56,893 nt of DNA from Gammaproteobacteria bacterium. GTDB lineage: Bacteria; Pseudomonadota; Gammaproteobacteria; Beggiatoales; Beggiatoaceae. The position numbers and the translations under genes are program-made. The notes below the pieces were generated by a model that was not told the origin of the DNA, ran no database searches, and saw only the letters and a program-made list of their open reading frames with translations. The stretch is taken from the NCBI GenBank assembly GCA_003645255.1, contig QNES01000006.1, forward strand, positions 1 to 56,893. The letters run 5' to 3'. Below are positions 1 to 56,893 of the stretch, one piece after another; within the stretch, counting starts at the first letter, position 1, and each line of letters begins with the position of its first letter.

Positions 1-780
1 CCTTGTATCATAAGAACTGGTTTGGATAGAATTATAAATTCTATGGTTAAACTTGTTTTTGAAACTCGCAAAACCCTTTAACGAGTAATGATAAATGCCC
101 GTATCTTGAACATAAGCAATATCCTGCCCTTCTTCTATCAATGAAATGAGGGGCAATATGTCATCGTATTCACTACTTTCAGGGCGTTTAATGCCCGCCT
201 TCAACACGGTACATTGTGCCAACGCAATTAGGGGGTAATCAATCGTTGTATATTGATAGATGACATAGTTATCCCCTTGTTTTTTAACAGAATATTGTTT
301 TGCAAATTTATCTGGATGCGAAGCATTACCAAAAACAAAGGCATTAAATGGATCGGTATCTTGATTTAAGTATTTACTCCAAATCGTATCACTCGGATCA
401 TTAACCACTTTACTAAAGGCTGCCCAAACACTTTCAGGGTTTTCTTGGAAGGGCCGTAAAATTTTATTGACCCATTCTTTATCATGTAAAATATTATCGG
501 CAGCCATAAAAACCACTAAATCTGCTTGAGCGATTTTATAGCCATAAGCTAACCCTGGTTCCGGTAATTTCTTTTCATTGTGATAAATCTTGGCACCGTA
601 TTGTCTCGCTATTTCACACGTTCTATCCACAGAACCGCCATCAAGGATGGCAATTTCAATTTTATCTTGAGGGTAATTTTGGGCCACAATAGATTTAAGA
701 CAGCGTTCAATTCTGGCTTCTTCGTCTAAAGTGGCAATATTAAATACTAAAGAATATTGGTTAGTTTTTTCCTGTATCAT
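1..780 (-). CDS. Family 2 glycosyltransferase, 3' end cut by window edge
   Basis: The frame is open from an ATG at 780 down to position 1, giving 260 codons with no stop, so the C-terminus lies outside the window. The N-terminus has the GT-A pattern of family 2 glycosyltransferases: a start like SLVFNIATLDEEARIERC, the nucleotide-binding DGGS at residues 47-50, and AADN at about 93-96 where the metal-binding DXD motif normally sits. It should transfer a sugar from a nucleotide-sugar donor at the cytoplasmic face of the membrane. The acceptor cannot be told. The polysaccharide-type genes at 2285-7724 suggest a role in surface glycan synthesis. A palindrome lies 14 bases upstream of the start. 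The family is well supported, the substrate is not. Confidence 0.85.
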   Translation of the reverse strand, partial: MIQEKTNQYSLVFNIATLDEEARIERCLKSIVAQNYPQDKIEIAILDGGSVDRTCEIARQYGAKIYHNEKKLPEPGLAYGYKIAQADLVVFMAADNILHDKEWVNKILRPFQENPESVWAAFSKVVNDPSDTIWSKYLNQDTDPFNAFVFGNASHPDKFAKQYSVKKQGDNYVIYQYTTIDYPLIALAQCTVLKAGIKRPESSEYDDILPLISLIEEGQDIAYVQDTGIYHYSLKGFASFKNKFNHRIYNSIQTSSYDTR

Positions 781-793
781 AAGAAATATCCAA

Positions 794-824
794 GAAATAC
801 CATTTTTTCAAAAAATGGTATTTC
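794..824. repeat. Palindromic repeat, GAAATACC type, perfect 15-bp stem
   Basis: GAAATACCATTTTTT, one base, then its exact reverse complement. It is a member of the dispersed palindrome family found at many gene ends here. This copy is unusual because it lies just upstream of a start codon (780, minus strand), so it would be in the leader of that gene or end transcription arriving from elsewhere. Confidence 0.75.
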
Positions 825-830
825 TAATGG

Positions 831-1694
831 GTGGCATAAGAACCGGGCCACCTTAAGAGGGAAAAAGCCCATTGTCAGTTATTCTGAAATGATTTTTAAT
901 GAGGTATCAATGCTACCATGTCCTTAAAAAAAGGTCAAGCATTTTTTGAAAATAATTTTCAAGGTCAAAATAATTTTTGTTCGCTTATGGTAATTTTAAA
1001 GGGTGTGACCGGCATAAAAAAATTTTTCGAGTCCTTTTTTTTAATTAGGAATTATTAATTCGTAATTGAATTAGAATTTAATAAAAGTAGCAGATGTGAA
1101 AATAATTGGAAATGTCGGGTGCCCTATGTCTACTCTATGCACATAACTCTCTAAGCGAGCGTAGGTAGAGTTTCACTGCACTCACCACCACCATTTAATA
1201 TTAATTGAGAAATGGTGGGTTGCAGCGAAGCTCCGTTAAGGGCAGTCGCGGTGGTCTGCCCTACAAAAAACCATATATTGTTTTTGCCCTGACTTAACTT
1301 AATGACATTGATTCATTGCGTGCCACAATGCCTACTTTCCCTTTGAGTTGCTGAATTTGTTTATCACTTTCTTCCGGCTAGAATAGCAAGTAAAAATAGC
1401 ATTGAAAAATTCGTTTGATTCGGAAAGAAGTTGTACTAAGACTGAGTAATTACGAATATTTGAATTTTTCAAAATTTTTTCAAAAAGGACTTGACTTATT
1501 AAAAATCTGGGTATAATATTTTGAGCAATAAGAATCATTGTTATGTCTTCACATACTTGCCCTACAGCTATATGGCATGGTAGTTAATTTTTACTGATAA
1601 CACATTAATAATTGACCATTAACAATTAGGGTATAAGTGCTTTTTTTTATAGCCTCCCCTTTCACCTGTTATAACAAGTCCATGCGATCTATAA
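831..1694. other. Intergenic region without a convincing gene
   Basis: About 860 AT-rich bases. At 1188-1218 there is a hairpin (CCACCATTT / AAATGGTGG), followed to about 1263 by text resembling other dispersed repeats of the window (GGGCAGTCGCGGTGGTCTGCCCTAC). A 68-codon frame on the minus strand (1332-1538) has no recognisable features and is not called. The T-rich stretch before 1695 could hold the higBA promoter but none is clear. Confidence 0.6.
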
Positions 1695-1904
1695 ATGATT
1701 ATATCATTCAAAAACAAAGCAACCGAAGACATATTTAATGGGGGAAACACTAAAAATGCACGAAAAACATGTCCCCAGTCTCTTTGGCGTGTTGCCTCAA
1801 GAAAACTAGATCAACTTGATTCCGTCCAAACGTTGGAAGAACTGCAAGTACCGCCTGGAAACAAATTGGAACCCCTAATTGGAGACAGGAAAGGTGAAAA
1901 TTGA
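1695..1904 (+). pseudogene. higB: Truncated HigB-type (RelE/ParE) toxin
   Basis: The 69 codons match the first two thirds of HigB toxins: MIISFKNKATEDIF, a middle with KLDQLDSVQTLEELQVPP, then KLEPLIGDRKGE. Intact HigB proteins of about 92 residues continue after GDRKG with the core strand carrying the WRI(C/T)F motif and end near VEIVDYH. Here the frame stops two codons after GDRKG, directly on the higA start (TGATG overlap). The missing 20-25 codons include residues that form the mRNA-cleaving core, so the toxin is probably inactive. The junction looks like an internal deletion that kept the ribosome-binding site for higA. Confidence 0.75.
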
Positions 1905-2260
1905 TGCATATTCCTAAACATAGAGAGCCAACCCATCCAGGAGAAATGCTATTAGAGGAGTTTTTAATCCCAATGGAAATGAGCCAGGAAGACTTAGCTA
2001 TTGCCATTCGTATGCCATACCCAATAATTAACGATTTGATTAATAAAAAAAGAGATATAACGCCAAGTATAGCGTTAAGGCTCGCAAAATTTTTAGGTAT
2101 GTCAGAAAACTTCTGGATAAATTTGCAATTGAGATGGGATTTATACAATGCCAAAAAATCGGAAAAAGTCGAGTTGCAATTAATTAAACCATTCCTGTTC
2201 CAAAAATTACCGAGTGTTCATCCAGAAGCCCTTGTTGTTTCTGGAATAAGGGCTTGTTGA
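1904..2260 (+). CDS. higA: HigA-family antitoxin (XRE helix-turn-helix)
   Basis: 118 residues from the ATG at 1904; a TTG one codon earlier is less likely. The start overlaps the stop of the higB remnant, and AAGGTG lies about 10 bases upstream. It carries HPGEMLLEEFLIP, a helix-turn-helix (SQEDLAIAIRMPYPIINDLINKKRDITPS, about residues 29-57) and ALRLAKFLGMSENFWINLQLRWDL, all typical of HigA. HigA normally neutralises HigB and represses its own promoter. With the toxin truncated it is probably an orphan DNA-binding antitoxin. The C-terminus after KPFL runs about 20 residues beyond many HigA proteins. Confidence 0.88.
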   Translation: MHIPKHREPTHPGEMLLEEFLIPMEMSQEDLAIAIRMPYPIINDLINKKRDITPSIALRLAKFLGMSENFWINLQLRWDLYNAKKSEKVELQLIKPFLFQKLPSVHPEALVVSGIRAC

Positions 2261-2273
2261 GAATGGGAAAATA

Positions 2274-2295
2274 GGGGGATGTTTTTATATCCCCC
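2274..2295. terminator. Hairpin between convergent higA and the SGNH gene
   Basis: GGGGGAT and ATCCCCC pair across an AT-rich loop, with A/T runs outside. It overlaps the stop codon of the minus-strand gene (TAA at 2285-2287) and lies 14 bases after higA, so it could end transcription from both sides. Confidence 0.55.
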
Positions 2296-4060
2296 ATTTT
2301 ACCAGTGGAGTACCATTCGTAAACCAATGAGGAAGTTGTCTATAATCAGATTGTAATAGTAAGAAGGAACCATCACCAAGAATATCAACGCGAACAAATG
2401 GCGACTTATTCTCAGGAATATCGACTAAAAAGGAGATTGGTTTACCTTCAATTGTTGTTAATTGTTCTACAAAGGTTTTGTTTGACAAACGATAGAGAGA
2501 TTTGTTAACAAATAAGGAGGGACCTATTTGTATATGAGTATTTTCCATAATGAGATTGGCATCGCTGAAAGAGGGTATTTCAAAAGCGGAAAGTCGTTGC
2601 CTTTGAAATTGTTTCAATTTATCTTGGAAATAACTTGCCCTGATTTTAGCCTTAGCCATTTCCTCATGAACGGCTTGATACCATTCTTTTACGAATAAGC
2701 TGTCTGGTTTCTCCTGATAAGAAAATGGCATTTCTAACCAATAGCGCAATCTGAGACTTAATTCATAAATTAACTCTTGTTCTAATGAGTGACCTGGCGG
2801 TACGGTGGCAAGCCGACGCAGTAAATGCAGGGCATTTTGTGGTTCACTGATATCATATCTTCTAAACCCCCATCTTTTTAAGGGTGGATAGTGATTATCA
2901 AGCAGAGAACGGTATTCTTCACTGATAGCAGGCTCACTTTCAGTAAATGCTGTTAAGAGTACCTCGTTGGAAATCTCTTCTGGAAAAAAACCTTGTTTTT
3001 TTAAACGAAATGCGATATCCAACGCATGTAAGCGAGCACCATGCCAAGTCGGATGGAGGGCATCGTAAGTCGTGAATTCCTTTGGGAAAATATCTTGGTA
3101 ATCTACATATTCCAGAACACCTGAAAAAATGTTCTGAAGGCTAGTGCGATATTCTTCTATATCATCTAAATTAGCCTGATAAAGGGATTTTTCCCAATGT
3201 ACAGGCAAATTGAATCCTAAAATGGGCAACCCTGCATCGCGACTGGCTGCAATAATGTCTTTTAGATCATCAAGATGGCTATTACGCCCCGCCGCATATA
3301 ATTGCCATTGAAAAAGGTTATTATCATAGCCATCTGGAAATTTCCATCTTTGATTTTCATCAACTTCCAAAAAGGAAATGTATTTTGGTGATGTTAAACT
3401 TTTCAGCAGGTTGCTCAAAGGCTTTTCCCAAGTATTTCTGACTTGACTCCTATAACGATATAGTTTTGAAAATCGGGGTACCAAAGTGTTTGCATAGAGT
3501 CCAATATCATAATTTCGTAACCAAAAGCCTAAGCTCAACTTAGAAAATATTTCTGATTTGAAAAAAGAACGAACACTATGAGCTTGTAGCGACAACTTCA
3601 TACGATCAGAAAATGAAATATAGGCGACAGCTACAATAATTCCATCCAAATCGTAGTCGAAGCTCGCCAAAACTCTCTGTAACATGTCAGGCGCAAAAAT
3701 CCCAGCATCCGCGACATCTAGGATTTCAAATTGGTTTGGTGCCACTTTATCAAGCAATTTTTGCAAGTGTGTCGCCACAAACCCACCTGTTCTAGCGTGC
3801 GAATTGGAAACGTATAGAAACCGCTTGGTATTTTTAGCCTTGGGTGGCACAGACAATGTGCCACTAGGAGCGTTATAAAGCGTTAATGCCCAACGAGTGG
3901 TGTTCTCAGCTAATTTGCTAACGTGTTGTTTTTGTAAATTAATTCCAACGCTTAATTCAAAGATGACAAGCACAAGCACAAGCACGGCTGCGCCGAGCAA
4001 TCGGCGTTTATTTGTATGCGGCTCTCTATGAGAGCGGCTTATTTCTGGATAAGAATTCAT
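2285..4060 (-). CDS. Membrane-anchored SGNH-hydrolase-like protein, partner of an MBOAT acyltransferase
   Basis: 591 residues. A basic N-terminus is followed by one membrane segment (about 21-40), so the rest should be periplasmic. SNSHA at 85-89 resembles SGNH block I and D333-x-x-H336 (DALHPTWHG) resembles block V with the catalytic Asp/His pair. It follows the MBOAT gene by 17 bases on the same strand. Such MBOAT + SGNH pairs, as in alginate (AlgI with AlgJ/AlgX) or cellulose acetylation, move acyl groups to an exported polysaccharide; the SGNH protein performs or assists the final transfer. Polymer and acyl group are unknown. The roughly 250 residues after the SGNH core match nothing I recognise. 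Confidence 0.75.
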   Translation of the reverse strand: MNSYPEISRSHREPHTNKRRLLGAAVLVLVLVIFELSVGINLQKQHVSKLAENTTRWALTLYNAPSGTLSVPPKAKNTKRFLYVSNSHARTGGFVATHLQKLLDKVAPNQFEILDVADAGIFAPDMLQRVLASFDYDLDGIIVAVAYISFSDRMKLSLQAHSVRSFFKSEIFSKLSLGFWLRNYDIGLYANTLVPRFSKLYRYRSQVRNTWEKPLSNLLKSLTSPKYISFLEVDENQRWKFPDGYDNNLFQWQLYAAGRNSHLDDLKDIIAASRDAGLPILGFNLPVHWEKSLYQANLDDIEEYRTSLQNIFSGVLEYVDYQDIFPKEFTTYDALHPTWHGARLHALDIAFRLKKQGFFPEEISNEVLLTAFTESEPAISEEYRSLLDNHYPPLKRWGFRRYDISEPQNALHLLRRLATVPPGHSLEQELIYELSLRLRYWLEMPFSYQEKPDSLFVKEWYQAVHEEMAKAKIRASYFQDKLKQFQRQRLSAFEIPSFSDANLIMENTHIQIGPSLFVNKSLYRLSNKTFVEQLTTIEGKPISFLVDIPENKSPFVRVDILGDGSFLLLQSDYRQLPHWFTNGTPLVKWGI

Positions 4061-4077
4061 GTTTCAATCGCCTCCTT

Positions 4078-5475
4078 TTAAAATTGAAAATAAATGAATT
4101 GAGTAATCTCTGGGGTATTGAAGATGGCAAATAACGCAATTCCCATCAATCCGACCGATTCCACCCAACCAGAACGCCCTGGCCATCGCTGAGACGCATT
4201 GGGTAGCCACAAAGTGAGTGCTGTCACAATGCTGATAAACAAAATATCCGGCAACGAAACCAAGCCCAGATTAAAGCCTTCTAGCCCAAACATACCTTGC
4301 CAGATTCTGCCAATTATCAAGGGATCAGCAACCCGAAATGGCACCCAAATCAGGTGTATAGTAACAAAGGTCAAAGCAACCGCTAAAAATGGGGGTAAAA
4401 TGGGTACACTCATTACCTTTTTCATGACGTGATAAGCCCCAAGCAGTATTCCATGCATCAGTCCCCAAGCTATGTAATTCCAGCCTGCACCATGCCAAAG
4501 TCCACACAAAACAAAGGTCAATATAACATTTAGGATGGTACGAAACCATCCTTTACGTGAGCCTCCTAAAGAAATGTAAAGGTAATCTCGAAACCAGTTG
4601 GAAAGTGTAATATGCCAACGCCTCCAAAATTCTTGAATATTTCTAGATTGATAAGGAGAAAGAAAATTTTCAGTCAAACGAATCCCGAATAAGAGTGAAA
4701 TACCTATTGCTATATGCGTATAGGCTGCAAAATCATAATAAATTTGCATTCCAAAACCGACTGCAATAGCCCAAGCTGAAAAAAATGAATAGGGCCCTTC
4801 CGCTAATACCAAATGGTTTACAATATATCCACAACTATCAGCGATAAGTAACTTTTGGGCAATCCCCAATGCTATTCGATCAATACCTGCCGCCCATAGT
4901 TTATCTGTTTTACCATGAACCATAGTATTAATTTGTGGAGAGAGATTTCCAAAGCGTTCAATGGGACCGGCAATCAGTTGCGGTAAATAGGCAACATAGT
5001 TAAAAAATCCGACTAAATTTTTTTCAGGTTTAATTATCCCTCGATAGACATCAATTGTGTAAGACATTGATTGAAAGGTATAAAAACTAATACCCGCAGG
5101 TAGAATAAAACCTTTGTAAAAATCCTCATTTGGAATGGGAAGTCCCAACAGTTCTCCCGCTGGTGCGACGCTTGGAAGTAGCATAGCACCATATTTGAAA
5201 AATATTAAAATGCCAAGATTGACTGTCACACTTAGAGTTAGATAAAGGCGTTTTATAACTATCTTAGAAGAATCATGCAAAAGAAGTGCTGCTGAATAGT
5301 CAACTATCGACGAAAGCAATAAAATGAGTACAAAAGAGGGTTCGGCACCTGAATAAAATAAATAAGAAAAAAGTAATAGACAAATAGCTTTTGGCATTCC
5401 TTTCGGAACAAGCTGCATTGTTATTAAGAACAGGGGCAAAAAAACCAAAAGAAAACCAATTGAATGAAATAACAT
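4078..5475 (-). CDS. MBOAT-family membrane O-acyltransferase (AlgI-like)
   Basis: 465 residues and about ten hydrophobic segments. Family signatures are clear: FYTFQSMSYTIDVYRG, the loop LPQLIAGPIERF, then YQSRNIQEFWRRWHITLSNWFRDYLYISLGG, and LWHGAGWNYIAWGLMHG with the predicted active-site histidine at about residue 328. The length fits AlgI/DltB-like proteins. It should take an acyl group from a cytoplasmic donor and pass it across the inner membrane for modification of an extracellular polysaccharide. It is the first gene of a two-gene unit with the SGNH protein. Nearby glycosyltransferases and a PIG-L deacetylase support a polysaccharide context. The ATG at 5475 is followed by a hydrophobic first helix. 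Confidence 0.9.
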   Translation of the reverse strand: MLFHSIGFLLVFLPLFLITMQLVPKGMPKAICLLLFSYLFYSGAEPSFVLILLLSSIVDYSAALLLHDSSKIVIKRLYLTLSVTVNLGILIFFKYGAMLLPSVAPAGELLGLPIPNEDFYKGFILPAGISFYTFQSMSYTIDVYRGIIKPEKNLVGFFNYVAYLPQLIAGPIERFGNLSPQINTMVHGKTDKLWAAGIDRIALGIAQKLLIADSCGYIVNHLVLAEGPYSFFSAWAIAVGFGMQIYYDFAAYTHIAIGISLLFGIRLTENFLSPYQSRNIQEFWRRWHITLSNWFRDYLYISLGGSRKGWFRTILNVILTFVLCGLWHGAGWNYIAWGLMHGILLGAYHVMKKVMSVPILPPFLAVALTFVTIHLIWVPFRVADPLIIGRIWQGMFGLEGFNLGLVSLPDILFISIVTALTLWLPNASQRWPGRSGWVESVGLMGIALFAIFNTPEITQFIYFQF

Positions 5476-5712
5476 AATTAAATTACTGGGAATGTACCCA
5501 AATCTCCTGTTGAAAATTAAATAAAGTTAAAGGTTAGGACAAAATGCTGTTTTTGTCTGTCTAATTGAACATGATAAAAAATCCGATTTTTGAAAAACTC
5601 GAATTTCTTTATGAGTTAAGAATCATTTTGACTACTACAGTTTTTTGTATAATAAAACAAATTAAACATTTTCCGCAACCAAAAAAAGTGCAGTGCAACC
5701 TTAATAAAATCT
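5476..5712. repeat. Spacer with a degenerate palindrome and a 33-bp dispersed repeat
   Basis: Around 5579-5610 there is a decayed copy of the GAAATCCGATTTTT palindrome. Bases 5611-5643 (ATGAGTTAAGAATCATTTTG, then ACTACTACAG and TTT) recur with three changes at 41231-41263, where they also follow a decayed palindrome. The spacer separates divergent genes and so must hold two promoters; none is obvious. Confidence 0.6.
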
Positions 5713-6816
5713 ATGATTTCAGCTATCATTGTTAATTATTTTTTAGCAGATTCCGCTATTCGTGCGGTGCAATCCTTGCTGCCACCTAACCAGCAAGAAG
5801 AAATAGAAATCTGGATTGTTGATAACAGTGAATCAGAAGTAGAAGTTAAAAAACTCAAAGATACCTTGGGGGATATTAGCCACCTGATTATCAATGACAA
5901 AAATGTCGGTTTTGGTGAGGCGTGTAATCAAGCTTATCAACAGGCGAAGGGCGAATGGATTTTTCTACTCAATCCGGATGCTTATTTGGAATCAGGTGCC
6001 TTGACAGTTCTGCGAAATTTTTTACAATATAATCAACGAGTTGGAGCTGTTGGACCCCGTATTTATTGGGATGCGGCGCATCAATTTTTTTTACCCCCCA
6101 GTTTGCCACCCACGCCCTGGCAAATGTTTTTAAACAAACCCCGGGGTGAGCTAGGCGGAAAATTAACCTGGTTCAGTAGTCTAAAATATCGAAATCGTGC
6201 CTTACATTATTGGCAATCAACTAGCCCTTTGCGTCAATTAAATTTATCTGGAGGGCATGTCTTATTACGACATGAAGCGATTGAAAAAGTTGGCGGATTA
6301 TTTGATCCCCAATTTTTTTTATACTACGAAGATACGGATTTGTTTTTGCGACTACGCCAGGCAAATTATCAATTATTTTATCTGCCCAACACGGTAGCCA
6401 TTCACGCTTTTGGTGGCTGCGCCCCTGAAAAAACCGCTTGGAAATGGGCTGAAATGGCAAATTCCCATAACAAATTTATGGAAAAATATTATCAACATCA
6501 GCCATTTTACAAGTGGATTAAACAACTTTACCAAAACGAAACTATCGTACCCTGGCAACCCCAGATTGAGGATTTAGGTATTTTAGAAACGCCGCCCTGT
6601 TTTCCCGTACCACCTGCCTGGCAAAATGATTGGTTACTGGAGTGGAGTTTAGTTCCTTATTTTTTTCCTGCTGCCGGTTATTTTGGGCAAGGGGAGCAGG
6701 CAATGTTTCCGACTTCAATTTGGTCCCAGCTTCCTCCCACTAGGCATTTTGTCAGAATGGGTTCCCGTCATCAATTTTGGGTGCCGCCGCGGATTTGGCA
6801 ATGGGAAACCGTTTGA
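5713..6816 (+). CDS. Family 2 glycosyltransferase, rhamnosyltransferase-like
   Basis: 367 residues. The N-terminal GT-A domain has SAIIVNYF, IVDNSES (D37), NVGFGEACNQAY and LLNPDAYLE with the metal-binding Asp at about 89. The second half has LSGGHVLLRHEAIEKVGGLFDPQFFLYYEDTDLFLRL, typical of dTDP-rhamnosyltransferase-like GT2 enzymes. The last 100 residues (QPQIEDLGILETPP to the end) are less familiar. It probably adds a sugar to a growing surface polysaccharide. The PIG-L deacetylase gene follows 26 bases downstream on the same strand, so the two are probably cotranscribed. Confidence 0.87.
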   Translation: MISAIIVNYFLADSAIRAVQSLLPPNQQEEIEIWIVDNSESEVEVKKLKDTLGDISHLIINDKNVGFGEACNQAYQQAKGEWIFLLNPDAYLESGALTVLRNFLQYNQRVGAVGPRIYWDAAHQFFLPPSLPPTPWQMFLNKPRGELGGKLTWFSSLKYRNRALHYWQSTSPLRQLNLSGGHVLLRHEAIEKVGGLFDPQFFLYYEDTDLFLRLRQANYQLFYLPNTVAIHAFGGCAPEKTAWKWAEMANSHNKFMEKYYQHQPFYKWIKQLYQNETIVPWQPQIEDLGILETPPCFPVPPAWQNDWLLEWSLVPYFFPAAGYFGQGEQAMFPTSIWSQLPPTRHFVRMGSRHQFWVPPRIWQWETV

Positions 6817-6842
6817 AAGTGAATAAGTTAAAATGAGTTAAA

Positions 6843-7724
6843 ATGGAAGCTTCATTTATCCCTTATACGGCTACCACGGTATTGCCCCCTGGCAATATTT
6901 TAGTCTTGGCACCTCATCCTGATGATGAAGTATTTGGTTGTGCTGGGGCTATCATGCAGCATATCGCGCAAGGGCATTCTGTCAGCGTGATAATTGTCAC
7001 AGATGGAAGTGCTGCCACCGTGCATCCCGATGCAGAGAGTTTATTTAAATATATAAAAAAACGTCAACAAGAAAGCCGTCAGGCTGCCAAAATTTTAGGT
7101 TATGGTGATCCGATATTTTGGGCTATAACTGATAGAACTTTGGAGTGCAATGAGGTACTCATTCAACGATTATTGGAATATATCAAAGAAAAACAAATTA
7201 CCAAAGTTTATGCGCCATCACCGGCTGAAATTCATCCGGATCATAATGCGTTAGCAATGAGTGCGGTGGAAGTGGTGCGCCGTTGTGCTGAATCAGTGAG
7301 TTTGGCAATGTATGAAATTGGAGTGCCTTTGCATCCGAATAGGTTATTGGATATTTCAAAAGTTTTGACGCGCAAACAAAGGGCAATGGCTTGTTTTATT
7401 TCCCAATTAGAAATTCAGAAATATGATTATCAGATACAAGGCTTAAATGCTTATCGCACTTATACTTTACCTGCGCAGGTGATGGCAACGGAAGCTTATT
7501 ATATTTTAAACGGTGCAGAATTGCAAACTTGGCGATTATTTGGAAATTCACAGCAAACGAAAGTATTAGAACAAGCCTATCGCAAAATCAGTGAGCTTGA
7601 AACTCAGCTTGCAGAAAAAAAGGCTGAATTATCAATGATATATAATAGCCATTCCTGGCATTTGACGATGCCCTTACGTTGGTTGAAGAGTTTAGTTAGA
7701 AAAATTTTTACGCCTGGCTTGTAG
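6843..7724 (+). CDS. PIG-L/LmbE-family deacetylase with a coiled-coil tail
   Basis: 293 residues. It has the zinc-binding signature of PIG-L N-acetylglucosaminyl deacetylases: PHPDDEVFGCAG (H25, D27, D28) and HPDH at 131-134 with the second zinc histidine. The family removes acetyl groups from N-acetylated sugars such as GlcNAc-PI, mycothiol or bacillithiol precursors, and glycan intermediates. After residue 230 comes a short coiled coil (ISELETQLAEKKAEL) and SHSWHLTMPLRWLKSLVRK, a tail like that of many bacterial polysaccharide glycosyltransferases. This supports a glycan role together with the glycosyltransferase 26 bases upstream. A GTTAAAATGAGTTAAAATG tandem at the start leaves no good ribosome-binding site. 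Confidence 0.88.
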   Translation: MEASFIPYTATTVLPPGNILVLAPHPDDEVFGCAGAIMQHIAQGHSVSVIIVTDGSAATVHPDAESLFKYIKKRQQESRQAAKILGYGDPIFWAITDRTLECNEVLIQRLLEYIKEKQITKVYAPSPAEIHPDHNALAMSAVEVVRRCAESVSLAMYEIGVPLHPNRLLDISKVLTRKQRAMACFISQLEIQKYDYQIQGLNAYRTYTLPAQVMATEAYYILNGAELQTWRLFGNSQQTKVLEQAYRKISELETQLAEKKAELSMIYNSHSWHLTMPLRWLKSLVRKIFTPGL

Positions 7725-7744
7725 GGCGAACCTGCGTGTTCGCC
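7725..7744. repeat. GGGCGAAC-type palindrome after the PIG-L stop
   Basis: GGCGAAC and GTTCGCC flank CTGCGT. It begins one base after the stop codon (TAG at 7722-7724). The same hairpin with paired base changes recurs at 16130, 16182, 28342, 37879 and 37925. Confidence 0.65.
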
Positions 7745-7761
7745 TTGGTTTAATTAAAGCT

Positions 7762-7795
7762 AAAAATCCGATTTTTCAAAAAATCGGATTTTTTT
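7762..7795. terminator. Palindrome with T tract, likely terminator
   Basis: AAAAATCCGATTTTT, one base, then the reverse complement running into seven or more T. It lies between the convergent PIG-L gene and the small minus-strand gene ending at 7813, and can serve as an intrinsic terminator for both. Confidence 0.65.
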
Positions 7796-7812
7796 AAACC
7801 TTTAGACAATTA

Positions 7813-8055
7813 TTAATGGCACTTTTTTTTATCCACATAATGGGGGCGCTCAAGGTTGACAATGCCTTGTTCTTCTGCTAATTCACGTTCACGCGCCGTA
7901 ATCAGCCCAAAACACATACGAATGTCTTGGATAGTTTGTTCAGATAAGGGATGTTCTTTCCCTGGTTTAGGGGTTACTTCTCTGACAATATTGCTTAAAA
8001 CCTTTCGCATGGTTACCATAATCTGATGTTCTTTAGAAAGTTCATCAAAGTTCAT
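7813..8055 (-). CDS. Small conserved hypothetical protein
   Basis: 80 residues, hydrophilic and probably helical and cytoplasmic, with KEHQIMVTMRKVLSNIVRE, then PGKEHPLSEQTIQDIRMCFGLI and ARERELAEE. I recall similar short proteins in other sulfur-oxidising and nitrifying proteobacteria, sometimes labelled as chromosome-segregation related without good evidence. There is no signal peptide, membrane segment or catalytic motif. TAAGGTAAAT lies just upstream of the start on its strand. It stands alone, ending near a palindromic terminator. Function unknown. Confidence 0.7.
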   Translation of the reverse strand: MNFDELSKEHQIMVTMRKVLSNIVREVTPKPGKEHPLSEQTIQDIRMCFGLITARERELAEEQGIVNLERPHYVDKKKCH

Positions 8056-8257
8056 AATATTTACCTTATATTTATACTGAGCCTACTTGATGTAGTTAGT
8101 TAAATCCGCATTAGAATAATGCTGGGAAAAATCCTGCTACTTTTAATAATAACTACAAGGATTGTATATAATAAAGGATTGACTGATGAAAGGATTTTAC
8201 CAATGAAGCATCTTTGGATGTGAAGAATGAAAAAAGTGATTTAAAATCAAGAATTTA

Positions 8258-8341
8258 TGCCGAGGAAAGGACTTGAACCTTCACGGGGTTGCCCCCACTA
8301 GCACCTGAAGCTAGCGCGTCTACCAATTCCGCCACCTCGGC
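8258..8341 (-). tRNA. tRNA-Leu (anticodon CAG), no encoded CCA
   Basis: A class II tRNA reading GCCGAGGTGGCGGAATTGGT from 8341, with anticodon loop TTCAGGT, a variable arm, T loop GTTCAAGTC and acceptor CCTCGGC plus discriminator A. After the discriminator the DNA reads TAA, so CCA must be added after transcription, unlike the tRNA-Glu, tRNA-Ala and tRNA-Gly genes here. It lies 35 bases from the divergent rnr start. Confidence 0.95.
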
Positions 8342-8376
8342 GTTATGTTTATACATATTACACGAATAAAAAAGAA

Positions 8377-10575
8377 ATGTCAATAGTACGCCCGAAAAAA
8401 AAATCTTTTCCAAAAAAAGATCCCTTCGCTAAACGCGAAGCACGAAAATATAAAAACCCCATTCCTAGCCGTGAATTTATTATGCAGCAATTGGCTGATG
8501 TGGGTAAACCGATGACTTTGCCTAAAATTGCTCAACAGCTTAATTTAACTAAGAAAGATGAATTAAATGCTTTGAGTCGTCGTTTAAAAGCGATGGAACG
8601 CGATGGGCAGTTAATTCGCAATCGCCGTAAAGGTTATGGTGTCGCGAAAAAAATGGATTTAGTACGCGGACGTGTGATTGGACATCCGGATGGGTACGGT
8701 TTTTTAGTACCAGATGAAGGAGGAGGGGATTTATTTATATCCCATAAAGAAATGCGGCAATTAATGCACGGTGATCGTGCTTTATTCAATATCATTGGTA
8801 TTGATAATAAGGGTCGTCGTGAAGGGGCATTAGTTGAAGTACTGGAACATAGTACTGAAGAAATCGTTGGGCGTTTTTGTCATAAACGGGGACAAAATGT
8901 GGCGTTTATCAAGCCTGATAATCGTCGTCTCACTCACAATATATTGATTGAAGGGGGAAAAAAACGGGGTAGGGCTAAACATGGTCAAATTGTGGTGGTG
9001 CGATTATTATCGCCCCCGACTAAATATAATCCGCCCTTTGGCGAAGTCATCGAAATCATAGGGGAACACCGTGCGCCCGGTATGGAAATTGATATTGCCA
9101 TTCGCGCTCATGAATTACCCCATAAATGGTCCAAGGAAGTACAACAGGAAGCCACTGAATTTACGCAAGAAATTCCTAAAGAATATATAGCGGCGCGTGA
9201 AGATATGCGCGATATTCCTTTTGTGACTATTGATGGCGAAGATTCTTTTGATTTTGATGATGCAGTGCATTGTCAACCGCGTGGTAAGGGCTGGCTACTG
9301 CGAGTAGCGATTGCGGATGTGTCAACTTATGTGGAAGTCGGCACGGCAATTGATTTGGAGGCGCAAGAACGGGGTAACTCCGTGTATTTTCCCAATCGGG
9401 TAGTGCCGATGTTACCTGAAATTTTATCTAATAAGTTATGTTCGCTTAAACCCCAAGTTGATCGTTTATGTATTGTTTGCGAAATGGCGATTGATTTTTA
9501 TGGACGCACTCGGCGTACTCGTTTTTTTGAAGCGGTGATACGTTCAGCAGCGCGTTTGACTTATACTGAAGTCGCGGAAGTGTTAGAGGGTAATGAGCAA
9601 AATTTTCAATACCCGCACCTTTTACCACACATTCATAACTTACATCAGTTATACCAGTCGCTCCTCAAGCGTCGTAAAAAACGGGGCGCGATTGATTTTG
9701 ATACAGTTGAACCCCGCATTATTTTTAATCAGCAGCAAAAAATTGAGCAGATTGTGCCTTTGATTCGCAATGATGCACATAAATTGATTGAAGAAATGAT
9801 GTTAGCGGCGAATGTTGCCACCTCAGAATGGTTAGCAGCACGGGAAATGCCCTTTTTATATCGCATCCATGAAGGACCCACATCCGAAAAGTTGGAAGCT
9901 TTACAAAGTTTTTTAAAAGAGCTTGGTTTAAAATTATGGGGCAAAGAGCAGCCACAAGCTCATCACTACGCCCGCTTATTAGAAAAAATCCAGGGTCGTC
10001 CAGATTTACGCATGATTCAAACCGTATTATTGCGTAGTTTACAATTAGCGGTTTATCATTTTAAGAACCAGGGTCATTTTGGCTTAGCTTATTCAGCTTA
10101 TAGCCATTTTACTTCCCCGATACGTCGCTATCCGGATTTATTAGTCCATCGTGCTATTCGTCACTGTTTACGGGAACAACCGATTGAAGATTTTTCCTAT
10201 ACAAACAATGAGATGGAACTTTTAGCAGAGCAATGTTCAATGGCAGAACGCCGCGCTGATGAAGCGACTCGTGATGCTATCAGTTGGCTCAAGTGTGAAT
10301 ATATGCAAGATAAAATCGGGCTAGAATTTGAAGGATTGATTACCGGCGTGACTGCTTTTGGGATATTTGTCGAATTGGAAGATATTTATGTTGATGGCTT
10401 AGTCCATGTTTCATCACTGAAAGATGACTATTACCATTTCGATCCCATTGGACATCGTTTATCAGGTGAAAGGAGTGGTACAGTTTACCGATTGTCAGAT
10501 CGGGTGCGCGTCAAAGTCATGCGGGTAGATTTGGAAGATAAGAAGATTGATTTTGATTTAGTGGTTAGTGGTTAA
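8377..10575 (+). CDS. rnr: Ribonuclease R
   Basis: 732 residues, the usual size for RNase R, a processive 3'-5' exoribonuclease that degrades structured RNA and takes part in rRNA and trans-translation quality control. A basic N-terminus and winged helix (about 25-90) precede two cold-shock domains, then the RNB catalytic domain with GEDSFDFDDAV (acidic cluster at 289-295) and YSHFTSPIRRYPDLLVHRAI. A C-terminal S1 domain begins near GLEFEGLITGVTAFGIFVEL. The lysine-rich tail of enterobacterial RNase R is short or absent. The ATG at 8377 lies 35 bases from a divergent tRNA. The stop codon lies inside a heptamer array. Confidence 0.96.
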   Translation: MSIVRPKKKSFPKKDPFAKREARKYKNPIPSREFIMQQLADVGKPMTLPKIAQQLNLTKKDELNALSRRLKAMERDGQLIRNRRKGYGVAKKMDLVRGRVIGHPDGYGFLVPDEGGGDLFISHKEMRQLMHGDRALFNIIGIDNKGRREGALVEVLEHSTEEIVGRFCHKRGQNVAFIKPDNRRLTHNILIEGGKKRGRAKHGQIVVVRLLSPPTKYNPPFGEVIEIIGEHRAPGMEIDIAIRAHELPHKWSKEVQQEATEFTQEIPKEYIAAREDMRDIPFVTIDGEDSFDFDDAVHCQPRGKGWLLRVAIADVSTYVEVGTAIDLEAQERGNSVYFPNRVVPMLPEILSNKLCSLKPQVDRLCIVCEMAIDFYGRTRRTRFFEAVIRSAARLTYTEVAEVLEGNEQNFQYPHLLPHIHNLHQLYQSLLKRRKKRGAIDFDTVEPRIIFNQQQKIEQIVPLIRNDAHKLIEEMMLAANVATSEWLAAREMPFLYRIHEGPTSEKLEALQSFLKELGLKLWGKEQPQAHHYARLLEKIQGRPDLRMIQTVLLRSLQLAVYHFKNQGHFGLAYSAYSHFTSPIRRYPDLLVHRAIRHCLREQPIEDFSYTNNEMELLAEQCSMAERRADEATRDAISWLKCEYMQDKIGLEFEGLITGVTAFGIFVELEDIYVDGLVHVSSLKDDYYHFDPIGHRLSGERSGTVYRLSDRVRVKVMRVDLEDKKIDFDLVVSG

Positions 10576-10585
10576 TTGTTAATGG
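10558..10585. repeat. Heptamer array across the rnr stop codon
   Basis: Four seven-base units: TTAGTGG, TTAGTGG, TTAATTG, TTAATGG. They encode the last residues of RNase R (VVSG) and its TAA stop (10573-10575). Comparable arrays cross the ends of the PfkB-family, ratB and rspA genes. Confidence 0.65.
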
Positions 10586-10659
10586 GGGAAACTTCACCAT
10601 AACAGAAATAATATTTCTTGCACACCATTTTCACCGTTTGTGAAGATTGGCTAAAATTA

Positions 10660-10694
10660 GAAATCCGATTTTTTCAAAAAATCGGATTTCTTTT
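10660..10694. terminator. Palindrome with T tract after rnr
   Basis: GAAATCCGATTTTTT, one base, the exact reverse complement, then TTTT. It is a typical full member of the palindrome family between the convergent rnr gene and the gene ending at 10740. Confidence 0.7.
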
Positions 10695-10739
10695 AGATCA
10701 TCAATTTATTCCAGGTTTATTCGATTGTTAGCTTTTTTA

Positions 10740-11342
10740 TCATGTCTTAATAAGATTAGCGTTTCCCATGCTAAATAACCAGTTCAATACATCAAACACT
10801 TTTTGTAAATCCATTGTAGCGGATATCTGGTTAGGGTCTTTAGTAAAAACGTTATTTTCCAATCGACCGAATTCCCAGGCTTTTCCCGTGGTCACAACGC
10901 CATAGCTTATGTTTACACCCTGTTTAAATGTTGCAGTCATTTCAGCTAAAGTCTGTGCCCAGCCTTCTTCAAATTTTTCTTGTTTTGCTTCCATAATGCA
11001 GATGGGTGGTATTAACATACCGCCTTGTTTTGTTCTTTGTGCGACTAAATAATCAGGTTCCCCTTTTAAGCCTTCATTGGGAGCCACATTGTAGGGGACA
11101 TGCGACCATATATAAAGTGCATTGTATTTTTCTCCCACTAAATTAAGAATAGGCCTGATAATATTTTCACAAACAGTCACTTCATTGATGAAACTCATAC
11201 TATCCATTAGTTTTTTTGTAATATCTGTAAAATATAACCCTGGTATTTCTATTTTCAAGGTATCAATGAAAGTTTTATCCATCACCTCAATATCAAATTT
11301 GTTGGTGACTTCTAAAACGGTTTTAAAGTCGCTGTATGACAT
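10740..11342 (-). CDS. PD-(D/E)XK-like protein, possibly related to restriction endonuclease subunits
   Basis: 200 residues. The centre has GEPDYLVAQ, a hydrophobic strand and ICIMEAKQE, which fits the E/D-x(n)-(D/E)-x-K core of PD-(D/E)XK nucleases (GEPD then EAK). The following QTLAEMTATFKQG helix and YGVVTTGKAWEFGRL strand resemble the N-terminal nuclease region of type I HsdR subunits and stand-alone relatives. No methylase, specificity or helicase gene is nearby, so this is not a complete restriction system. The flanking genes are housekeeping. Nuclease fold moderately supported, role unknown. Confidence 0.7.
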   Translation of the reverse strand: MSYSDFKTVLEVTNKFDIEVMDKTFIDTLKIEIPGLYFTDITKKLMDSMSFINEVTVCENIIRPILNLVGEKYNALYIWSHVPYNVAPNEGLKGEPDYLVAQRTKQGGMLIPPICIMEAKQEKFEEGWAQTLAEMTATFKQGVNISYGVVTTGKAWEFGRLENNVFTKDPNQISATMDLQKVFDVLNWLFSMGNANLIKT

Positions 11343-11407
11343 AGTGTTTTACTTTTTTAAGTTTGCTTATATAAGTAATGCTTAATGGGGAATACTTCAC
11401 CAAACTA

Positions 11408-11438
11408 GAAATACGATTTTTTCAAAAAATCGTATTTC
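11408..11438. terminator. Palindrome between trxA and the upstream gene of the opposite end
   Basis: GAAATACGATTTTTT, one base, then the exact reverse complement. ACG/CGT replaces the commoner CCG/CGG, so both arms changed together. On the minus strand it follows trxA (stop at 11481) and is followed by T-rich sequence. Confidence 0.65.
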
Positions 11439-11480
11439 TTTAAACCTTTCGATTTTAAAAACGAGAACATCAAGCAATAA

Positions 11481-11855
11481 TTAACTATTTGCCGCATCAT
11501 TGGGTTTAGACATTTCTTTCCGCACCACGTCCATATCCAAATCCTTGACTTTGCCAATCACTTCTTCAAAAGTAGAACCAGGTAAGCTTCCTGGTTGTGA
11601 AAAAACGATGATTTTTTCCCTAAAAATCATCAGCGTCGGAATGGAACGAATTTGAAAATTGCCCGCTAACCCCCGTTCCTCATCAGTATTCACTTTAGCA
11701 AACACAATATCCGGATATTTTTCGGAGGTACTTTCAAAAATGGGCGCGAAACTTCGACAAGGACCACACCAAGGTGCCCAAAAATCAACTATTACGATAT
11801 CATTATTATTGATTGTTTCTTCAAAATCTGCTTCTTTTAAATTAACTGTTGCCAT
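11481..11855 (-). CDS. trxA: Thioredoxin
   Basis: 124 residues. VDFWAPWCGPCRSFAPIF holds the CGPC active site (C30, C33) and IRSIPTLMIF the cis-proline loop, so it should be a cytoplasmic disulfide reductase. About 16 C-terminal residues after VIGKVKDLD (DVVRKEMSKPNDAANS) exceed the usual 108-residue thioredoxin. The start has AAGGAG at 11861-11866 on its strand. The gene is divergent from gspJ, with only 17 bases between start codons, so the promoters must overlap the neighbouring leaders. It may not be the main thioredoxin of the cell. Confidence 0.92.
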   Translation of the reverse strand: MATVNLKEADFEETINNNDIVIVDFWAPWCGPCRSFAPIFESTSEKYPDIVFAKVNTDEERGLAGNFQIRSIPTLMIFREKIIVFSQPGSLPGSTFEEVIGKVKDLDMDVVRKEMSKPNDAANS

Positions 11856-11872
11856 ATTGGCTCCTTAAAGTC

Positions 11873-12499
11873 ATGAAAAAACAGGGCATGAAGCCCAAAA
11901 CCTTACAAGCTTTTACTTTACTTGAACTATTAGTTGCATTGGCTATTTTTGCGATTATTGCAATTATGGCTTATGCCGGCTTAAACACAATACTCACTGC
12001 ACGCCAACAAACTGAACAACATGCGGCACAATTGGCGCAATTACAAATAACCTTTCTTTGGTTAGGGCGCGATATTGAACAACTTGTAGAACGAGCTATT
12101 CGTGATCAATATGGTGATAGACAAGCCATTCTACAAGGGAAAAATTCAAATTTAGAATTAACTCGCGCAGGCTGGCGCAACCCCGCTCGACAAAAACGAA
12201 GCTCATTACAACGAGTGGCTTACTTTCTCGAAGATAAAATTTTATATCGTTCTTACTGGTGGGTGCTTGATCGTGCTCAAGATACCAGCCCCATTAAAAT
12301 GGATTTATTAAACAATGTCAATGCGTTCAAACTACGTTATTTAGATGAACTGTTAAAATGGCATGAGCAATGGCCCCCGTTAAATTTTATACCTAGCCAA
12401 GCTGAAAATGTTCCATCTATCTCAAAATTGAGGGCAATTGAAGTAACATTAACAGTTGAGGGGTGGGGAGATATAATTCGTTTATTTAGGACGCCTTAA
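11873..12499 (+). CDS. gspJ: Type II secretion minor pseudopilin GspJ
   Basis: 208 residues from the ATG at 11873; 11849 would overlap trxA and 11888 is also possible. It has the class III signal of pseudopilins, KTLQAFTLLELLVALAIF, with processing expected before the Phe and the Glu at position +5 of the mature protein. The rest fits GspJ: LAQLQITFLWLGRDIEQL, VLDRAQDTSPIKMDLLNNVNAFKLRYLD and the end LRAIEVTLTVEGWGDIIRLFR. GspJ forms the pseudopilus tip with GspI, GspK and GspX. No other gsp gene is in the window, so this gene is separated from the usual gsp cluster. It ends 3 bases from the convergent glmS. Confidence 0.87.
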   Translation: MKKQGMKPKTLQAFTLLELLVALAIFAIIAIMAYAGLNTILTARQQTEQHAAQLAQLQITFLWLGRDIEQLVERAIRDQYGDRQAILQGKNSNLELTRAGWRNPARQKRSSLQRVAYFLEDKILYRSYWWVLDRAQDTSPIKMDLLNNVNAFKLRYLDELLKWHEQWPPLNFIPSQAENVPSISKLRAIEVTLTVEGWGDIIRLFRTP

Positions 12500-12502
12500 A
12501 CC

Positions 12503-14338
12503 TCATTCCACCGTCACCGACTTAGCCAAATTTCTAGGTTGATCAACATCCGTACCCTTAATTAGCGCAACATGATATGCCAACAATTGCAAAGGAATGC
12601 TATAAACAATAGGCGAAATAATTTCATCTACTTCCCCTAATTCAATAACTTTAATATAATCAGAGGGTTGCATAATAGCGCGATGATTGGCAAAAATATA
12701 TAATTGTCCCCCCCGAGCATGGACTTCTTGCAAATTCGATTTCAGTTTTTCCTGTAAAGCATCATTCGGTGCCACCGCAATCACTGGCATTTCTGCATCC
12801 ACTAAAGCAAGCGGACCATGTTTAAGTTCACCCGCCGGATAAGATTCAGCATGAATATAGGAAATTTCTTTCAGTTTCAGCGCACCTTCCATCGCAATAG
12901 GATAATGTATACCTCGACCTAAAAATAAAGCATGTTGCTTATCTGCAAAGTGTTCAGCTAATTGTTCAATTTGATCATTTAGTTTAAGTATGTTCTTAAT
13001 TTGCTGGGATAAAGAACCCATCGCCTTCACTATTTTTTCTTCAACCTGGGGTTTCATGCCATGACGACGACCTAATATCACCGTTAGCATTAACAATGAT
13101 AATAATTGGGTAGTAAATGCTTTAGTCGAAGCCACACCAATTTCCGGTCCAGCATGAGTCATCAAGACCATATCAGATGCCCGTACTAATGAACTCTCTG
13201 GCACATTACAAATAGCAAGACTGGGTCCAAAACCTAAGCGTTTAGCTTCATGCATCGCTGCCAGAGTATCAGCCGTTTCGCCGGATTGGGACAGGGTGAC
13301 AATTAACGCACGAGGATTAGGCAAGGGTTGCCGATAACGAAATTCACTCGCGATTTCAACGACACAAGGTACACGCGCCAAAGTTTCAATCCAATAACGA
13401 GCCACTAATCCAGCATGGTAACTGGTACCACAAGCAATAATTTGCACAGCTTCTACATTTTCAAATAATTGCTGCGCTTTAGGACCAAATGCGGCTTCCA
13501 ATACCCGCCCATCATGCACCCGATTTTCTAATGTATTACTAATCGCTTTCGGTTGTTCAAAGATTTCCTTGTGCATATAGTGACGGTATTCACCACGCTC
13601 AACGGCATCTGCCTGTAATAAACTGGTATGCACTGGACGTTGAATCTGATGACCTGAAAAATCGGTTATTCTAAAAGAATTGCGCTGAAGTTCAATAATA
13701 TCGTCATCTTCTAAAAAAATCACCCGCTGTGTGACTGGAATTAAAGCGGCTACATCGGAGGCGATAAAATGTTCACCAATACCAACGCCAACCACTAACG
13801 GACTACCGCGCCGTGCGGCTAATAAACTACCAGGGTTTTGGGGACTAATAACAGCTAGGGCGTATGTGCCTTCAAGTGCTTGTAGGGTTGTTGACAGAGC
13901 GGCAAGTAAATTTTTGCCTTGTTGGAGATGGTAATGGATCAAATGGGCGATAGCTTCAGTATCGGTTTCCGAATTAAATTCATAGCCCCTTTGTTCTAAC
14001 TGTGAACGTAATTTTAAATAATTTTCAATAATGCCATTATGTACGACAGCAATGGTATCCCTGGAAATTTGCGGGTGAGCATTTTCATTACTCGGTTTAC
14101 CATGTGTCGCCCAGCGCGTATGGGCAATACCTGTAGGTGAAGATAAAAAGGTATCTTTAACTTGTTCTTCTAAAAAACGCACTTTACCAGTCACATGTTG
14201 GCTTTGCAGTCCACCCGATTGATAGTCAATAATAGCTAATCCAGCAGAATCATAGCCCCGATATTCAAGACGTTTTAGCCCTTCAATTAATATTGGTATG
14301 ACATCACGCTCTGCTATGGCACCGATAATACCACACAT
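12503..14338 (-). CDS. glmS: Glutamine--fructose-6-phosphate aminotransferase (isomerising)
   Basis: 611 residues from the ATG at 14338. This start gives MCGIIGAIAERDVIPILIEG, whose Cys2 becomes the N-terminal nucleophile of the glutaminase domain. The frame is open upstream to 14473, but starting there would bury the catalytic Cys. Two SIS domains follow (IACGTSYHAGLVARYW, TLSQSGETADTLAA; LFLGRGIHYPIAMEGALKLKEISYIHAE) and the protein ends in LAKSVTVE, as in E. coli GlmS. It makes glucosamine-6-phosphate, first step of UDP-GlcNAc synthesis for peptidoglycan and surface glycans. AGGACA lies 8 bases upstream. No glmU in view. Confidence 0.97.
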   Translation of the reverse strand: MCGIIGAIAERDVIPILIEGLKRLEYRGYDSAGLAIIDYQSGGLQSQHVTGKVRFLEEQVKDTFLSSPTGIAHTRWATHGKPSNENAHPQISRDTIAVVHNGIIENYLKLRSQLEQRGYEFNSETDTEAIAHLIHYHLQQGKNLLAALSTTLQALEGTYALAVISPQNPGSLLAARRGSPLVVGVGIGEHFIASDVAALIPVTQRVIFLEDDDIIELQRNSFRITDFSGHQIQRPVHTSLLQADAVERGEYRHYMHKEIFEQPKAISNTLENRVHDGRVLEAAFGPKAQQLFENVEAVQIIACGTSYHAGLVARYWIETLARVPCVVEIASEFRYRQPLPNPRALIVTLSQSGETADTLAAMHEAKRLGFGPSLAICNVPESSLVRASDMVLMTHAGPEIGVASTKAFTTQLLSLLMLTVILGRRHGMKPQVEEKIVKAMGSLSQQIKNILKLNDQIEQLAEHFADKQHALFLGRGIHYPIAMEGALKLKEISYIHAESYPAGELKHGPLALVDAEMPVIAVAPNDALQEKLKSNLQEVHARGGQLYIFANHRAIMQPSDYIKVIELGEVDEIISPIVYSIPLQLLAYHVALIKGTDVDQPRNLAKSVTVE

Positions 14339-14357
14339 ATGAGGTGTCCTTAGTAGT

Positions 14358-14409
14358 GGGAATTGGGAATTGGGAATTGGAAAACGAAGTACTTTGGGAA
14401 TTGGGAATA
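14358..14409. repeat. GGGAATT heptamer array upstream of glmS
   Basis: Three GGGAATT units at 14358-14378 plus GG, then GGGAATT and GGGAATA at 14395-14408. On the coding strand of glmS the units read AATTCCC, starting about 20 bases before the start codon. Confidence 0.7.
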
Positions 14410-14469
14410 AAGATAAAAATATGATTTGAACTAGCTCAAAATAAACAAATAATGGGATAGGTTTATCAA

Positions 14470-14506
14470 CCATTAATGATTAATCAGTTAAATGATTAAT
14501 CATTGA
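14470..14506. repeat. CCATTAA/TGATTAA heptamer-like array
   Basis: Units CCATTAA, TGATTAA, TCAGTTA followed by AATGATTAATCATTGAC. Similar seven-base phrases occur before pgl and after rspA and the PfkB-family gene. Confidence 0.5.
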
Positions 14507-14542
14507 CTAAAAAATGGAAAATACTTGGATGCAGGAAAAAAA

Positions 14543-14619
14543 TGGCGTCCCCAAGGGGATTCGAACCCCTGTTGTCGCCGTGAAAGGGCGGTGTCCTAGG
14601 CCGTCTAGACGATGGGGAC
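14543..14619 (-). tRNA. tRNA-Glu (anticodon TTC)
   Basis: Reads GTCCCCATCGTCTAGACGGC from 14619. It has anticodon loop CTTTCAC, T arm AGGGGTTCGAATCCCCT, acceptor pairing GTCCCC/GGGGAC and encoded CCA. It closely resembles E. coli tRNA-Glu with one extra D-loop base. Eleven bases separate it from tRNA-Ala. Confidence 0.96.
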
Positions 14620-14629
14620 AAAATTTATC

Positions 14630-14705
<76 letters not shown>

Positions 14706-15156
14706 TCCTTTGTATAAGAATTAAGCACATTGTACAGCGTATTCTTATATTTGTCAAGCTTTTTTTGAAAAAAGTTTTTGAAGCGGCGAATTTTGTTTAG
14801 CTAATCCACCTAATAATCAGACTAACCATCATATTATAGATGTTCATAAAAAATAATTCAAAAAATGATTATATTCTTTAGTACAAAACTTTTTTAATTG
14901 CCTGAATCAGAATAGTCATAATTTTAAAATTCTTAAATTCTGATTCTAACCCTGAAAAGTGAATTAAATCAATAACTTATAAAAATTATCCTGTACAAAA
15001 TACCAGGATTTAAAAAATGATTATACTGCTTTCAAGGTTTTAATACCCACCATTGCGGATTAAAAAAGTTCAATTTTTGATAATAAATAGTATAATATCT
15101 AAAATGTTCTAAAATAAAAATCCCATTTTTCCCAACTTTTTCAAAATAAATAAAGA
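14706..15156. other. AT-rich spacer with nothing recognisable
   Basis: About 450 very AT-rich bases. It must carry the promoters for the minus-strand tRNA pair and the plus-strand kinase. A stretch TTGATAATAAATAGTATAAT near 15076 could be a promoter but I cannot support a precise call. Confidence 0.5.
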
Positions 15157-16101
15157 ATGTCAGCTTTAATTTGTGGATCATTTGCGTTTGATACCATTAT
15201 GGTATTTAACGACAAATTTAAAAATCATATTTTACCGGAACAGGTGCATATTATAAATGTATCTTTTCTCGTACCGGATTTACGTCGTGAATTTGGTGGT
15301 TGTGCAGGCAATATTGCCTATAATCTCAATATGCTAGGTGGAGATGCAGTGCCTATGGGTGCTGTGGGAACAGATTTTGCGCCTTATGCTGAGTGGATGG
15401 ATAATTGTGGGATAGCTCGTACACACGTTACGACAATTGCTCACTGTTATACAGCCCAAGCTTTCATTACCACCGACATGGATGATAACCAAATTACAGC
15501 TTTTCATCCTGGGGCAATGAATTATTCCCATCAAAATAAAGTATCTCAGGCTAAAGATGCCACTATTGGTATCGTATCTCCGGATGGGCGTAAAGGGATG
15601 GTTGAACATGCCAGACAATTTGTCGCAGCGGGTATTCCTTTTATTTTTGATCCAGGGCAAGGTATACCAATGTTTGACGGTAATAACTTGTTGCAATTCG
15701 TTGAACAAGCTACCTGGGTTATCGTCAACGATTATGAATGGCAACTAATGCGGGACCGCACCGGTTTATCACCACAACAAATGGCGAATCGTGTAAAAGC
15801 CTTGATTATCACTAAAGGGGCAGAAGGTGCCATTATTTACACCCAGGGCACGTTTTACAACATTCCCAGTGCTAAAGCGAAAGCCGTTAATGATCCAACA
15901 GGTTGTGGAGATGCTTTTCGTGCAGGGCTTTTATATGGCTTGATGAAAGAGATTGATTGGGAAACGACGGGGCGTATTGCATCATTGATGGGTGCTATTA
16001 AAATCGAACATCATGGCACCCAAAATCATCGCGTGACGATTGAGGAATTTAAACAACGCTTTAAACAAAATTTTGGTTATACGTTAATGGTTAACGGTTA
16101 A
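15157..16101 (+). CDS. PfkB-family sugar/nucleoside kinase
   Basis: 314 residues. It has the ribokinase-fold signatures: GGCAGNIAYNLNMLG near residues 48-62 (PfkB signature 1) and NDPTGCGDAFRAGLLYGL (signature 2, with the GCGD anion hole and catalytic Asp). ALIITKGAEGAIIY provides the ATP-binding region. These enzymes phosphorylate ribose, fructose, adenosine or related substrates; the sequence feels closest to the adenosine-kinase-like group of Gammaproteobacteria but I cannot fix the substrate. It stands alone downstream of a long AT-rich spacer. Its last residues (VNG) and stop are encoded by a TTAATGG heptamer array. Confidence 0.87.
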   Translation: MSALICGSFAFDTIMVFNDKFKNHILPEQVHIINVSFLVPDLRREFGGCAGNIAYNLNMLGGDAVPMGAVGTDFAPYAEWMDNCGIARTHVTTIAHCYTAQAFITTDMDDNQITAFHPGAMNYSHQNKVSQAKDATIGIVSPDGRKGMVEHARQFVAAGIPFIFDPGQGIPMFDGNNLLQFVEQATWVIVNDYEWQLMRDRTGLSPQQMANRVKALIITKGAEGAIIYTQGTFYNIPSAKAKAVNDPTGCGDAFRAGLLYGLMKEIDWETTGRIASLMGAIKIEHHGTQNHRVTIEEFKQRFKQNFGYTLMVNG

Positions 16102-16118
16102 TGGTTAATGATTAATGT
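16084..16118. repeat. TTAATGG heptamer array across the kinase stop codon
   Basis: Five units: TTAATGG, TTAACGG, TTAATGG, TTAATGA, TTAATGT. The TAA at 16099-16101 is the kinase stop. Because the unit contains TAA and has length 7, three units in a row give a stop in all three forward frames. Confidence 0.7.
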
Positions 16119-16129
16119 TTGTACTCAGG

Positions 16130-16202
16130 GCGAACACTTATGTTCGCACCGAAAGCCATGAAATATAAGGGATATCGTAGGGGCAGACCTGCGTGTCTGC
16201 CC
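16130..16202. repeat. Two GGGCRRAC-type palindromes
   Basis: GCGAACA/TGTTCGC at 16130-16147 and GGCAGAC/GTCTGCC at 16182-16201, about 35 bases apart. They lie between the convergent kinase and hydroxylase genes. The arms differ from each other by paired changes (GAAC/GTTC against AGAC/GTCT). Confidence 0.65.
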
Positions 16203-16216
16203 TTCAGAATCTCTCA

Positions 16217-17038
16217 TTAATCACTATCCGTTTTTTGACGACTTAGAAAAGGCAATACCAATAACCAATGCAATGTCAAATACTTAGGTTCACGAAATTG
16301 ATTAAGTCCAATTTGCATAGCTTGATGTCCCAAAGCCGGTTGCGCCAAATAAGTACCAAATAGCCGATCCCATATTGACAAATTAAAACCAAAATTACTA
16401 TTCGTTTCGCGATTGACAGTCGAATGATGAACACGGTGCATGTCCGGTGTCACGATTAACCAACGTAATCCTCGATCAATTATTCCTGGTAATGCGATAT
16501 TGCTGTGATTAAACATTGCCATCACATTCAATATAACTTCAAAAAGCAATACAGCTACCACCGGGGGACCCACTACCATAATAGCAGCCAATTTAATCAA
16601 CAGAGATAATATCATCTCAAGCGGATGAAAACGGGGACCGCTAGTCACATCAAGATCGAGATCAGCATGGTGCATACGGTGCAAACGCCACAATATAGGA
16701 AGCGCGTGGAACATCACATGTTGTAGGTAAATGATACCGTCCAATAGCACAATAGCAATAAAAACACTTAACCATCCTGGCAACTCAACATTATTTAACA
16801 CTCCCCAATGTGCTTGTTCTGCCACTGCGGCAAAACCAATAGCGGCTATGGGAAATAGCCAACGCAGCAAAAGATTATTCACAAAAACAATACCCAGGTT
16901 ATTGAACCAGCGTACCGTTTTAGAAGCCGTTAACGCGCGGCGCGGAAAAAATATTTCCCAAGTTGCCATCAGTACTAATATCCCGAAAAAACTACTGAGG
17001 CGAATAGTCATTTCATTTTGTATTAACCATTCATTCAT
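16217..17038 (-). CDS. Fatty acid hydroxylase / sterol desaturase family membrane protein
   Basis: 273 residues from the ATG at 17038 (MNEWLIQNEMTIRL); the frame extends to 17107 but that would overlap fur. Several hydrophobic segments and the histidine clusters of the diiron membrane hydroxylase family are present: QHVMFH, LHRMHHADLDLD, and DMHRVHHS near the C-terminus. Family members use O2 and a di-iron centre to hydroxylate or desaturate lipids in the membrane. The substrate is unknown. It lies 17 bases downstream of fur on the same strand, so Fur and an iron enzyme are probably cotranscribed. Confidence 0.87.
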   Translation of the reverse strand: MNEWLIQNEMTIRLSSFFGILVLMATWEIFFPRRALTASKTVRWFNNLGIVFVNNLLLRWLFPIAAIGFAAVAEQAHWGVLNNVELPGWLSVFIAIVLLDGIIYLQHVMFHALPILWRLHRMHHADLDLDVTSGPRFHPLEMILSLLIKLAAIMVVGPPVVAVLLFEVILNVMAMFNHSNIALPGIIDRGLRWLIVTPDMHRVHHSTVNRETNSNFGFNLSIWDRLFGTYLAQPALGHQAMQIGLNQFREPKYLTLHWLLVLPFLSRQKTDSD

Positions 17039-17055
17039 AATTAATAATCCTATTT

Positions 17056-17475
17056 TTAAGGTTCTTCTTTCTGACAGTTTGGGCAAATGCCATAGATATG
17101 TAAACAATGATCGGTCATATCAAAGTGATGTTGTTGGGCAATGGCACGTTGCCGTTGCTCAATAGCCTCATCAAAAAATTCGATAATTGATCCGCATTTG
17201 ACACATAATAAATGATCATGATGATGTCCTTCATCTAATTCAAATACAGATATACCATTTTCAAAATGGTGACGAATGACTAAACCAGCCCCCTCAAATT
17301 GCGTCAATACGCGATAAACCGTTGCCAAACCCACATCTTCCCCCACTTCAAGTAAGGCTTTATAAACATCTTCAGCACTCTTATGGCGATGCGGGCTATT
17401 TTCTAGCAACTGGAGTATTCGTAGCCGGGGTAAAGTGGCTTTTAAACCCAATTTTTTAAGGTTTTGACTTTCCAT
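17056..17475 (-). CDS. fur: Ferric uptake regulator Fur
   Basis: 139 residues with full Fur architecture: an N-terminal winged helix (LKKLGLKATLPRLRILQLLE, then VGLATVYRVLTQFEGAGLV), the metal-site loop EGHHHDHLLCVKCGSIIEFFD with a CxxC, and a C-terminal CPNC that completes the structural zinc site. Fur represses iron acquisition genes when Fe2+ is plentiful. Its divergence from bamE matches the arrangement in many Gammaproteobacteria, though about 770 bases containing a gene remnant now separate the two. The downstream hydroxylase is probably in the same operon. Confidence 0.95.
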   Translation of the reverse strand: MESQNLKKLGLKATLPRLRILQLLENSPHRHKSAEDVYKALLEVGEDVGLATVYRVLTQFEGAGLVIRHHFENGISVFELDEGHHHDHLLCVKCGSIIEFFDEAIEQRQRAIAQQHHFDMTDHCLHIYGICPNCQKEEP

Positions 17476-17490
17476 TTGGAATCCTTACTT

Positions 17491-17761
17491 AGAGGGTGGA
17501 CACAGGGTATTCGCGGTGGTCAGCCCCAGCGAATCGGCGATAAAGTCAAGCCATTTGCGTATCGCAGACGGTGTCTGTTCATTGACCTTGCGTGGAGAGA
17601 GAAAGACCAGACATCGGTTCAGGGTATTCATATTCAGTATGCACTTTGGTAATGTTCAGATCAACGCCTAAGATGTCTTTAGCAAACTGATTAAAGACAT
17701 TAACTTGACTGAAAACACGTTTAAACATCGTACCATATTTGAGTAGAATAACTTCAATCAT
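17491..17761 (-). pseudogene. Remnant of an Rpn-family PD-(D/E)XK nuclease gene
   Basis: The frame from 17761 (MIEVILLKYGTMFKRVF, then FNQFAKDILGVDLNITKVH) aligns with the start of the intact Rpn protein at 21243 (LRYDVIFKKAF, FTAIAKDFLGIQLEIDKVEH). It soon stops. In another frame, TPSAIRKWLDFIADSL matches TPEPCREWMEAIHDSL of the intact protein. So the gene has lost its middle, including the catalytic region, is frameshifted and lacks the C-terminus. It is inserted in the upstream region of fur. Confidence 0.7.
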
Positions 17762-17787
17762 TATACTTATCTGTTCCTAAAAACTTA

Positions 17788-18135
17788 GACAAAGTTGAAC
17801 ATTTTTAGGTAATTCGTTCTCCGTTGATAATCCGGAAGGATTGCAACTGGAATCCTGGTTGAGCAGTCCCAACCGTTGGCATTCAATCCCGCAAAGCGGT
17901 TTCATGCAACCACGTACTGTACGAAATGAAGGCAGTCCCTTTTGGGTCAAATTCACCTCCAAACCGAGGCTTGAAGACTCATTTAACAAGCCTCATTTCT
18001 CAATACCAGGTACGAGAAAACTTTTCTCGTTATTAAGCCAAGAGTGACTCAACTTCTAATTATAATGTCATTTGGTTTCATTTTCAAGTCTGCTGATTTC
18101 TGGGACAACAAATCTCACGAAAGTTTAACTTTGTC
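17788..18135. repeat. Region bounded by 13-bp inverted repeats, possible mobile-element remnant
   Basis: GACAAAGTTGAAC at 17788-17800 and GTTTAACTTTGTC at 18123-18135 are inverted copies with one mismatch. A further hairpin TGGGACAA/TTGTCCCA lies at 18101-18138. The inside is less AT-rich than the surrounding spacer. A minus-strand frame (17777-17989) has a Cys/Pro-rich composition reminiscent of the end of IS200/IS605 tnpB genes, but I cannot confirm this. Confidence 0.4.
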
Positions 18136-18241
18136 CCATTTTTTGGTAGCCGTTAACTTGCTCCATCAATAAAGTTGTCACTTAACTTTAAATGTATTAA
18201 AATACACCACTTAAAAACCACTTCACATTGGGATTATATTC

Positions 18242-18616
18242 ATGAAGTCAAAATTTCTTATCATTATTTTGGGTAGCGTCACTTTATTATCCGGTTGTGC
18301 CATCTATAAAGTAGATGTTCAACAAGGAAATCAAATCACTCAAGAAATGTTAGATCAACTTGCATTGAAGATGCCAGCCAAAAAGGTACGTTTTATTATG
18401 GGTACCCCCCTACTGACAGATGTTTTTCATCAAGAACGTTGGGATTACCTGTATAGCTTCCAACCTGGAAGTCAAAAACGGAAACAACGCAGGATTTCGC
18501 TATTTTTCGATAAAAATCAACACCTTACAAAAGTAACGGGTGATATTAAAATAAGCAAACGGCAATCTAAACCGGTATTCGTACCAGAAGAATTTGATCA
18601 GGAGCCGATTTTATAA
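18242..18616 (+). CDS. bamE: Outer membrane assembly lipoprotein BamE
   Basis: 124 residues. The signal peptide ends in the lipobox LLSGC (Cys19). The mature part has the SmpA/OmlA fold signature: QGNQITQEMLDQLALKMPAKKVRFIMGTPLLTDVFHQERWDYLYSF. BamE is the small lipoprotein of the BAM complex and stabilises BamA-BamD while beta-barrel proteins are inserted into the outer membrane. It is divergent from fur and convergent with ratB, the standard gammaproteobacterial context. About 20 residues after KVTGDIK extend the common core. Confidence 0.95.
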   Translation: MKSKFLIIILGSVTLLSGCAIYKVDVQQGNQITQEMLDQLALKMPAKKVRFIMGTPLLTDVFHQERWDYLYSFQPGSQKRKQRRISLFFDKNQHLTKVTGDIKISKRQSKPVFVPEEFDQEPIL

Positions 18617-18635
18617 TAATTGTTAATTGTGAAAA

Positions 18636-18666
18636 GAAATCCGATTTTTGGAAAAAATCGGATTTC
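18636..18666. terminator. Palindrome between convergent bamE and ratB
   Basis: GAAATCCGATTTTT, a short GG loop, then AAAAATCGGATTTC. It sits 20 bases after bamE and 16 before the ratB stop, well placed as a bidirectional terminator. Confidence 0.65.
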
Positions 18667-18681
18667 TCATTCTATTCCCCA

Positions 18682-18966
18682 TTAACCATTAACCCACCGC
18701 CTACGACTTTCTTTAGGATCAACAATTAGCGGGCGATAAATTTCAACCCGATCACCCTCACGTAGTGCTGTACTTAAAGCGCAGGGCTGACTAAAAATGC
18801 CCACCCAATTTTTGCTCAAATCAATTTCTTCAAATTGCTTTAAAATACCCGATTTCTCAATTGCCTGTTCTACGGTTGTAGCCACCGGCACCACCAAAGG
18901 AAGAATCACTTGCTTATCCGGTTTAGCAAAAGCCACTTCAACTGAAATAGTATCATACTTTTCCAT
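18682..18966 (-). CDS. ratB: RnfH/RatB family protein (UPF0125)
   Basis: 94 residues from the ATG at 18966 (MEKYDTISVEVAFAKPDKQVIL); upstream ATGs at 18975 and 18999 lie deeper inside ratA. It has a ubiquitin-like beta-grasp fold with the family features VEQAIEKSGIL, IDLSKNWVGIFSQP and GDRVEIYRPLIVDPKESRRRW. RatB is the conserved partner gene of ratA; its role is unclear. The start overlaps the ratA end by 14 bases, implying translational coupling. The final VNG-stop is encoded by a TTAATGG heptamer repeat. Confidence 0.93.
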   Translation of the reverse strand: MEKYDTISVEVAFAKPDKQVILPLVVPVATTVEQAIEKSGILKQFEEIDLSKNWVGIFSQPCALSTALREGDRVEIYRPLIVDPKESRRRWVNG

Positions 18967-19390
18967 ATAACTCATGTGCCCTTTTAACAAACGCATCAAC
19001 TAAAGTATTGGAAATTTTAGTAAAGACAGGTCCCAAACTCATACTAAGCAGCCGATTAGAAATTTCAAACTCCAAATTTAAAGAAATTTTGCAGCCCTCT
19101 TTGCCAAGGGGACGAAAATCCCAATGTCCTTGCAAATGGCTAAAAGGTCCCTTGAGCATACGCATCTCAATTGCCCGATCCGGTTTCATCACATTAGTCG
19201 TTGTAAAAGCATGTCTTAGCCCCGCACCGCCCATCTTAATCGTTGCAACCACCTCCGATTCCGTCTGCGAATGCACTATAACTGATTTGCACCAAGGTAA
19301 AAACTTAGGATAGTCACTAATATTACTAACTAACGCAAACATGTCATGGACGGTATAATGAACTAAAGCCATTTTATGAATACGAGTCAC
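18953..19390 (-). CDS. ratA: RatA family protein (START-like, Coq10 family)
   Basis: 145 residues from a GTG at 19390, giving MTRIHKMALVHYTVHDMFALVSN, which fits the family start (IxRxALVPYSAEQMFxLV). The GTG overlaps the stop of the upstream transporter gene in a GTGA, a common coupling arrangement. ATG at 19372 is an alternative. YPKFLPWCKS, GPFSHLQGHWDFRPL and FEISNRLLSMSLGPVFTKI match RatA/polyketide-cyclase START-fold proteins. RatA was reported to bind 50S subunits in E. coli, while the wider family resembles Coq10, a ubiquinone carrier. smpB, its usual neighbour, is absent and a Na+ symporter takes its place. Confidence 0.92.
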   Translation of the reverse strand: MTRIHKMALVHYTVHDMFALVSNISDYPKFLPWCKSVIVHSQTESEVVATIKMGGAGLRHAFTTTNVMKPDRAIEMRMLKGPFSHLQGHWDFRPLGKEGCKISLNLEFEISNRLLSMSLGPVFTKISNTLVDAFVKRAHELYGKV

Positions 19391-20832
19391 GAAAATACCC
19401 CAATTGCATTTAAAAACACTAATCCCACACCTAACGGTGTAACATAACGTAGCAAAAAACGCCAAATCAAAAAGCCCCCATGTTCAGGGGATGAATCTAA
19501 TTCCTCTGTGACAATCTGAGTTTTCATAAACCATGCCACAAAGATAGCAATGAACAATCCACCCAATGGCAACATAACATTAGCCGTCATATAATCAATC
19601 AAATCAAAAAAGGTTTTATCTTCAAAAGCCGAAAACATGAATAATGGTTTGACATGACTCCAAATATTAAAGGAAAAAAGAGTTAACAATCCAACTAACC
19701 AAACCGCTATTCCACTCCAAATACTCGCACTGATACGAGTAAATTTACCCGTTTCAACTAACCAGGCAACCGCTGGCTCAATCAATGAAATAGAAGAACT
19801 CCACGCGGCAAGTACTAATAATACAAAAAATAAAGTACCAAAAAAACTACCATAAGGCATTTGCCCAAACGCAATAGGTAAAGTATTAAATACCAATCCA
19901 GGTCCCTGACCTGGCGCCAAACCATTACTGAACACAATAGGAAAAATAATCAATCCCGCTAAAATAGCCACCGAAGTATCAGCGATGACAACCACGCTAG
20001 TCGTTGAAGCAATAGAAGCATGTTTAGGTAAATAAGCCCCATAAACCATAATAGCACCCATGCCCAAACTCAAACTAAAAAAAGCCTGCCCCATCGCCGC
20101 CAACATACCCTCGCCACTCAACTCACAACTGGCTTCAGTACAATTAGGATATAGAAAACTTTTAAAATCTACATCAAACATAAAATATACGCCCATCATA
20201 AATTCAGGCGTACTCATGGCATAACCCACTAGTACCAGCAACACGATAAACAAAGCAGGCATCATAAAACGCACCGCCCGTTCCAAGCCCCCCTGCACAC
20301 CGCCAGCCACCATTATCATCGTGACGCTCATAAAAATCGTATGCCAGGCTAATAACTGTATAGGATTGCTCACTAATTCATTAAATATCGATCCCACAAA
20401 GCCGGCGACTTCATTTTGGGGCATACTATTAATAGCAGTAAACGTACCCATTGCCACCTTTGGAACATAAGCCAATGCCCAACCGGCAATCACACTATAA
20501 TAAGAGAGAATCAAAAAACCGGCAATCACACCAGTCCATCCCAACACACGCCACCATTGTGAATAACCCCCTTCTTGGGCTAGTATTCGCATACTATTAA
20601 CGGGACTCCTACGTCCCCGTTTTCCTAACATCACCTCCGCCATCATCACCGGCAATCCCATCAAAGCCACGCATACCAAATAAACAATGACAAACGCGCC
20701 CCCACCATATTCCCCTGTCATATAAGGAAACTTCCAAATATTACCCAAACCAACAGCAGAACCGGTAGCCGCAAGAATAAACGCCAAACGTGATGACCAT
20801 TCACCATGAATAGAAATATTTTGTTTATTCAT
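19387..20832 (-). CDS. Sodium-dependent transporter of the neurotransmitter:sodium symporter (SNF) family
   Basis: 481 residues, about 12 membrane segments with LeuT-type signatures: WSSRLAFILAATGSAVGLGNIWKFPYMTGEYGGGAF in TM1, GLPVMMAEVMLG, and SLSLGMGAIMVYGAYLP in the TM6 region. Bacterial members import amino acids or related compounds with Na+. The substrate is not predictable here. It is the first gene of a unit with ratA and ratB and overlaps ratA by 4 bases (GTGA). No riboswitch-like structure is evident upstream. A perfect 15-bp palindrome AAACCTGTCAGGTTT is at 20926-20940 in its leader. Confidence 0.92.
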   Translation of the reverse strand: MNKQNISIHGEWSSRLAFILAATGSAVGLGNIWKFPYMTGEYGGGAFVIVYLVCVALMGLPVMMAEVMLGKRGRRSPVNSMRILAQEGGYSQWWRVLGWTGVIAGFLILSYYSVIAGWALAYVPKVAMGTFTAINSMPQNEVAGFVGSIFNELVSNPIQLLAWHTIFMSVTMIMVAGGVQGGLERAVRFMMPALFIVLLVLVGYAMSTPEFMMGVYFMFDVDFKSFLYPNCTEASCELSGEGMLAAMGQAFFSLSLGMGAIMVYGAYLPKHASIASTTSVVVIADTSVAILAGLIIFPIVFSNGLAPGQGPGLVFNTLPIAFGQMPYGSFFGTLFFVLLVLAAWSSSISLIEPAVAWLVETGKFTRISASIWSGIAVWLVGLLTLFSFNIWSHVKPLFMFSAFEDKTFFDLIDYMTANVMLPLGGLFIAIFVAWFMKTQIVTEELDSSPEHGGFLIWRFLLRYVTPLGVGLVFLNAIGVFS

Positions 20833-20925
20833 TTTTAAAATTAAAATTCCTCGTCACTCAAAAAATTATTATTAATTGAAAAAACATAACAGGTTGATCT
20901 CGCACAGCGAAGAACGAAGTTTCAA

Positions 20926-20940
20926 AAACCTGTCAGGTTT
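20926..20940. repeat. AAACCTGTCAGGTTT palindrome
   Basis: A 15-base palindrome that recurs as AAACCTGACAGGTTT at 28409-28423 and 48093-48107 and in decayed form near 30061. It may be part of a longer dispersed element. It lies about 90 bases upstream of the transporter start. Confidence 0.55.
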
Positions 20941-21242
20941 ATACTACTATTACCACTATCAAGAAATGATTTAGAATAACCTATCTTAATCTTTAGTTGA
21001 TTATAATTTAAATTCAAATAAATAAAAAATGCAAAAACACCTATTTTTTTGGAATATCAAAATTCGTGGAAAATGGCTCACATAATCAAAGATTATTTAT
21101 GGTAAAATAATCATGAAAATTCAATAGTTTGTCAAAAACGGTTCACTACCAACAATACTTCATATTGCGACGCTTTTGTCAGCTAAGCTCAACCCACCAC
21201 TGCTTACCACAAGCCAATCTTCAAACAAGAGAGATTAACACA

Positions 21243-22079
21243 ATGAAACAAGTCGCCCCTTTACGTTACGATGTCATTTTCAAAAAGGCTTTTAGTCACC
21301 CTGCCCTTTTCACAGCGATTGCTAAAGATTTTTTGGGTATCCAATTGGAAATTGATAAAGTAGAACATGACAAAACTTTTATTCCATCAGTCGGTAATGT
21401 CGCTACCAAATTTGATTTATTTGCTCAAGATAACAAGAATCGGGTGATTGTTGAAGTACAACATGCCCGTTATTCAGATACTTACGAGCGTTTTGTTTAC
21501 TATCAATGTGCTGCGATGGCAGAAACCATTATCAGTTCTAATAACTACAGCTTTCCAATGACTGTCAAAACGATAGTCTTTTTTACGGGTAAAAACACGC
21601 CCAGTCCGGATAGCGGAATTTTGGTGCATGATTTTGAACCGAGGGATTTTGTAACAGGTAAATTGCTAGATAATATTTATCAGCATAAACATCAACTCAT
21701 TTTTGTGTATACCCATGATTTTGCAGACACACCAGAGCCATGCCGCGAATGGATGGAAGCCATTCATGATAGCTTAGACGAAAAAGTGAATGAGAATAAC
21801 TATACCAATCCCGCAATTCAAGAACTGTTTACAGTGATTGAAAAAGATAAAATCACACCTGAAGAACGCGCTCGTATGAAGGATGAGTATAATCAAGCAG
21901 ATGTAGAAAAGCTGTCTTTCAAAAAAGGCAAGGATGCGGGATTGAAAGAAGGTGAAGAAAAGGGTGAAGAAAATGGAATGAAGAAAGCCGCTCGCAATCT
22001 TAAAGCCCTTGGCACCTTGACAGTGGAACAAATAGCCAATGTGACTGGCTTAACTTTGGAAATGGTCAAGGCACTGTAA
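21243..22079 (+). CDS. Rpn-family PD-(D/E)XK nuclease / putative transposase
   Basis: 278 residues from the ATG at 21243 with AAGAGAG about 10 bases upstream; an open TTG start at 21129 lacks family support. LRYDVIFKKAFSHPALF is the typical start and KFDLFAQDNKNRVIVEVQHARY holds the catalytic D-x(n)-E-x-Q variant of the PD-(D/E)XK core. The C-terminus is a charged EGEEKGEENGMKKAARNLKALG coiled helix, then a small LTVEQIANVTGLTLEMV helix-turn-helix-like motif. E. coli Rpn relatives are DNA endonucleases that promote RecA-independent recombination. A decayed paralogue lies at 17491-17761. Confidence 0.85.
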   Translation: MKQVAPLRYDVIFKKAFSHPALFTAIAKDFLGIQLEIDKVEHDKTFIPSVGNVATKFDLFAQDNKNRVIVEVQHARYSDTYERFVYYQCAAMAETIISSNNYSFPMTVKTIVFFTGKNTPSPDSGILVHDFEPRDFVTGKLLDNIYQHKHQLIFVYTHDFADTPEPCREWMEAIHDSLDEKVNENNYTNPAIQELFTVIEKDKITPEERARMKDEYNQADVEKLSFKKGKDAGLKEGEEKGEENGMKKAARNLKALGTLTVEQIANVTGLTLEMVKAL

Positions 22080-22163
22080 AAAGGAAAGAGCATTTTTTTA
22101 ATGCCTGGCTATAGCTCGAAAAAACCTGTCATGTTTTGTTTAAACTTTTATAGGAAAATCAAT

Positions 22164-24635
22164 ATGTTAAGAAAATATTCCCTGTTTTTGTTATTAAGTT
22201 CAATGGTTCTAATAACCCTAAATGTTGAAGCCTCACTCATAAGCGGTATCCAAATGAGGGATAGTCGAGGCAATTCGGATACCACTTCATCACCAGGTAT
22301 CTTGCAATTCACCCAGCCCCATTATCGAGTGAATGAAAATGTTAGCCAAGTCAATTTAACGATTAGTCGTACTGAAGGTAGTTATGGTGCTGTGGCGGTC
22401 AACTATACCACCCAAGATGGAAGTGCGACTGCAAATCACGATTATATTACTACCCAACAAGTTTTAAACTGGGGGGCAGATGAAACGAGTTCTAAAAATA
22501 TCAATGTTCCCATTTTACTTGATAATGTAGTTGAAACGGATGAAAATTTTACCGTTATTTTGTCCAATCCAACTAATAATGCCCTTTTAGGGAGCAGCAC
22601 AATTGCAACGGTGATCATTACAGATAGCATGGGGCATCCGACGACGGCAGATACAATAGTAGAAGCAGCACCGCCTTTGTTTCCTGGCACTTTACAATTT
22701 ACCACCGATTATTATGAGGTTCCCGAAAACGGTGGCAGTATTAGCGTTACCATTACTCGCACTGGCGGAAGTGATGGCCTAGTCGAAGTTACCTATTCAA
22801 CTCAAGATGACACAGCAAAAAGCCAAGATTATATCGCTGTTCAAGATACACTACGTTGGCTTGATGGAGAGAGTGAAAGTAAACGTATTAAAGTCAGTAT
22901 TTATGACGATGCTTTAGTCGAAGAAAATGAAAGTTTTTTTATGAAACTTTCCAATCCAACCAATGGGGCAACATTAGGAAATATCACCGAAGCCATTGTT
23001 GCTATCACCGATAATGATCTGGTAACAACCTTACAATTTTCTTCAAGCGTTTATACCGTCAATGAAGACGAAAAAATGGCGACTATTACGGTGCAACGTG
23101 AGGGCGGGAAAATTGGTCAAGTATCGGTGGATTATGAAACGATAGATATAACGGCAACGGCGGGTGAAGATTATACTGCTGCTAAAGGTATTCTAGTTTG
23201 GGTGAATGGCGATACCAGTGATAGAACTTTTAGCATTTCCCTAAAAGATGATAATGTGCTGGAGGATAATAAAACGGTTCAACTGAAACTGTCCAATATT
23301 ACCGGTGATGCCTTTTTAGGAACACCTATTGAAGCGACTTTGACTATTATTGAAAATGAGACAGGTGAATGCCAATCCTCCACTATCATTGATTGTGTAT
23401 GGGATAATAATGGTCAGACTTTGCAAGATGTCAAAATTACACCACTAGGAATAGTTATCGGAGGGCAACTTGTCGGAAAAATTGAAAACGAAGGTAAGGT
23501 GCAAAATGTCACCTTACTGGCGAATACTTACTTAACAGGCGGCACTGAAAGGGGAATTGTACAAGGAAAAATTAAGGGAAAAGACCCTGAGAATTTACCG
23601 ATTATCAACTATGTTGAGATAACAGCCGATAGCACCCTCACCAATGTGATTATGGGTAGAAATGCATACATCAACAGTGGTGTTGTTTTAAAGCAAGGTG
23701 TCTGGTTTGAAAGTAATAGCGTTATTCCCTATATGACTGATTTAAATACGGTTTTAGGGACTTTCTCAACACCCTATCTTGAAATAGATGCCATTAATGT
23801 GACCCGCGATATCCTACTCAATAGTGGCAAATATGGAATTGTCGGTGCGATCAATGGGCTACTTGAATTGACGAACCTGGCTTTAGGATTAAGGCAAAAT
23901 CCAGATAATGGTTATCTAGTACTTGATGTGACACCCTTTCATTATCGGGTATTGCCGGTACAAGTGCGACAAATTTGGGGCAAGCAAACCATTGAAAATA
24001 AACAGCTCACCCCAATGGGCATCAGCACTTCTCCCTTGGGAGAAGTGACTTTCATCACCCATACGGGACGAGAAATCACGACCTTACCGGTGGTGCAAAA
24101 TCCTCAAGCCTTGCAAGCTGCTTTAGCTATTTTTGGGTTGAATCAGATGAGTATGCAATCTAGTGGCAACCTGAAAATTCCTACCCTTAATGGGCAATAT
24201 TATATGGTACGTCCCGATTTATGGTCTATGGATATGCCAACTCATAAGCTTGTAGGCATTAGAGGGACCAATTCATCTTGGTTGAGTAACCTAGTTGAAG
24301 TATTTTTACTCTTTGAAGGGGCTACTGGCAATGTGCGCCAACAATTACTCTATCCAGCCGCCGCTAATCCACAAGCTTTGTACGATGCCCAATCTGGCAC
24401 TGATGAAAGTCAAACGGTATTGTATCTTGATGGGCGAGCGTATGTATTCACAGACAAGGGTGTGTATAAAGGGCTATTTGATTATTTAGTCACGCCGGGC
24501 AGTCCGCCCTTTGCGAGGAAATTACAAATCCTTGATATTGAAGACATTAATGCTGATGGTTTGACGGATTATCGCATCATTTATCCCAATGGGGATAATC
24601 AAATGATGTATCAATGTGCTAGTTGCTTAGAATGA
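22164..24635 (+). CDS. Secreted protein with three Calx-beta domains
   Basis: 823 residues from the ATG at 22164 (AGGAAAA upstream), giving a clean signal peptide (MLRKYSLFLLLSSMVLITLNVEA). Three Calx-beta repeats follow at about 42-155, 174-285 and 289-400, each with the pattern LQF...YxVxEN, VxYxTxDGSAxxxxDY and a final IxDND or similar; these acidic loops bind Ca2+. Residues 400-820 hold an unfamiliar region with a beta-solenoid-like stretch (NEGKVQNVTLLANTYLTGG, ITADSTLTNVIMGRNAYINSG) and a last Ca2+-loop-like DINADGLTDYRI. It is probably a cell-surface or matrix adhesin. The Rpn gene ends 84 bases upstream. Confidence 0.85.
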   Translation: MLRKYSLFLLLSSMVLITLNVEASLISGIQMRDSRGNSDTTSSPGILQFTQPHYRVNENVSQVNLTISRTEGSYGAVAVNYTTQDGSATANHDYITTQQVLNWGADETSSKNINVPILLDNVVETDENFTVILSNPTNNALLGSSTIATVIITDSMGHPTTADTIVEAAPPLFPGTLQFTTDYYEVPENGGSISVTITRTGGSDGLVEVTYSTQDDTAKSQDYIAVQDTLRWLDGESESKRIKVSIYDDALVEENESFFMKLSNPTNGATLGNITEAIVAITDNDLVTTLQFSSSVYTVNEDEKMATITVQREGGKIGQVSVDYETIDITATAGEDYTAAKGILVWVNGDTSDRTFSISLKDDNVLEDNKTVQLKLSNITGDAFLGTPIEATLTIIENETGECQSSTIIDCVWDNNGQTLQDVKITPLGIVIGGQLVGKIENEGKVQNVTLLANTYLTGGTERGIVQGKIKGKDPENLPIINYVEITADSTLTNVIMGRNAYINSGVVLKQGVWFESNSVIPYMTDLNTVLGTFSTPYLEIDAINVTRDILLNSGKYGIVGAINGLLELTNLALGLRQNPDNGYLVLDVTPFHYRVLPVQVRQIWGKQTIENKQLTPMGISTSPLGEVTFITHTGREITTLPVVQNPQALQAALAIFGLNQMSMQSSGNLKIPTLNGQYYMVRPDLWSMDMPTHKLVGIRGTNSSWLSNLVEVFLLFEGATGNVRQQLLYPAAANPQALYDAQSGTDESQTVLYLDGRAYVFTDKGVYKGLFDYLVTPGSPPFARKLQILDIEDINADGLTDYRIIYPNGDNQMMYQCASCLE

Positions 24636-24734
24636 TTATACGTAGGGGCAGACCACCGCGAATGCCCTTATGAAATTATTTCTCTGAAAAACGATAAACC
24701 CACCATGCTACCCATCCATCCTACAATTCTTCAG

Positions 24735-24823
24735 TTATGTAGGGTGTGCAGCGTGTTTTTGCAGCCCACCAGCCCAAACGAGAATTCGCTATGGGCAAAA
24801 AAAACCTTGCCCACCCTACATAA
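24735..24823. repeat. MITE-like inverted-repeat element with TTATGTAGGGTG ends
   Basis: TTATGTAGGGTG at 24735-24746 and CACCCTACATAA at 24812-24823 are perfect 12-base inverted repeats around 65 bases. Partial copies occur at 28430-28466 and near 50848-50868. It has no coding capacity. Confidence 0.65.
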
Positions 24824-24879
24824 AAACTCACTTAAAAAGTTAAATTGATGCCCGCGCTGAGTATATTGTTTTGCCCATT

Positions 24880-27800
24880 TTAAGAATAAAAAGCTTCACA
24901 AGCCTTCTTAAAACGTTCTTCAAGGGAACGTGTTTGCTCAGGAGACACGGCATGGCTTAAATACCAATGCTGTTCTATCTTTTCAACTTCATCTTGAGAA
25001 TTTTTTGACTCTCTTTCTCCATCACTCATCGCCGCCGATAAACGGGTAACTTGATAGGCTAACCGAGTTGAAGTTGCCTCTGGTGGAGAATCAATGCCAG
25101 CCAAGATTTCCAAACGAACACACAAGATTTCCTTTTCTTTCAAACTATCAGCACTGACATTTTGTGTACCTGTTAAGGTAGCCGTACACGCTTGTTGAAA
25201 ACGCAGTTCTATCGCTGTTTCTAAATCAACATCCTGTAATTTAGGCAACTTATCCCAAGCCGCTTGAAGCGTCGCCACTGGGTCTTCTTGAGCCAGTATT
25301 TCAGCACTCATTTCTGCTAGTTCCAGTTCAAAGCAAAAAGCAGCTTTTTGTTTAAGCCGATCAAGCTGTTCACGTCGTTTAATCGCCATAAGAAACTGAT
25401 ATTGTTCTTCAACCTGTTGAGAAGCCTTTCTAAAACGATCTTCCACCGCTTCAGTTGCATTCGCCCTTTTACGTAAACTAGAACCCATCTTATGCCAATC
25501 GGCTTTAATATTCTTCCATTCATCTTGGAATTCTTTCAATTGACTAGGGGCATTTTCTATCGCATCACCTTTCGCTAATGCCTCAACTTGCTCACACAAA
25601 GCCATTTTTGCCTGCATATAGACTTGAAGCTCCTTTTTATGCGCCTCTTGTTGCTGTTTACGGTAGTTAAAAACCACATCACAGGCATAACGAAATGTAT
25701 TCCAAAATTCACGTTCAACACGGTGACTATTAGGTACCGTCACTTGCCATTGTTCCTGGCATTTTTTGATAGTTTTAATGGCATCATTTATTTTATGACC
25801 AACAAACGATTTGGACTGTGTATCCCCTTTAGCCACACTATCTTCTTGGGCGGCTATAACTTCTTGAAGATGGTTTGCAATTTCTTCAACTTGGAATAAA
25901 ATACGTAAGCGCTGTTGGCAATTGCGATTACGTTCATCTTTCAAGTAGGTTTCTATCACCTGCATAGCCGCTTGAAAACGTCGTTGAACGACTTTTTTGT
26001 GTTTTCTATCAGTTGGACCAATGTTTTGCCAGCTTTTCTCTGTGTCGCGTACAAAACGATAAACTTCTTTCCAATTCGCATCCGCCCAATTGGTTTCATT
26101 CGTAAACTGCTCCAAACGATCACAAAGTGATTGTTTCTCAAAGAAATTTCTGTCACGCGCCTGGGACTTGATATTAAAATGCGTTCGACAAGGTTCATAA
26201 GCCAGTTGGCAAGCATTATTAAAACGTTCCCAAAGTGCTTGTGAATGACCATTGGAACCTAGATTTTTCCAGGTACTTTGCGCTTGACGAATCTGGCGAG
26301 CTACATTTTCTGGCTGGTTTTCGCTATCATTTAACAACTGTTCCATTTGGACGCATAAATGTTCCCGATAATATTGATAAGCCGTTTGACAAGCATGATT
26401 AAATCGTTCCCAGAGTTCTCGTGAATAGCCATTTGAGCCAAGCCGTTTCCAAAATGTTTGAGCTTGTTCAGTGAGTTCTGCGATTTTTTCAAGAGAGGCT
26501 GACGTTTCAAGCAAGCCTTCCACTCGTTGACATAAATGTTCCCGCTCAATTTCACTTCCCCAGCTTTGCCAACCCCGCAATTTATAAATCTTATCACTAC
26601 AAGCCTGTAAACGCCTTTCCAATGTTTTATTGGAACTAGTAGATAACGCTTGAATGTCCTTAAACAACTGACGGACTTGTGGTTCCAAAGGGATAGCTGT
26701 TTTCAACTCTCCCCCTTCCAATGCGGTTTCTAGCTCTTCTAACAAGGGATTAAATTTTTGTACAATTTGTGTACGTTGTTCTTTTTGCTTTTGTAAGCGT
26801 GTTTGTAAAGCCGTCTGGCATTGTTCAAGGCGGGTATTTAATTCGCTAAAAATAGACAGTGAATGGTTATCGGGTTGCGATACTTTTTCCCAACGCGCCT
26901 GCCATTTTTGTAACTGTTCAGGTTTAATCGGTTGACGACCATTAAGTAAAGAATCTGCTTTAACGCAAACCGCTTCGAGTTGATTGACAATTTTGTGATA
27001 GGCTTGCAACTTTTGCAGCCGCTTTTGTACTGATTGATATGTTCGTTCAAAACGGGCTTGCCACTGTTTTTCTTCGTCTGGATTATCTAATGTGGAAGCT
27101 TGGGTCCATTCGTTTTGTAAGGCATTGATACGTTGTTCAAATGTTTGTTCATCAGAGCCACTGATATGTTGATGTTTTTTCAACTCTATTAACAGTGCTT
27201 CCATTTGTTCACATAAGGCTTGTTTAGTTGCCCTAAGTGGTGCTAAAACCTGTTCACGTTCAAGGGTTTGTTGATGACGAACAAAATGCGCTGTTATCGC
27301 CTGTTGCCCTTTAGAAAAACGAGTTTGAAATTCGGTTTCAGCTTCCGCTTCGACTGCTTGCCAACGTGTTTGCAAACCATTGAAGGTAGTTTGAGCGGTT
27401 TTAAGCGGTGAATTTTCACTACTCAGGCGGCGTTCTAACGATTCTAATTGAGTACAAATTGTTTGACACTCAGCACGGATTCGCACTGGGCGTTCCATTT
27501 CTTTGATGAGTTCATCCCGTCTTTCTCGTGCCCTTCGACTGATCCGTTTATCAGAATTGCGAGCGAATTTAATGACTCGTTCAAGGGTTGATTTTTGCGT
27601 GAGCCTTTCAACGGCGGCAAAACGGACTTCACTAATGGAATCATTAATGGCAATATCACCTAATAATCCCTCACGTTCAACTTTTTCAAGGGCAAGTAAA
27701 CGTAATTCGACTTCAGAGCCATACTGTGCAATATACGCGATCAGTTCAGGATTGCTGATATTGTTAAGCCAAGTTAAGCGTATTTCCAAGGAGGGGCAAT

Positions 27801-28062
27801 CACCTTTTTGACAACAGAGCAATTGTTTAAAGCGTTGTTCTGCTACTTCTCGCACCCCATGATCTTTATCATGTTGTGCAATTTGTTCTAGCACATTTAA
27901 GTCGTTAATTTTTCGGATAGCAGCCCGTTGTACCTCGGTGGCTTTATCATGTTGAGCCATTTCAATTAAAATGGCTGGCTCATTTAAGCTTTCAAGTGCG
28001 AGCTGACGGACTTCAGGATTACGATGCTGCCATTTAGGCTTGATAAATTTTGAAAAAATCAT
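24880..28062 (-). CDS. Giant HEAT-repeat / DUF349-repeat protein
   Basis: 1060 residues. The first 190 or so are HEAT-like (RNPEVRQLALESLNEPAILIEMAQHD, KATEVQRAAIRKINDLNVLEQIAQHD). The rest is a long helical array of DUF349 units with recurring W and Q-rich motifs: LQTRWQAVE, LQNEWTQAS, QARWEKVSQ, QAQTFWKRLGSNGYSRELWERF and QAQSTWKNLGSNGHSQALWERF, which is nearly duplicated. No signal peptide or membrane segment, so cytoplasmic. DUF349 proteins occur widely in Proteobacteria and Actinobacteria; their function is poorly known. The start lies one base from an array of TAACTGA heptamers and no ribosome-binding site is visible. Confidence 0.85.
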   Translation of the reverse strand: MIFSKFIKPKWQHRNPEVRQLALESLNEPAILIEMAQHDKATEVQRAAIRKINDLNVLEQIAQHDKDHGVREVAEQRFKQLLCCQKGDCPSLEIRLTWLNNISNPELIAYIAQYGSEVELRLLALEKVEREGLLGDIAINDSISEVRFAAVERLTQKSTLERVIKFARNSDKRISRRARERRDELIKEMERPVRIRAECQTICTQLESLERRLSSENSPLKTAQTTFNGLQTRWQAVEAEAETEFQTRFSKGQQAITAHFVRHQQTLEREQVLAPLRATKQALCEQMEALLIELKKHQHISGSDEQTFEQRINALQNEWTQASTLDNPDEEKQWQARFERTYQSVQKRLQKLQAYHKIVNQLEAVCVKADSLLNGRQPIKPEQLQKWQARWEKVSQPDNHSLSIFSELNTRLEQCQTALQTRLQKQKEQRTQIVQKFNPLLEELETALEGGELKTAIPLEPQVRQLFKDIQALSTSSNKTLERRLQACSDKIYKLRGWQSWGSEIEREHLCQRVEGLLETSASLEKIAELTEQAQTFWKRLGSNGYSRELWERFNHACQTAYQYYREHLCVQMEQLLNDSENQPENVARQIRQAQSTWKNLGSNGHSQALWERFNNACQLAYEPCRTHFNIKSQARDRNFFEKQSLCDRLEQFTNETNWADANWKEVYRFVRDTEKSWQNIGPTDRKHKKVVQRRFQAAMQVIETYLKDERNRNCQQRLRILFQVEEIANHLQEVIAAQEDSVAKGDTQSKSFVGHKINDAIKTIKKCQEQWQVTVPNSHRVEREFWNTFRYACDVVFNYRKQQQEAHKKELQVYMQAKMALCEQVEALAKGDAIENAPSQLKEFQDEWKNIKADWHKMGSSLRKRANATEAVEDRFRKASQQVEEQYQFLMAIKRREQLDRLKQKAAFCFELELAEMSAEILAQEDPVATLQAAWDKLPKLQDVDLETAIELRFQQACTATLTGTQNVSADSLKEKEILCVRLEILAGIDSPPEATSTRLAYQVTRLSAAMSDGERESKNSQDEVEKIEQHWYLSHAVSPEQTRSLEERFKKACEAFYS

Positions 28063-28063
28063 A

Positions 28064-28091
28064 TCAGTTATCAGTTATCAGTTATCAATGG
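28064..28091 (-). repeat. TAACTGA heptamer array directly upstream of the DUF349 gene
   Basis: Read on the minus strand: CCATTGA, then TAACTGA three times, one T and the ATG start. The array occupies the place where a ribosome-binding site should be. Another TAACTGA array lies just before ribE. Confidence 0.8.
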
Positions 28092-28108
28092 TTGATATTC
28101 AACTTTTT

Positions 28109-28222
28109 TGTAACTATTCAGGGCAACCGTAATGGATTAGCCCTACTTTTGAATATTTTTAGAATTAGCCAAAAGAATATTGTTGTAGGGGCAAGATTTT
28201 CGGATAGCCCTGAGTAGTTACA
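28109..28222. repeat. MITE-like element with TGTAACTACTCAGGGC ends, 114 bp
   Basis: TGTAACTATTCAGGGC at 28109-28124 and GCCCTGAGTAGTTACA at 28207-28222 are inverted repeats with one mismatch. The interior has GTTGTAGGGGCAAGATTTTC. A 43-bp short form is at 29400-29442, and related ends occur at 39770-39784 and 48665-48680. Confidence 0.7.
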
Positions 28223-28583
28223 TTTTTTTAGCTAATAGATTCTTATGAAAAATTATTTATCTAAATATTTTAAACCTTTTTTTTGTAAATAATCTAAGGA
28301 TCGTGCATGAAATATAGCTATTCCCGTTTGGGTTAAATACAGGGCAAACACGCAGGTTTGCCCCTACGAATAATGTGCTGATAGCAATCGGGAAACGCTA
28401 TAAACGACAAACCTGACAGGTTTTAAGTTATGTAGGGTGGGCAAGTCTTTTTTTGCCCACCAACCGTTTTAAAAAAAAGTCCAAAATTTACCCGTTAGTA
28501 GTATACTTATTTATTCTGAAAATTCTTAAATTTTGTCAATTCTGATTCAAACAAGGGTGAAAATGAGGATGAAAATTCAACCG
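28223..28583. other. Intergenic region with repeat fragments
   Basis: It holds a GGGCAAAC/GTTTGCCC palindrome at 28342-28363, an AAACCTGACAGGTTT palindrome at 28409-28423 and a half copy of the GTAGGGTG element at 28430-28466. No gene is supported. All pieces have relatives elsewhere in the window. Confidence 0.6.
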
Positions 28584-29258
28584 TTAGCAGTATAACACGG
28601 TAGCCCCGGTAGTAGGTTGTATCTGTGCGATGGGTAAATTTTCCCCACGCCGCCACGCTGCCATAGCTTCCCGTTTATTTGCTCCCGTCACTAAAAAAAG
28701 TAATTCTTGAGTACAACACAAGGCTGTTACACTAAGGCTAACGCGCTCTGATGGTGGTTTAGGCGAGTTAAAAATGGCATGGACTAATTCATCATGGGGA
28801 TGGTGCTGTTCAGGAAAAAGACTAGCAGTATGTCCATCTTCCCCCATTCCTAACAATACCATATCAAAGGGGAGTGCCGTTTTCACAATATTAGTATAGC
28901 GGCGTGCTGCTTCTACTGGACCTAACTGAGCCGGTATGATATGAATTTGAGCTAAGGGGATGGGCGTAAAATTTAACCAGGCGCGTGCGGTTATAATACT
29001 ATTACGTTCTGCATTATCGAAAGGCAAACAGCGTTCGTCTCCATAATAAATATGCCAACCAGCCCAGTCAGTATTGGCATCTTTTAATAAGCGATAAGTT
29101 TTTTCAGGAGTGCGTCCCCCAGCGAGGACAAGACTAAAATAGCCTTTTTTTTCAATGGCTAATTTGGCAGATATTATAATACGTTGACAAGCTTCATTGG
29201 CAACGGTATCCGCATCATTTAATGGTTGCCAATGGATAGAAGAGGGGTTGTTATTCAT
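28584..29258 (-). CDS. pgl: 6-phosphogluconolactonase
   Basis: 224 residues, the usual size for the DevB/Pgl type. LVLAGGRTPEKTYRLL near the N-terminus binds the sugar phosphate, WHIYYGDERCLPFD and FDMVLLGMGEDGHTASLFP are the two conserved family blocks. The enzyme hydrolyses 6-phosphogluconolactone to 6-phosphogluconate in the oxidative pentose phosphate pathway, in the cytoplasm. Its usual partner zwf is not in view. CCATTAA/TCATTAA heptamers lie directly upstream of the ATG at 29258 with no clear ribosome-binding site. Confidence 0.94.
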   Translation of the reverse strand: MNNNPSSIHWQPLNDADTVANEACQRIIISAKLAIEKKGYFSLVLAGGRTPEKTYRLLKDANTDWAGWHIYYGDERCLPFDNAERNSIITARAWLNFTPIPLAQIHIIPAQLGPVEAARRYTNIVKTALPFDMVLLGMGEDGHTASLFPEQHHPHDELVHAIFNSPKPPSERVSLSVTALCCTQELLFLVTGANKREAMAAWRRGENLPIAQIQPTTGATVLYC

Positions 29259-29399
29259 AATTTTTAATGATTAATGGTGCAACGAAAGTTACCTGCTTTT
29301 GAATGGTTCATGGGAAAGTGAAAAAACGGGCACATTCTTGAGTGTAATGAACCCTCGCAATCACAAAGAACAACGAAGTTGCACCATTAATGATTAATG

Positions 29400-29442
29400 G
29401 TAACTATTCAAGGCAACCCTTCAGGATTGGCCTGAGTAGTTA
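29400..29442. repeat. Short form of the TGTAACTACTCAGGGC element
   Basis: GTAACTATTCAAGGC and GGCCTGAGTAGTTA enclose only about 14 bases (AACCCTTCAGGATT). It looks like an internal deletion derivative of the element at 28109-28222. TTAATCA-type heptamers on both sides include the rspA stop codon. Confidence 0.6.
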
Positions 29443-29455
29443 TTATGATTAATGA

Positions 29456-29800
29456 TTAATAGCCACCTTTACGCCTGCTTTCCGGCAGTCCTCCAATTTT
29501 CGCCGCTTGTTTGGAAGGACCCATGGGAAACAATACATAAATAGCCTTGGTATCCACCTTTTTTTCGTCCCAAACGGACTGCATGGCTTTGGTGATGTTT
29601 CGCATGTTCGGTTGATTGCCTGCATTGTTAATGTATTCATCGCGCAGATAGTTGATGACATCCCAATGGCGTGTTGTTAAATCCTCAACGCCTTCTTCTA
29701 CTGCAATGATTTTAGCCAATTCTTCATTCCACTCATCCAGATTGGTTAAGTAACCATTCCCGTCGGTTTCAATTGTTTTACCATTCAATTCGTATGCCAT
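29456..29800 (-). CDS. DsrC/TusE-family protein without cysteines (RspA type)
   Basis: 114 residues. The DsrC fold signature is complete: DGNGYLTNLDEWNEELAKIIA, LTTRHWDVINYLRDEYINN, PNMRNITKAMQ and a C-terminal arm YVLFPMGPSKQAAKIGGLPESRR. True DsrC has two Cys on this arm and TusE one; in DsrC the segment reads close to KQACRFAGLPKPTGCV. Here Ala replaces the first, GGY ends the chain in place of the second, and the whole protein has no Cys. It cannot act as a persulfide or trisulfide carrier. Such Cys-less members are called RspA and are proposed to be regulatory. No dsr or tus gene is nearby. The stop lies in a TTAATCA heptamer pair. Confidence 0.87.
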   Translation of the reverse strand: MAYELNGKTIETDGNGYLTNLDEWNEELAKIIAVEEGVEDLTTRHWDVINYLRDEYINNAGNQPNMRNITKAMQSVWDEKKVDTKAIYVLFPMGPSKQAAKIGGLPESRRKGGY

Positions 29801-30328
29801 GTTTTCTTGTTCCTAATTTGTTGGAGTTAATTTGTACTTAATTATAGTATTAATCCGACATCCTTATGACTCAATGCTCAAGTTTTTTCTAAACTATACT
29901 TGTCCGAAAATAAACTTGGGACTCAAGTCCAAGGCTGACTTTGAATTGATTTTCGGACAAGTCTATTATACATTTGTGAAGTCATTTATCTGAACTTCTA
30001 TATTTTATATTAATTTAATAGTGATCGCTATAGTTATTTCATAAAAATAAATATTCTCAGATCTGACAGGTTTCCAAAACCTATCAATCAAGCAAATCTT
30101 TAGACCAAAATATTTATCTAAAAAGCTATATCGCAAACGGGCTAGAAATTTGTAGGAGCTTCTATTAAAATAGAATATAATAACATAAAAAGCCTATTGC
30201 AAATTTTTTGAAAGAAACCAAGTTTCTTTTCGACCGACAGGTGAAAAAAATTATTTTTCTGAACATCTATATTATATCAAATTTTTTCCTGATTCCACAT
30301 CAGTCAGGATGAATAAGGATTATTCATT
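29801..30328. other. Intergenic region upstream of rspA and the hybrid kinase
   Basis: About 530 bases between divergent genes. It contains the 65-base hairpin element at 29898-29962, a decayed ACCTGACAGGTTT palindrome near 30061 and a GAAACCAAGTTTC fragment at 30213. Promoters for both genes must lie here but I cannot place them. Confidence 0.55.
29898..29962. repeat. Hairpin element with ACTTGTCCGAAAAT ends
   Basis: ACTTGTCCGAAAAT (29898-29911) and ATTTTCGGACAAGT (29949-29962) pair perfectly over 14 bases. Inside, CTTGGGACT and AGTCCAAG form a second nested stem. It could be a tiny non-autonomous element or a structured leader of rspA on the minus strand. Confidence 0.6.
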
Positions 30329-31777
30329 ATGCACAAAGAAAGTGGTTTATTAATTGTCGATGATGATGAACGGGGGCGTGATGCACTTAAAATTCTACTT
30401 GCTCATGAAAATTATCAACTCGCTTTTGCGGCTAATGGTGAAGAAGCATTACAACTCGCCGCTGAATTAATGCCTGATTTAATTTTGTTAGACGTTATGA
30501 TGCCTGGTATGGATGGATTTGAAGTTTGTAGGCATTTGCGAGTACATACCCAGTTAGCAGAAGTGCCTATTATTATGCTAACCGCTATTAGTGACCGTAA
30601 AACACGTTTATCTGGAATAGAAGCAGGTGCCGATGATTTTATTACTAAACCTTTTGATAAAGTGGAATTACTTGCCCGCGTCCGGACGATTGTCCGTCTT
30701 AATCGCTATCGTCACTTATTGGCTGAACGTACACGCTTTGAATGGTCCGTTGAACAGTCTGAGGATGGCTATTTATTGCTCGATCAAAACGATATCATAC
30801 AATATGCTAATTCAGGGGCACGTTTCTATTTAGGTTTATTAAATGAAAATGCGTTATCTGAAAAGTTTCTAAAACATGTCAACAAAGAAAATCTTAGGCG
30901 TGAACCGATAGCGGCTTGGAAAAATTGGCCTAAATCGAATGTTGGTTCTATGCCACGTTATTTGGTACGACCAGAATCTAGCCAGCATCCGTCACTGTGG
31001 TTACAAGTCGATATTTTGGACTCGCAGCATAGGAGTAAAAGTCAATTAGTGCATTTGCGTGATGTTAGTGAGCAAATGAATTTGGAGCGGCAAATGTGGA
31101 CTTTTCAAACTTTGGTTTCACATAAGTTACGGGCACCACTTAATGGGTTGGTCGGTTTGCAGATTTTGGAACAAACCCAGATGGATTTATCCAGTACACA
31201 AGCCAATTCCCTCATAAAAATTGCGCGGGAAAGTGCAAAACGTTTGCAAGATCAAATATTGGATATTTTGCGCTATGTGGATTCTTCACAGTTATTACTC
31301 CAAAGGGATAATGTTTTTAATGTGTTCAATTTATCCGCGTTGATAAATGAAATCAAAGAAGATTTGAAGATTGAAACGGTGTCTGTCTCTATCGCTAACA
31401 CGGTGGTTAATAAGTCGTTAGCATTTTCCGCTCAAGGGCTAGAATTAGTGTTACGTGAATTATTCACTAACGCGACAAAATTTCATCCACAACACTCTCC
31501 CACCATCGAAGTGTCAGCGACACTTCAAAATCATAAGACTATCCTAATTTCTGTCAGCGACAATGGGCAATCTTTACCCCCTCAAGAACTCGCCAAAGTG
31601 TGGAGATCGTATTATCAAAGTGAAAAATATTTTACAGGTGAAGTTAAAGGGATGGGTTTAGGATTGTCAATGATTTCTAAGTTGGTGTGGAGTAGTGGCG
31701 GTAGCTGCCGTTTATACAATCGCGAAGAGCAACCTGGACTCACGATAGAAATCACTTTGCCATTTTTGGAAGATTAA
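30329..31777 (+). CDS. Hybrid sensor histidine kinase with N-terminal receiver (REC-PAS-HisKA-HATPase)
   Basis: 482 residues, no membrane segment, so cytoplasmic. An N-terminal receiver (LLIVDDDERGRDAL, phosphoacceptor D55 in LILLDVMMPGMDG, K in ITKPFDK) is followed by a PAS-like segment (about 140-250, SEDGYLLLDQNDIIQYAN), a HisKA helix with SHKLRAPLNG (phospho-His265) and an HATPase domain with FTNATKF (N box), VSDNG and GMGLGLSMISKLV. A receiver before the kinase suggests control by another kinase rather than direct sensing. It lacks a DNA-binding output. The exported CHAT locus downstream is in the same direction, separated by a palindrome at 31858. Confidence 0.92.
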   Translation: MHKESGLLIVDDDERGRDALKILLAHENYQLAFAANGEEALQLAAELMPDLILLDVMMPGMDGFEVCRHLRVHTQLAEVPIIMLTAISDRKTRLSGIEAGADDFITKPFDKVELLARVRTIVRLNRYRHLLAERTRFEWSVEQSEDGYLLLDQNDIIQYANSGARFYLGLLNENALSEKFLKHVNKENLRREPIAAWKNWPKSNVGSMPRYLVRPESSQHPSLWLQVDILDSQHRSKSQLVHLRDVSEQMNLERQMWTFQTLVSHKLRAPLNGLVGLQILEQTQMDLSSTQANSLIKIARESAKRLQDQILDILRYVDSSQLLLQRDNVFNVFNLSALINEIKEDLKIETVSVSIANTVVNKSLAFSAQGLELVLRELFTNATKFHPQHSPTIEVSATLQNHKTILISVSDNGQSLPPQELAKVWRSYYQSEKYFTGEVKGMGLGLSMISKLVWSSGGSCRLYNREEQPGLTIEITLPFLED

Positions 31778-31857
31778 GAATTATTAATTTGAGTGAGTCG
31801 AATTTGTAATGACAATGATATTATGGGTTGAATGTACTATACTAATATTTGAAGGAA

Positions 31858-31888
31858 GAAATAGCATTTTTCCAAAAAAGGCTATTTC
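31858..31888. terminator. Palindrome between the kinase and the CHAT locus
   Basis: GAAATAGCATTTTTCC and GGCTATTTC arms with AAAAAA between; slightly imperfect. It comes 80 bases after the kinase stop and 77 before the next start, and may uncouple the two genes. Confidence 0.5.
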
Positions 31889-31964
31889 AAAATGCCTTCA
31901 ATGAAACTCAAACTCACCAAGATTTATCCGAAATTTGGGGGTATTATTTAAAGTGGAAGCAATC

Positions 31965-32822
31965 ATGAAAAAATTTATTGGCATAATGTTATTAAGCTGG
32001 CTATGGAGTGTTCATGCCCTTGCCATTGATGCCGGCTGGATTAACCATTTTGATGGCAAGCCCGAAAACTACCTGTTCAAACGAGGTAATGAAACCATGC
32101 AGGTAAGTATTTTTACGGTGTTGGAAGTGGGAGATGAAATTTCCGTCAATGATAAGCAACATAGCATTGAGCTTAGTTTGCGCGGTGGAACTTACCTGGT
32201 CCAGGTGACCTATAAAAATTCGCCATTTAGGATTGACAATGCGAATCAAGTATCCAGCAGCCACGAATGGTGGGAGTCACTAAAGCAACATCTTGATGAC
32301 TGGAATAAATTGACGCAACCAGTGAGACCCAAAGAGATCACGATGCCATTATTGGAAAATTTGCAGCATCCATCTACTATAGTTGCCGGTGTTCGTTCTT
32401 TACATTTACAGTGGTATGGGGGTAAGCCACCTTACCAAGTGCAGATTAAACAGGGTCGTCGCCGGGTATTGTTTACCCACGAAACCTTTAATTCTGTTAT
32501 TGAAACTGAACCGATGACTTTTGATGTCAATAAATCCTATCGTGTGGTGATATTCGATGCTGATAATCAAAAGTTCACAGGTGGATTTATAACCATCGCC
32601 TCGATACCGAATTATCCTAAAACTCTACTGGATGTGAGTTTACCGGATAATTTTCGTCAAATCTTACAAGCCACCTGGATCGCTATACAAGCAGATGGTA
32701 AATGGGTTTTTGAAGCTTATCAACTGGCAGCAAAACTGATCCCGTATCAACCTGCACAATTACTGAAAGAGGCATTGGCGCAAGGGCAAAATAAACAAGT
32801 CCGTCGTGGTATTCGTGGTTAA
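31965..32822 (+). CDS. Secreted protein of unknown function, next to the TPR-CHAT gene
   Basis: 285 residues from the ATG at 31965 (the frame also has a TTG at 31935). A signal peptide is clear: MKKFIGIMLLSWLWSVHALA. Two beta-rich parts follow, an N-terminal one with ETMQVSIFTVLEVGDEISV and SIELSLRGGTYLVQVTYKNS that resembles FecR-like strands, and a middle part, LHLQWYGGKPPYQVQIKQGRRRVLF, that resembles an immunoglobulin-like strand pattern. The C-terminus is helical. No catalytic motif is visible. It precedes the exported TPR-CHAT gene by 180 bases on the same strand, so a shared role in the envelope is plausible. Confidence 0.75.
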   Translation: MKKFIGIMLLSWLWSVHALAIDAGWINHFDGKPENYLFKRGNETMQVSIFTVLEVGDEISVNDKQHSIELSLRGGTYLVQVTYKNSPFRIDNANQVSSSHEWWESLKQHLDDWNKLTQPVRPKEITMPLLENLQHPSTIVAGVRSLHLQWYGGKPPYQVQIKQGRRRVLFTHETFNSVIETEPMTFDVNKSYRVVIFDADNQKFTGGFITIASIPNYPKTLLDVSLPDNFRQILQATWIAIQADGKWVFEAYQLAAKLIPYQPAQLLKEALAQGQNKQVRRGIRG

Positions 32823-33002
32823 TGGGCTTTATGCGTATTTTTCTGCCCATCAACCGCAGTGATTGAGGTAATCCTAAAAGCGAGGCTTTGTCAAAGCTTC
32901 GCTTTGAACTCACCTATTTTATCAAAAAAACGGTAACTTGACTATCAAATTTTCGGATTTTACCATGCGGAGTATATCAATTCAAATTAGGAAACTTTCA
33001 CC

Positions 33003-36000
33003 ATGAAATATTTAAGCTTAGGATTTATCTTAGTCATTTTATCATTAAGCGTAAAGGCTGTAGATATAGCACCTGAAGAAATTGATCGTTTACATAATGA
33101 AGCAAAACAAGCTTTTTTTGCAGCCGACTATGTTACCGCCATTGCAAAATGGCAATCCGCATTGAGTTATGCTCAAGCACTTAACCAAAAAGCTGACATC
33201 AGCAAATTTTTGGTTAATCTCGCTGCTGTCAATTATAGTCTTGGAGACTATCAAAAAGCTTTGGAATATTACCAACAAGCGGTGATTGTCGATCACGAAT
33301 TAAATGATCAAGGTGCGGAAAGTGCTGATTTAAGCAATTTGGGCATTATCCACTCTCATTTAGGTAACTATCAAAAAGCTATTACCTATTATCAGCAAGC
33401 CCTTGAAATACAAAGAGAAATTAATGATCCGAACGGGGCAAGTAATAGTCTGGGTGATTTGGGTATGGTTTATGATAATCTGGGAAAATACCGAAAAGCC
33501 CTCGTTTATTATCAGCAAGCTTTGAAAATCAAAACTGAACTGGGTGATGCCCCTGGTATAGCCAATAATCTGTCTAATATCGGAATCGCCTACAAAAAAC
33601 TCAGCGATTACCCAAAAGCGTTATCCCATTTCCAGCAAGCCATAGAAATACAACAAAAAATCGGTGACATTAGCAATTTAGCCAATAACTTGACTAACCT
33701 GGGTACTGTCTATGATAGCCTGGGAGAATATTCAAAAGCCTTAAAGCATTATCAGCAAGCCTTGCAAATACAAGGTGATAAAGGTAATTTTAGCGGTGTG
33801 GCTCTAAACCTATCTAATATAGGTGTCGTTTACGACAACCTGGGGCAATATCCAAAAGCCTTAACGCATTTAGAACAAGCCTTGCAAATACAACGTGATC
33901 TCAAAACATTTTCCGGTATCAGTACGACGCTATCTAATCTGGGCAACGTCTATAGACATTTAGGCGATTTCCAAAAAGCCTTAACGTATTTAGAACAAGC
34001 TCTACTAATACAAATAGATATTCAAGATAAGCGCGGCGAAGCTAATACTTTGACAAACCTGGCTATTGTATATGATAACCTGGGGCAATACCCCAAAGCG
34101 TTAGCCTATTACCAGCAAGCTTTGGAAATTCAACGCAAAATCGGTGAGCAACAGCGAATAGGTAATAATCTCAGCAATCTGGGCGTATTATATTACCACT
34201 TAGGGCATATTGATAAAGCGTCAGGCTATTTCCGACAAGCCTTAACTATCCGGCGCGAAATGGGCGATAAGCGGGGAGAAAGTATTGATTTATCTCATCT
34301 CGGTGCCACTTACGATAATCAAGCGCAACCTGCAAAAGCCTTAAAATTGTATCTACAGGCTCTACAAATTAAACGTGAAATCGGTGATAGACGGGGAGAA
34401 AGTAGCGTTCTTTCTAATATCGGTGCGCTATATGGCACACTGGGAAAGCATCAACAAGCTTTAACCTATTTCCAACTCGCTTTACTGATAGATCGTGAAC
34501 TCGGTGATAAAATCGGAGAGGCGGCTGATCTTTCCAATTTTGGTTTGGTGTATCAAGCACTGAGTCATTATGAAAAAGCACATACTGCCCTACAAGACAG
34601 TGTCACTCTTCTTGAAGCATTAGGCTCAAATCACCTTTGGTATGCAGTACGTGGATTAGCGGCAGTTGAAGTTCAACTGCATCATACCGACACTGCTATA
34701 ACTCATTATGAACAAGCCCTCGATCAGATTGAAACATTACGCGCCGGTTTGACAGTAAAAACAGATAAGTTTTCATTCATGCGTGACAAGCTTTATGTAT
34801 ATGATGAATTGATCACTTTGCTGCAATCCCTTCATATAAAATACCCAAACAAAGGCTATGATCGCAAAGCATTGGAAATTTTTGAGCGTAAACAAGGGCG
34901 TGTATTTCTGGAAGAAATCGGCAAAAGCGGTGCTCAACGGTTTGCCCACTTACCTGAAAAAATAACACAACAAGAACAATCACTTAGCCATAAAATCGCC
35001 AAAACACAAGCTGAATTACTATCAGCGCGTAACAAGCCCTTGCTTGAACAAGAGAGCAAACAAATCAAAAATTTAACCCAAGCTATCAAAACGCTCAAAA
35101 CGCAGCAACAAGCATTACAAAGCGAGATTAAGGAAAAATACCCGGCTTATTACGCGCTTAAATATCCACAACCGGCGACTGTAACGATTTTACAAAATGA
35201 AGTTTTACAAACAGGCGAAATAATACTGGTTTATAACATCATGGAAGATCAAACTATTTTATGGATAATAGCACCCCATCAATTTACTCAATTGAACTTG
35301 CCAGCAGGCGCAGATGAACTTAATGAAGATGTCGCTTATATGCGCGATGTGATTCTTAATCGTTTACCTGAATTAGTTGAAGAAGGCTACCCCCTCTATC
35401 AAAAGCTCATACCGCATGCTGCCCAAAAGTTGTTAACGGAAGCGCACACCCTCTATATTGTGCCTACTGGCTCCTTGTATATGTTGCCCTTTGAAGCCCT
35501 CGTAACGGATGACACTCATTACTTTAAGCCCCGCTATCTGATTCAAGATTATGCTATCGCTTACTTATCTTCGGCATCTTTGCTCAAAATATTGCGTGAT
35601 ACTGAGGCGCACCGCAAAATTCAGCCTCGCAAAAAGCTCCTCGCTTTTGCGAATCCGACATACCAGCCCTGCGGCTCAGACCAGGGTGACAACAGATCGA
35701 GGGCGGGAGCATCTATCCGCACTCAAGCTTATCGTGAATCAATAGGGGCAGTTTGTTTTCCAGCATTACCAGAAACCGCTACGGAAGCGAACTCAATTGC
35801 CTCTTTTTTTAATTCAAATGACAATGCATTATATTTAGGTGAACAAGCCAGTCGAAACACCATACTTAATTTAAATAAAACTGGGCAAATGAGTGACTAT
35901 CGCTACGTGCTATTTGCCGTTCACGGTTTATTACCCAATCAAGTGAGCGGATTAACGCAATCCGCGCTAGTTCTATCCAATGCACAAATTGAAGGTTATC

Positions 36001-36341
36001 TGACAATGGCTGACGCTTTCACCTTACAATTAAATGCAGATTTTATTAACCTTTCAGCTTGTAACACCGGGGGAGGGCAAAAAATGAAAGGTGAGGGCAT
36101 TCTCGGTTTAACTCGCGCCTTTATGTATGCAGGTACACCCGCAATTGGAGTCACACTTTGGTCTGTCGAATCATCTTCAGCCGAAAATTTAAGCGTGGGT
36201 ATTTTTGAAAATCTCAAAACAGGCAAAAAGCCGGCAGAAGCCATTCGTCAAATTAAGCTCAAAATGATAGCTGGCAAAGCCAGGCAACCTTACTACCGCC
36301 ATCCATTTTATTGGGCACCATTTGTTGTGTATGGTTTTTAA
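33003..36341 (+). CDS. Exported TPR-repeat protein with C-terminal CHAT (caspase-like) peptidase domain
   Basis: 1112 residues. A signal peptide (MKYLSLGFILVILSLSVKA) is followed by 14 tetratricopeptide units with an exact 40-residue period (LSNLGxVYxNLGxYxKALxYYQQALxIx type) to about residue 575, a coiled-coil linker (QQEQSLSHKIAKTQAELLSA) and a CHAT domain. The CHAT active-site pair is intact: H974 in LFAVHGLL and C1020 in LSACNTGGG. CHAT proteins are caspase/separase relatives; some work in gasdermin or CRISPR-guided (Craspase) defence, but those are cytoplasmic. Here the signal peptide points to the periplasm or surface. The short linker GSDQGDNRSRAGAS inside the CHAT region looks inserted. 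Confidence 0.92.
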   Translation: MKYLSLGFILVILSLSVKAVDIAPEEIDRLHNEAKQAFFAADYVTAIAKWQSALSYAQALNQKADISKFLVNLAAVNYSLGDYQKALEYYQQAVIVDHELNDQGAESADLSNLGIIHSHLGNYQKAITYYQQALEIQREINDPNGASNSLGDLGMVYDNLGKYRKALVYYQQALKIKTELGDAPGIANNLSNIGIAYKKLSDYPKALSHFQQAIEIQQKIGDISNLANNLTNLGTVYDSLGEYSKALKHYQQALQIQGDKGNFSGVALNLSNIGVVYDNLGQYPKALTHLEQALQIQRDLKTFSGISTTLSNLGNVYRHLGDFQKALTYLEQALLIQIDIQDKRGEANTLTNLAIVYDNLGQYPKALAYYQQALEIQRKIGEQQRIGNNLSNLGVLYYHLGHIDKASGYFRQALTIRREMGDKRGESIDLSHLGATYDNQAQPAKALKLYLQALQIKREIGDRRGESSVLSNIGALYGTLGKHQQALTYFQLALLIDRELGDKIGEAADLSNFGLVYQALSHYEKAHTALQDSVTLLEALGSNHLWYAVRGLAAVEVQLHHTDTAITHYEQALDQIETLRAGLTVKTDKFSFMRDKLYVYDELITLLQSLHIKYPNKGYDRKALEIFERKQGRVFLEEIGKSGAQRFAHLPEKITQQEQSLSHKIAKTQAELLSARNKPLLEQESKQIKNLTQAIKTLKTQQQALQSEIKEKYPAYYALKYPQPATVTILQNEVLQTGEIILVYNIMEDQTILWIIAPHQFTQLNLPAGADELNEDVAYMRDVILNRLPELVEEGYPLYQKLIPHAAQKLLTEAHTLYIVPTGSLYMLPFEALVTDDTHYFKPRYLIQDYAIAYLSSASLLKILRDTEAHRKIQPRKKLLAFANPTYQPCGSDQGDNRSRAGASIRTQAYRESIGAVCFPALPETATEANSIASFFNSNDNALYLGEQASRNTILNLNKTGQMSDYRYVLFAVHGLLPNQVSGLTQSALVLSNAQIEGYLTMADAFTLQLNADFINLSACNTGGGQKMKGEGILGLTRAFMYAGTPAIGVTLWSVESSSAENLSVGIFENLKTGKKPAEAIRQIKLKMIAGKARQPYYRHPFYWAPFVVYGF

Positions 36342-36345
36342 TGGT

Positions 36346-37557
36346 TTAAGTACGATATTCTGCATTAATACGAACGTAATCATAAGATAAATCGCAGGTA
36401 TAAACAACAGCATGATTATCTCCCCTAAGCCCTAACAATACCCGCACCCCAATTTCTTTCTGACGCATCACATTTTGCCCTTGTTCTTCGGTATAGCTAT
36501 CTGCCATGCCACCATTTCGTACAATACAGACATCGTCAAGATAAATTTGCACCGCATTAATCTCTAATGCTTCCACCCCGGCTCTGCCGACAGCAGCTAA
36601 AATCCGCCCCCAGTTAGGATCACTGGCAAAAAACGCCGTTTTAACTAAGGGGGAGTGAGCAATCGTATAAGCCACATCAAGGCACTCTTGTTCTGAAGAA
36701 CCTTGTTCTACGGAAATAGTGATAAACTTAGTCGCTCCTTCACCATCTAATACAATAGCTCGTGCTAAGGCTGAACAAACCTGGCGTATCATGGCAGAAA
36801 ATTGGGCAATCACACCCCCATCAGTCTTGTCATCAATAGAGAGTTTTCCCTCCCCTGTTGCTACAAGCACACAAGCATCATTAGTAGAAGTATCTCCGTC
36901 AATGCTAATACGGTTAAAACTTTCTTTGACTGTCTGATTGAGACAAGTTTGCAAAAAGTCAGGTGGTGCCGCAACATCAGTGGCAATAAATACCAGCATG
37001 GTTGCCATGTCAGGTCTAATCATGCCAGCCCCTTTAGCAATCCCTGTAACCGTGACCAATTGATTATCAATAGAATCCTGCATTGACACCGCTTTAGGCA
37101 CCGTATCAGTGGTCATAATTGCATTTGCGGCATTCTCCCAACCATTAGTATCCAGAGTGGCTAAGGTATTGGGTAAAGCGGCGCGGATTTTTTCCACAGG
37201 TAAAGGTTCCCCAATCACGCCGGTAGAAAAGGGCAATACTTCGTGAGTCACACAACCGGTTAATTGTGCTACTGCTTCGCAACAATCTAAAGCACCTTGT
37301 AAACCCCGTTCCCCAGTACCTGCATTCGCATTGCCTGAATTAATTAATAAAAATCGGGGGGCAGTCGTTGCTAAATGCTGTTTTGCAATGGTTACCGGGG
37401 CAGCGCAAAAAGCATTGCGTGTAAACACGGCAGCACAAGTGCTTTGCTTCGGTAATTCAAATAAAGTTAAATCGTTGCGCTCATTTGGTTTGATTTGAGC
37501 ATCAGCGGTGCCGATTTTAAGACCGGCAATAGGGAGGCTTTTTGGATAAACAGTCAT
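36346..37557 (-). CDS. argJ: Bifunctional glutamate N-acetyltransferase / amino-acid acetyltransferase ArgJ
   Basis: 403 residues. The ArgJ signatures are present: CAAVFTRNAFCAAPV, LLINSGNANAGTG, and GAGMIRPDMATMLVF with the autoprocessing nucleophile T186, which splits the precursor into alpha and beta chains. The end is SYDYVRINAEYRT, as in the family. ArgJ moves acetyl from N-acetylornithine to glutamate in cyclic arginine synthesis, and bifunctional forms also use acetyl-CoA. It ends 4 bases from the convergent CHAT gene. In many Gammaproteobacteria argJ directly follows secA; here secA is 3.8 kb upstream with two polysaccharide genes between. Confidence 0.96.
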   Translation of the reverse strand: MTVYPKSLPIAGLKIGTADAQIKPNERNDLTLFELPKQSTCAAVFTRNAFCAAPVTIAKQHLATTAPRFLLINSGNANAGTGERGLQGALDCCEAVAQLTGCVTHEVLPFSTGVIGEPLPVEKIRAALPNTLATLDTNGWENAANAIMTTDTVPKAVSMQDSIDNQLVTVTGIAKGAGMIRPDMATMLVFIATDVAAPPDFLQTCLNQTVKESFNRISIDGDTSTNDACVLVATGEGKLSIDDKTDGGVIAQFSAMIRQVCSALARAIVLDGEGATKFITISVEQGSSEQECLDVAYTIAHSPLVKTAFFASDPNWGRILAAVGRAGVEALEINAVQIYLDDVCIVRNGGMADSYTEEQGQNVMRQKEIGVRVLLGLRGDNHAVVYTCDLSYDYVRINAEYRT

Positions 37558-37620
37558 TTTTAATAATGATGTTAATGGTTTAATGTGGAAAAGTAGTAAC
37601 TACTCAGTTTTAGTGGGTTA

Positions 37621-37648
37621 GAAATACTATTTTTTGAAAAAATAGTCA
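37621..37648. repeat. Degenerate GAAATACTA palindrome upstream of argJ
   Basis: GAAATACTATTTTTT and AAAAAATAGTCAT, arms only partly matched. A GTAACTACTCAG piece just before it (37597-37608) resembles the end of the 28109 element. Confidence 0.45.
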
Positions 37649-37651
37649 TAG

Positions 37652-37839
37652 GTGTTCGGGATTTTTATAAACCCTTGTATAAAGGCATTTTAGCTCAAAA
37701 TGATTTTCAAGACTAAAACTCATAAATAGGAGGTTTTAAACCTTGAAGTGATTGATTGCACAAGTGTCATTTTGCTCATCGCATGAGTGAAATAAAGAAT
37801 ATTTGTTATAAATCAATAACTTGAAAAAATCCCGAACAC
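37652..37839. repeat. MITE-like element with GTGTTCGGGATTTTT ends, 188 bp
   Basis: GTGTTCGGGATTTTT (37652-37666) and AAAAATCCCGAACAC (37825-37839) are perfect 15-base inverted repeats. The interior has no frame. The flanks both begin with ATA/TAA-rich text, possibly a target-site remnant. Confidence 0.65.
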
Positions 37840-37854
37840 ATAAGACTCCAAGCG

Positions 37855-37968
37855 GTCAATTTTTCGGATTTTCGTAGGGGCAGACAGAAGTGTCTGTCCT
37901 GGCTTTCATAGCTCAGGGTCATCAGGGCGAACACACAGGTTCGCCCCTACAAAAATCCGAAGATTGAC
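37855..37968. repeat. MITE-like element with GTCAATTTTTCGGA ends, 114 bp, carrying two GGGC palindromes
   Basis: GTCAATTTTTCGGATTTTCG with GTAGGGGC, and on the other side GCCCCTAC followed by AAAAATCCGAAGATTGAC, form imperfect 26-base inverted ends. Inside lie GGCAGACA/TGTCTGTC (37879-37898) and GGGCGAAC/GTTCGCCC (37925-37946). It starts 16 bases after the preceding element. Confidence 0.65.
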
Positions 37969-38241
37969 TGCTCAGAGTATATAAGTAGGTACGCATAAGT
38001 CTTTTCGAGGCTTGATCTCCGATTTTTTATTTTCGATGCTTTCTTGAGAGCTTCATTTGAAAGTCAGTCGAAATCCGATTTTTTCCAAAAAATTTTGGTA
38101 AAAAATCATTTTATTCACCAACGCTTTTTGAAAAAACTTGGGTTTGAACCACTGTATAAAAATGTTAAAAGATTTATGTGAAACTACATATAACAAAGAG
38201 AACTGTGGAAACAAAAAAATAGGATATTTTTTAATCCTTTC
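37969..38241. other. Intergenic repeat debris
   Basis: It holds AAGTAGGTACGCATAAGTC (37985), matching the element end at 50769, and GTCAGTCGAAATCCGATTTT (38058), matching 44268, with a broken second arm. No gene is supported. Confidence 0.5.
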
Positions 38242-39528
38242 TTATAACCAATTCTTGTCATCAAACAATCCCAATACCTTTTCCTGTACTTTGGGAATAG
38301 AGACACGTAATTTTTCTGCTATTTGTTGACGTTCTTTGAATTTTTCCTGTACACTTGCCAAAATCTGTCGTTCATCTTTAGTCCTTAAATCTACGATTGA
38401 TTCACCTACCTTTACCGAATCAAAAACACCGATAAATTTACCACTATAAGCGAGTCCAATTGCCGGTACAGATTGTGAAATTGCAGCGATACAGGAATGC
38501 ATGCGCGATCCCAAAAAGAAATCACAACGACTGATGAGATATTTGACTTGCTTGTGATCGAGCGTCTCTTCTGTCAAGATAATTTTATTGGGGTACTCAT
38601 CTGCCAACAATTGGAAGACTTGACGACATGCATCCGGATCACTCTCAATGCGTCCCGTCTGTGCAAATACATGCGGTATTAAAACGACGACAGTATTCTG
38701 CTGTGCCATAAACAACTTAATGATTTCGCTCACAAGTTGTTGGTAATCGCTTTTGAAACCAAATTTGTGTTTAGCCCCAATATCATTGTAAAGAAGACCG
38801 CTAATATTGAAGCCAACGATAACCTGTCCCATCGCCTTAACCTGTTCCACCCGTTTTATGATCGTGTTATCAGGATTTTCGGCATCCAGTACAAAAGCAA
38901 CATCAGGGATAAACTGTATAGTCATCTTATCTGCCGCTTTGCCAAGAAGTTTTCTGACATATTCTACGCCTTCCTGATCTCTAGAATAAATAGCAGTGGT
39001 ACGTGCTAACACAGATCGCGCAATGGCTTTAGAAATGAACTTGTTAAAGGGTCCGTAGGTTTGCGGCAACATAATTAATTTCTTACCGCACAAGAGAAAT
39101 AGCCATTTAAACAAGGAACCGAAAATTAATCGGCGCATGTCGTAAAGATCACTAAAACTATCGCCAGCAGTAATATCAACAACCAGAGCCGTTTCCATAA
39201 TGTTCTTGAAATACGGATTACGTGCCATCAACGCCTTTTTAAGCCATGATGCCGGTATCACTTTCAAAAGTAACGCATACATTAGTAGCACATAAGCGTT
39301 TTGAGGTTTAAAGATATTTCTACCAAACCACAAATTTTTCTTATCGACGCTAAATTCTCTACCGCTGAAGGTAATTTTAAATGGTCCACCATCTTCACTG
39401 GTTTGTAAAATAACGCTTGCTTCAGGCCAATGGGTAAATATGCATTTGAGACTTGACTCAGCTAATGCCCTAATACCCATGTTTGTGGGTTTGAATGATG
39501 CACCCAATACCCATATTTTTGGAAACAT
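38242..39528 (-). CDS. Polysaccharide pyruvyl transferase family protein
   Basis: 428 residues from the ATG at 39528, chosen because AGGAG lies 8 bases upstream; the frame extends to 39570. It has WVLGASFKPTNMGIRALAESSLKCI at the start, then AAISQSVPAIGLAYSGKFIGVFDS and RCDFFLGSRMHSCIAA, the C-terminal donor-side motifs of the WcaK/CsaB family. These enzymes add ketal-linked pyruvate from PEP to capsule, exopolysaccharide or cell-wall sugars. A family 2 glycosyltransferase lies 364 bases upstream on the same strand. The two may be a small transferred polysaccharide unit between secA and argJ. Confidence 0.85.
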   Translation of the reverse strand: MFPKIWVLGASFKPTNMGIRALAESSLKCIFTHWPEASVILQTSEDGGPFKITFSGREFSVDKKNLWFGRNIFKPQNAYVLLMYALLLKVIPASWLKKALMARNPYFKNIMETALVVDITAGDSFSDLYDMRRLIFGSLFKWLFLLCGKKLIMLPQTYGPFNKFISKAIARSVLARTTAIYSRDQEGVEYVRKLLGKAADKMTIQFIPDVAFVLDAENPDNTIIKRVEQVKAMGQVIVGFNISGLLYNDIGAKHKFGFKSDYQQLVSEIIKLFMAQQNTVVVLIPHVFAQTGRIESDPDACRQVFQLLADEYPNKIILTEETLDHKQVKYLISRCDFFLGSRMHSCIAAISQSVPAIGLAYSGKFIGVFDSVKVGESIVDLRTKDERQILASVQEKFKERQQIAEKLRVSIPKVQEKVLGLFDDKNWL

Positions 39529-39892
39529 AAGATAAACTCCTATGGGTGACAACTTGAACATTAGCTTCACTCATATCTATTTCAGGGTTAAACAGAATAA
39601 TACAATTGTGTTTTTCTAAGTGACTTGCAAGGCGAGTTTGTAATTCTGGCTTACTTATTGCTTATCTAACTAAATTTTCCAGAAGCCGTTCAGAATAACT
39701 AAATCGCAATTTATGACGCTGTAAAAAAGTATAGACTTGTCCATAAATAAATTTTAACAAAATAAAAACGTAACTACTCAGGGCTTGAGCAAGGGATTGC
39801 CATTACGTATAAATATTTTTGGAAATCGCCAAAATAATATTTTCATCAAAATAATATTGTTGTAGGAGCAATTTGAGTGCAAGCAAAAATTT
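39529..39892. other. Spacer with a partial TGTAACTACTCAGGGC element
   Basis: CGTAACTACTCAGGGC at 39769-39784, then GGAAATCGCCAAAATAATATT and TTGTTGTAGGAGCAA, parts also seen inside the 28109 element. TAGACTTGTCC at 39732 recalls the 29898 hairpin end. No gene. Confidence 0.5.
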
Positions 39893-40861
39893 TCAATGTA
39901 TAGGCTTTTTCCCAAAACGGGTTTTCAATAAAATTGAGGTTGCCATAACAATATACCCCCAACTTGCTTGGGTATTAAAATTTTTTTTGAACAACAAGAT
40001 GTTTTTAAGGTTTCTTATACTGGCTAAAAAAACGATAAACAAATAATGGGATAATACATAAAATAAATTATAGTTGTGCCTAAAATAAATGTAACCAGCC
40101 TCTAAATTATAGGTAACCATTTTTAGTCTATTTTTTTCAGCAAGTTTGGCGAATTTTTTAGTACTTCCACCACCCAGATGGATAATTTCTTCTGGATAGA
40201 AGATAACTTTCCAACCTTGTTTTTTTACCCTCAAACAAAAATCGGCATCATCATAAGAAAAAAACAGTTCATGTCGAAGAAGAAAACCCATCTCATCAAT
40301 GATTTTTTTCCGCGTTAACAAGTAACAACCCGGCACCCAATCGCATTCTATAATATGATTATGATCTTGCTGCATATTATCAACCCCTTTTAAAAAGGAA
40401 ATCTTGGGGTTGGTTTTACCAATGTTTTCTAAAAATATTCGCCAAGGGGTTGGAAAATATCTGGCTGATGGTTGCAACTGACCATCTCTCCCAACTAGGC
40501 GACAACCGAGAACACCACAGTCTGAGTTTTGTTCCATAAAGTCATAAGTCTTTTGCAGCGTTTCCTGATTAATAAACGCATCAGAATTCAACAATAAGAC
40601 GTATTTGCCCTGTGCCTTTGTATAACCCAAATTATTAGCTCTGGAAAATCCGAGATTTACAGGACTTTCAATAATAATCACTTCTGGAAACTTTTCCTTA
40701 ACCAACCGCACATTACTGTCCTTTGAGCCATTATCTACATAGATAATTTCTTTGTTCAAGTTATCGGTAGAGTTTATCACAGCGGTAAAACATTCCTCTA
40801 CGAGTTCCTTGACATTGAGTGCAATAACTATAATTGATAAATCTATCTGTTTTTCCGACAT
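39893..40861 (-). CDS. Family 2 glycosyltransferase
   Basis: 322 residues. GT-A signatures: IDLSIIVIALNVKEL, YVDNGSKDS (D43), NLGFSRANNLGY, LLLNSDAF (metal-binding D94), then GCRLVGRDGQLQPSARYFPTP and GCYLLTRKKIIDEMGFL with FFSYDDADFCLRVKKQGW, the pattern of rhamnosyltransferase-type GT2 enzymes. The C-terminus has a hydrophobic segment (YVLSHYLFIVFLASI) that may attach it to the membrane. It probably takes part in surface polysaccharide synthesis with the pyruvyl transferase downstream. The ATG at 40861 gives MSEKQIDLSI; no strong ribosome-binding site. Confidence 0.9.
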   Translation of the reverse strand: MSEKQIDLSIIVIALNVKELVEECFTAVINSTDNLNKEIIYVDNGSKDSNVRLVKEKFPEVIIIESPVNLGFSRANNLGYTKAQGKYVLLLNSDAFINQETLQKTYDFMEQNSDCGVLGCRLVGRDGQLQPSARYFPTPWRIFLENIGKTNPKISFLKGVDNMQQDHNHIIECDWVPGCYLLTRKKIIDEMGFLLRHELFFSYDDADFCLRVKKQGWKVIFYPEEIIHLGGGSTKKFAKLAEKNRLKMVTYNLEAGYIYFRHNYNLFYVLSHYLFIVFLASIRNLKNILLFKKNFNTQASWGYIVMATSILLKTRFGKKPIH

Positions 40862-41328
40862 AATTATTCTTAATTATCAGTTTTAAATTACCAATTAGGA
40901 ATACGCATAAAATAACTTATAAAATACAAGGTTAATCAAAAAAATTACCTTTATGGTTGCCCTATAGGTGTTCAGACGCACGATGGATTTTATTAAATCC
41001 GCATTCATTCCTGAGCATTCTAACACGAAAAAATAAAAATACAAACCTTTTTTGAAATTTTTTAATCCAACTGAAATTTGGAAATTCCTATATTCACATT
41101 TCGCTAATGTCGGAAAAGAACAATACTAACAAAGTGGCAGATTTTTAGCCATGTCCATTTTTATCTTAATGAAAATAATAGAATTAGACTGTTTTTTGAA
41201 AAATCGGATCGAGGCTGCCTCGATTTCTAAATGAGTTAAGAATTATTTTGACGACTACAATTTCTTTTGAAAAATATCAAGTGGGTTAGAAATCCGATTT
41301 TTTAAATCGGATTTCTTTTAAGAAAAAA
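40862..41328. other. Spacer between secA and the glycosyltransferase
   Basis: It contains TATTAAATCCGCATTC (also near 48160), a decayed palindrome at 41200-41230, the 33-base repeat 41231-41263 shared with 5611-5643, and the secA terminator 41289-41315. No gene is supported. Confidence 0.55.
41289..41315. terminator. Palindrome after secA
   Basis: GAAATCCGATTT, TTTA, AAATCGGATTTC, then TTTT. It lies 14 bases after the secA stop (41329, minus strand). Confidence 0.65.
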
Positions 41329-44094
41329 TTAAGTCAATTTACCATGACACTGTTTATATTTTTTGCCAGAACCACAAGGGCAAGGTTCGTTACGACCGAC
41401 TTTACGCTCTTTTCGCACAAATGGCAGCTGCGGCTTTTTGGCATTTGTTTCCGCTTCAGCATGGTCCGCATTATCAGCTACCTTGTTTTCTAAACCTTCT
41501 ACTTTGGCATGTCTAAATTGCATGGACGGCATATTTTGTCGCCGCTGCTCTTCAACAGCCGCGACATCGGCTTCAGCACGGATTTGTACTTTCGAGATAA
41601 TGCCGATCACTTCATGCTTGATTTTATCAAGCATCTGTGAAAACATTTCAAAGGCTTCACGTTTATATTCGTGCTTGGGATTTTGGTGAGCATAGCTGCG
41701 TAGATGGATACCTTGACGTAAATGGTCCATGGCGGCTAAATGTTCTTTCCAATGGCTATCAAGCACTTGCAACATGACAGCTTTTTCAAAATGGCGTATG
41801 ACTGAGGTACCAGCCTGATGTTCTTTTGCATCATACGCCGTACTTAGAGCTTCTTCTATTTTTTTGCGTAAGGGTTCTTCATGTAAGCTATGGTCTTTTT
41901 CTAACCATTTAGCTATCGGCAGACGTAAACCAAAATTCTGTCCAATAGCCTCTTCAAGGCCCGGCAGATCCCATAATTCTTCCAGACTTTGAGGTGGAAT
42001 ATGCCGATCTATCACCTCCATAAGGACATCGTGACGAATCGTTTTGATGGAATCTTCAACGGATTCAACTTCCATCAATTCACTACGTTGCTTGTAGATA
42101 ATTTTACGTTGGTCATTGGCGGTATCGTCATATTCAAGCAGTTGCTTACGAATATCGAAGTTACGTCCTTCAACCTTGCGTTGGGCATTTTCAATCGCTT
42201 TAGTGACCCAGGGATGTTCAATGGCTTCCCCTTTTTCCATGCCCAGTTTTTGCATTAAACCGGAAACCCGTTCTGAGGCAAAAATTCGCATCAAATTATC
42301 TTGCAACGATAAATAAAAGCGACTAGAACCTGGATCACCTTGTCGCCCGGAACGACCACGTAATTGGTTATCAATGCGCCGTGATTCATGGCGCTCGGTG
42401 CCAATAATGTGCAGTCCTCCGCTTAATATCACGGCTTCATGACGTTGTTGCCAGTTTTTGCGCATTTCGTCAATTGTCGCTTGCGGAGCTTCTTCTTTTT
42501 GAGATTGTAGCAGATTATTAATTTCCGCTTCGACATTGCCCCCTAATACAATATCGGTACCGCGTCCAGCCATATTCGTCGCAATAGTGACGGTTCCTGG
42601 TACACCCGCCTGTATAATAATCTGCGCTTCATTTTTATGGAATCTCGCATTCAACACTTGATGTTGAATTTCTTTTTTTTGCAACTCTTTTGACAATAAT
42701 TCAGAGTTTTCAATCGAAGTGGTACCAACTAACACCGGTTGCTTACGCGCTTGGCAGTCCTTGATGTCTTCAATAATAGCCTCATATTTCTCTTCTACCG
42801 TTAAATAGACTAGATCACCTCTATCGTCACGAACCATTTTTTTATGGGTGGGGATAACAATCACTTCCAAACCATAAATTTGTTGAAATTCAAAGGCTTC
42901 CGTATCAGCCGTCCCTGTCATGCCGGAAAGTTTACCGTAAAGACGAAAGAGGTTTTGGAAAGTAATTGAAGCCAGGGTTTGGTTTTCATTTTGAATAGGT
43001 ACTTTTTCTTTGGCTTCTACCGCTTGATGCAGTCCTTCTGACCAGCGACGACCCGGCATTTGCCGCCCGGTAAACTCATCAACAATAACAATTTGACCAT
43101 CTTTAACAATATAATCGACATCACGCTGAAACAAAGAATGGGCACGTAGGGCAGCGTTGACATGGTGCATCAAGCTAATATTGGAAGCATTATACAAGCT
43201 ATCCCCTGCTGTGAGAATGCCTTCTTTCACGAGATATTCTTCAATATGCTGATGTCCTTCATCACTCAAAGTGACTTGTTTATTCTTTTCATCAACGTAG
43301 TAGTCGCCAGGGACTTCGACTTCTTCATCTTTTTCAGTTTCACGCTCTTGAGGCGTTAAATGAGGTATAATGACATTGATGCGTTTGTATAAATCGGAGT
43401 TATCATCAGTGGGACCCGAAATAATCAAGGGAGTCCGTGCTTCATCAATTAAAATGGAGTCCACTTCGTCAACAACGGCAAAGTGTAAATGCCGTTGGAC
43501 TTTTTCAGCGATACTAAAAGCCATATTATCGCGTAAATAGTCAAAGCCAAATTCATTATTGGTGCCATAGATAATATCGGCATTATAAGCATCCTTTTTT
43601 TCTTGATGTGACATATCGGCAACAATCACGCCGGTTGTCATACCTAGAAAATGAAAAATGTTACCCATCCATTCGGCATCACGGCGAGCCAAATAGTCGT
43701 TGACGGTGATGATATGGACACCTTTACCTGATAGGGCGTTCAAATAGGCGGCTAAGGTTGCCACTAATGTTTTTCCTTCGCCCGTCCGCATTTCAGCAAT
43801 TTTACCTTGATGGAGTACCATGCCTCCAATAAGTTGAACATCAAAATGACGCATATTTAATGCGCGTTTACCGGCTTCACGGACAACTGCAAAGGCTTCT
43901 GGCAGTAAATCGTCTAGGGGTGTACCAGCATCCAGGCGAGTACGAAATTCTGCTGTTTTGGCTTTCAGTTGTTCATCCTTCAGAGCGGATAAAGATGGCT
44001 CAAAACGATTAATTTGAGTAACCACCTTGAACATGCGTTTAATGAGCCGTTCATTACGGCTTCCAAAAATTCGAGTAAAAAATTTGCTTATCAT
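41329..44094 (-). CDS. secA: Preprotein translocase ATPase SecA
   Basis: 921 residues, standard length. Motor motifs: [17 protein letters not shown] (Walker A), [17 protein letters not shown] (Walker B), [15 protein letters not shown] and [22 protein letters not shown] (motif VI region). The preprotein cross-linking and helical scaffold regions follow, and the C-terminus has the zinc-binding SEC-C motif [14 protein letters not shown] that contacts SecB. SecA drives post-translational export through SecYEG at the inner membrane. It has its own terminator. The usual neighbour argJ is displaced by about 3.8 kb. Confidence 0.98.
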
Positions 44095-44642
44095 TAGTTT
44101 TGTTATTTATAAAAGTAAGTTTACTATATATATCGTTTTTCAAATAAATAATTTACTTCATCACTGCGTTTCACTTCAAACCAACCAAGTTTCTTGAAGA
44201 AACATGGGCATTGAAAGAATTTATTTTTTGAACTTTATCCACATAAATTTTTTAACATTTTTGAGAGTCAGTCGAAATCCGATTTTTTAAAAAATCGGAA
44301 TTCTTGAACTTGTTTAAAATGTTAAAATATTTTTTCGTACCTACATAAGTGATGTCACGAATAAAAAATTAAAGTTTAATCTTTTAAATTATTTTGAATA
44401 ATTGAGGTTCTTGCCAAACTCTGAATATATAAGGTTTAAGAAATCCGATTTTTGAAAAAATAGGATTTATAAGCTTGAATTCGAGGTTTGCAAGAGGCTC
44501 ATTAATTAATTATATATTTAATTCAATAATTGTCATTAATAATTAATTATAAATTAAATCCATTTCTAAATGTTTTTTCCCGTTCGATTTTTTTAGGAAA
44601 AGTGACTTCGCTGGTTGCAAAGCCCACGAAAGCAAAAAAATA
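44095..44642. other. Spacer upstream of secA with repeat copies
   Basis: It carries a palindrome (44274-44303, GAAATCCGATTTTTT with a nearly exact second arm), a CGTACCTACATAAGTG piece (44336) inverted relative to 50769, and an inverted-repeat element (44404-44498). The secA promoter must lie here. No gene; a 77-codon frame at 44530 has no features. Confidence 0.55.
44404..44498. repeat. MITE-like element with AGGCTCTTGCAAA-type ends
   Basis: GAGGTTCTTGCCAAACTC on the left and GAGGTTTGCAAGAGGCTC on the right are imperfect inverted ends, with a GAAATCCGATTTTT palindrome inside (44440). The same ends bound a 138-bp element at 50418-50555. Confidence 0.55.
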
Positions 44643-45338
44643 TTACTGCCCGCGGGCTTCTTCAACACCAAACATAATACGATATAAAATACCCCCAACA
44701 TTCACCATCATAGGTATACTCCAAATGAGACCAATGCCCAGGGGGATAATACTAATGATATAGATAATACCCATGATGAAATAGGTAAAAAAGACCTTGA
44801 ACCAATGATGGGTAATGGCTTTGCGTGAAGCTTCCATGGCTCGCCAAGCCCCTAAGTTTTTTTCAACTATCAGGGGCAGGGTGAGCAAATAAGCAACACT
44901 CAGGTAGATACCAGGAATGATCAACAATAAAGTGCCTATGATCATTAAAACGCTCATTAGGAAAGCAGCGATAATAATAGGTATCGTATAGCCAAAGTAA
45001 CCAAAAGCCATTGAAAAACTGACTGGCAATTCTACTGAGCGACGCACGCCAATCATCATAATACCAACAAGAAATGGGTACATGATGATCATGAAAATCA
45101 GTTGCTGAAGTAATCCTGTAAAAATTAAACTAATGCCTACAGCAATCAGAATAAAAACGATCCCGATGGCAAAAAATGTCCATTTAATACCGTAGGTTTT
45201 TTGCCACGCTTCTTTGAGAACATCGGTTATCGAAAAATCGTAATTGCCCTCAATGCCATCTTGAAGTGTTCCACCAGCAGAAGTACCCACCTTTTCATGG
45301 GATTCAGTGGCTGGGGGTTGATACGGATTAATTGTCAT
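44643..45338 (-). CDS. Integral membrane protein of unknown function
   Basis: 231 residues from the ATG at 45338 (MTINPYQPP), with AAGGA about 11 bases upstream; the frame reaches 45383. A short soluble N-terminus with the NPYQPP motif seen in several small bacterial membrane proteins is followed by about six hydrophobic helices, including LIIPGIYLSVAYLLTLPLIVE and HHWFKVFFTYFIMGIIYII. The IIPGIYLxxAxxxxxPLIVE stretch resembles the DUF975/YciC-like membrane family. No transport or enzyme motif. It is a single gene between repeat-rich spacers, convergent with nothing. Confidence 0.75.
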   Translation of the reverse strand: MTINPYQPPATESHEKVGTSAGGTLQDGIEGNYDFSITDVLKEAWQKTYGIKWTFFAIGIVFILIAVGISLIFTGLLQQLIFMIIMYPFLVGIMMIGVRRSVELPVSFSMAFGYFGYTIPIIIAAFLMSVLMIIGTLLLIIPGIYLSVAYLLTLPLIVEKNLGAWRAMEASRKAITHHWFKVFFTYFIMGIIYIISIIPLGIGLIWSIPMMVNVGGILYRIMFGVEEARGQ

Positions 45339-45462
45339 ATTAATTTTAGTCCTTATTGATAAAATAGTTTGACATTTTAACAAATCATGTGATAATTAAA
45401 AAAATATCTGTTTATTTATAATATTAATTATCGTAGTCAAGATGATTTTTAATTTGAAAAGT

Positions 45463-45490
45463 AATCAGATTTTTTGAAAAATCTGATTTC
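45463..45490. terminator. Palindrome in the spacer before the HD gene
   Basis: AATCAGATTTTTTG and AAAAATCTGATTTC; CAG/CTG replaces CCG/CGG, again with both arms changed. It lies upstream of divergent genes, so its role as terminator is not certain. Confidence 0.5.
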
Positions 45491-45627
45491 TTATATCAAT
45501 ATCTTGTTAATAACGAAAATTTTAGATATTAATCTTGATATAATAATTAAAGTTGATGGAGTACAAACTTTAGTTTGTACGTTTCAAAATCGTCGTTTTT
45601 TAAGCCCACCGGAGCTTCCCGGTTAAC

Positions 45628-46194
45628 ATGAGAGAAAAACAATGTATTAAAATCAATTCCCATTTAGTTAAAAAGCCAATCACCCAAGCAGAGACTTTCG
45701 ATTGGCAAACATTTCTAAAAAAACACCTTTACTCTTTATTGACAGCCCTGGATGGGGTATATCAGGAACCACGTTACCATCCCGAAGGGGATGCCCTCTA
45801 TCATTCGCTACAAGTTTTCCAATTAGCGTACCAAACTTGCACTGATCCAGAATTGTGGGCAGCTGCGCTTTTACATGATATTGGCAAAGCAATTAGCACC
45901 CAAAATCATGCTATAATTGGTGCAAATGAATTGGAAGGACTCCTTTCCGCCCGTATTGTATGGCTGATTCGCCATCATCTTGATTTACTCGTTGCACCTC
46001 GAAACACTCGCCGCCGGCTACGCCATAGCCATCAACTCCGTGAACTTGAATTATTACGTGTTTGGGATTTAAAGGGACGTTCCCCTACTGCCACCGTTAT
46101 GGCTCCTAAAGAGGCTATCAATATTCTTATCCAGCATGGTTCTAGCCTTTTAGCTCGCAATGAAACTGCACACGTTAACAATGCATTTGGTTAA
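45628..46194 (+). CDS. HD-domain phosphohydrolase
   Basis: 188 residues. It has YHPEGDALYHSLQVFQLAYQ, then AALLHDIGKAIS and the later WLIRHHLDL, which supply the H...HD...D metal site of HD hydrolases. The family contains nucleotidases, phosphodiesterases and (p)ppGpp hydrolases. The substrate is not evident. The next gene, 17 bases downstream, encodes a nucleotidyltransferase, so this is a two-gene operon of an adding and a removing activity. The last 45 residues (LKGRSPTATVMAPKEAINIL) follow the family pattern. The start at 45628 has no close ribosome-binding site. Confidence 0.85.
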   Translation: MREKQCIKINSHLVKKPITQAETFDWQTFLKKHLYSLLTALDGVYQEPRYHPEGDALYHSLQVFQLAYQTCTDPELWAAALLHDIGKAISTQNHAIIGANELEGLLSARIVWLIRHHLDLLVAPRNTRRRLRHSHQLRELELLRVWDLKGRSPTATVMAPKEAINILIQHGSSLLARNETAHVNNAFG

Positions 46195-46211
46195 ATCCAA
46201 CCCTTTCATCT

Positions 46212-46901
46212 ATGAAAAAACAACGTACCAGTATACTCCGTCAAAGCATCGCTCATGAAGCGGCTCGCTTAATGTATGAAGAAGGTGTCGATCAATATTT
46301 TGATGCGAAACGTTTAGCTGCTAAACGTCTTTTTGGACGGGGTGGTAAAAAACAGATGCGTTATCGCCCTCAAGATTTACCTTCAAATGGCGAAATTCAA
46401 GCAGCATTACGACAAATCGTCCAAATCATAGAGGGTGAATTGAGTCAACAACGCCTTTTTGCTATGCGCGTGATTGCCCTTGAAACAATGAATGCCCTTG
46501 AGCCGTTTAAGCCTAGGTTGATAGGCTCGGTGAGTACCGGGCACGTGCGACGTGGGAGCGATATTGATTTACATGTTTTCACTGATAACATTGAAGACAT
46601 TGAAGCTTATCTTCACTATTTAGGGTGGCGTTTTGAAACCCAACAAGTGACGATTCATGTTGCTGGTGAATATCGGGATTATACGCATATTTATTATGAG
46701 CGTGTTTTTCCGATTGAGTTATCAGTTTATCCACACGATGAGATTCGAGTGACGCATCGCAGCAGCACCGATGGTAAACCAATTGTACGGTTCAAACCTC
46801 AAGCATTGGAGCAGATTATTACCGAGCAACATAGCCATGCATGGGAATTATATTTAGGAACAGGAGAAATCCAGGAGCTAGATCAGTTTGAAGCGGAGTA
46901 A
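46212..46901 (+). CDS. Nucleotidyltransferase-domain protein paired with the HD protein
   Basis: 229 residues. The polymerase-beta-like core is seen in PRLIGSVSTGHVRRGSDIDLHVF: GS, then a spacer of about ten residues, then DxD, and a third acidic strand in RVFPIELSVYP. The N-terminal helical part has SIAHEAARLMYEEGVDQYFDAKRLAAKRLFGR, rich in Arg and Lys and suited to RNA binding. It is not the CCA-adding enzyme: the motifs after the catalytic site are missing. The likely job is adding nucleotides to RNA or protein, with the HD protein 17 bases upstream. A terminator palindrome follows 8 bases after its stop. Confidence 0.85.
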   Translation: MKKQRTSILRQSIAHEAARLMYEEGVDQYFDAKRLAAKRLFGRGGKKQMRYRPQDLPSNGEIQAALRQIVQIIEGELSQQRLFAMRVIALETMNALEPFKPRLIGSVSTGHVRRGSDIDLHVFTDNIEDIEAYLHYLGWRFETQQVTIHVAGEYRDYTHIYYERVFPIELSVYPHDEIRVTHRSSTDGKPIVRFKPQALEQIITEQHSHAWELYLGTGEIQELDQFEAE

Positions 46902-46909
46902 GCTTTAAA

Positions 46910-46940
46910 GAAACCAGGTTTTTGTGAAAAACTTGGTTTC
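46910..46940. terminator. Palindrome between convergent nucleotidyltransferase gene and thiS
   Basis: GAAACCAGGTTTTTGTG and AAAAACTTGGTTTC. The GAAACC/GGTTTC form differs from the GAAATCC/GGATTTC form with both arms changed. It can stop transcription in both directions. Confidence 0.6.
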
Positions 46941-46960
46941 TACACTAATCCAATTCACAA

Positions 46961-47161
46961 TTACCCCCCACCAATCGCACGTACAATTTCTACTTTATCC
47001 CCAGCTGATAAAATATAACAATCAAATTGACTACGTGGCACAATGTCTTCATTTACTTCCACAGCTAACCGTTTGTTTTCTAAGCTTAATTCTTTTATCA
47101 AGGCTGTTAGAAGAAGCTTATCTTCAACTTGCCGTATTTCACCGTTTAAAAAAATTTCCAT
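46961..47161 (-). CDS. thiS: Sulfur carrier protein ThiS
   Basis: 66 residues, the usual size. The beta-grasp fold is followed by IVRAIGGG; the terminal Gly-Gly is adenylated by ThiF and thiocarboxylated, and donates sulfur to the thiazole of thiamine through ThiG. LSLENKRLAVEVNEDIVPRSQF is typical of ThiS. thiG, which commonly follows thiS, is not here: the next gene is convergent. So thiS stands alone, 66 bases from the divergent tRNA-Gly. Confidence 0.93.
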   Translation of the reverse strand: MEIFLNGEIRQVEDKLLLTALIKELSLENKRLAVEVNEDIVPRSQFDCYILSAGDKVEIVRAIGGG

Positions 47162-47227
47162 TATTTTTGTTTTCCGACTTGACTTATCAAAAATTTTTTA
47201 GTACAATAGTCGCACCTTTCATTTAAA

Positions 47228-47301
47228 GCGGGTGTAGTTCAATGGTAGAACATCAGCTTCCCAAGCTGATAGCGTGGGTTCGATTCCCATCACCCGCTCC
47301 A
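47228..47301 (+). tRNA. tRNA-Gly (anticodon CCC)
   Basis: GCGGGTGTAGTTCAATGGTA start, anticodon loop TTCCCAA on a TCAGC/GCTGA stem, T arm GGGTTCGATTCCC and encoded CCA. It matches E. coli glyU-type tRNA-Gly in layout. A TTTTATGG follows at once and no strong terminator is visible. Confidence 0.96.
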
Positions 47302-47476
47302 TTTTATGGTGTCACCCAGGCGGCTCAGTCTAACTAAAAAAATACGATAGAATGCAACAAAAATAACTTGTGCAAATATAATGATGATCCACCTGCGTTT
47401 TTTCAAGAAACGTCGGTAAATAAATGTCCAAGTTATTTTGTAACTGTTCATAAGGTTTTTCAAATAAATATCTTTA

Positions 47477-48056
47477 CCTAGCTTGCGCCTTAGTCAATTT
47501 GGCAAGAGGTGGTAATACCCCGAAAGCGTTAGCTTCAAGAAAAATAATATTTTTCGGATGTCCACCCATACCGGTTTTAGTGGCATTAGGGATATAAGAA
47601 ATAGGATAGGAGCCACTTTTCCGTCAAGCTGTTATCCATTAAATCAATGTAGCGCGTTTTCGCGTTTAGGGGTACATTTTTCAATAAAGTACCAAAGCGG
47701 CGCGTGGTTTCATAAATCTCCGGCTCTGCTTCTGCGGAAAGATTGATGAGTTTAGCATAACACCCTCCTTCAAAATTGAAAATACCTTCATAATTAAGAC
47801 ATGTTCATCGTCAAATTTTTTAGGGGAAATTGGACGGTTAACTTTACCCCACCAAACATCTTTTTCCGTGCTTGACTCTTGCACGATAATTTATCATTAG
47901 CAGAACGTCCTGTATGCTGTTCGGTGCGAACTACCAGGGAATCCAAATGAGCCATAATACCTTCACAACGCAGAATAATTTGTTCATATAAAGCTGGTGT
48001 ATTCAAATTCCAATAAATCTCATGCAAATTAGCCCATGATTTTCAATCCATAGTGA
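47477..48056 (-). pseudogene. pckA: Remnant of ATP-dependent PEP carboxykinase gene (pckA)
   Basis: Reading down the minus strand: IENHGL, after a frameshift HEIYWNLNTPALYEQ...LVVRTEQHTGRSANDK, after another frameshift STEKDVWWGKVNRPISPKKFD. A deletion of roughly 130 codons then joins to [19 protein letters not shown] with [15 protein letters not shown], and after another shift [13 protein letters not shown]-like text and [27 protein letters not shown]. All are PEP carboxykinase segments in the right order. The kinase-type ATP loop lies in the missing middle and the C-terminal 200 residues are absent. The gene is dead. A functional copy may exist elsewhere. Confidence 0.85.
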
Positions 48057-48720
48057 CAATGAAGCTTTAATAACAGAAGAAACTTTCAAGCCAAACCTGA
48101 CAGGTTTAGTTTTCGAGGTTTGAGTTTTTCTTCAAAAAACTAAAACCTCGAAAGGGTTTTATTAAATCTGCATTCCTTAGATCAATACCTTCGCCAATTT
48201 AAAATTTAAGCCATTTCAAAAACAGACTGATTTTTATTTTTAATAAAATCAATAAGTTACAAATTGACGGCTGCTCGAAATTGACGGCTTTTACAATTTG
48301 GCAAAGGTATTGTTAGGTAATGAAAATTAAAAAAAATCTAAATTTAAGGTTTAGCTTAAAAGTTTCAGAAATTATTAAAGTCTCATTCTTTACTCAATAA
48401 TAATATCAAAATAATAAAATTTATAGAAATATTAAAAAGAAATTAAATTTTTAACCATTGATTTTTTCTATTTATGGGCTAATATAGAGTCATATTGAGT
48501 GTTGCTGCTAACCACCAATTATATGAATAAACTTAATAATTAGAATTTAAGATTAAAATTAAAGATTAAAGATTCAAATAAATACCTACCCAGGCTGATT
48601 TTTTAAAAGGGCTATCCGAAAATCTTGCCCCTACAATTAAATAAAAAGACAACCATAAAGAATTGCCGTGAGTAGTTACAAGATTAATTAAATTAACAGC
48701 CAATAATTTTAAAGAATAAC
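48057..48720. other. Repeat-rich spacer upstream of the sigma-like gene
   Basis: AAACCTGACAGGTTT at 48093-48107, TATTAAATCTGCATTC near 48160, and at 48608-48680 AGGGCTATCCGAAAATCTTG with GCCCCTAC then GCCGTGAGTAGTTACA, which are inverted parts of the 28109 element. The rest is AT-rich and featureless. Confidence 0.55.
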
Positions 48721-50376
48721 ATGTTATCTTCAACATTATATGACGATTTGATGAACGTGATTTCCAATTTTTCTGAGCGTTCCCAAAAAGTGATACTAAG
48801 ACGCTTAGGCTTTAATGATCAATGTGATTCATTAGAAACCATTGGTCAAGATTTATCTGTGACACGCGAGCGTATCAGGCAGATCGAAGCCAGGTGTTTA
48901 CTAAGCATTAACGAAATTTGTGGTATTACCCTTAATAGCAAACTTAAAAAGTGTTTAACGAGGCGTAGAACTCCCCTTTACCTTGATTTATTAGAAGTAG
49001 AAGAACAGTGGTTCTTCGGTTTCTCAGATAAGCTTGTTTTTTTAGCGCATATAATCGAAAAGCTCACGAAAAATCATGTATTAAAAATCAAAGAACGGCA
49101 AGTAATTGCTCAAATTAATTGTGAACAGTGGAATTATCTTAAATCTGAAACACTGGCACGTCTAAAATCACAGGTGACAACAAAACCTTCACAAGCAGAG
49201 GTCAACAAACTGATTCGCCGCCTAGCCACCGAAAATGGGGCTTTAGAACTTGCCAATTTATTGCAAGAACTGCTTAAGGATAAATTGCATTTTGCCTCAC
49301 CGAAAGGAAAAGGTCCAAAAGTATTATGTAGTGTTGGACGTGGACTTTCTAGTCTCTTAGAAGCTTTTTTGCTTGAAGCGACAAAGCCGCTACATTATTC
49401 TGAATTAGCGCAAAAATGTTCTGTGCGGCTTGAACGGCGCGTAGAGGGCTATGTTCATAATAGTCTCAAAGATTTAGCTTATCTTTATGGGCGGGGCATT
49501 TACGGTACGCTAGCACATTTACCGATAAAGAGCCAGGATGATAAAAAAGCCATTTTAAGTATCACAGAAAGTATCATACGTGAAGGGCCAAGTGGGCGGC
49601 AATGGGCTTGTAGTGAATTACTTTCGATACTCAAAAAAAGAAAGCCTAGTTTACAGGCTAAATTGGATAAATATATACTCAATATCATACTCACTGAGTC
49701 AAGCATGTTAAAATCAGTGGGTCGTTTAGTCTGGATTTTGAAGGATAAAACTAATCAAGCCAAGGTACATAGAGTTGACTTACAGGAGGCTGTCAACACA
49801 ATTGTTGTAAATGCAGGTCATCCTATTTCTATTCATGAAATTAAAAAGATGATCATGGAAAAACGGGGCTTGGATGAGTATTTTACTATTTTACCAACGG
49901 CACGGATAGCTCGTGTTGGACCAAATATTTGGGGATTGGTGGATAGAGACTTTTTGCTCCCAAAAAAACAACGGCATAAAATGCTTGATACGCTTTATCT
50001 TTTGCTGGAAAAACGTCAAGAAGGATTGCATATAACGGAACTCAAGAATTTACTTATTAAAGCGGGAATAACTGTACCGCCTCACTTTACTAATTATATG
50101 TTATTAAGTCTGAGTCAGACTGATCCCCGTTTTAAGGTGCGCCGGGGACAGATAGTGGGTTTATCAAAATGGCCAGATGCAAAAAGAACCTCTATCAAGG
50201 AGGCTATAGAACAAATTGCCAAAAACTTTCATTCTCCAATGACCATGCAGGAAATACGCCATTCGATTGACGAAATTGTCAAGTACGAAGTAAAACAACC
50301 CTTACATCGGCTATTGGAAAATGCCAATTTTGTGCGTGATGAACGTTCAAATACTTGGTATGTGCAAGGGGAATAA
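48721..50376 (+). CDS. Sigma-factor region-4-like protein with several winged-helix (HARE-HTH-like) modules
   Basis: 551 residues, soluble. The N-terminus (about 18-66) reads SERSQKVILRRLGFNDQCDS then LETIGQDLSVTRERIRQIEA, which is the sigma-70 region 4.2 helix-turn-helix pattern. Regions 1 to 3 of a sigma factor are absent. The rest has repeated segments with the pattern P-(I/L/M)-(H/T/S)-x-x-E-(I/L): PLHYSELAQKC (223), HPISIHEIKKMI (367), GLHITELKNLLI (435) and SPMTMQEIRHSI (505), each followed by an R/G-rich wing (RARVGPNIWGLV, RRGQIVGLS). They resemble the HARE-HTH fold shared by RNA polymerase delta and some restriction proteins. It is probably a DNA- or RNAP-binding regulator; no partner gene is adjacent. 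Confidence 0.75.
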   Translation: MLSSTLYDDLMNVISNFSERSQKVILRRLGFNDQCDSLETIGQDLSVTRERIRQIEARCLLSINEICGITLNSKLKKCLTRRRTPLYLDLLEVEEQWFFGFSDKLVFLAHIIEKLTKNHVLKIKERQVIAQINCEQWNYLKSETLARLKSQVTTKPSQAEVNKLIRRLATENGALELANLLQELLKDKLHFASPKGKGPKVLCSVGRGLSSLLEAFLLEATKPLHYSELAQKCSVRLERRVEGYVHNSLKDLAYLYGRGIYGTLAHLPIKSQDDKKAILSITESIIREGPSGRQWACSELLSILKKRKPSLQAKLDKYILNIILTESSMLKSVGRLVWILKDKTNQAKVHRVDLQEAVNTIVVNAGHPISIHEIKKMIMEKRGLDEYFTILPTARIARVGPNIWGLVDRDFLLPKKQRHKMLDTLYLLLEKRQEGLHITELKNLLIKAGITVPPHFTNYMLLSLSQTDPRFKVRRGQIVGLSKWPDAKRTSIKEAIEQIAKNFHSPMTMQEIRHSIDEIVKYEVKQPLHRLLENANFVRDERSNTWYVQGE

Positions 50377-50417
50377 TTGTGAATTGGAAAAAGAATAAAA
50401 TAAAATAAATTAAGTAG

Positions 50418-50555
50418 AGGCTCTTGCAAAATGATTGTTTTAGAAACGTGCCTGAAATAACTTCGACTACTTTAGGGTTGAAGCAATGGATTACCCCTAC
50501 GATACGAACTTCATTAGAATGAATTATACGGCTAAAAACCGTTTTGCAAGAACCT
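50418..50555. repeat. MITE-like element with AGGCTCTTGCAAAA ends, 138 bp
   Basis: AGGCTCTTGCAAAATG on the left and CGTTTTGCAAGAACCT on the right are inverted with two mismatches. The shorter element at 44404-44498 has similar ends. The interior holds no frame of note. Confidence 0.6.
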
Positions 50556-50748
50556 TATTAGCCTAATTTTTTAATTAATAATTCAGATTCCCAATTCCCA
50601 TTATAGACATGTCTATAAAAAAATTTATATATCTTAGACATTATAGTGATTTAATGTAACCCATTGATTTACTTAAAATTCCTATTTTGCTAAAGCTAAT
50701 AAAATCAAACACTTAAATTAAATCGGTATAATATCTACTACTAATGGG

Positions 50749-50916
50749 TAAATTTCCGCCATTTAAAGTAAGTAGGTACGCAAAAGTCTTTTAATATTTT
50801 ATATTTTTAAAAATCCGTTAATAATCAATGGCGTTGCACGAAAACCACCTTGCCACCCTACAAAATGTTAATAAACTTTTGTGTATCTACTTATAAATTG
50901 ATTTAGCGGAAATTTA
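50749..50916. repeat. Inverted-repeat element with TAAATTTCCGC ends, 168 bp
   Basis: TAAATTTCCGC (50749-50759) and GCGGAAATTTA (50906-50916) are perfect. Inside, AAGTAGGTACGCAAAAGT (50769) and ACTTTTGTGTATCTACTT (50874) are a second inverted pair with three mismatches. The inner end recurs at 37985. Confidence 0.6.
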
Positions 50917-51081
50917 TAACGAAGTTTCACTTGACATATATGTAAGTCATAAGTATTATATCTACCACGTTACGTTTTTATGCCTGACTTTGGACACGTT
51001 TTTCAAAACGTTGGAACTATTCAAAATTATAGTCAAACATAAAGTTCTAAAAGCGTTATCAAGGTGGTGATACCAGGACAT

Positions 51082-51231
51082 AACGATCCTCCCTCCGGAT
51101 AAAAAGTCTAAGCTTTCATTAGGTGAGGGATGTGGGGTGGGTAACGTTAAAAAATGGTTACATTCAACGGAACGAGTGTTTATTAATTAAGTAACCCTAA
51201 GCTTCAGCGAGGGAATAATGGGTAGATCGTT
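51082..51231 (+). ncRNA. Possible structured leader RNA upstream of the globin-Mop gene
   Basis: Outer arms AACGATC (51082-51088) and GATCGTT (51225-51231) enclose about 136 bases that are less AT-rich than the flanks. Inside are CCTCCCTC pairing options with GTGAGGGA, GGGTAACG with AGTAACCC, and a direct repeat TAAGCTTTCA..GGTGAGGGA / TAAGCTTCAGCGAGGGA. It ends 149 bases before the ATG of the globin gene. I do not recognise it as a known riboswitch; it may also be repeat debris. Confidence 0.3.
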
Positions 51232-51379
51232 CCCCTGTACGGATATATAGAAATATTTCTGCATTATTCTATATTTCACGACAAAATCGCGATCTAGATT
51301 TCATTTGTTTATATATCTACAAATATCCATAAAATTGCTATCTTTCAGATATCAAAACATTTATGAGTACAGAACTGAT

Positions 51380-52258
51380 ATGAATACAGAACTGATTGGA
51401 CAAAGCTGGGATAAGTTGACGGATCAACATGACGTATTAGTACAGACACTTTGTGAAAGGCTGGTTAAGCAATATCCTAATTATGAAGCACTTTTTCCAA
51501 AAGATGTCTATCGGGTAATGTCAAAAATCGTAAGAACCCTAACGCTTGTTGCAAGGGTAGGTGATCCTGAAATCACGCAATCTCGGTTGGTGAAGTTAGG
51601 ATATAAACACCGTCAATTTAATTTGACTTCAAGCGATTTTTTGAATTTCAAAGGACTATTCCTGGAAGTATTAGGGGAATATTGCAATAAACATTGCCCT
51701 GATGTTTGGAATGAAACTTGTGTGCTGGCATGGGAAGAAGCTTTTGATAAAATTATCATTCCATACATGACGCAAGGATTAGAAAAAATGAGTCGTTCTG
51801 AAAAAATGAGACTCATTGATATGCAAACCAGTGCGGGAAATCAACTGTTAGGTACAGTCGTCAGCATCAAACAAGAAACGGTGTATGCCGAAATCACACT
51901 TAAACTCGAAGCAGGTGATCAGATCGTTGCGGTAGTACCACAACAGGGTGTAAATAACTTAAACTTGGTCATTGGTAGTCAAGCTTATGTACTTATTAGA
52001 AGCATCCATATCATGTTGGTACATGCTGATACGGAACTTCAATTTAGTACCCGAAATCATTTTTGTGGTCGGGTGATTAAAACTGAAAGCGGTGCTGTTA
52101 ATGCCAAAGTGACGCTGCAACTTAAAAGTGGTACGGTTTTTCACTCACTGGTGACTCAAGACACTATCACCGACTTAGAACTGAAAAAAGGAGAACGAGT
52201 GTGTTGTGTTTTCAGAGGTGTTGATGTCATTTTAGCCGTTGAAAAAGAACTGGGATAG
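51380..52258 (+). CDS. Globin domain fused to two Mop (molybdate-binding) domains
   Basis: 292 residues from the ATG at 51380; a frame open to 51305 uses a poor TTG. Residues 1-135 are a globin: LIGQSWDKLTDQHDVLVQTLCERL (A/B helices), YEALFP with the CD-corner Phe39, and LGYKHRQFNL with the proximal haem ligand H77. Residues 150-219 and 222-290 are tandem Mop/TOBE domains: SAGNQLLGTVVSI, VYAEITLKL, then STRNHFCGRVIKTESGAVNAKVTLQL and VFRGVDVILAVE. Mop domains bind molybdate or tungstate in ModE, ModC and molbindins. The fusion suggests a haem-based gas or redox signal joined to oxyanion binding. Cytoplasmic. A hairpin terminator follows. Confidence 0.85.
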   Translation: MNTELIGQSWDKLTDQHDVLVQTLCERLVKQYPNYEALFPKDVYRVMSKIVRTLTLVARVGDPEITQSRLVKLGYKHRQFNLTSSDFLNFKGLFLEVLGEYCNKHCPDVWNETCVLAWEEAFDKIIIPYMTQGLEKMSRSEKMRLIDMQTSAGNQLLGTVVSIKQETVYAEITLKLEAGDQIVAVVPQQGVNNLNLVIGSQAYVLIRSIHIMLVHADTELQFSTRNHFCGRVIKTESGAVNAKVTLQLKSGTVFHSLVTQDTITDLELKKGERVCCVFRGVDVILAVEKELG

Positions 52259-52308
52259 TTTCCACGGAACGAAACCAAAATATCTTCAGCATGGGAATAT
52301 CTTTTATA

Positions 52309-52336
52309 GAAACCCCGTTTTAAAAAACGGGGTTTC
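52309..52336. terminator. Palindrome after the globin-Mop gene
   Basis: GAAACCCCGTTTT and AAAACGGGGTTTC. It is a GAAACCCC/GGGGTTTC variant of the palindrome family, 50 bases after the stop and 35 before glyA. Confidence 0.65.
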
Positions 52337-52370
52337 TTACATCACTAAAATGAAGTCTTAACAAAAATCT

Positions 52371-53624
52371 ATGTTTTCAAATAATTTGAATATTGCGAAT
52401 TTTGATCCAGAATTATGGCAAGCGATGCAAAATGAAGTCAAGCGGCAAGAAGAACATCTCGAACTGATTGCTTCAGAAAATTATGCAAGCCCCCGCGTAC
52501 TCGAAGCACAAGGCTCAGTGTTGACGAATAAATATGCAGAAGGCTATCCTCGTAAACGCTATTATGGTGGTTGTGAGTTTGTTGATATAGCAGAGCAGTT
52601 AGCCATTGATCGTGCAAAACAATTATTCAATGCCGACTATGTCAATGTGCAACCGCATTCCGGTTCACAAGCAAACATTGCCGTTTATATGGCTTTATTA
52701 CAGCCGGGGGATACCATTTTAGGTATGAGTTTAGCGCATGGTGGACACCTAACGCATGGTTCAAAAGTCAATTTTTCAGGGAAATTATATCATGCAGTGC
52801 AATATGGTTTAAAAGCTGATACTGGCGAAATTGATTATGAACAAGTTGAAGCTTTGGCACTTGAGTATAAGCCGAAAATGATTATGAGTGGTTTTAGTGC
52901 CTATTCGCGGGTAATTGATTGGCAACGGCTGCGTGACATTGCCGATAAAGTCAATGCTTACTTAGTCGCCGATATGGCTCATGTTGCCGGTTTAATTGCA
53001 GGTGGCTTATATCCTAGCCCGGTGCAAATTGCCGATGTAACGACGACGACAACACATAAAACTTTGCGGGGGCCCAGGGGCGGCTTAATTCTTGCTAAAG
53101 CTAATCCTGAAGTTGAAAAGAAGCTCAATTCCTTAGTCTTTCCTGGGACACAAGGGGGACCTTTAATGCATGTGATTGCTGCTAAAGCTGTCGCGCTCAA
53201 GGAAGCTTTACAACCTGAATTTAAAACTTATCAAGCACAAGTCATAAAAAATGCACAAGCGATGACAACGGTCATCATGGCGCGGGGCTATAAAATTGTT
53301 TCGGGGGGTACGGATAACCACTTGTTTTTAATTGATTTAATTGAAAAAGGTATCACAGGCAAAGCCGCCGATGCCGCTTTAGGAGCGGCTAATATCACAG
53401 TAAATAAAAACACCGTACCTTCTGATCCACAATCGCCATTCGTAACCAGTGGACTTCGTATTGGTACGCCTGCGATGACTACGCGGGGCTTAGGTGTAAC
53501 CGAAGTTCGCCAGGTTGCCCATTGGATTTGTGATATTATTGATAATATAGAAAATATTGATGTACAAACATCAATCAAAGCCGAAGTATTAGCAATGTGT
53601 TCCCGTTTTCCAGTCTATAGATAA
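52371..53624 (+). CDS. glyA: Serine hydroxymethyltransferase
   Basis: 417 residues. It has the PLP-lysine motif [14 protein letters not shown] (K230), [33 protein letters not shown], and [15 protein letters not shown], all standard. The enzyme converts serine and tetrahydrofolate to glycine and methylene-tetrahydrofolate and supplies one-carbon units. It leads a likely operon with ribD and ribE; nrdR, which lies between glyA and ribD in many relatives, is absent. The start at 52371 has no strong ribosome-binding site (TCTTAACAAAAATCT upstream). Confidence 0.98.
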
Positions 53625-53733
53625 AATGATAAACTCCAAAATCCCCCCAATTCCCCCTTTAACAAAGGATGAAAACGCATCTATTTCTCCTATATCAAAT
53701 GATGAATTCTCTTCCCCAATATCTTCTGTCGGA

Positions 53734-54864
53734 ATGGGAAAATTTAATGATCAATATTACATGGCTCGCGCTTTACGCTTGGCTAAGAAAGGGTTATGGA
53801 GTACGGAACCCAACCCTCGTACTGGTTGTGTTCTAGTACGTGATGGCGAAATTGTTGGTGAAGGCTGGCACCAAGTTGCAGGTGAACCTCATGCTGAAAT
53901 TCATGCGCTTGCCATGGCAAAAGAAAAGGCTGTGGAAGCAACTTGTTATGTGACGCTTGAACCTTGTTGCCATCATGGTCGTACACCGCCTTGTACTGAT
54001 GCGCTTATTAAGGCTGGTGTTACCCGCGTCGTTGCCGCAATAACCGATCCCAATCCTTTAGTTTCTAAAAAGGGCATTGAACAGTTACTTAAAGCGGGTA
54101 TTACGGTCGACACAGGTATTTTAAGCCACGAAGCTGAGCAATTGAATCCTGGGTTTTTCATGCGTATGCGCCACAAACGTCCCTATATTCGTTGCAAGCT
54201 GGCGATGAGTTTAGATGGGCGCACTGCGATGGCTTCTGGGGAAAGTAAATGGATTACTTCTCAAAATGCCCGTCGTGATGTACAATGTTTACGCGCCCGT
54301 AGTTCAGCAATTTTGGCAGGTGTGGGTACAGTGCTGGCAGATGATCCTCAACTGACTGTGCGTGAAAATGAGCTTTCTTGCAAATTATCCTTGGAGAAAC
54401 CGGTTGTGATTAAGCAACCTTTGCGAGTAATCATTGATACCCATTTAAGTATGCCTCATGATGCCCGTATGTTAAGTTTACCTGGACAAACTTTGATTTT
54501 TACAGCTTCTTATAATAAGACAATTAAAGGCATATTAGAAAAAGCCGGTGCTATTGTTGTCTCTCAACCGAATCAAGAAAAACGGGTAGATTTACCCGTT
54601 TTATGTCAAATTTTAGCTGAAGAATATGAAGTGAATGAAGTTCAGATGGAAACGGGGGCAAATTTAAGTGGTGCAATGCTTAGCAAAGGTTTGATTGATG
54701 AGATAGTCATTTATATGGCACCTGTTTTAATGGGAAATAAAGCGCGTGGGCTATTTAATTTGCCAGAAATTGAACACCTTAATCAAATAATCCCCCTTTC
54801 TATAGTCGATATCCGTGCCATAGGTCACGATTGGCGTATCACAGCCCACCCAATTTATCAGTGA
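53734..54864 (+). CDS. ribD: Bifunctional riboflavin biosynthesis deaminase/reductase RibD
   Basis: 376 residues from the ATG at 53734, which gives MGKFNDQYYMARALRLAKKG and matches the family start. The frame opens at 53626, one base after the glyA stop, but the extra 36 codons (KIPPIPPLTKDENAS) look like translated dispersed repeat. The deaminase domain has the zinc site HAEIHALAMA and PCCHHGRTPPC; the reductase domain has LAMSLDGRTAMASGESKWIT and LVDEIVIYMAP-like LIDEIVIYMAPVLMG. It performs the second and third steps of riboflavin synthesis. No FMN riboswitch is seen upstream. Confidence 0.94.
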   Translation: MGKFNDQYYMARALRLAKKGLWSTEPNPRTGCVLVRDGEIVGEGWHQVAGEPHAEIHALAMAKEKAVEATCYVTLEPCCHHGRTPPCTDALIKAGVTRVVAAITDPNPLVSKKGIEQLLKAGITVDTGILSHEAEQLNPGFFMRMRHKRPYIRCKLAMSLDGRTAMASGESKWITSQNARRDVQCLRARSSAILAGVGTVLADDPQLTVRENELSCKLSLEKPVVIKQPLRVIIDTHLSMPHDARMLSLPGQTLIFTASYNKTIKGILEKAGAIVVSQPNQEKRVDLPVLCQILAEEYEVNEVQMETGANLSGAMLSKGLIDEIVIYMAPVLMGNKARGLFNLPEIEHLNQIIPLSIVDIRAIGHDWRITAHPIYQ

Positions 54865-54892
54865 ACAGTTATCAGTTACCAATTACCAATGA
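54865..54892 (-). repeat. Inverted heptamer array directly after the ribD stop
   Basis: On the plus strand ACAGTTA, TCAGTTA, CCAATTA, CCAATGA follow the TGA stop without a gap. On the minus strand they read TCATTGG, TAATTGG, TAACTGA, TAACTGT. This is the opposite orientation to the array before ribE. Confidence 0.6.
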
Positions 54893-54958
54893 TTTCGTTT
54901 TAATGATTTATAGATGTTCAGAAAAATATCTTTACCTATAAACGGTTATTTTATTTGA

Positions 54959-55000
54959 TAATTGATAACTTGTAACTGATAATTAATAACTGATAACTGA
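54959..55000 (+). repeat. TAACTGA heptamer array directly upstream of ribE
   Basis: Six consecutive seven-base units: TAATTGA, TAACTTG, TAACTGA, TAATTAA, TAACTGA, TAACTGA. They end 5 bases before the ribE ATG (AAAAC between), where the ribosome-binding site should be. Confidence 0.8.
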
Positions 55001-55005
55001 AAAAC

Positions 55006-55662
55006 ATGTTTACTGGTATTATTCAAGCTATAGGACAAATTGCACAAAAACAAGCAACGGGTAGTGATGCCCGTTTATATGTGCAGACTAACAACTTAGA
55101 CATTAAGACGGTGCAACTAGGGGATAGCATTGCAGTTAATGGCGTTTGTTTGACCGCTGTCACATTGCCTGGCGATGGTTTTTGGGCTGATGTTTCAGGC
55201 GAAACCCTGAACTACACCACCTTGGGCGAGCTATCAATAGGGAGTCTCGTTAATCTGGAAAAAGCCTTAACTCCCCAAACTCACTTAGGCGGACATATCG
55301 TCAGTGGTCATGTCGATGGTGTCGGCACCGTGACTCAATGTTATGATGATGGTCGCTCAACGCGCCTACATGTTCGTGTCCCCAATGAATTAGCCAAATA
55401 CATCGCCTCAAAAGGCTCAATTTGTATTGATGGCATCAGTTTAACCATCAACACAGTACAAGGTGCAGAATTTACGTTAAATATCGTGCCACATACCTTA
55501 GAAAAAACCAATTTAGCTAATGTGAAAGTTGGGCGACTGGTTAATCTTGAAGTTGATATTATTGCCCGTTATTTGGAACGATTATTACTGGGTGAAAAAG
55601 CCGCTAATCCCAATGCAGATGGTATAAGTGAAGCTTTTTTACTTCAACATGGATTTGCTTAA
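55006..55662 (+). CDS. ribE: Riboflavin synthase (alpha subunit)
   Basis: 218 residues. Two lumazine-binding domains, each with the family motif: MFTGIIQAIGQI, SIAVNGVCLTAVT and GGHIVSGHVDGVGTV; then KGSICIDGISLTIN and VNLEVDIIARYLERLL. It dismutates two molecules of dimethyl-ribityllumazine to riboflavin. Downstream of ribD on the same strand with a 141-base gap filled by heptamer arrays. The next genes ribBA and ribH are not adjacent. No Shine-Dalgarno sequence is visible; the array replaces it. E. coli workers call this gene ribC/ribE. Confidence 0.97.
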   Translation: MFTGIIQAIGQIAQKQATGSDARLYVQTNNLDIKTVQLGDSIAVNGVCLTAVTLPGDGFWADVSGETLNYTTLGELSIGSLVNLEKALTPQTHLGGHIVSGHVDGVGTVTQCYDDGRSTRLHVRVPNELAKYIASKGSICIDGISLTINTVQGAEFTLNIVPHTLEKTNLANVKVGRLVNLEVDIIARYLERLLLGEKAANPNADGISEAFLLQHGFA

Positions 55663-55762
55663 AAACCTGTTTCATCTTATCAATACCTTTGTAAAATTGT
55701 TTTCCTTGTCATTCATACATAACTGCGTTATACTGAACACACTTGAAATTTGTGAAAATTCA

Positions 55763-55793
55763 GAAACCCCGTTTTTTAAAAACGGGTTTTTTT
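55763..55793. terminator. Palindrome with T tract after ribE
   Basis: GAAACCCCGTTTTTT and AAAAACGGG followed by TTTTTTT. It lies 100 bases after the ribE stop and 75 before the convergent membrane protein gene. Confidence 0.65.
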
Positions 55794-55867
55794 GAGGCAA
55801 TGTTTTCACAAAATTCAAGGGAAGCAGTCCCACAACCGAAAATCCAAATGTCACAAAGTAGAATTAA

Positions 55868-56893
55868 TTATTTTAAAATTCGACGAAATTGGAAAGATTG
55901 AGATGAACGTGGCGGTGCTGTTGCTTTCGAGCCTAAACTTTCTTGCCCAGAACGCAAATAACCTTCACTCCAACCCACTATCAAGAAAAATAAAGGCACC
56001 GTTTGACCTCCTAACCAAACCGTGGCAACTGATACAAAAATGAGAACATACAAACTCAGTAAAGTAAAGCCTAGCGAACTACCCGGAGGATCAATTACGG
56101 GATGCAACATGGAATGGAAAAATAATCGTATTGTCATTGTAACAAAAATGCTCCAAAAAAAGCCCAATCCCATTATTCCATGTTGGAGTAACAACAATAA
56201 AAAATGGTTGTCGATAGACTTTTGATTGGATTCAGGCCGCGGAATACCAAAACGTCCCCATCCCCAAATTATGTGTTCCATTGCAATATCAAAATAGTTG
56301 ATCACTAACTGCCAACGATAAACAACGGTTTCTTGGGAGCGTGTTTCGGCAAGACCAGGGTCTATTGAGGCATAACTTATAAACCATGATATTATTGGAA
56401 TACCAACAGTAACAGAGAGTGCCACAAAAAACCAAAAAATAAGCCAGCGTCTTTTTGAAAGGCCCATTAAAGGTATAAAAGCGGCTACTATTGCACCAAT
56501 AATTGGACCACGCGTTAGCGTTACAAAACCACCAGCAAATATCCCTAGACTCAGCAAACGAGCCGTTGATATGGGTAACCAAGGAAATTGACGAAGACGA
56601 GGTGGCCAAGCGTGACTCCATTCCAACCAACGCTGAATCCGATAACCTACCCATAAGACAATGCCAGCTAAAATTTCGTGTCCATAAGGACCAGCAATTC
56701 GTATAACTCCCCAACGCTTTTGGCTGCTGCCTGCATTGACCCAACCTTCACCACCAAAAAAACGGCCTAATAAGGATTGCTGAATAGAATACTGTGATTG
56801 AGTGATGAATTGAAAAATCATCAACATCGCAACGATAAACAACACTATAACAATACTTTTGGCAAATGCCTCGCGCAATCCGGCCGGTTCAAC
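55868..56893 (-). CDS. O-antigen ligase / polymerase-like membrane protein, 5' end cut by window edge
   Basis: The frame is open to the window edge (VEPAGLREAFAKSIVIV), so the N-terminus is outside; 341 codons are seen. About seven hydrophobic segments and the large periplasmic loop with VVYRWQLVINYFDIAMEHIIWGWGRFGIPR and NHFLLLLLQHGIMGLGFFW match the Wzy/WaaL (O-antigen ligase domain) superfamily. FVTLTRGPIIGAIVAAF holds a conserved Arg. Such proteins polymerise or attach surface polysaccharide on the periplasmic side. The C-terminus (RSGQESLGSKATAPPRSSQSF) is soluble. It probably opens another polysaccharide cluster beyond the window. Confidence 0.8.
   Translation of the reverse strand, partial: VEPAGLREAFAKSIVIVLFIVAMLMIFQFITQSQYSIQQSLLGRFFGGEGWVNAGSSQKRWGVIRIAGPYGHEILAGIVLWVGYRIQRWLEWSHAWPPRLRQFPWLPISTARLLSLGIFAGGFVTLTRGPIIGAIVAAFIPLMGLSKRRWLIFWFFVALSVTVGIPIISWFISYASIDPGLAETRSQETVVYRWQLVINYFDIAMEHIIWGWGRFGIPRPESNQKSIDNHFLLLLLQHGIMGLGFFWSIFVTMTIRLFFHSMLHPVIDPPGSSLGFTLLSLYVLIFVSVATVWLGGQTVPLFFLIVGWSEGYLRSGQESLGSKATAPPRSSQSFQFRRILK

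Follow-up and report, generated by a model that had tools for sequence, protein, structure and literature searches.

A globin joined to two Mop domains

The forward strand of the 56,893-nucleotide stretch of Beggiatoaceae DNA analysed here (contig QNES01000006.1, hereafter the window) carries at 51380..52258 an open reading frame of 292 codons plus stop (ATG at 51380, stop codon at 52256-52258), in which Pfam and NCBIfam recognize a globin followed by two Mop domains, all on the + strand. The 3-over-3 globin spans residues 1-135 (51380..51784), as delimited by Pfam, a profile search of the PDB, the predicted model and VIA-align, the Pfam Globin profile itself covering residues 26-126 (E 1.2e-5; 26.2 bits, cut-off 22). 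In alignments with the bacterial globins HGbI (Hell's Gate globin I) and HGbRL, Phe39 falls at CD1, Lys49 (51524..51526) at E10, and His77 (51608..51610) at F8, the position of the proximal haem ligand. A linker helix of residues 139-149 (51794..51826), placed by the predicted structure and by linker scores, leads into a first Mop/TOBE domain at residues 150-215 (51827..52024; Pfam) and a second at residues 220-289 (52037..52246; NCBIfam). Two TOBE domains are called by Pfam from residue 150 (E 4.8e-16; 59.2 bits, cut-off 22.3), and two Mop domains by NCBIfam (TIGR00638, E 1.6e-28; 98.5 bits, cut-off 55). An earlier note on this DNA had proposed a globin at residues 1-135, with Phe39 in the CD region and His77 as proximal residue, and two Mop/TOBE repeats at residues 150-290; both assignments are borne out by profiles above their curated cut-offs and, for membership of the globin superfamily, by the fold, CD1 Phe and F8 His. 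No helix-turn-helix or other DNA-binding domain, and no signalling, kinase, cyclase or reductase domain, was found by Pfam in the 14 copies of the fusion described below.

The beginning of the gene lies in a tandem near-copy of 17 bp (51363..51396, + strand, read from the sequence), whose two units (51363-51379 and 51380-51396) share 16 of 17 bases. This near-copy creates a mini-ORF of six codons (MSTELI-stop, 51363-51383), the TGA of which overlaps the ATG of the fusion. By eye, neither ATG has a clear ribosome-binding site ahead of it, although most relatives do.

Both folds were recovered by structure prediction, a check that the earlier note had proposed. The model of the window protein (13 sequences; mean pLDDT 85.4, pTM 0.54) comprises helices at residues 3-134, the linker helix, and Mop strands and helices at residues 154-286; it superposes on ModG (1h9m) with 1.1 A over 141 residues (Z 22.7) and on HGbI with 1.9 A over 127 residues (Z 17.0; VIA-align), and Foldseek ranks ModG and ModE at the top, with flavohaemoglobins below. 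As pTM is low, the placing of the two halves relative to each other is not predicted. Sequence searches of solved structures agree for the second half, with matches to ModG (E 5e-21), to Tub/Mop proteins (E 4e-8) and to ModE (E 1e-5). On its own, the globin half gives a weak match to HGbI (E 0.01), and as a profile of 15 sequences it finds HGbI as its best PDB match (E 3e-13), together with HGbRL (E 5e-11). Classical sensor globins are named neither among the 35 PDB profile matches (E up to 0.001) nor among the 50 structural matches listed, an absence that does not exclude kinship.

Distribution and reality of the fusion

The full-length fusion occurs in 14 copies from 12 separate assemblies among 42 genomes of the order, which answers the survey of related genomes suggested in the earlier note. 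Globin and TOBE were both found by Pfam in 13/13 rows of the alignment (A2, window included), as well as in the copy of genome G061. With the globin profile, 27 of the 42 genomes match at E 1e-3, and 17 better than 1e-50: 12 carry the fusion, and five the globin alone (G003, G027, G005, G007 and G060), these counts leaving out a globin fragment at the edge of a G007 contig (C122) and any globin match with E above 1e-50. Among the genomes of 57 relatives, 27 gave some match at E 1e-3, with full-length matches in the window's genome plus 10 more. When named genomes were scanned, 11 records came up, namely Ca. Thiomargarita nelsonii (Thiotrichales in the NCBI taxonomy), two Ca. Parabeggiatoa, four Thiomargarita MAGs, three Thiotrichaceae MAGs and one Thioploca MAG, in which the globin is unfused. 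In the Ca. T. nelsonii copy (L003; L108 8982-9803), the usual MNTELI start is missing and the frame opens without the canonical N-terminus.

Could the architecture result from an assembly error, or from accidental read-through of two genes? The tandem duplication at the start codon, present in the window copy only, is the one feature in favour of such an artefact. Against it stand the domain order, the same in all 14 copies of similar length, and pairwise dN/dS values below 0.5 (0.10-0.49; NG86) in the 12 of 14 domain comparisons for which dS was unsaturated. Because the full-length architecture recurs in 12 separate assemblies, a wrong join near position 51815, which the earlier note had named as a potential pitfall, is excluded, and the probability left to any artefact is negligible. 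The globin-Mop pairing of these giant sulfur bacteria is thus confirmed as real and common to many related species.

The fusion is absent from the two genus-mates of the window's genome in the set (G001 and G002), and in a sample of 398 genomes of the phylum only the window's own genome matched at 1e-15. Globins matching at 1e-12 were found in 65 of 369 genomes sampled from the class, and no Mop match occurs near other globins in 49 loci of the order and class (10 from the order, 27 from the class and 12 further, about 1.5 kb searched on each side), a set in which some genes are counted twice and long frames are cut at the locus edges; as a control, both domains were found in 6/6 loci with fusions. 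Matches were obtained in 39 plasmid records, none over 80% of the query, and those listed (10) concern the Mop part only.

Two genomes (G012 and G008) harbor tandem pairs of fusion genes (L101, 10790-12559, and L102, 9784-11615, respectively), with a rhodanese-like gene directly upstream in both, identified by a Pfam scan of the G012 copy. One copy of the G012 pair (G012b) groups with G008b in the trees, so the duplication may predate the split between these two genomes. Other arrangements of the same globin were also observed: frames of 285-312 aa in three fusion-bearing genomes, G018, G061 and G024 (L157, L158 and L159), match the globin profile twice and are thus double globins, and many genomes of the class contain frames of about 600-1,100 aa that open with a globin of this profile (L024, L026, L075-L095); in L024 and L026, a series of similar repeated segments comes after it.

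Selection and origin

The dN/dS values given above indicate that purifying selection acts on both halves of the protein. In the Mop tree, the 14 fusions fall on one side with weak support (63/71), a topology compatible with one fusion event; the globin tree requires three changes, and a single fusion clade is not rejected (AU p 0.158). The linker was compared with that of ModE by ranking windows of each protein against ModE linkers, a shift of one residue being allowed for G013 and G030, where there is a deletion. In 8/14 fusions, the octapeptide that precedes Met-Gln-Thr-Ser comes among the top five windows, and in the other six it ranks 9 to 54. In our reading of these sequences, either a ModE protein may have lost its HTH domain to a globin, or a globin gene may have captured a ModE-type Mop pair.

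A conserved lysine in a loosened haem pocket

CD1 Phe and E10 Lys are present in 19/19 members of the family (14 fusions and five unfused globins), as is Cys102, found in 0/6 outside relatives. F8 is His in 5/5 unfused members and in 11/14 fusions (16/19 members overall), and Tyr in the three others (G013, G030 and G025). The F8 His-to-Tyr replacement (L006, L007 and L008) thus affects two distinct branches of fusions, one with G013 and G030 and the other with G025. B10 is Tyr in 11/14 fusions and Cys in the window; E7 is Gln or His in 6/14 (Gln in 5/14) and Val in the window. The window protein therefore lacks the Tyr B10 and Gln E7 of HGbI/HGbRL-type bacterial globins, described for HGbI as Tyr29 and Gln50 in passages of PMC4476040 and PMC11203436. 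The complete trio (Tyr B10, Gln or His E7, His F8) is found in 5/14 fusions, 5/5 unfused family members and 5/6 unfused outside relatives, a difference between fusions and unfused relatives (10/11) with a Fisher p of 0.012 uncorrected for kinship; against the unfused family alone, p is 0.033, likewise uncorrected and with two near copies (G003 and G027) among the five. The haem features read from the window in the earlier note thus hold for CD1 and F8, but they sit in an altered pocket (Cys B10, Val E7), and in three fusions F8 is Tyr.

These substitutions bear on whether the globin still carries haem. It might have lost the cofactor after fusion, or be losing it, and now act on a molbindin as a structural element or protein-binding module; a haem-free globin, Bacillus RsbR, is mentioned as a precedent in the excerpted text of PMC4476040. 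The Tyr at F8 on two branches would fit, as would B10 other than Tyr in 3/14 fusions and E7 neither Gln nor His in 8/14, when 10/11 unfused relatives have the trio. On the other hand, the window protein keeps F8 His, CD1 Phe and E10 Lys, F8 His persists in most fusions, and between the window and G032 it is the globin that shows the lower dN/dS (0.14, versus 0.23 for Mop; NG86). Loss of haem is regarded as rather unlikely.

Window Lys49 aligns in the profile alignment with Lys52(E10) of HGbRL, a globin with a C-terminal Roadblock domain, in which this residue is described as binding the haem iron in the closed form, with a large movement upon ligand binding that its authors propose to pass a signal to the fused Roadblock domain (PMC4476040, in part). 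HGbI has a lysine at E10 too, which lies outside the pocket in its structure.

An altered oxyanion site

In the tungstate storage protein Tub, the type-2 site is formed by Ser4, the backbone of Arg6, Lys60, Ala61 and Ser40 of the neighbouring chain, according to the part of PMC11980592 consulted. When scored as a quartet (Ser4, Arg6, Ser/Thr40 and Lys60, Tub numbering), this site is found exactly in 28/30 halves of ModE/ModG relatives (11 ModE, 10 of them from the order and one from outside, and four ModG-like proteins), versus 0/28 halves of the fusions. In the window protein, the first Mop is degenerate (Ser, Gly, Pro, Arg), and the second reads Ser, Arg, Thr, Arg and keeps the type-1 motif Gly-Ala-Val-Asn. 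The window protein has the two-Mop arrangement of ModG and the molbindins without their exact type-2 oxyanion site. The likeness to molybdate binders claimed in the earlier note stands for the fold and the domain calls, and fails for the exact quartet.

If Arg is allowed at position 60, 11/28 halves from 10/14 fusions qualify, and if position 40 is disregarded as well, a half with Ser4, Arg6 and Lys or Arg60 is present at least once in each of the 14 fusions. The Arg of Ser-x-Arg-Asn has disappeared from the first Mop in 8/8 copies of the window's clade (clade A) and from the second Mop in 4/4 tandem copies (G012 and G008); it is kept in both halves in G025 and G023, and no fusion has lost both. 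As every fusion retains a Ser-x-Arg-Asn half, one half per chain seems to have been kept, although in an altered form. Loss of Arg6 need not abolish binding either, since this residue acts via its backbone in Tub.

Another possibility is that the globin alone does the work, for instance as an NO dioxygenase or a scavenger of NO or sulfide, with a Mop pair that has lost oxyanion binding and would merely act as a trimer handle. The missing quartet agrees with this, as does the retention of CD1 Phe and, in most members, of F8 His; the globin also occurs unfused in 5/42 genomes, and so works without Mop. On the other side, every fusion keeps a Ser-x-Arg-Asn half with a basic residue 60, the loss is reciprocal between clades, the distal pocket is less conserved in fusions than in unfused relatives, and Pfam detects no reductase domain. 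This role too seems on balance unlikely.

Genomic context, molybdenum and nitrate genes

The surroundings of the fusion were compared in 18 neighbourhoods, 12 of them with fusions and six with globins that are unfused or partial, both by clustering the reading frames and by eye, and nine neighbour proteins were scanned with Pfam (four from the window, five from other neighbourhoods). No molybdenum gene adjoining the fusion was seen by eye in these neighbourhoods, and no match to ModB, NarG, NapA or a separate TOBE protein was found on fusion-bearing contigs, several of which are short. An operon with molybdenum genes was considered and rejected, the surroundings of the fusion not being conserved. 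Beyond the rhodanese gene of the tandem pairs, the only shared pieces are, near the G033 and G013 copies, a gene for an MscS-type channel and, by eye, a grpE-dnaK-dnaJ-dapB-like run. In Ca. T. nelsonii (L108), a molybdoenzyme-like cluster lies a few genes away, as judged by eye.

Around the window copy, a 551-aa protein encoded upstream (48721-50376) has an N-terminal sigma-70 region 4 (Pfam E 1.6e-7) and is otherwise without Pfam matches at 1e-3. On the other side lies glyA, which is not beside the fusion in five relatives checked. Between the fusion and glyA, the inverted repeat AAACCCCGTTT/AAACGGGGTTT (52310-52335) looks by eye like a terminator, and a terminator scan of 50300-52500 found none and did not report this repeat. 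An FNR-type site was sought in 11/14 upstream regions, 10 of which were no better than shuffles; the region upstream of the G025 copy has a site with one mismatch, equalled by 11/200 shuffles. Elsewhere in the window, TAACTGA repeats occur at 28064-28084 and 54973-55000, partly head to tail, the whole window having 14 copies for 7.3 expected (2/100 shuffles reach 14); this heptamer is reported 1175 times in a Thiomargarita genome in the text retrieved from PMC4853749.

At the scale of genomes, the window's own encodes ModB and a ModC-like protein with TOBE (contig C228), NarG (C27) and NapA (C19), and no other di-Mop protein at E 1e-5. A NarG match is present in 8/8 genomes of clade A, that of G013 being partial and under the family cut-off, and NapA in 6/8; neither enzyme was found at E 1e-100 in G012, G008, G023 and G025 (4/12 carriers). 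The link with nitrate respiration suggested in the earlier note thus suits the window's genome and its clade, but not those four carriers. ModE proper (HTH_1 and two TOBE domains) was identified in 10 genomes of the order (HTH_1 at E up to 1e-3, 8/10 over the Pfam cut-off), a count that leaves out two di-Mop frames of 274-284 aa in G016 (C444 and C24). There is no sign that the fusion replaces ModE: of the 42 genomes, 12 have the fusion, 10 ModE and two both, for about 2.9 expected by chance. In G005, ModE lies about 1.7 kb from ModB, by contrast with the fusions. G016 has four di-Mop frames (C444, C24, C337 and C128), with C444 near a ModB-like gene.

In which direction would a signal travel within the protein? 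A globin followed by its partner is the order of chimeric globins, and an N-terminal domain followed by Mop that of ModE, so both directions are conceivable. If Mop were the input and the globin the output, as for the N-terminal domain of ModE, molybdenum or tungsten sufficiency would switch globin activity, for example NO removal, when nitrate reduction by a molybdoenzyme is running. The ModE-like order with the HTH swapped for a globin, the ModE-like linker in 8/14 fusions and the NarG match in all eight clade-A genomes are in line with such a flow; the four carriers devoid of NarG and NapA and the variable distal pocket go against it, and we consider it improbable.

A possible haem-gated oxyanion binder

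Taken together, the explanation that we tentatively prefer, with a probability of about 0.35, is that the protein bears haem and binds oxyanions in the manner of ModG, coupling a haem signal to molybdenum or tungsten handling. The function put forward in the earlier note, a haem sensor that would control oxyanion storage or release, is thus partly supported and, as a hypothesis, still comes first. The fusion would then be a globin-coupled molbindin, in which the C-terminal Mop pair has the fold of Azotobacter ModG and probably its assembly too, a trimer holding a few molybdate- or tungstate-type oxyanions, each chain bearing an N-terminal haem globin where ModE has its DNA-binding domain. In the resting state, the haem iron may be held by Lys49(E10) and His77(F8) together; binding of a diatomic molecule or of sulfide would push Lys49 off the iron and shift both helix E and the linker helix, which could alter how tightly the Mop trimer holds its oxyanions, or to which recipient they are handed over. 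The output would be a redox- or gas-gated release of molybdenum or tungsten rather than transcription: with DNA-binding, kinase, cyclase and reductase domains all absent from the Pfam matches, we favour the view that the haem state directly controls how the oxyanion is held.

This explanation is supported by the role of the E10 Lys of HGbRL as haem ligand, with a large movement upon ligand binding, and by the invariance of E10 Lys in the family (19/19); by an architecture kept in 14 copies with both halves under purifying selection; by the close superposition of the model on ModG (1.1 A) and HGbI (1.9 A); by F8 His in 11/14 fusions and 5/5 unfused members, with CD1 Phe throughout (19/19); by the Ser4/Arg6/Lys-Arg60 half found at least once in each fusion, with Arg lost from opposite halves depending on the clade; and by the ModE-like linker of 8/14 fusions and the globin-first order usual in chimeric globins. 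It is weakened by the lack of the type-2 quartet (0/28 versus 28/30) and the rarity of the haem trio (5/14 versus 10/11), by Tyr F8 in three fusions, the low pTM and a linker that is not ModE-like in 6/14, by the absence of ModB, NarG, NapA or separate TOBE matches from the fusion contigs (several of them short) and the unconserved surroundings, and by the two genus-mates without the fusion and the 4/12 carriers without nitrate reductases.

A bolder version, which we hold to be quite unlikely, is a two-ligand metalloprotein with both pockets repurposed: haem held by Lys49 and His77 would read sulfide, NO or oxygen, the altered Mop trimer would read, in place of plain molybdate, another oxyanion such as thiomolybdate or a different one from sulfidic habitats, and the maturation of molybdoenzymes would be set directly through contact between proteins, with no transcriptional step. 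The Cys found at B10 of the window protein and, on the Mop side, the Lys-to-Arg change and the reciprocal Arg losses might reflect such repurposing.

If haem and oxyanion binding were indeed coupled as in the preferred explanation, the fusion would provide a link at the protein level between gas or sulfide sensing and molybdenum or tungsten supply, in organisms that shuttle between oxygen, nitrate and sulfide. The globins would gain a partner domain not found in the open-access globin papers searched, and Mop a use beyond transport, simple storage and DNA binding. With its reciprocal arginine loss from clade to clade and a haem pocket that became looser upon fusion, the protein would make a tractable case of ligand change in a fused sensor.

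Comparison with known systems

The earlier note knew of no globin joined to Mop, and no published globin-Mop/TOBE fusion was found in the open-access literature, the scope of the search, subscription journals lying outside it. In the text available of a 2006 globin census, the chimeric classes are flavohaemoglobins and globin-coupled sensors, the usual order is an N-terminal globin and a C-terminal partner, and the string 'molybd' is absent (PMC1457004). A survey of TOBE proteins in gut genomes distinguishes storage, transport and regulation classes, with no globin architecture and no occurrence of 'globin domain' in the part consulted (PMC11980592). Neither 'globin' nor 'molybd' appears in the main text, as retrieved, of two papers on Thiomargarita genomes (PMC4853749 and PMC4914600). 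Both parts of the protein belong to known families, and their union is, as far as we could see, unreported in the open-access literature.

Cyclase and kinase domains are known partners of chimeric globins. Globin-coupled sensors and flavohaemoglobins resemble the fusion in having an N-terminal globin and a C-terminal partner, but this partner is a methyl-accepting, STAS or reductase domain, not Mop, in the passages of PMC4476040 that describe them. HGbRL (PDB 3wfw) comes closer, with a related N-terminal globin, a Lys at E10, 274 residues and a putative sensor role; its partner is however a Roadblock/LC7 domain, an association found only in Methylacidiphilum according to the same excerpts (PMC4476040). 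HGbI (PDB 3s1i and 3ubc) is the best solved match of the globin domain, and differs from the window protein in being a single domain with Tyr B10 and Gln E7. On the Mop side, ModG of Azotobacter vinelandii (PDB 1h9j, 1h9k and 1h9m), a molbindin with eight oxyanions per trimer, shares with the fusion a tandem Mop pair without HTH (35% identity), but has no globin and keeps the exact binding quartet in both Mop halves. ModE (from E. coli and in 10 copies in the order) has the same overall plan, with an N-terminal domain, a linker, two Mop domains and a similar length, the N-terminal domain being HTH_1 in 10/10 ModE scanned and a globin in the fusions.
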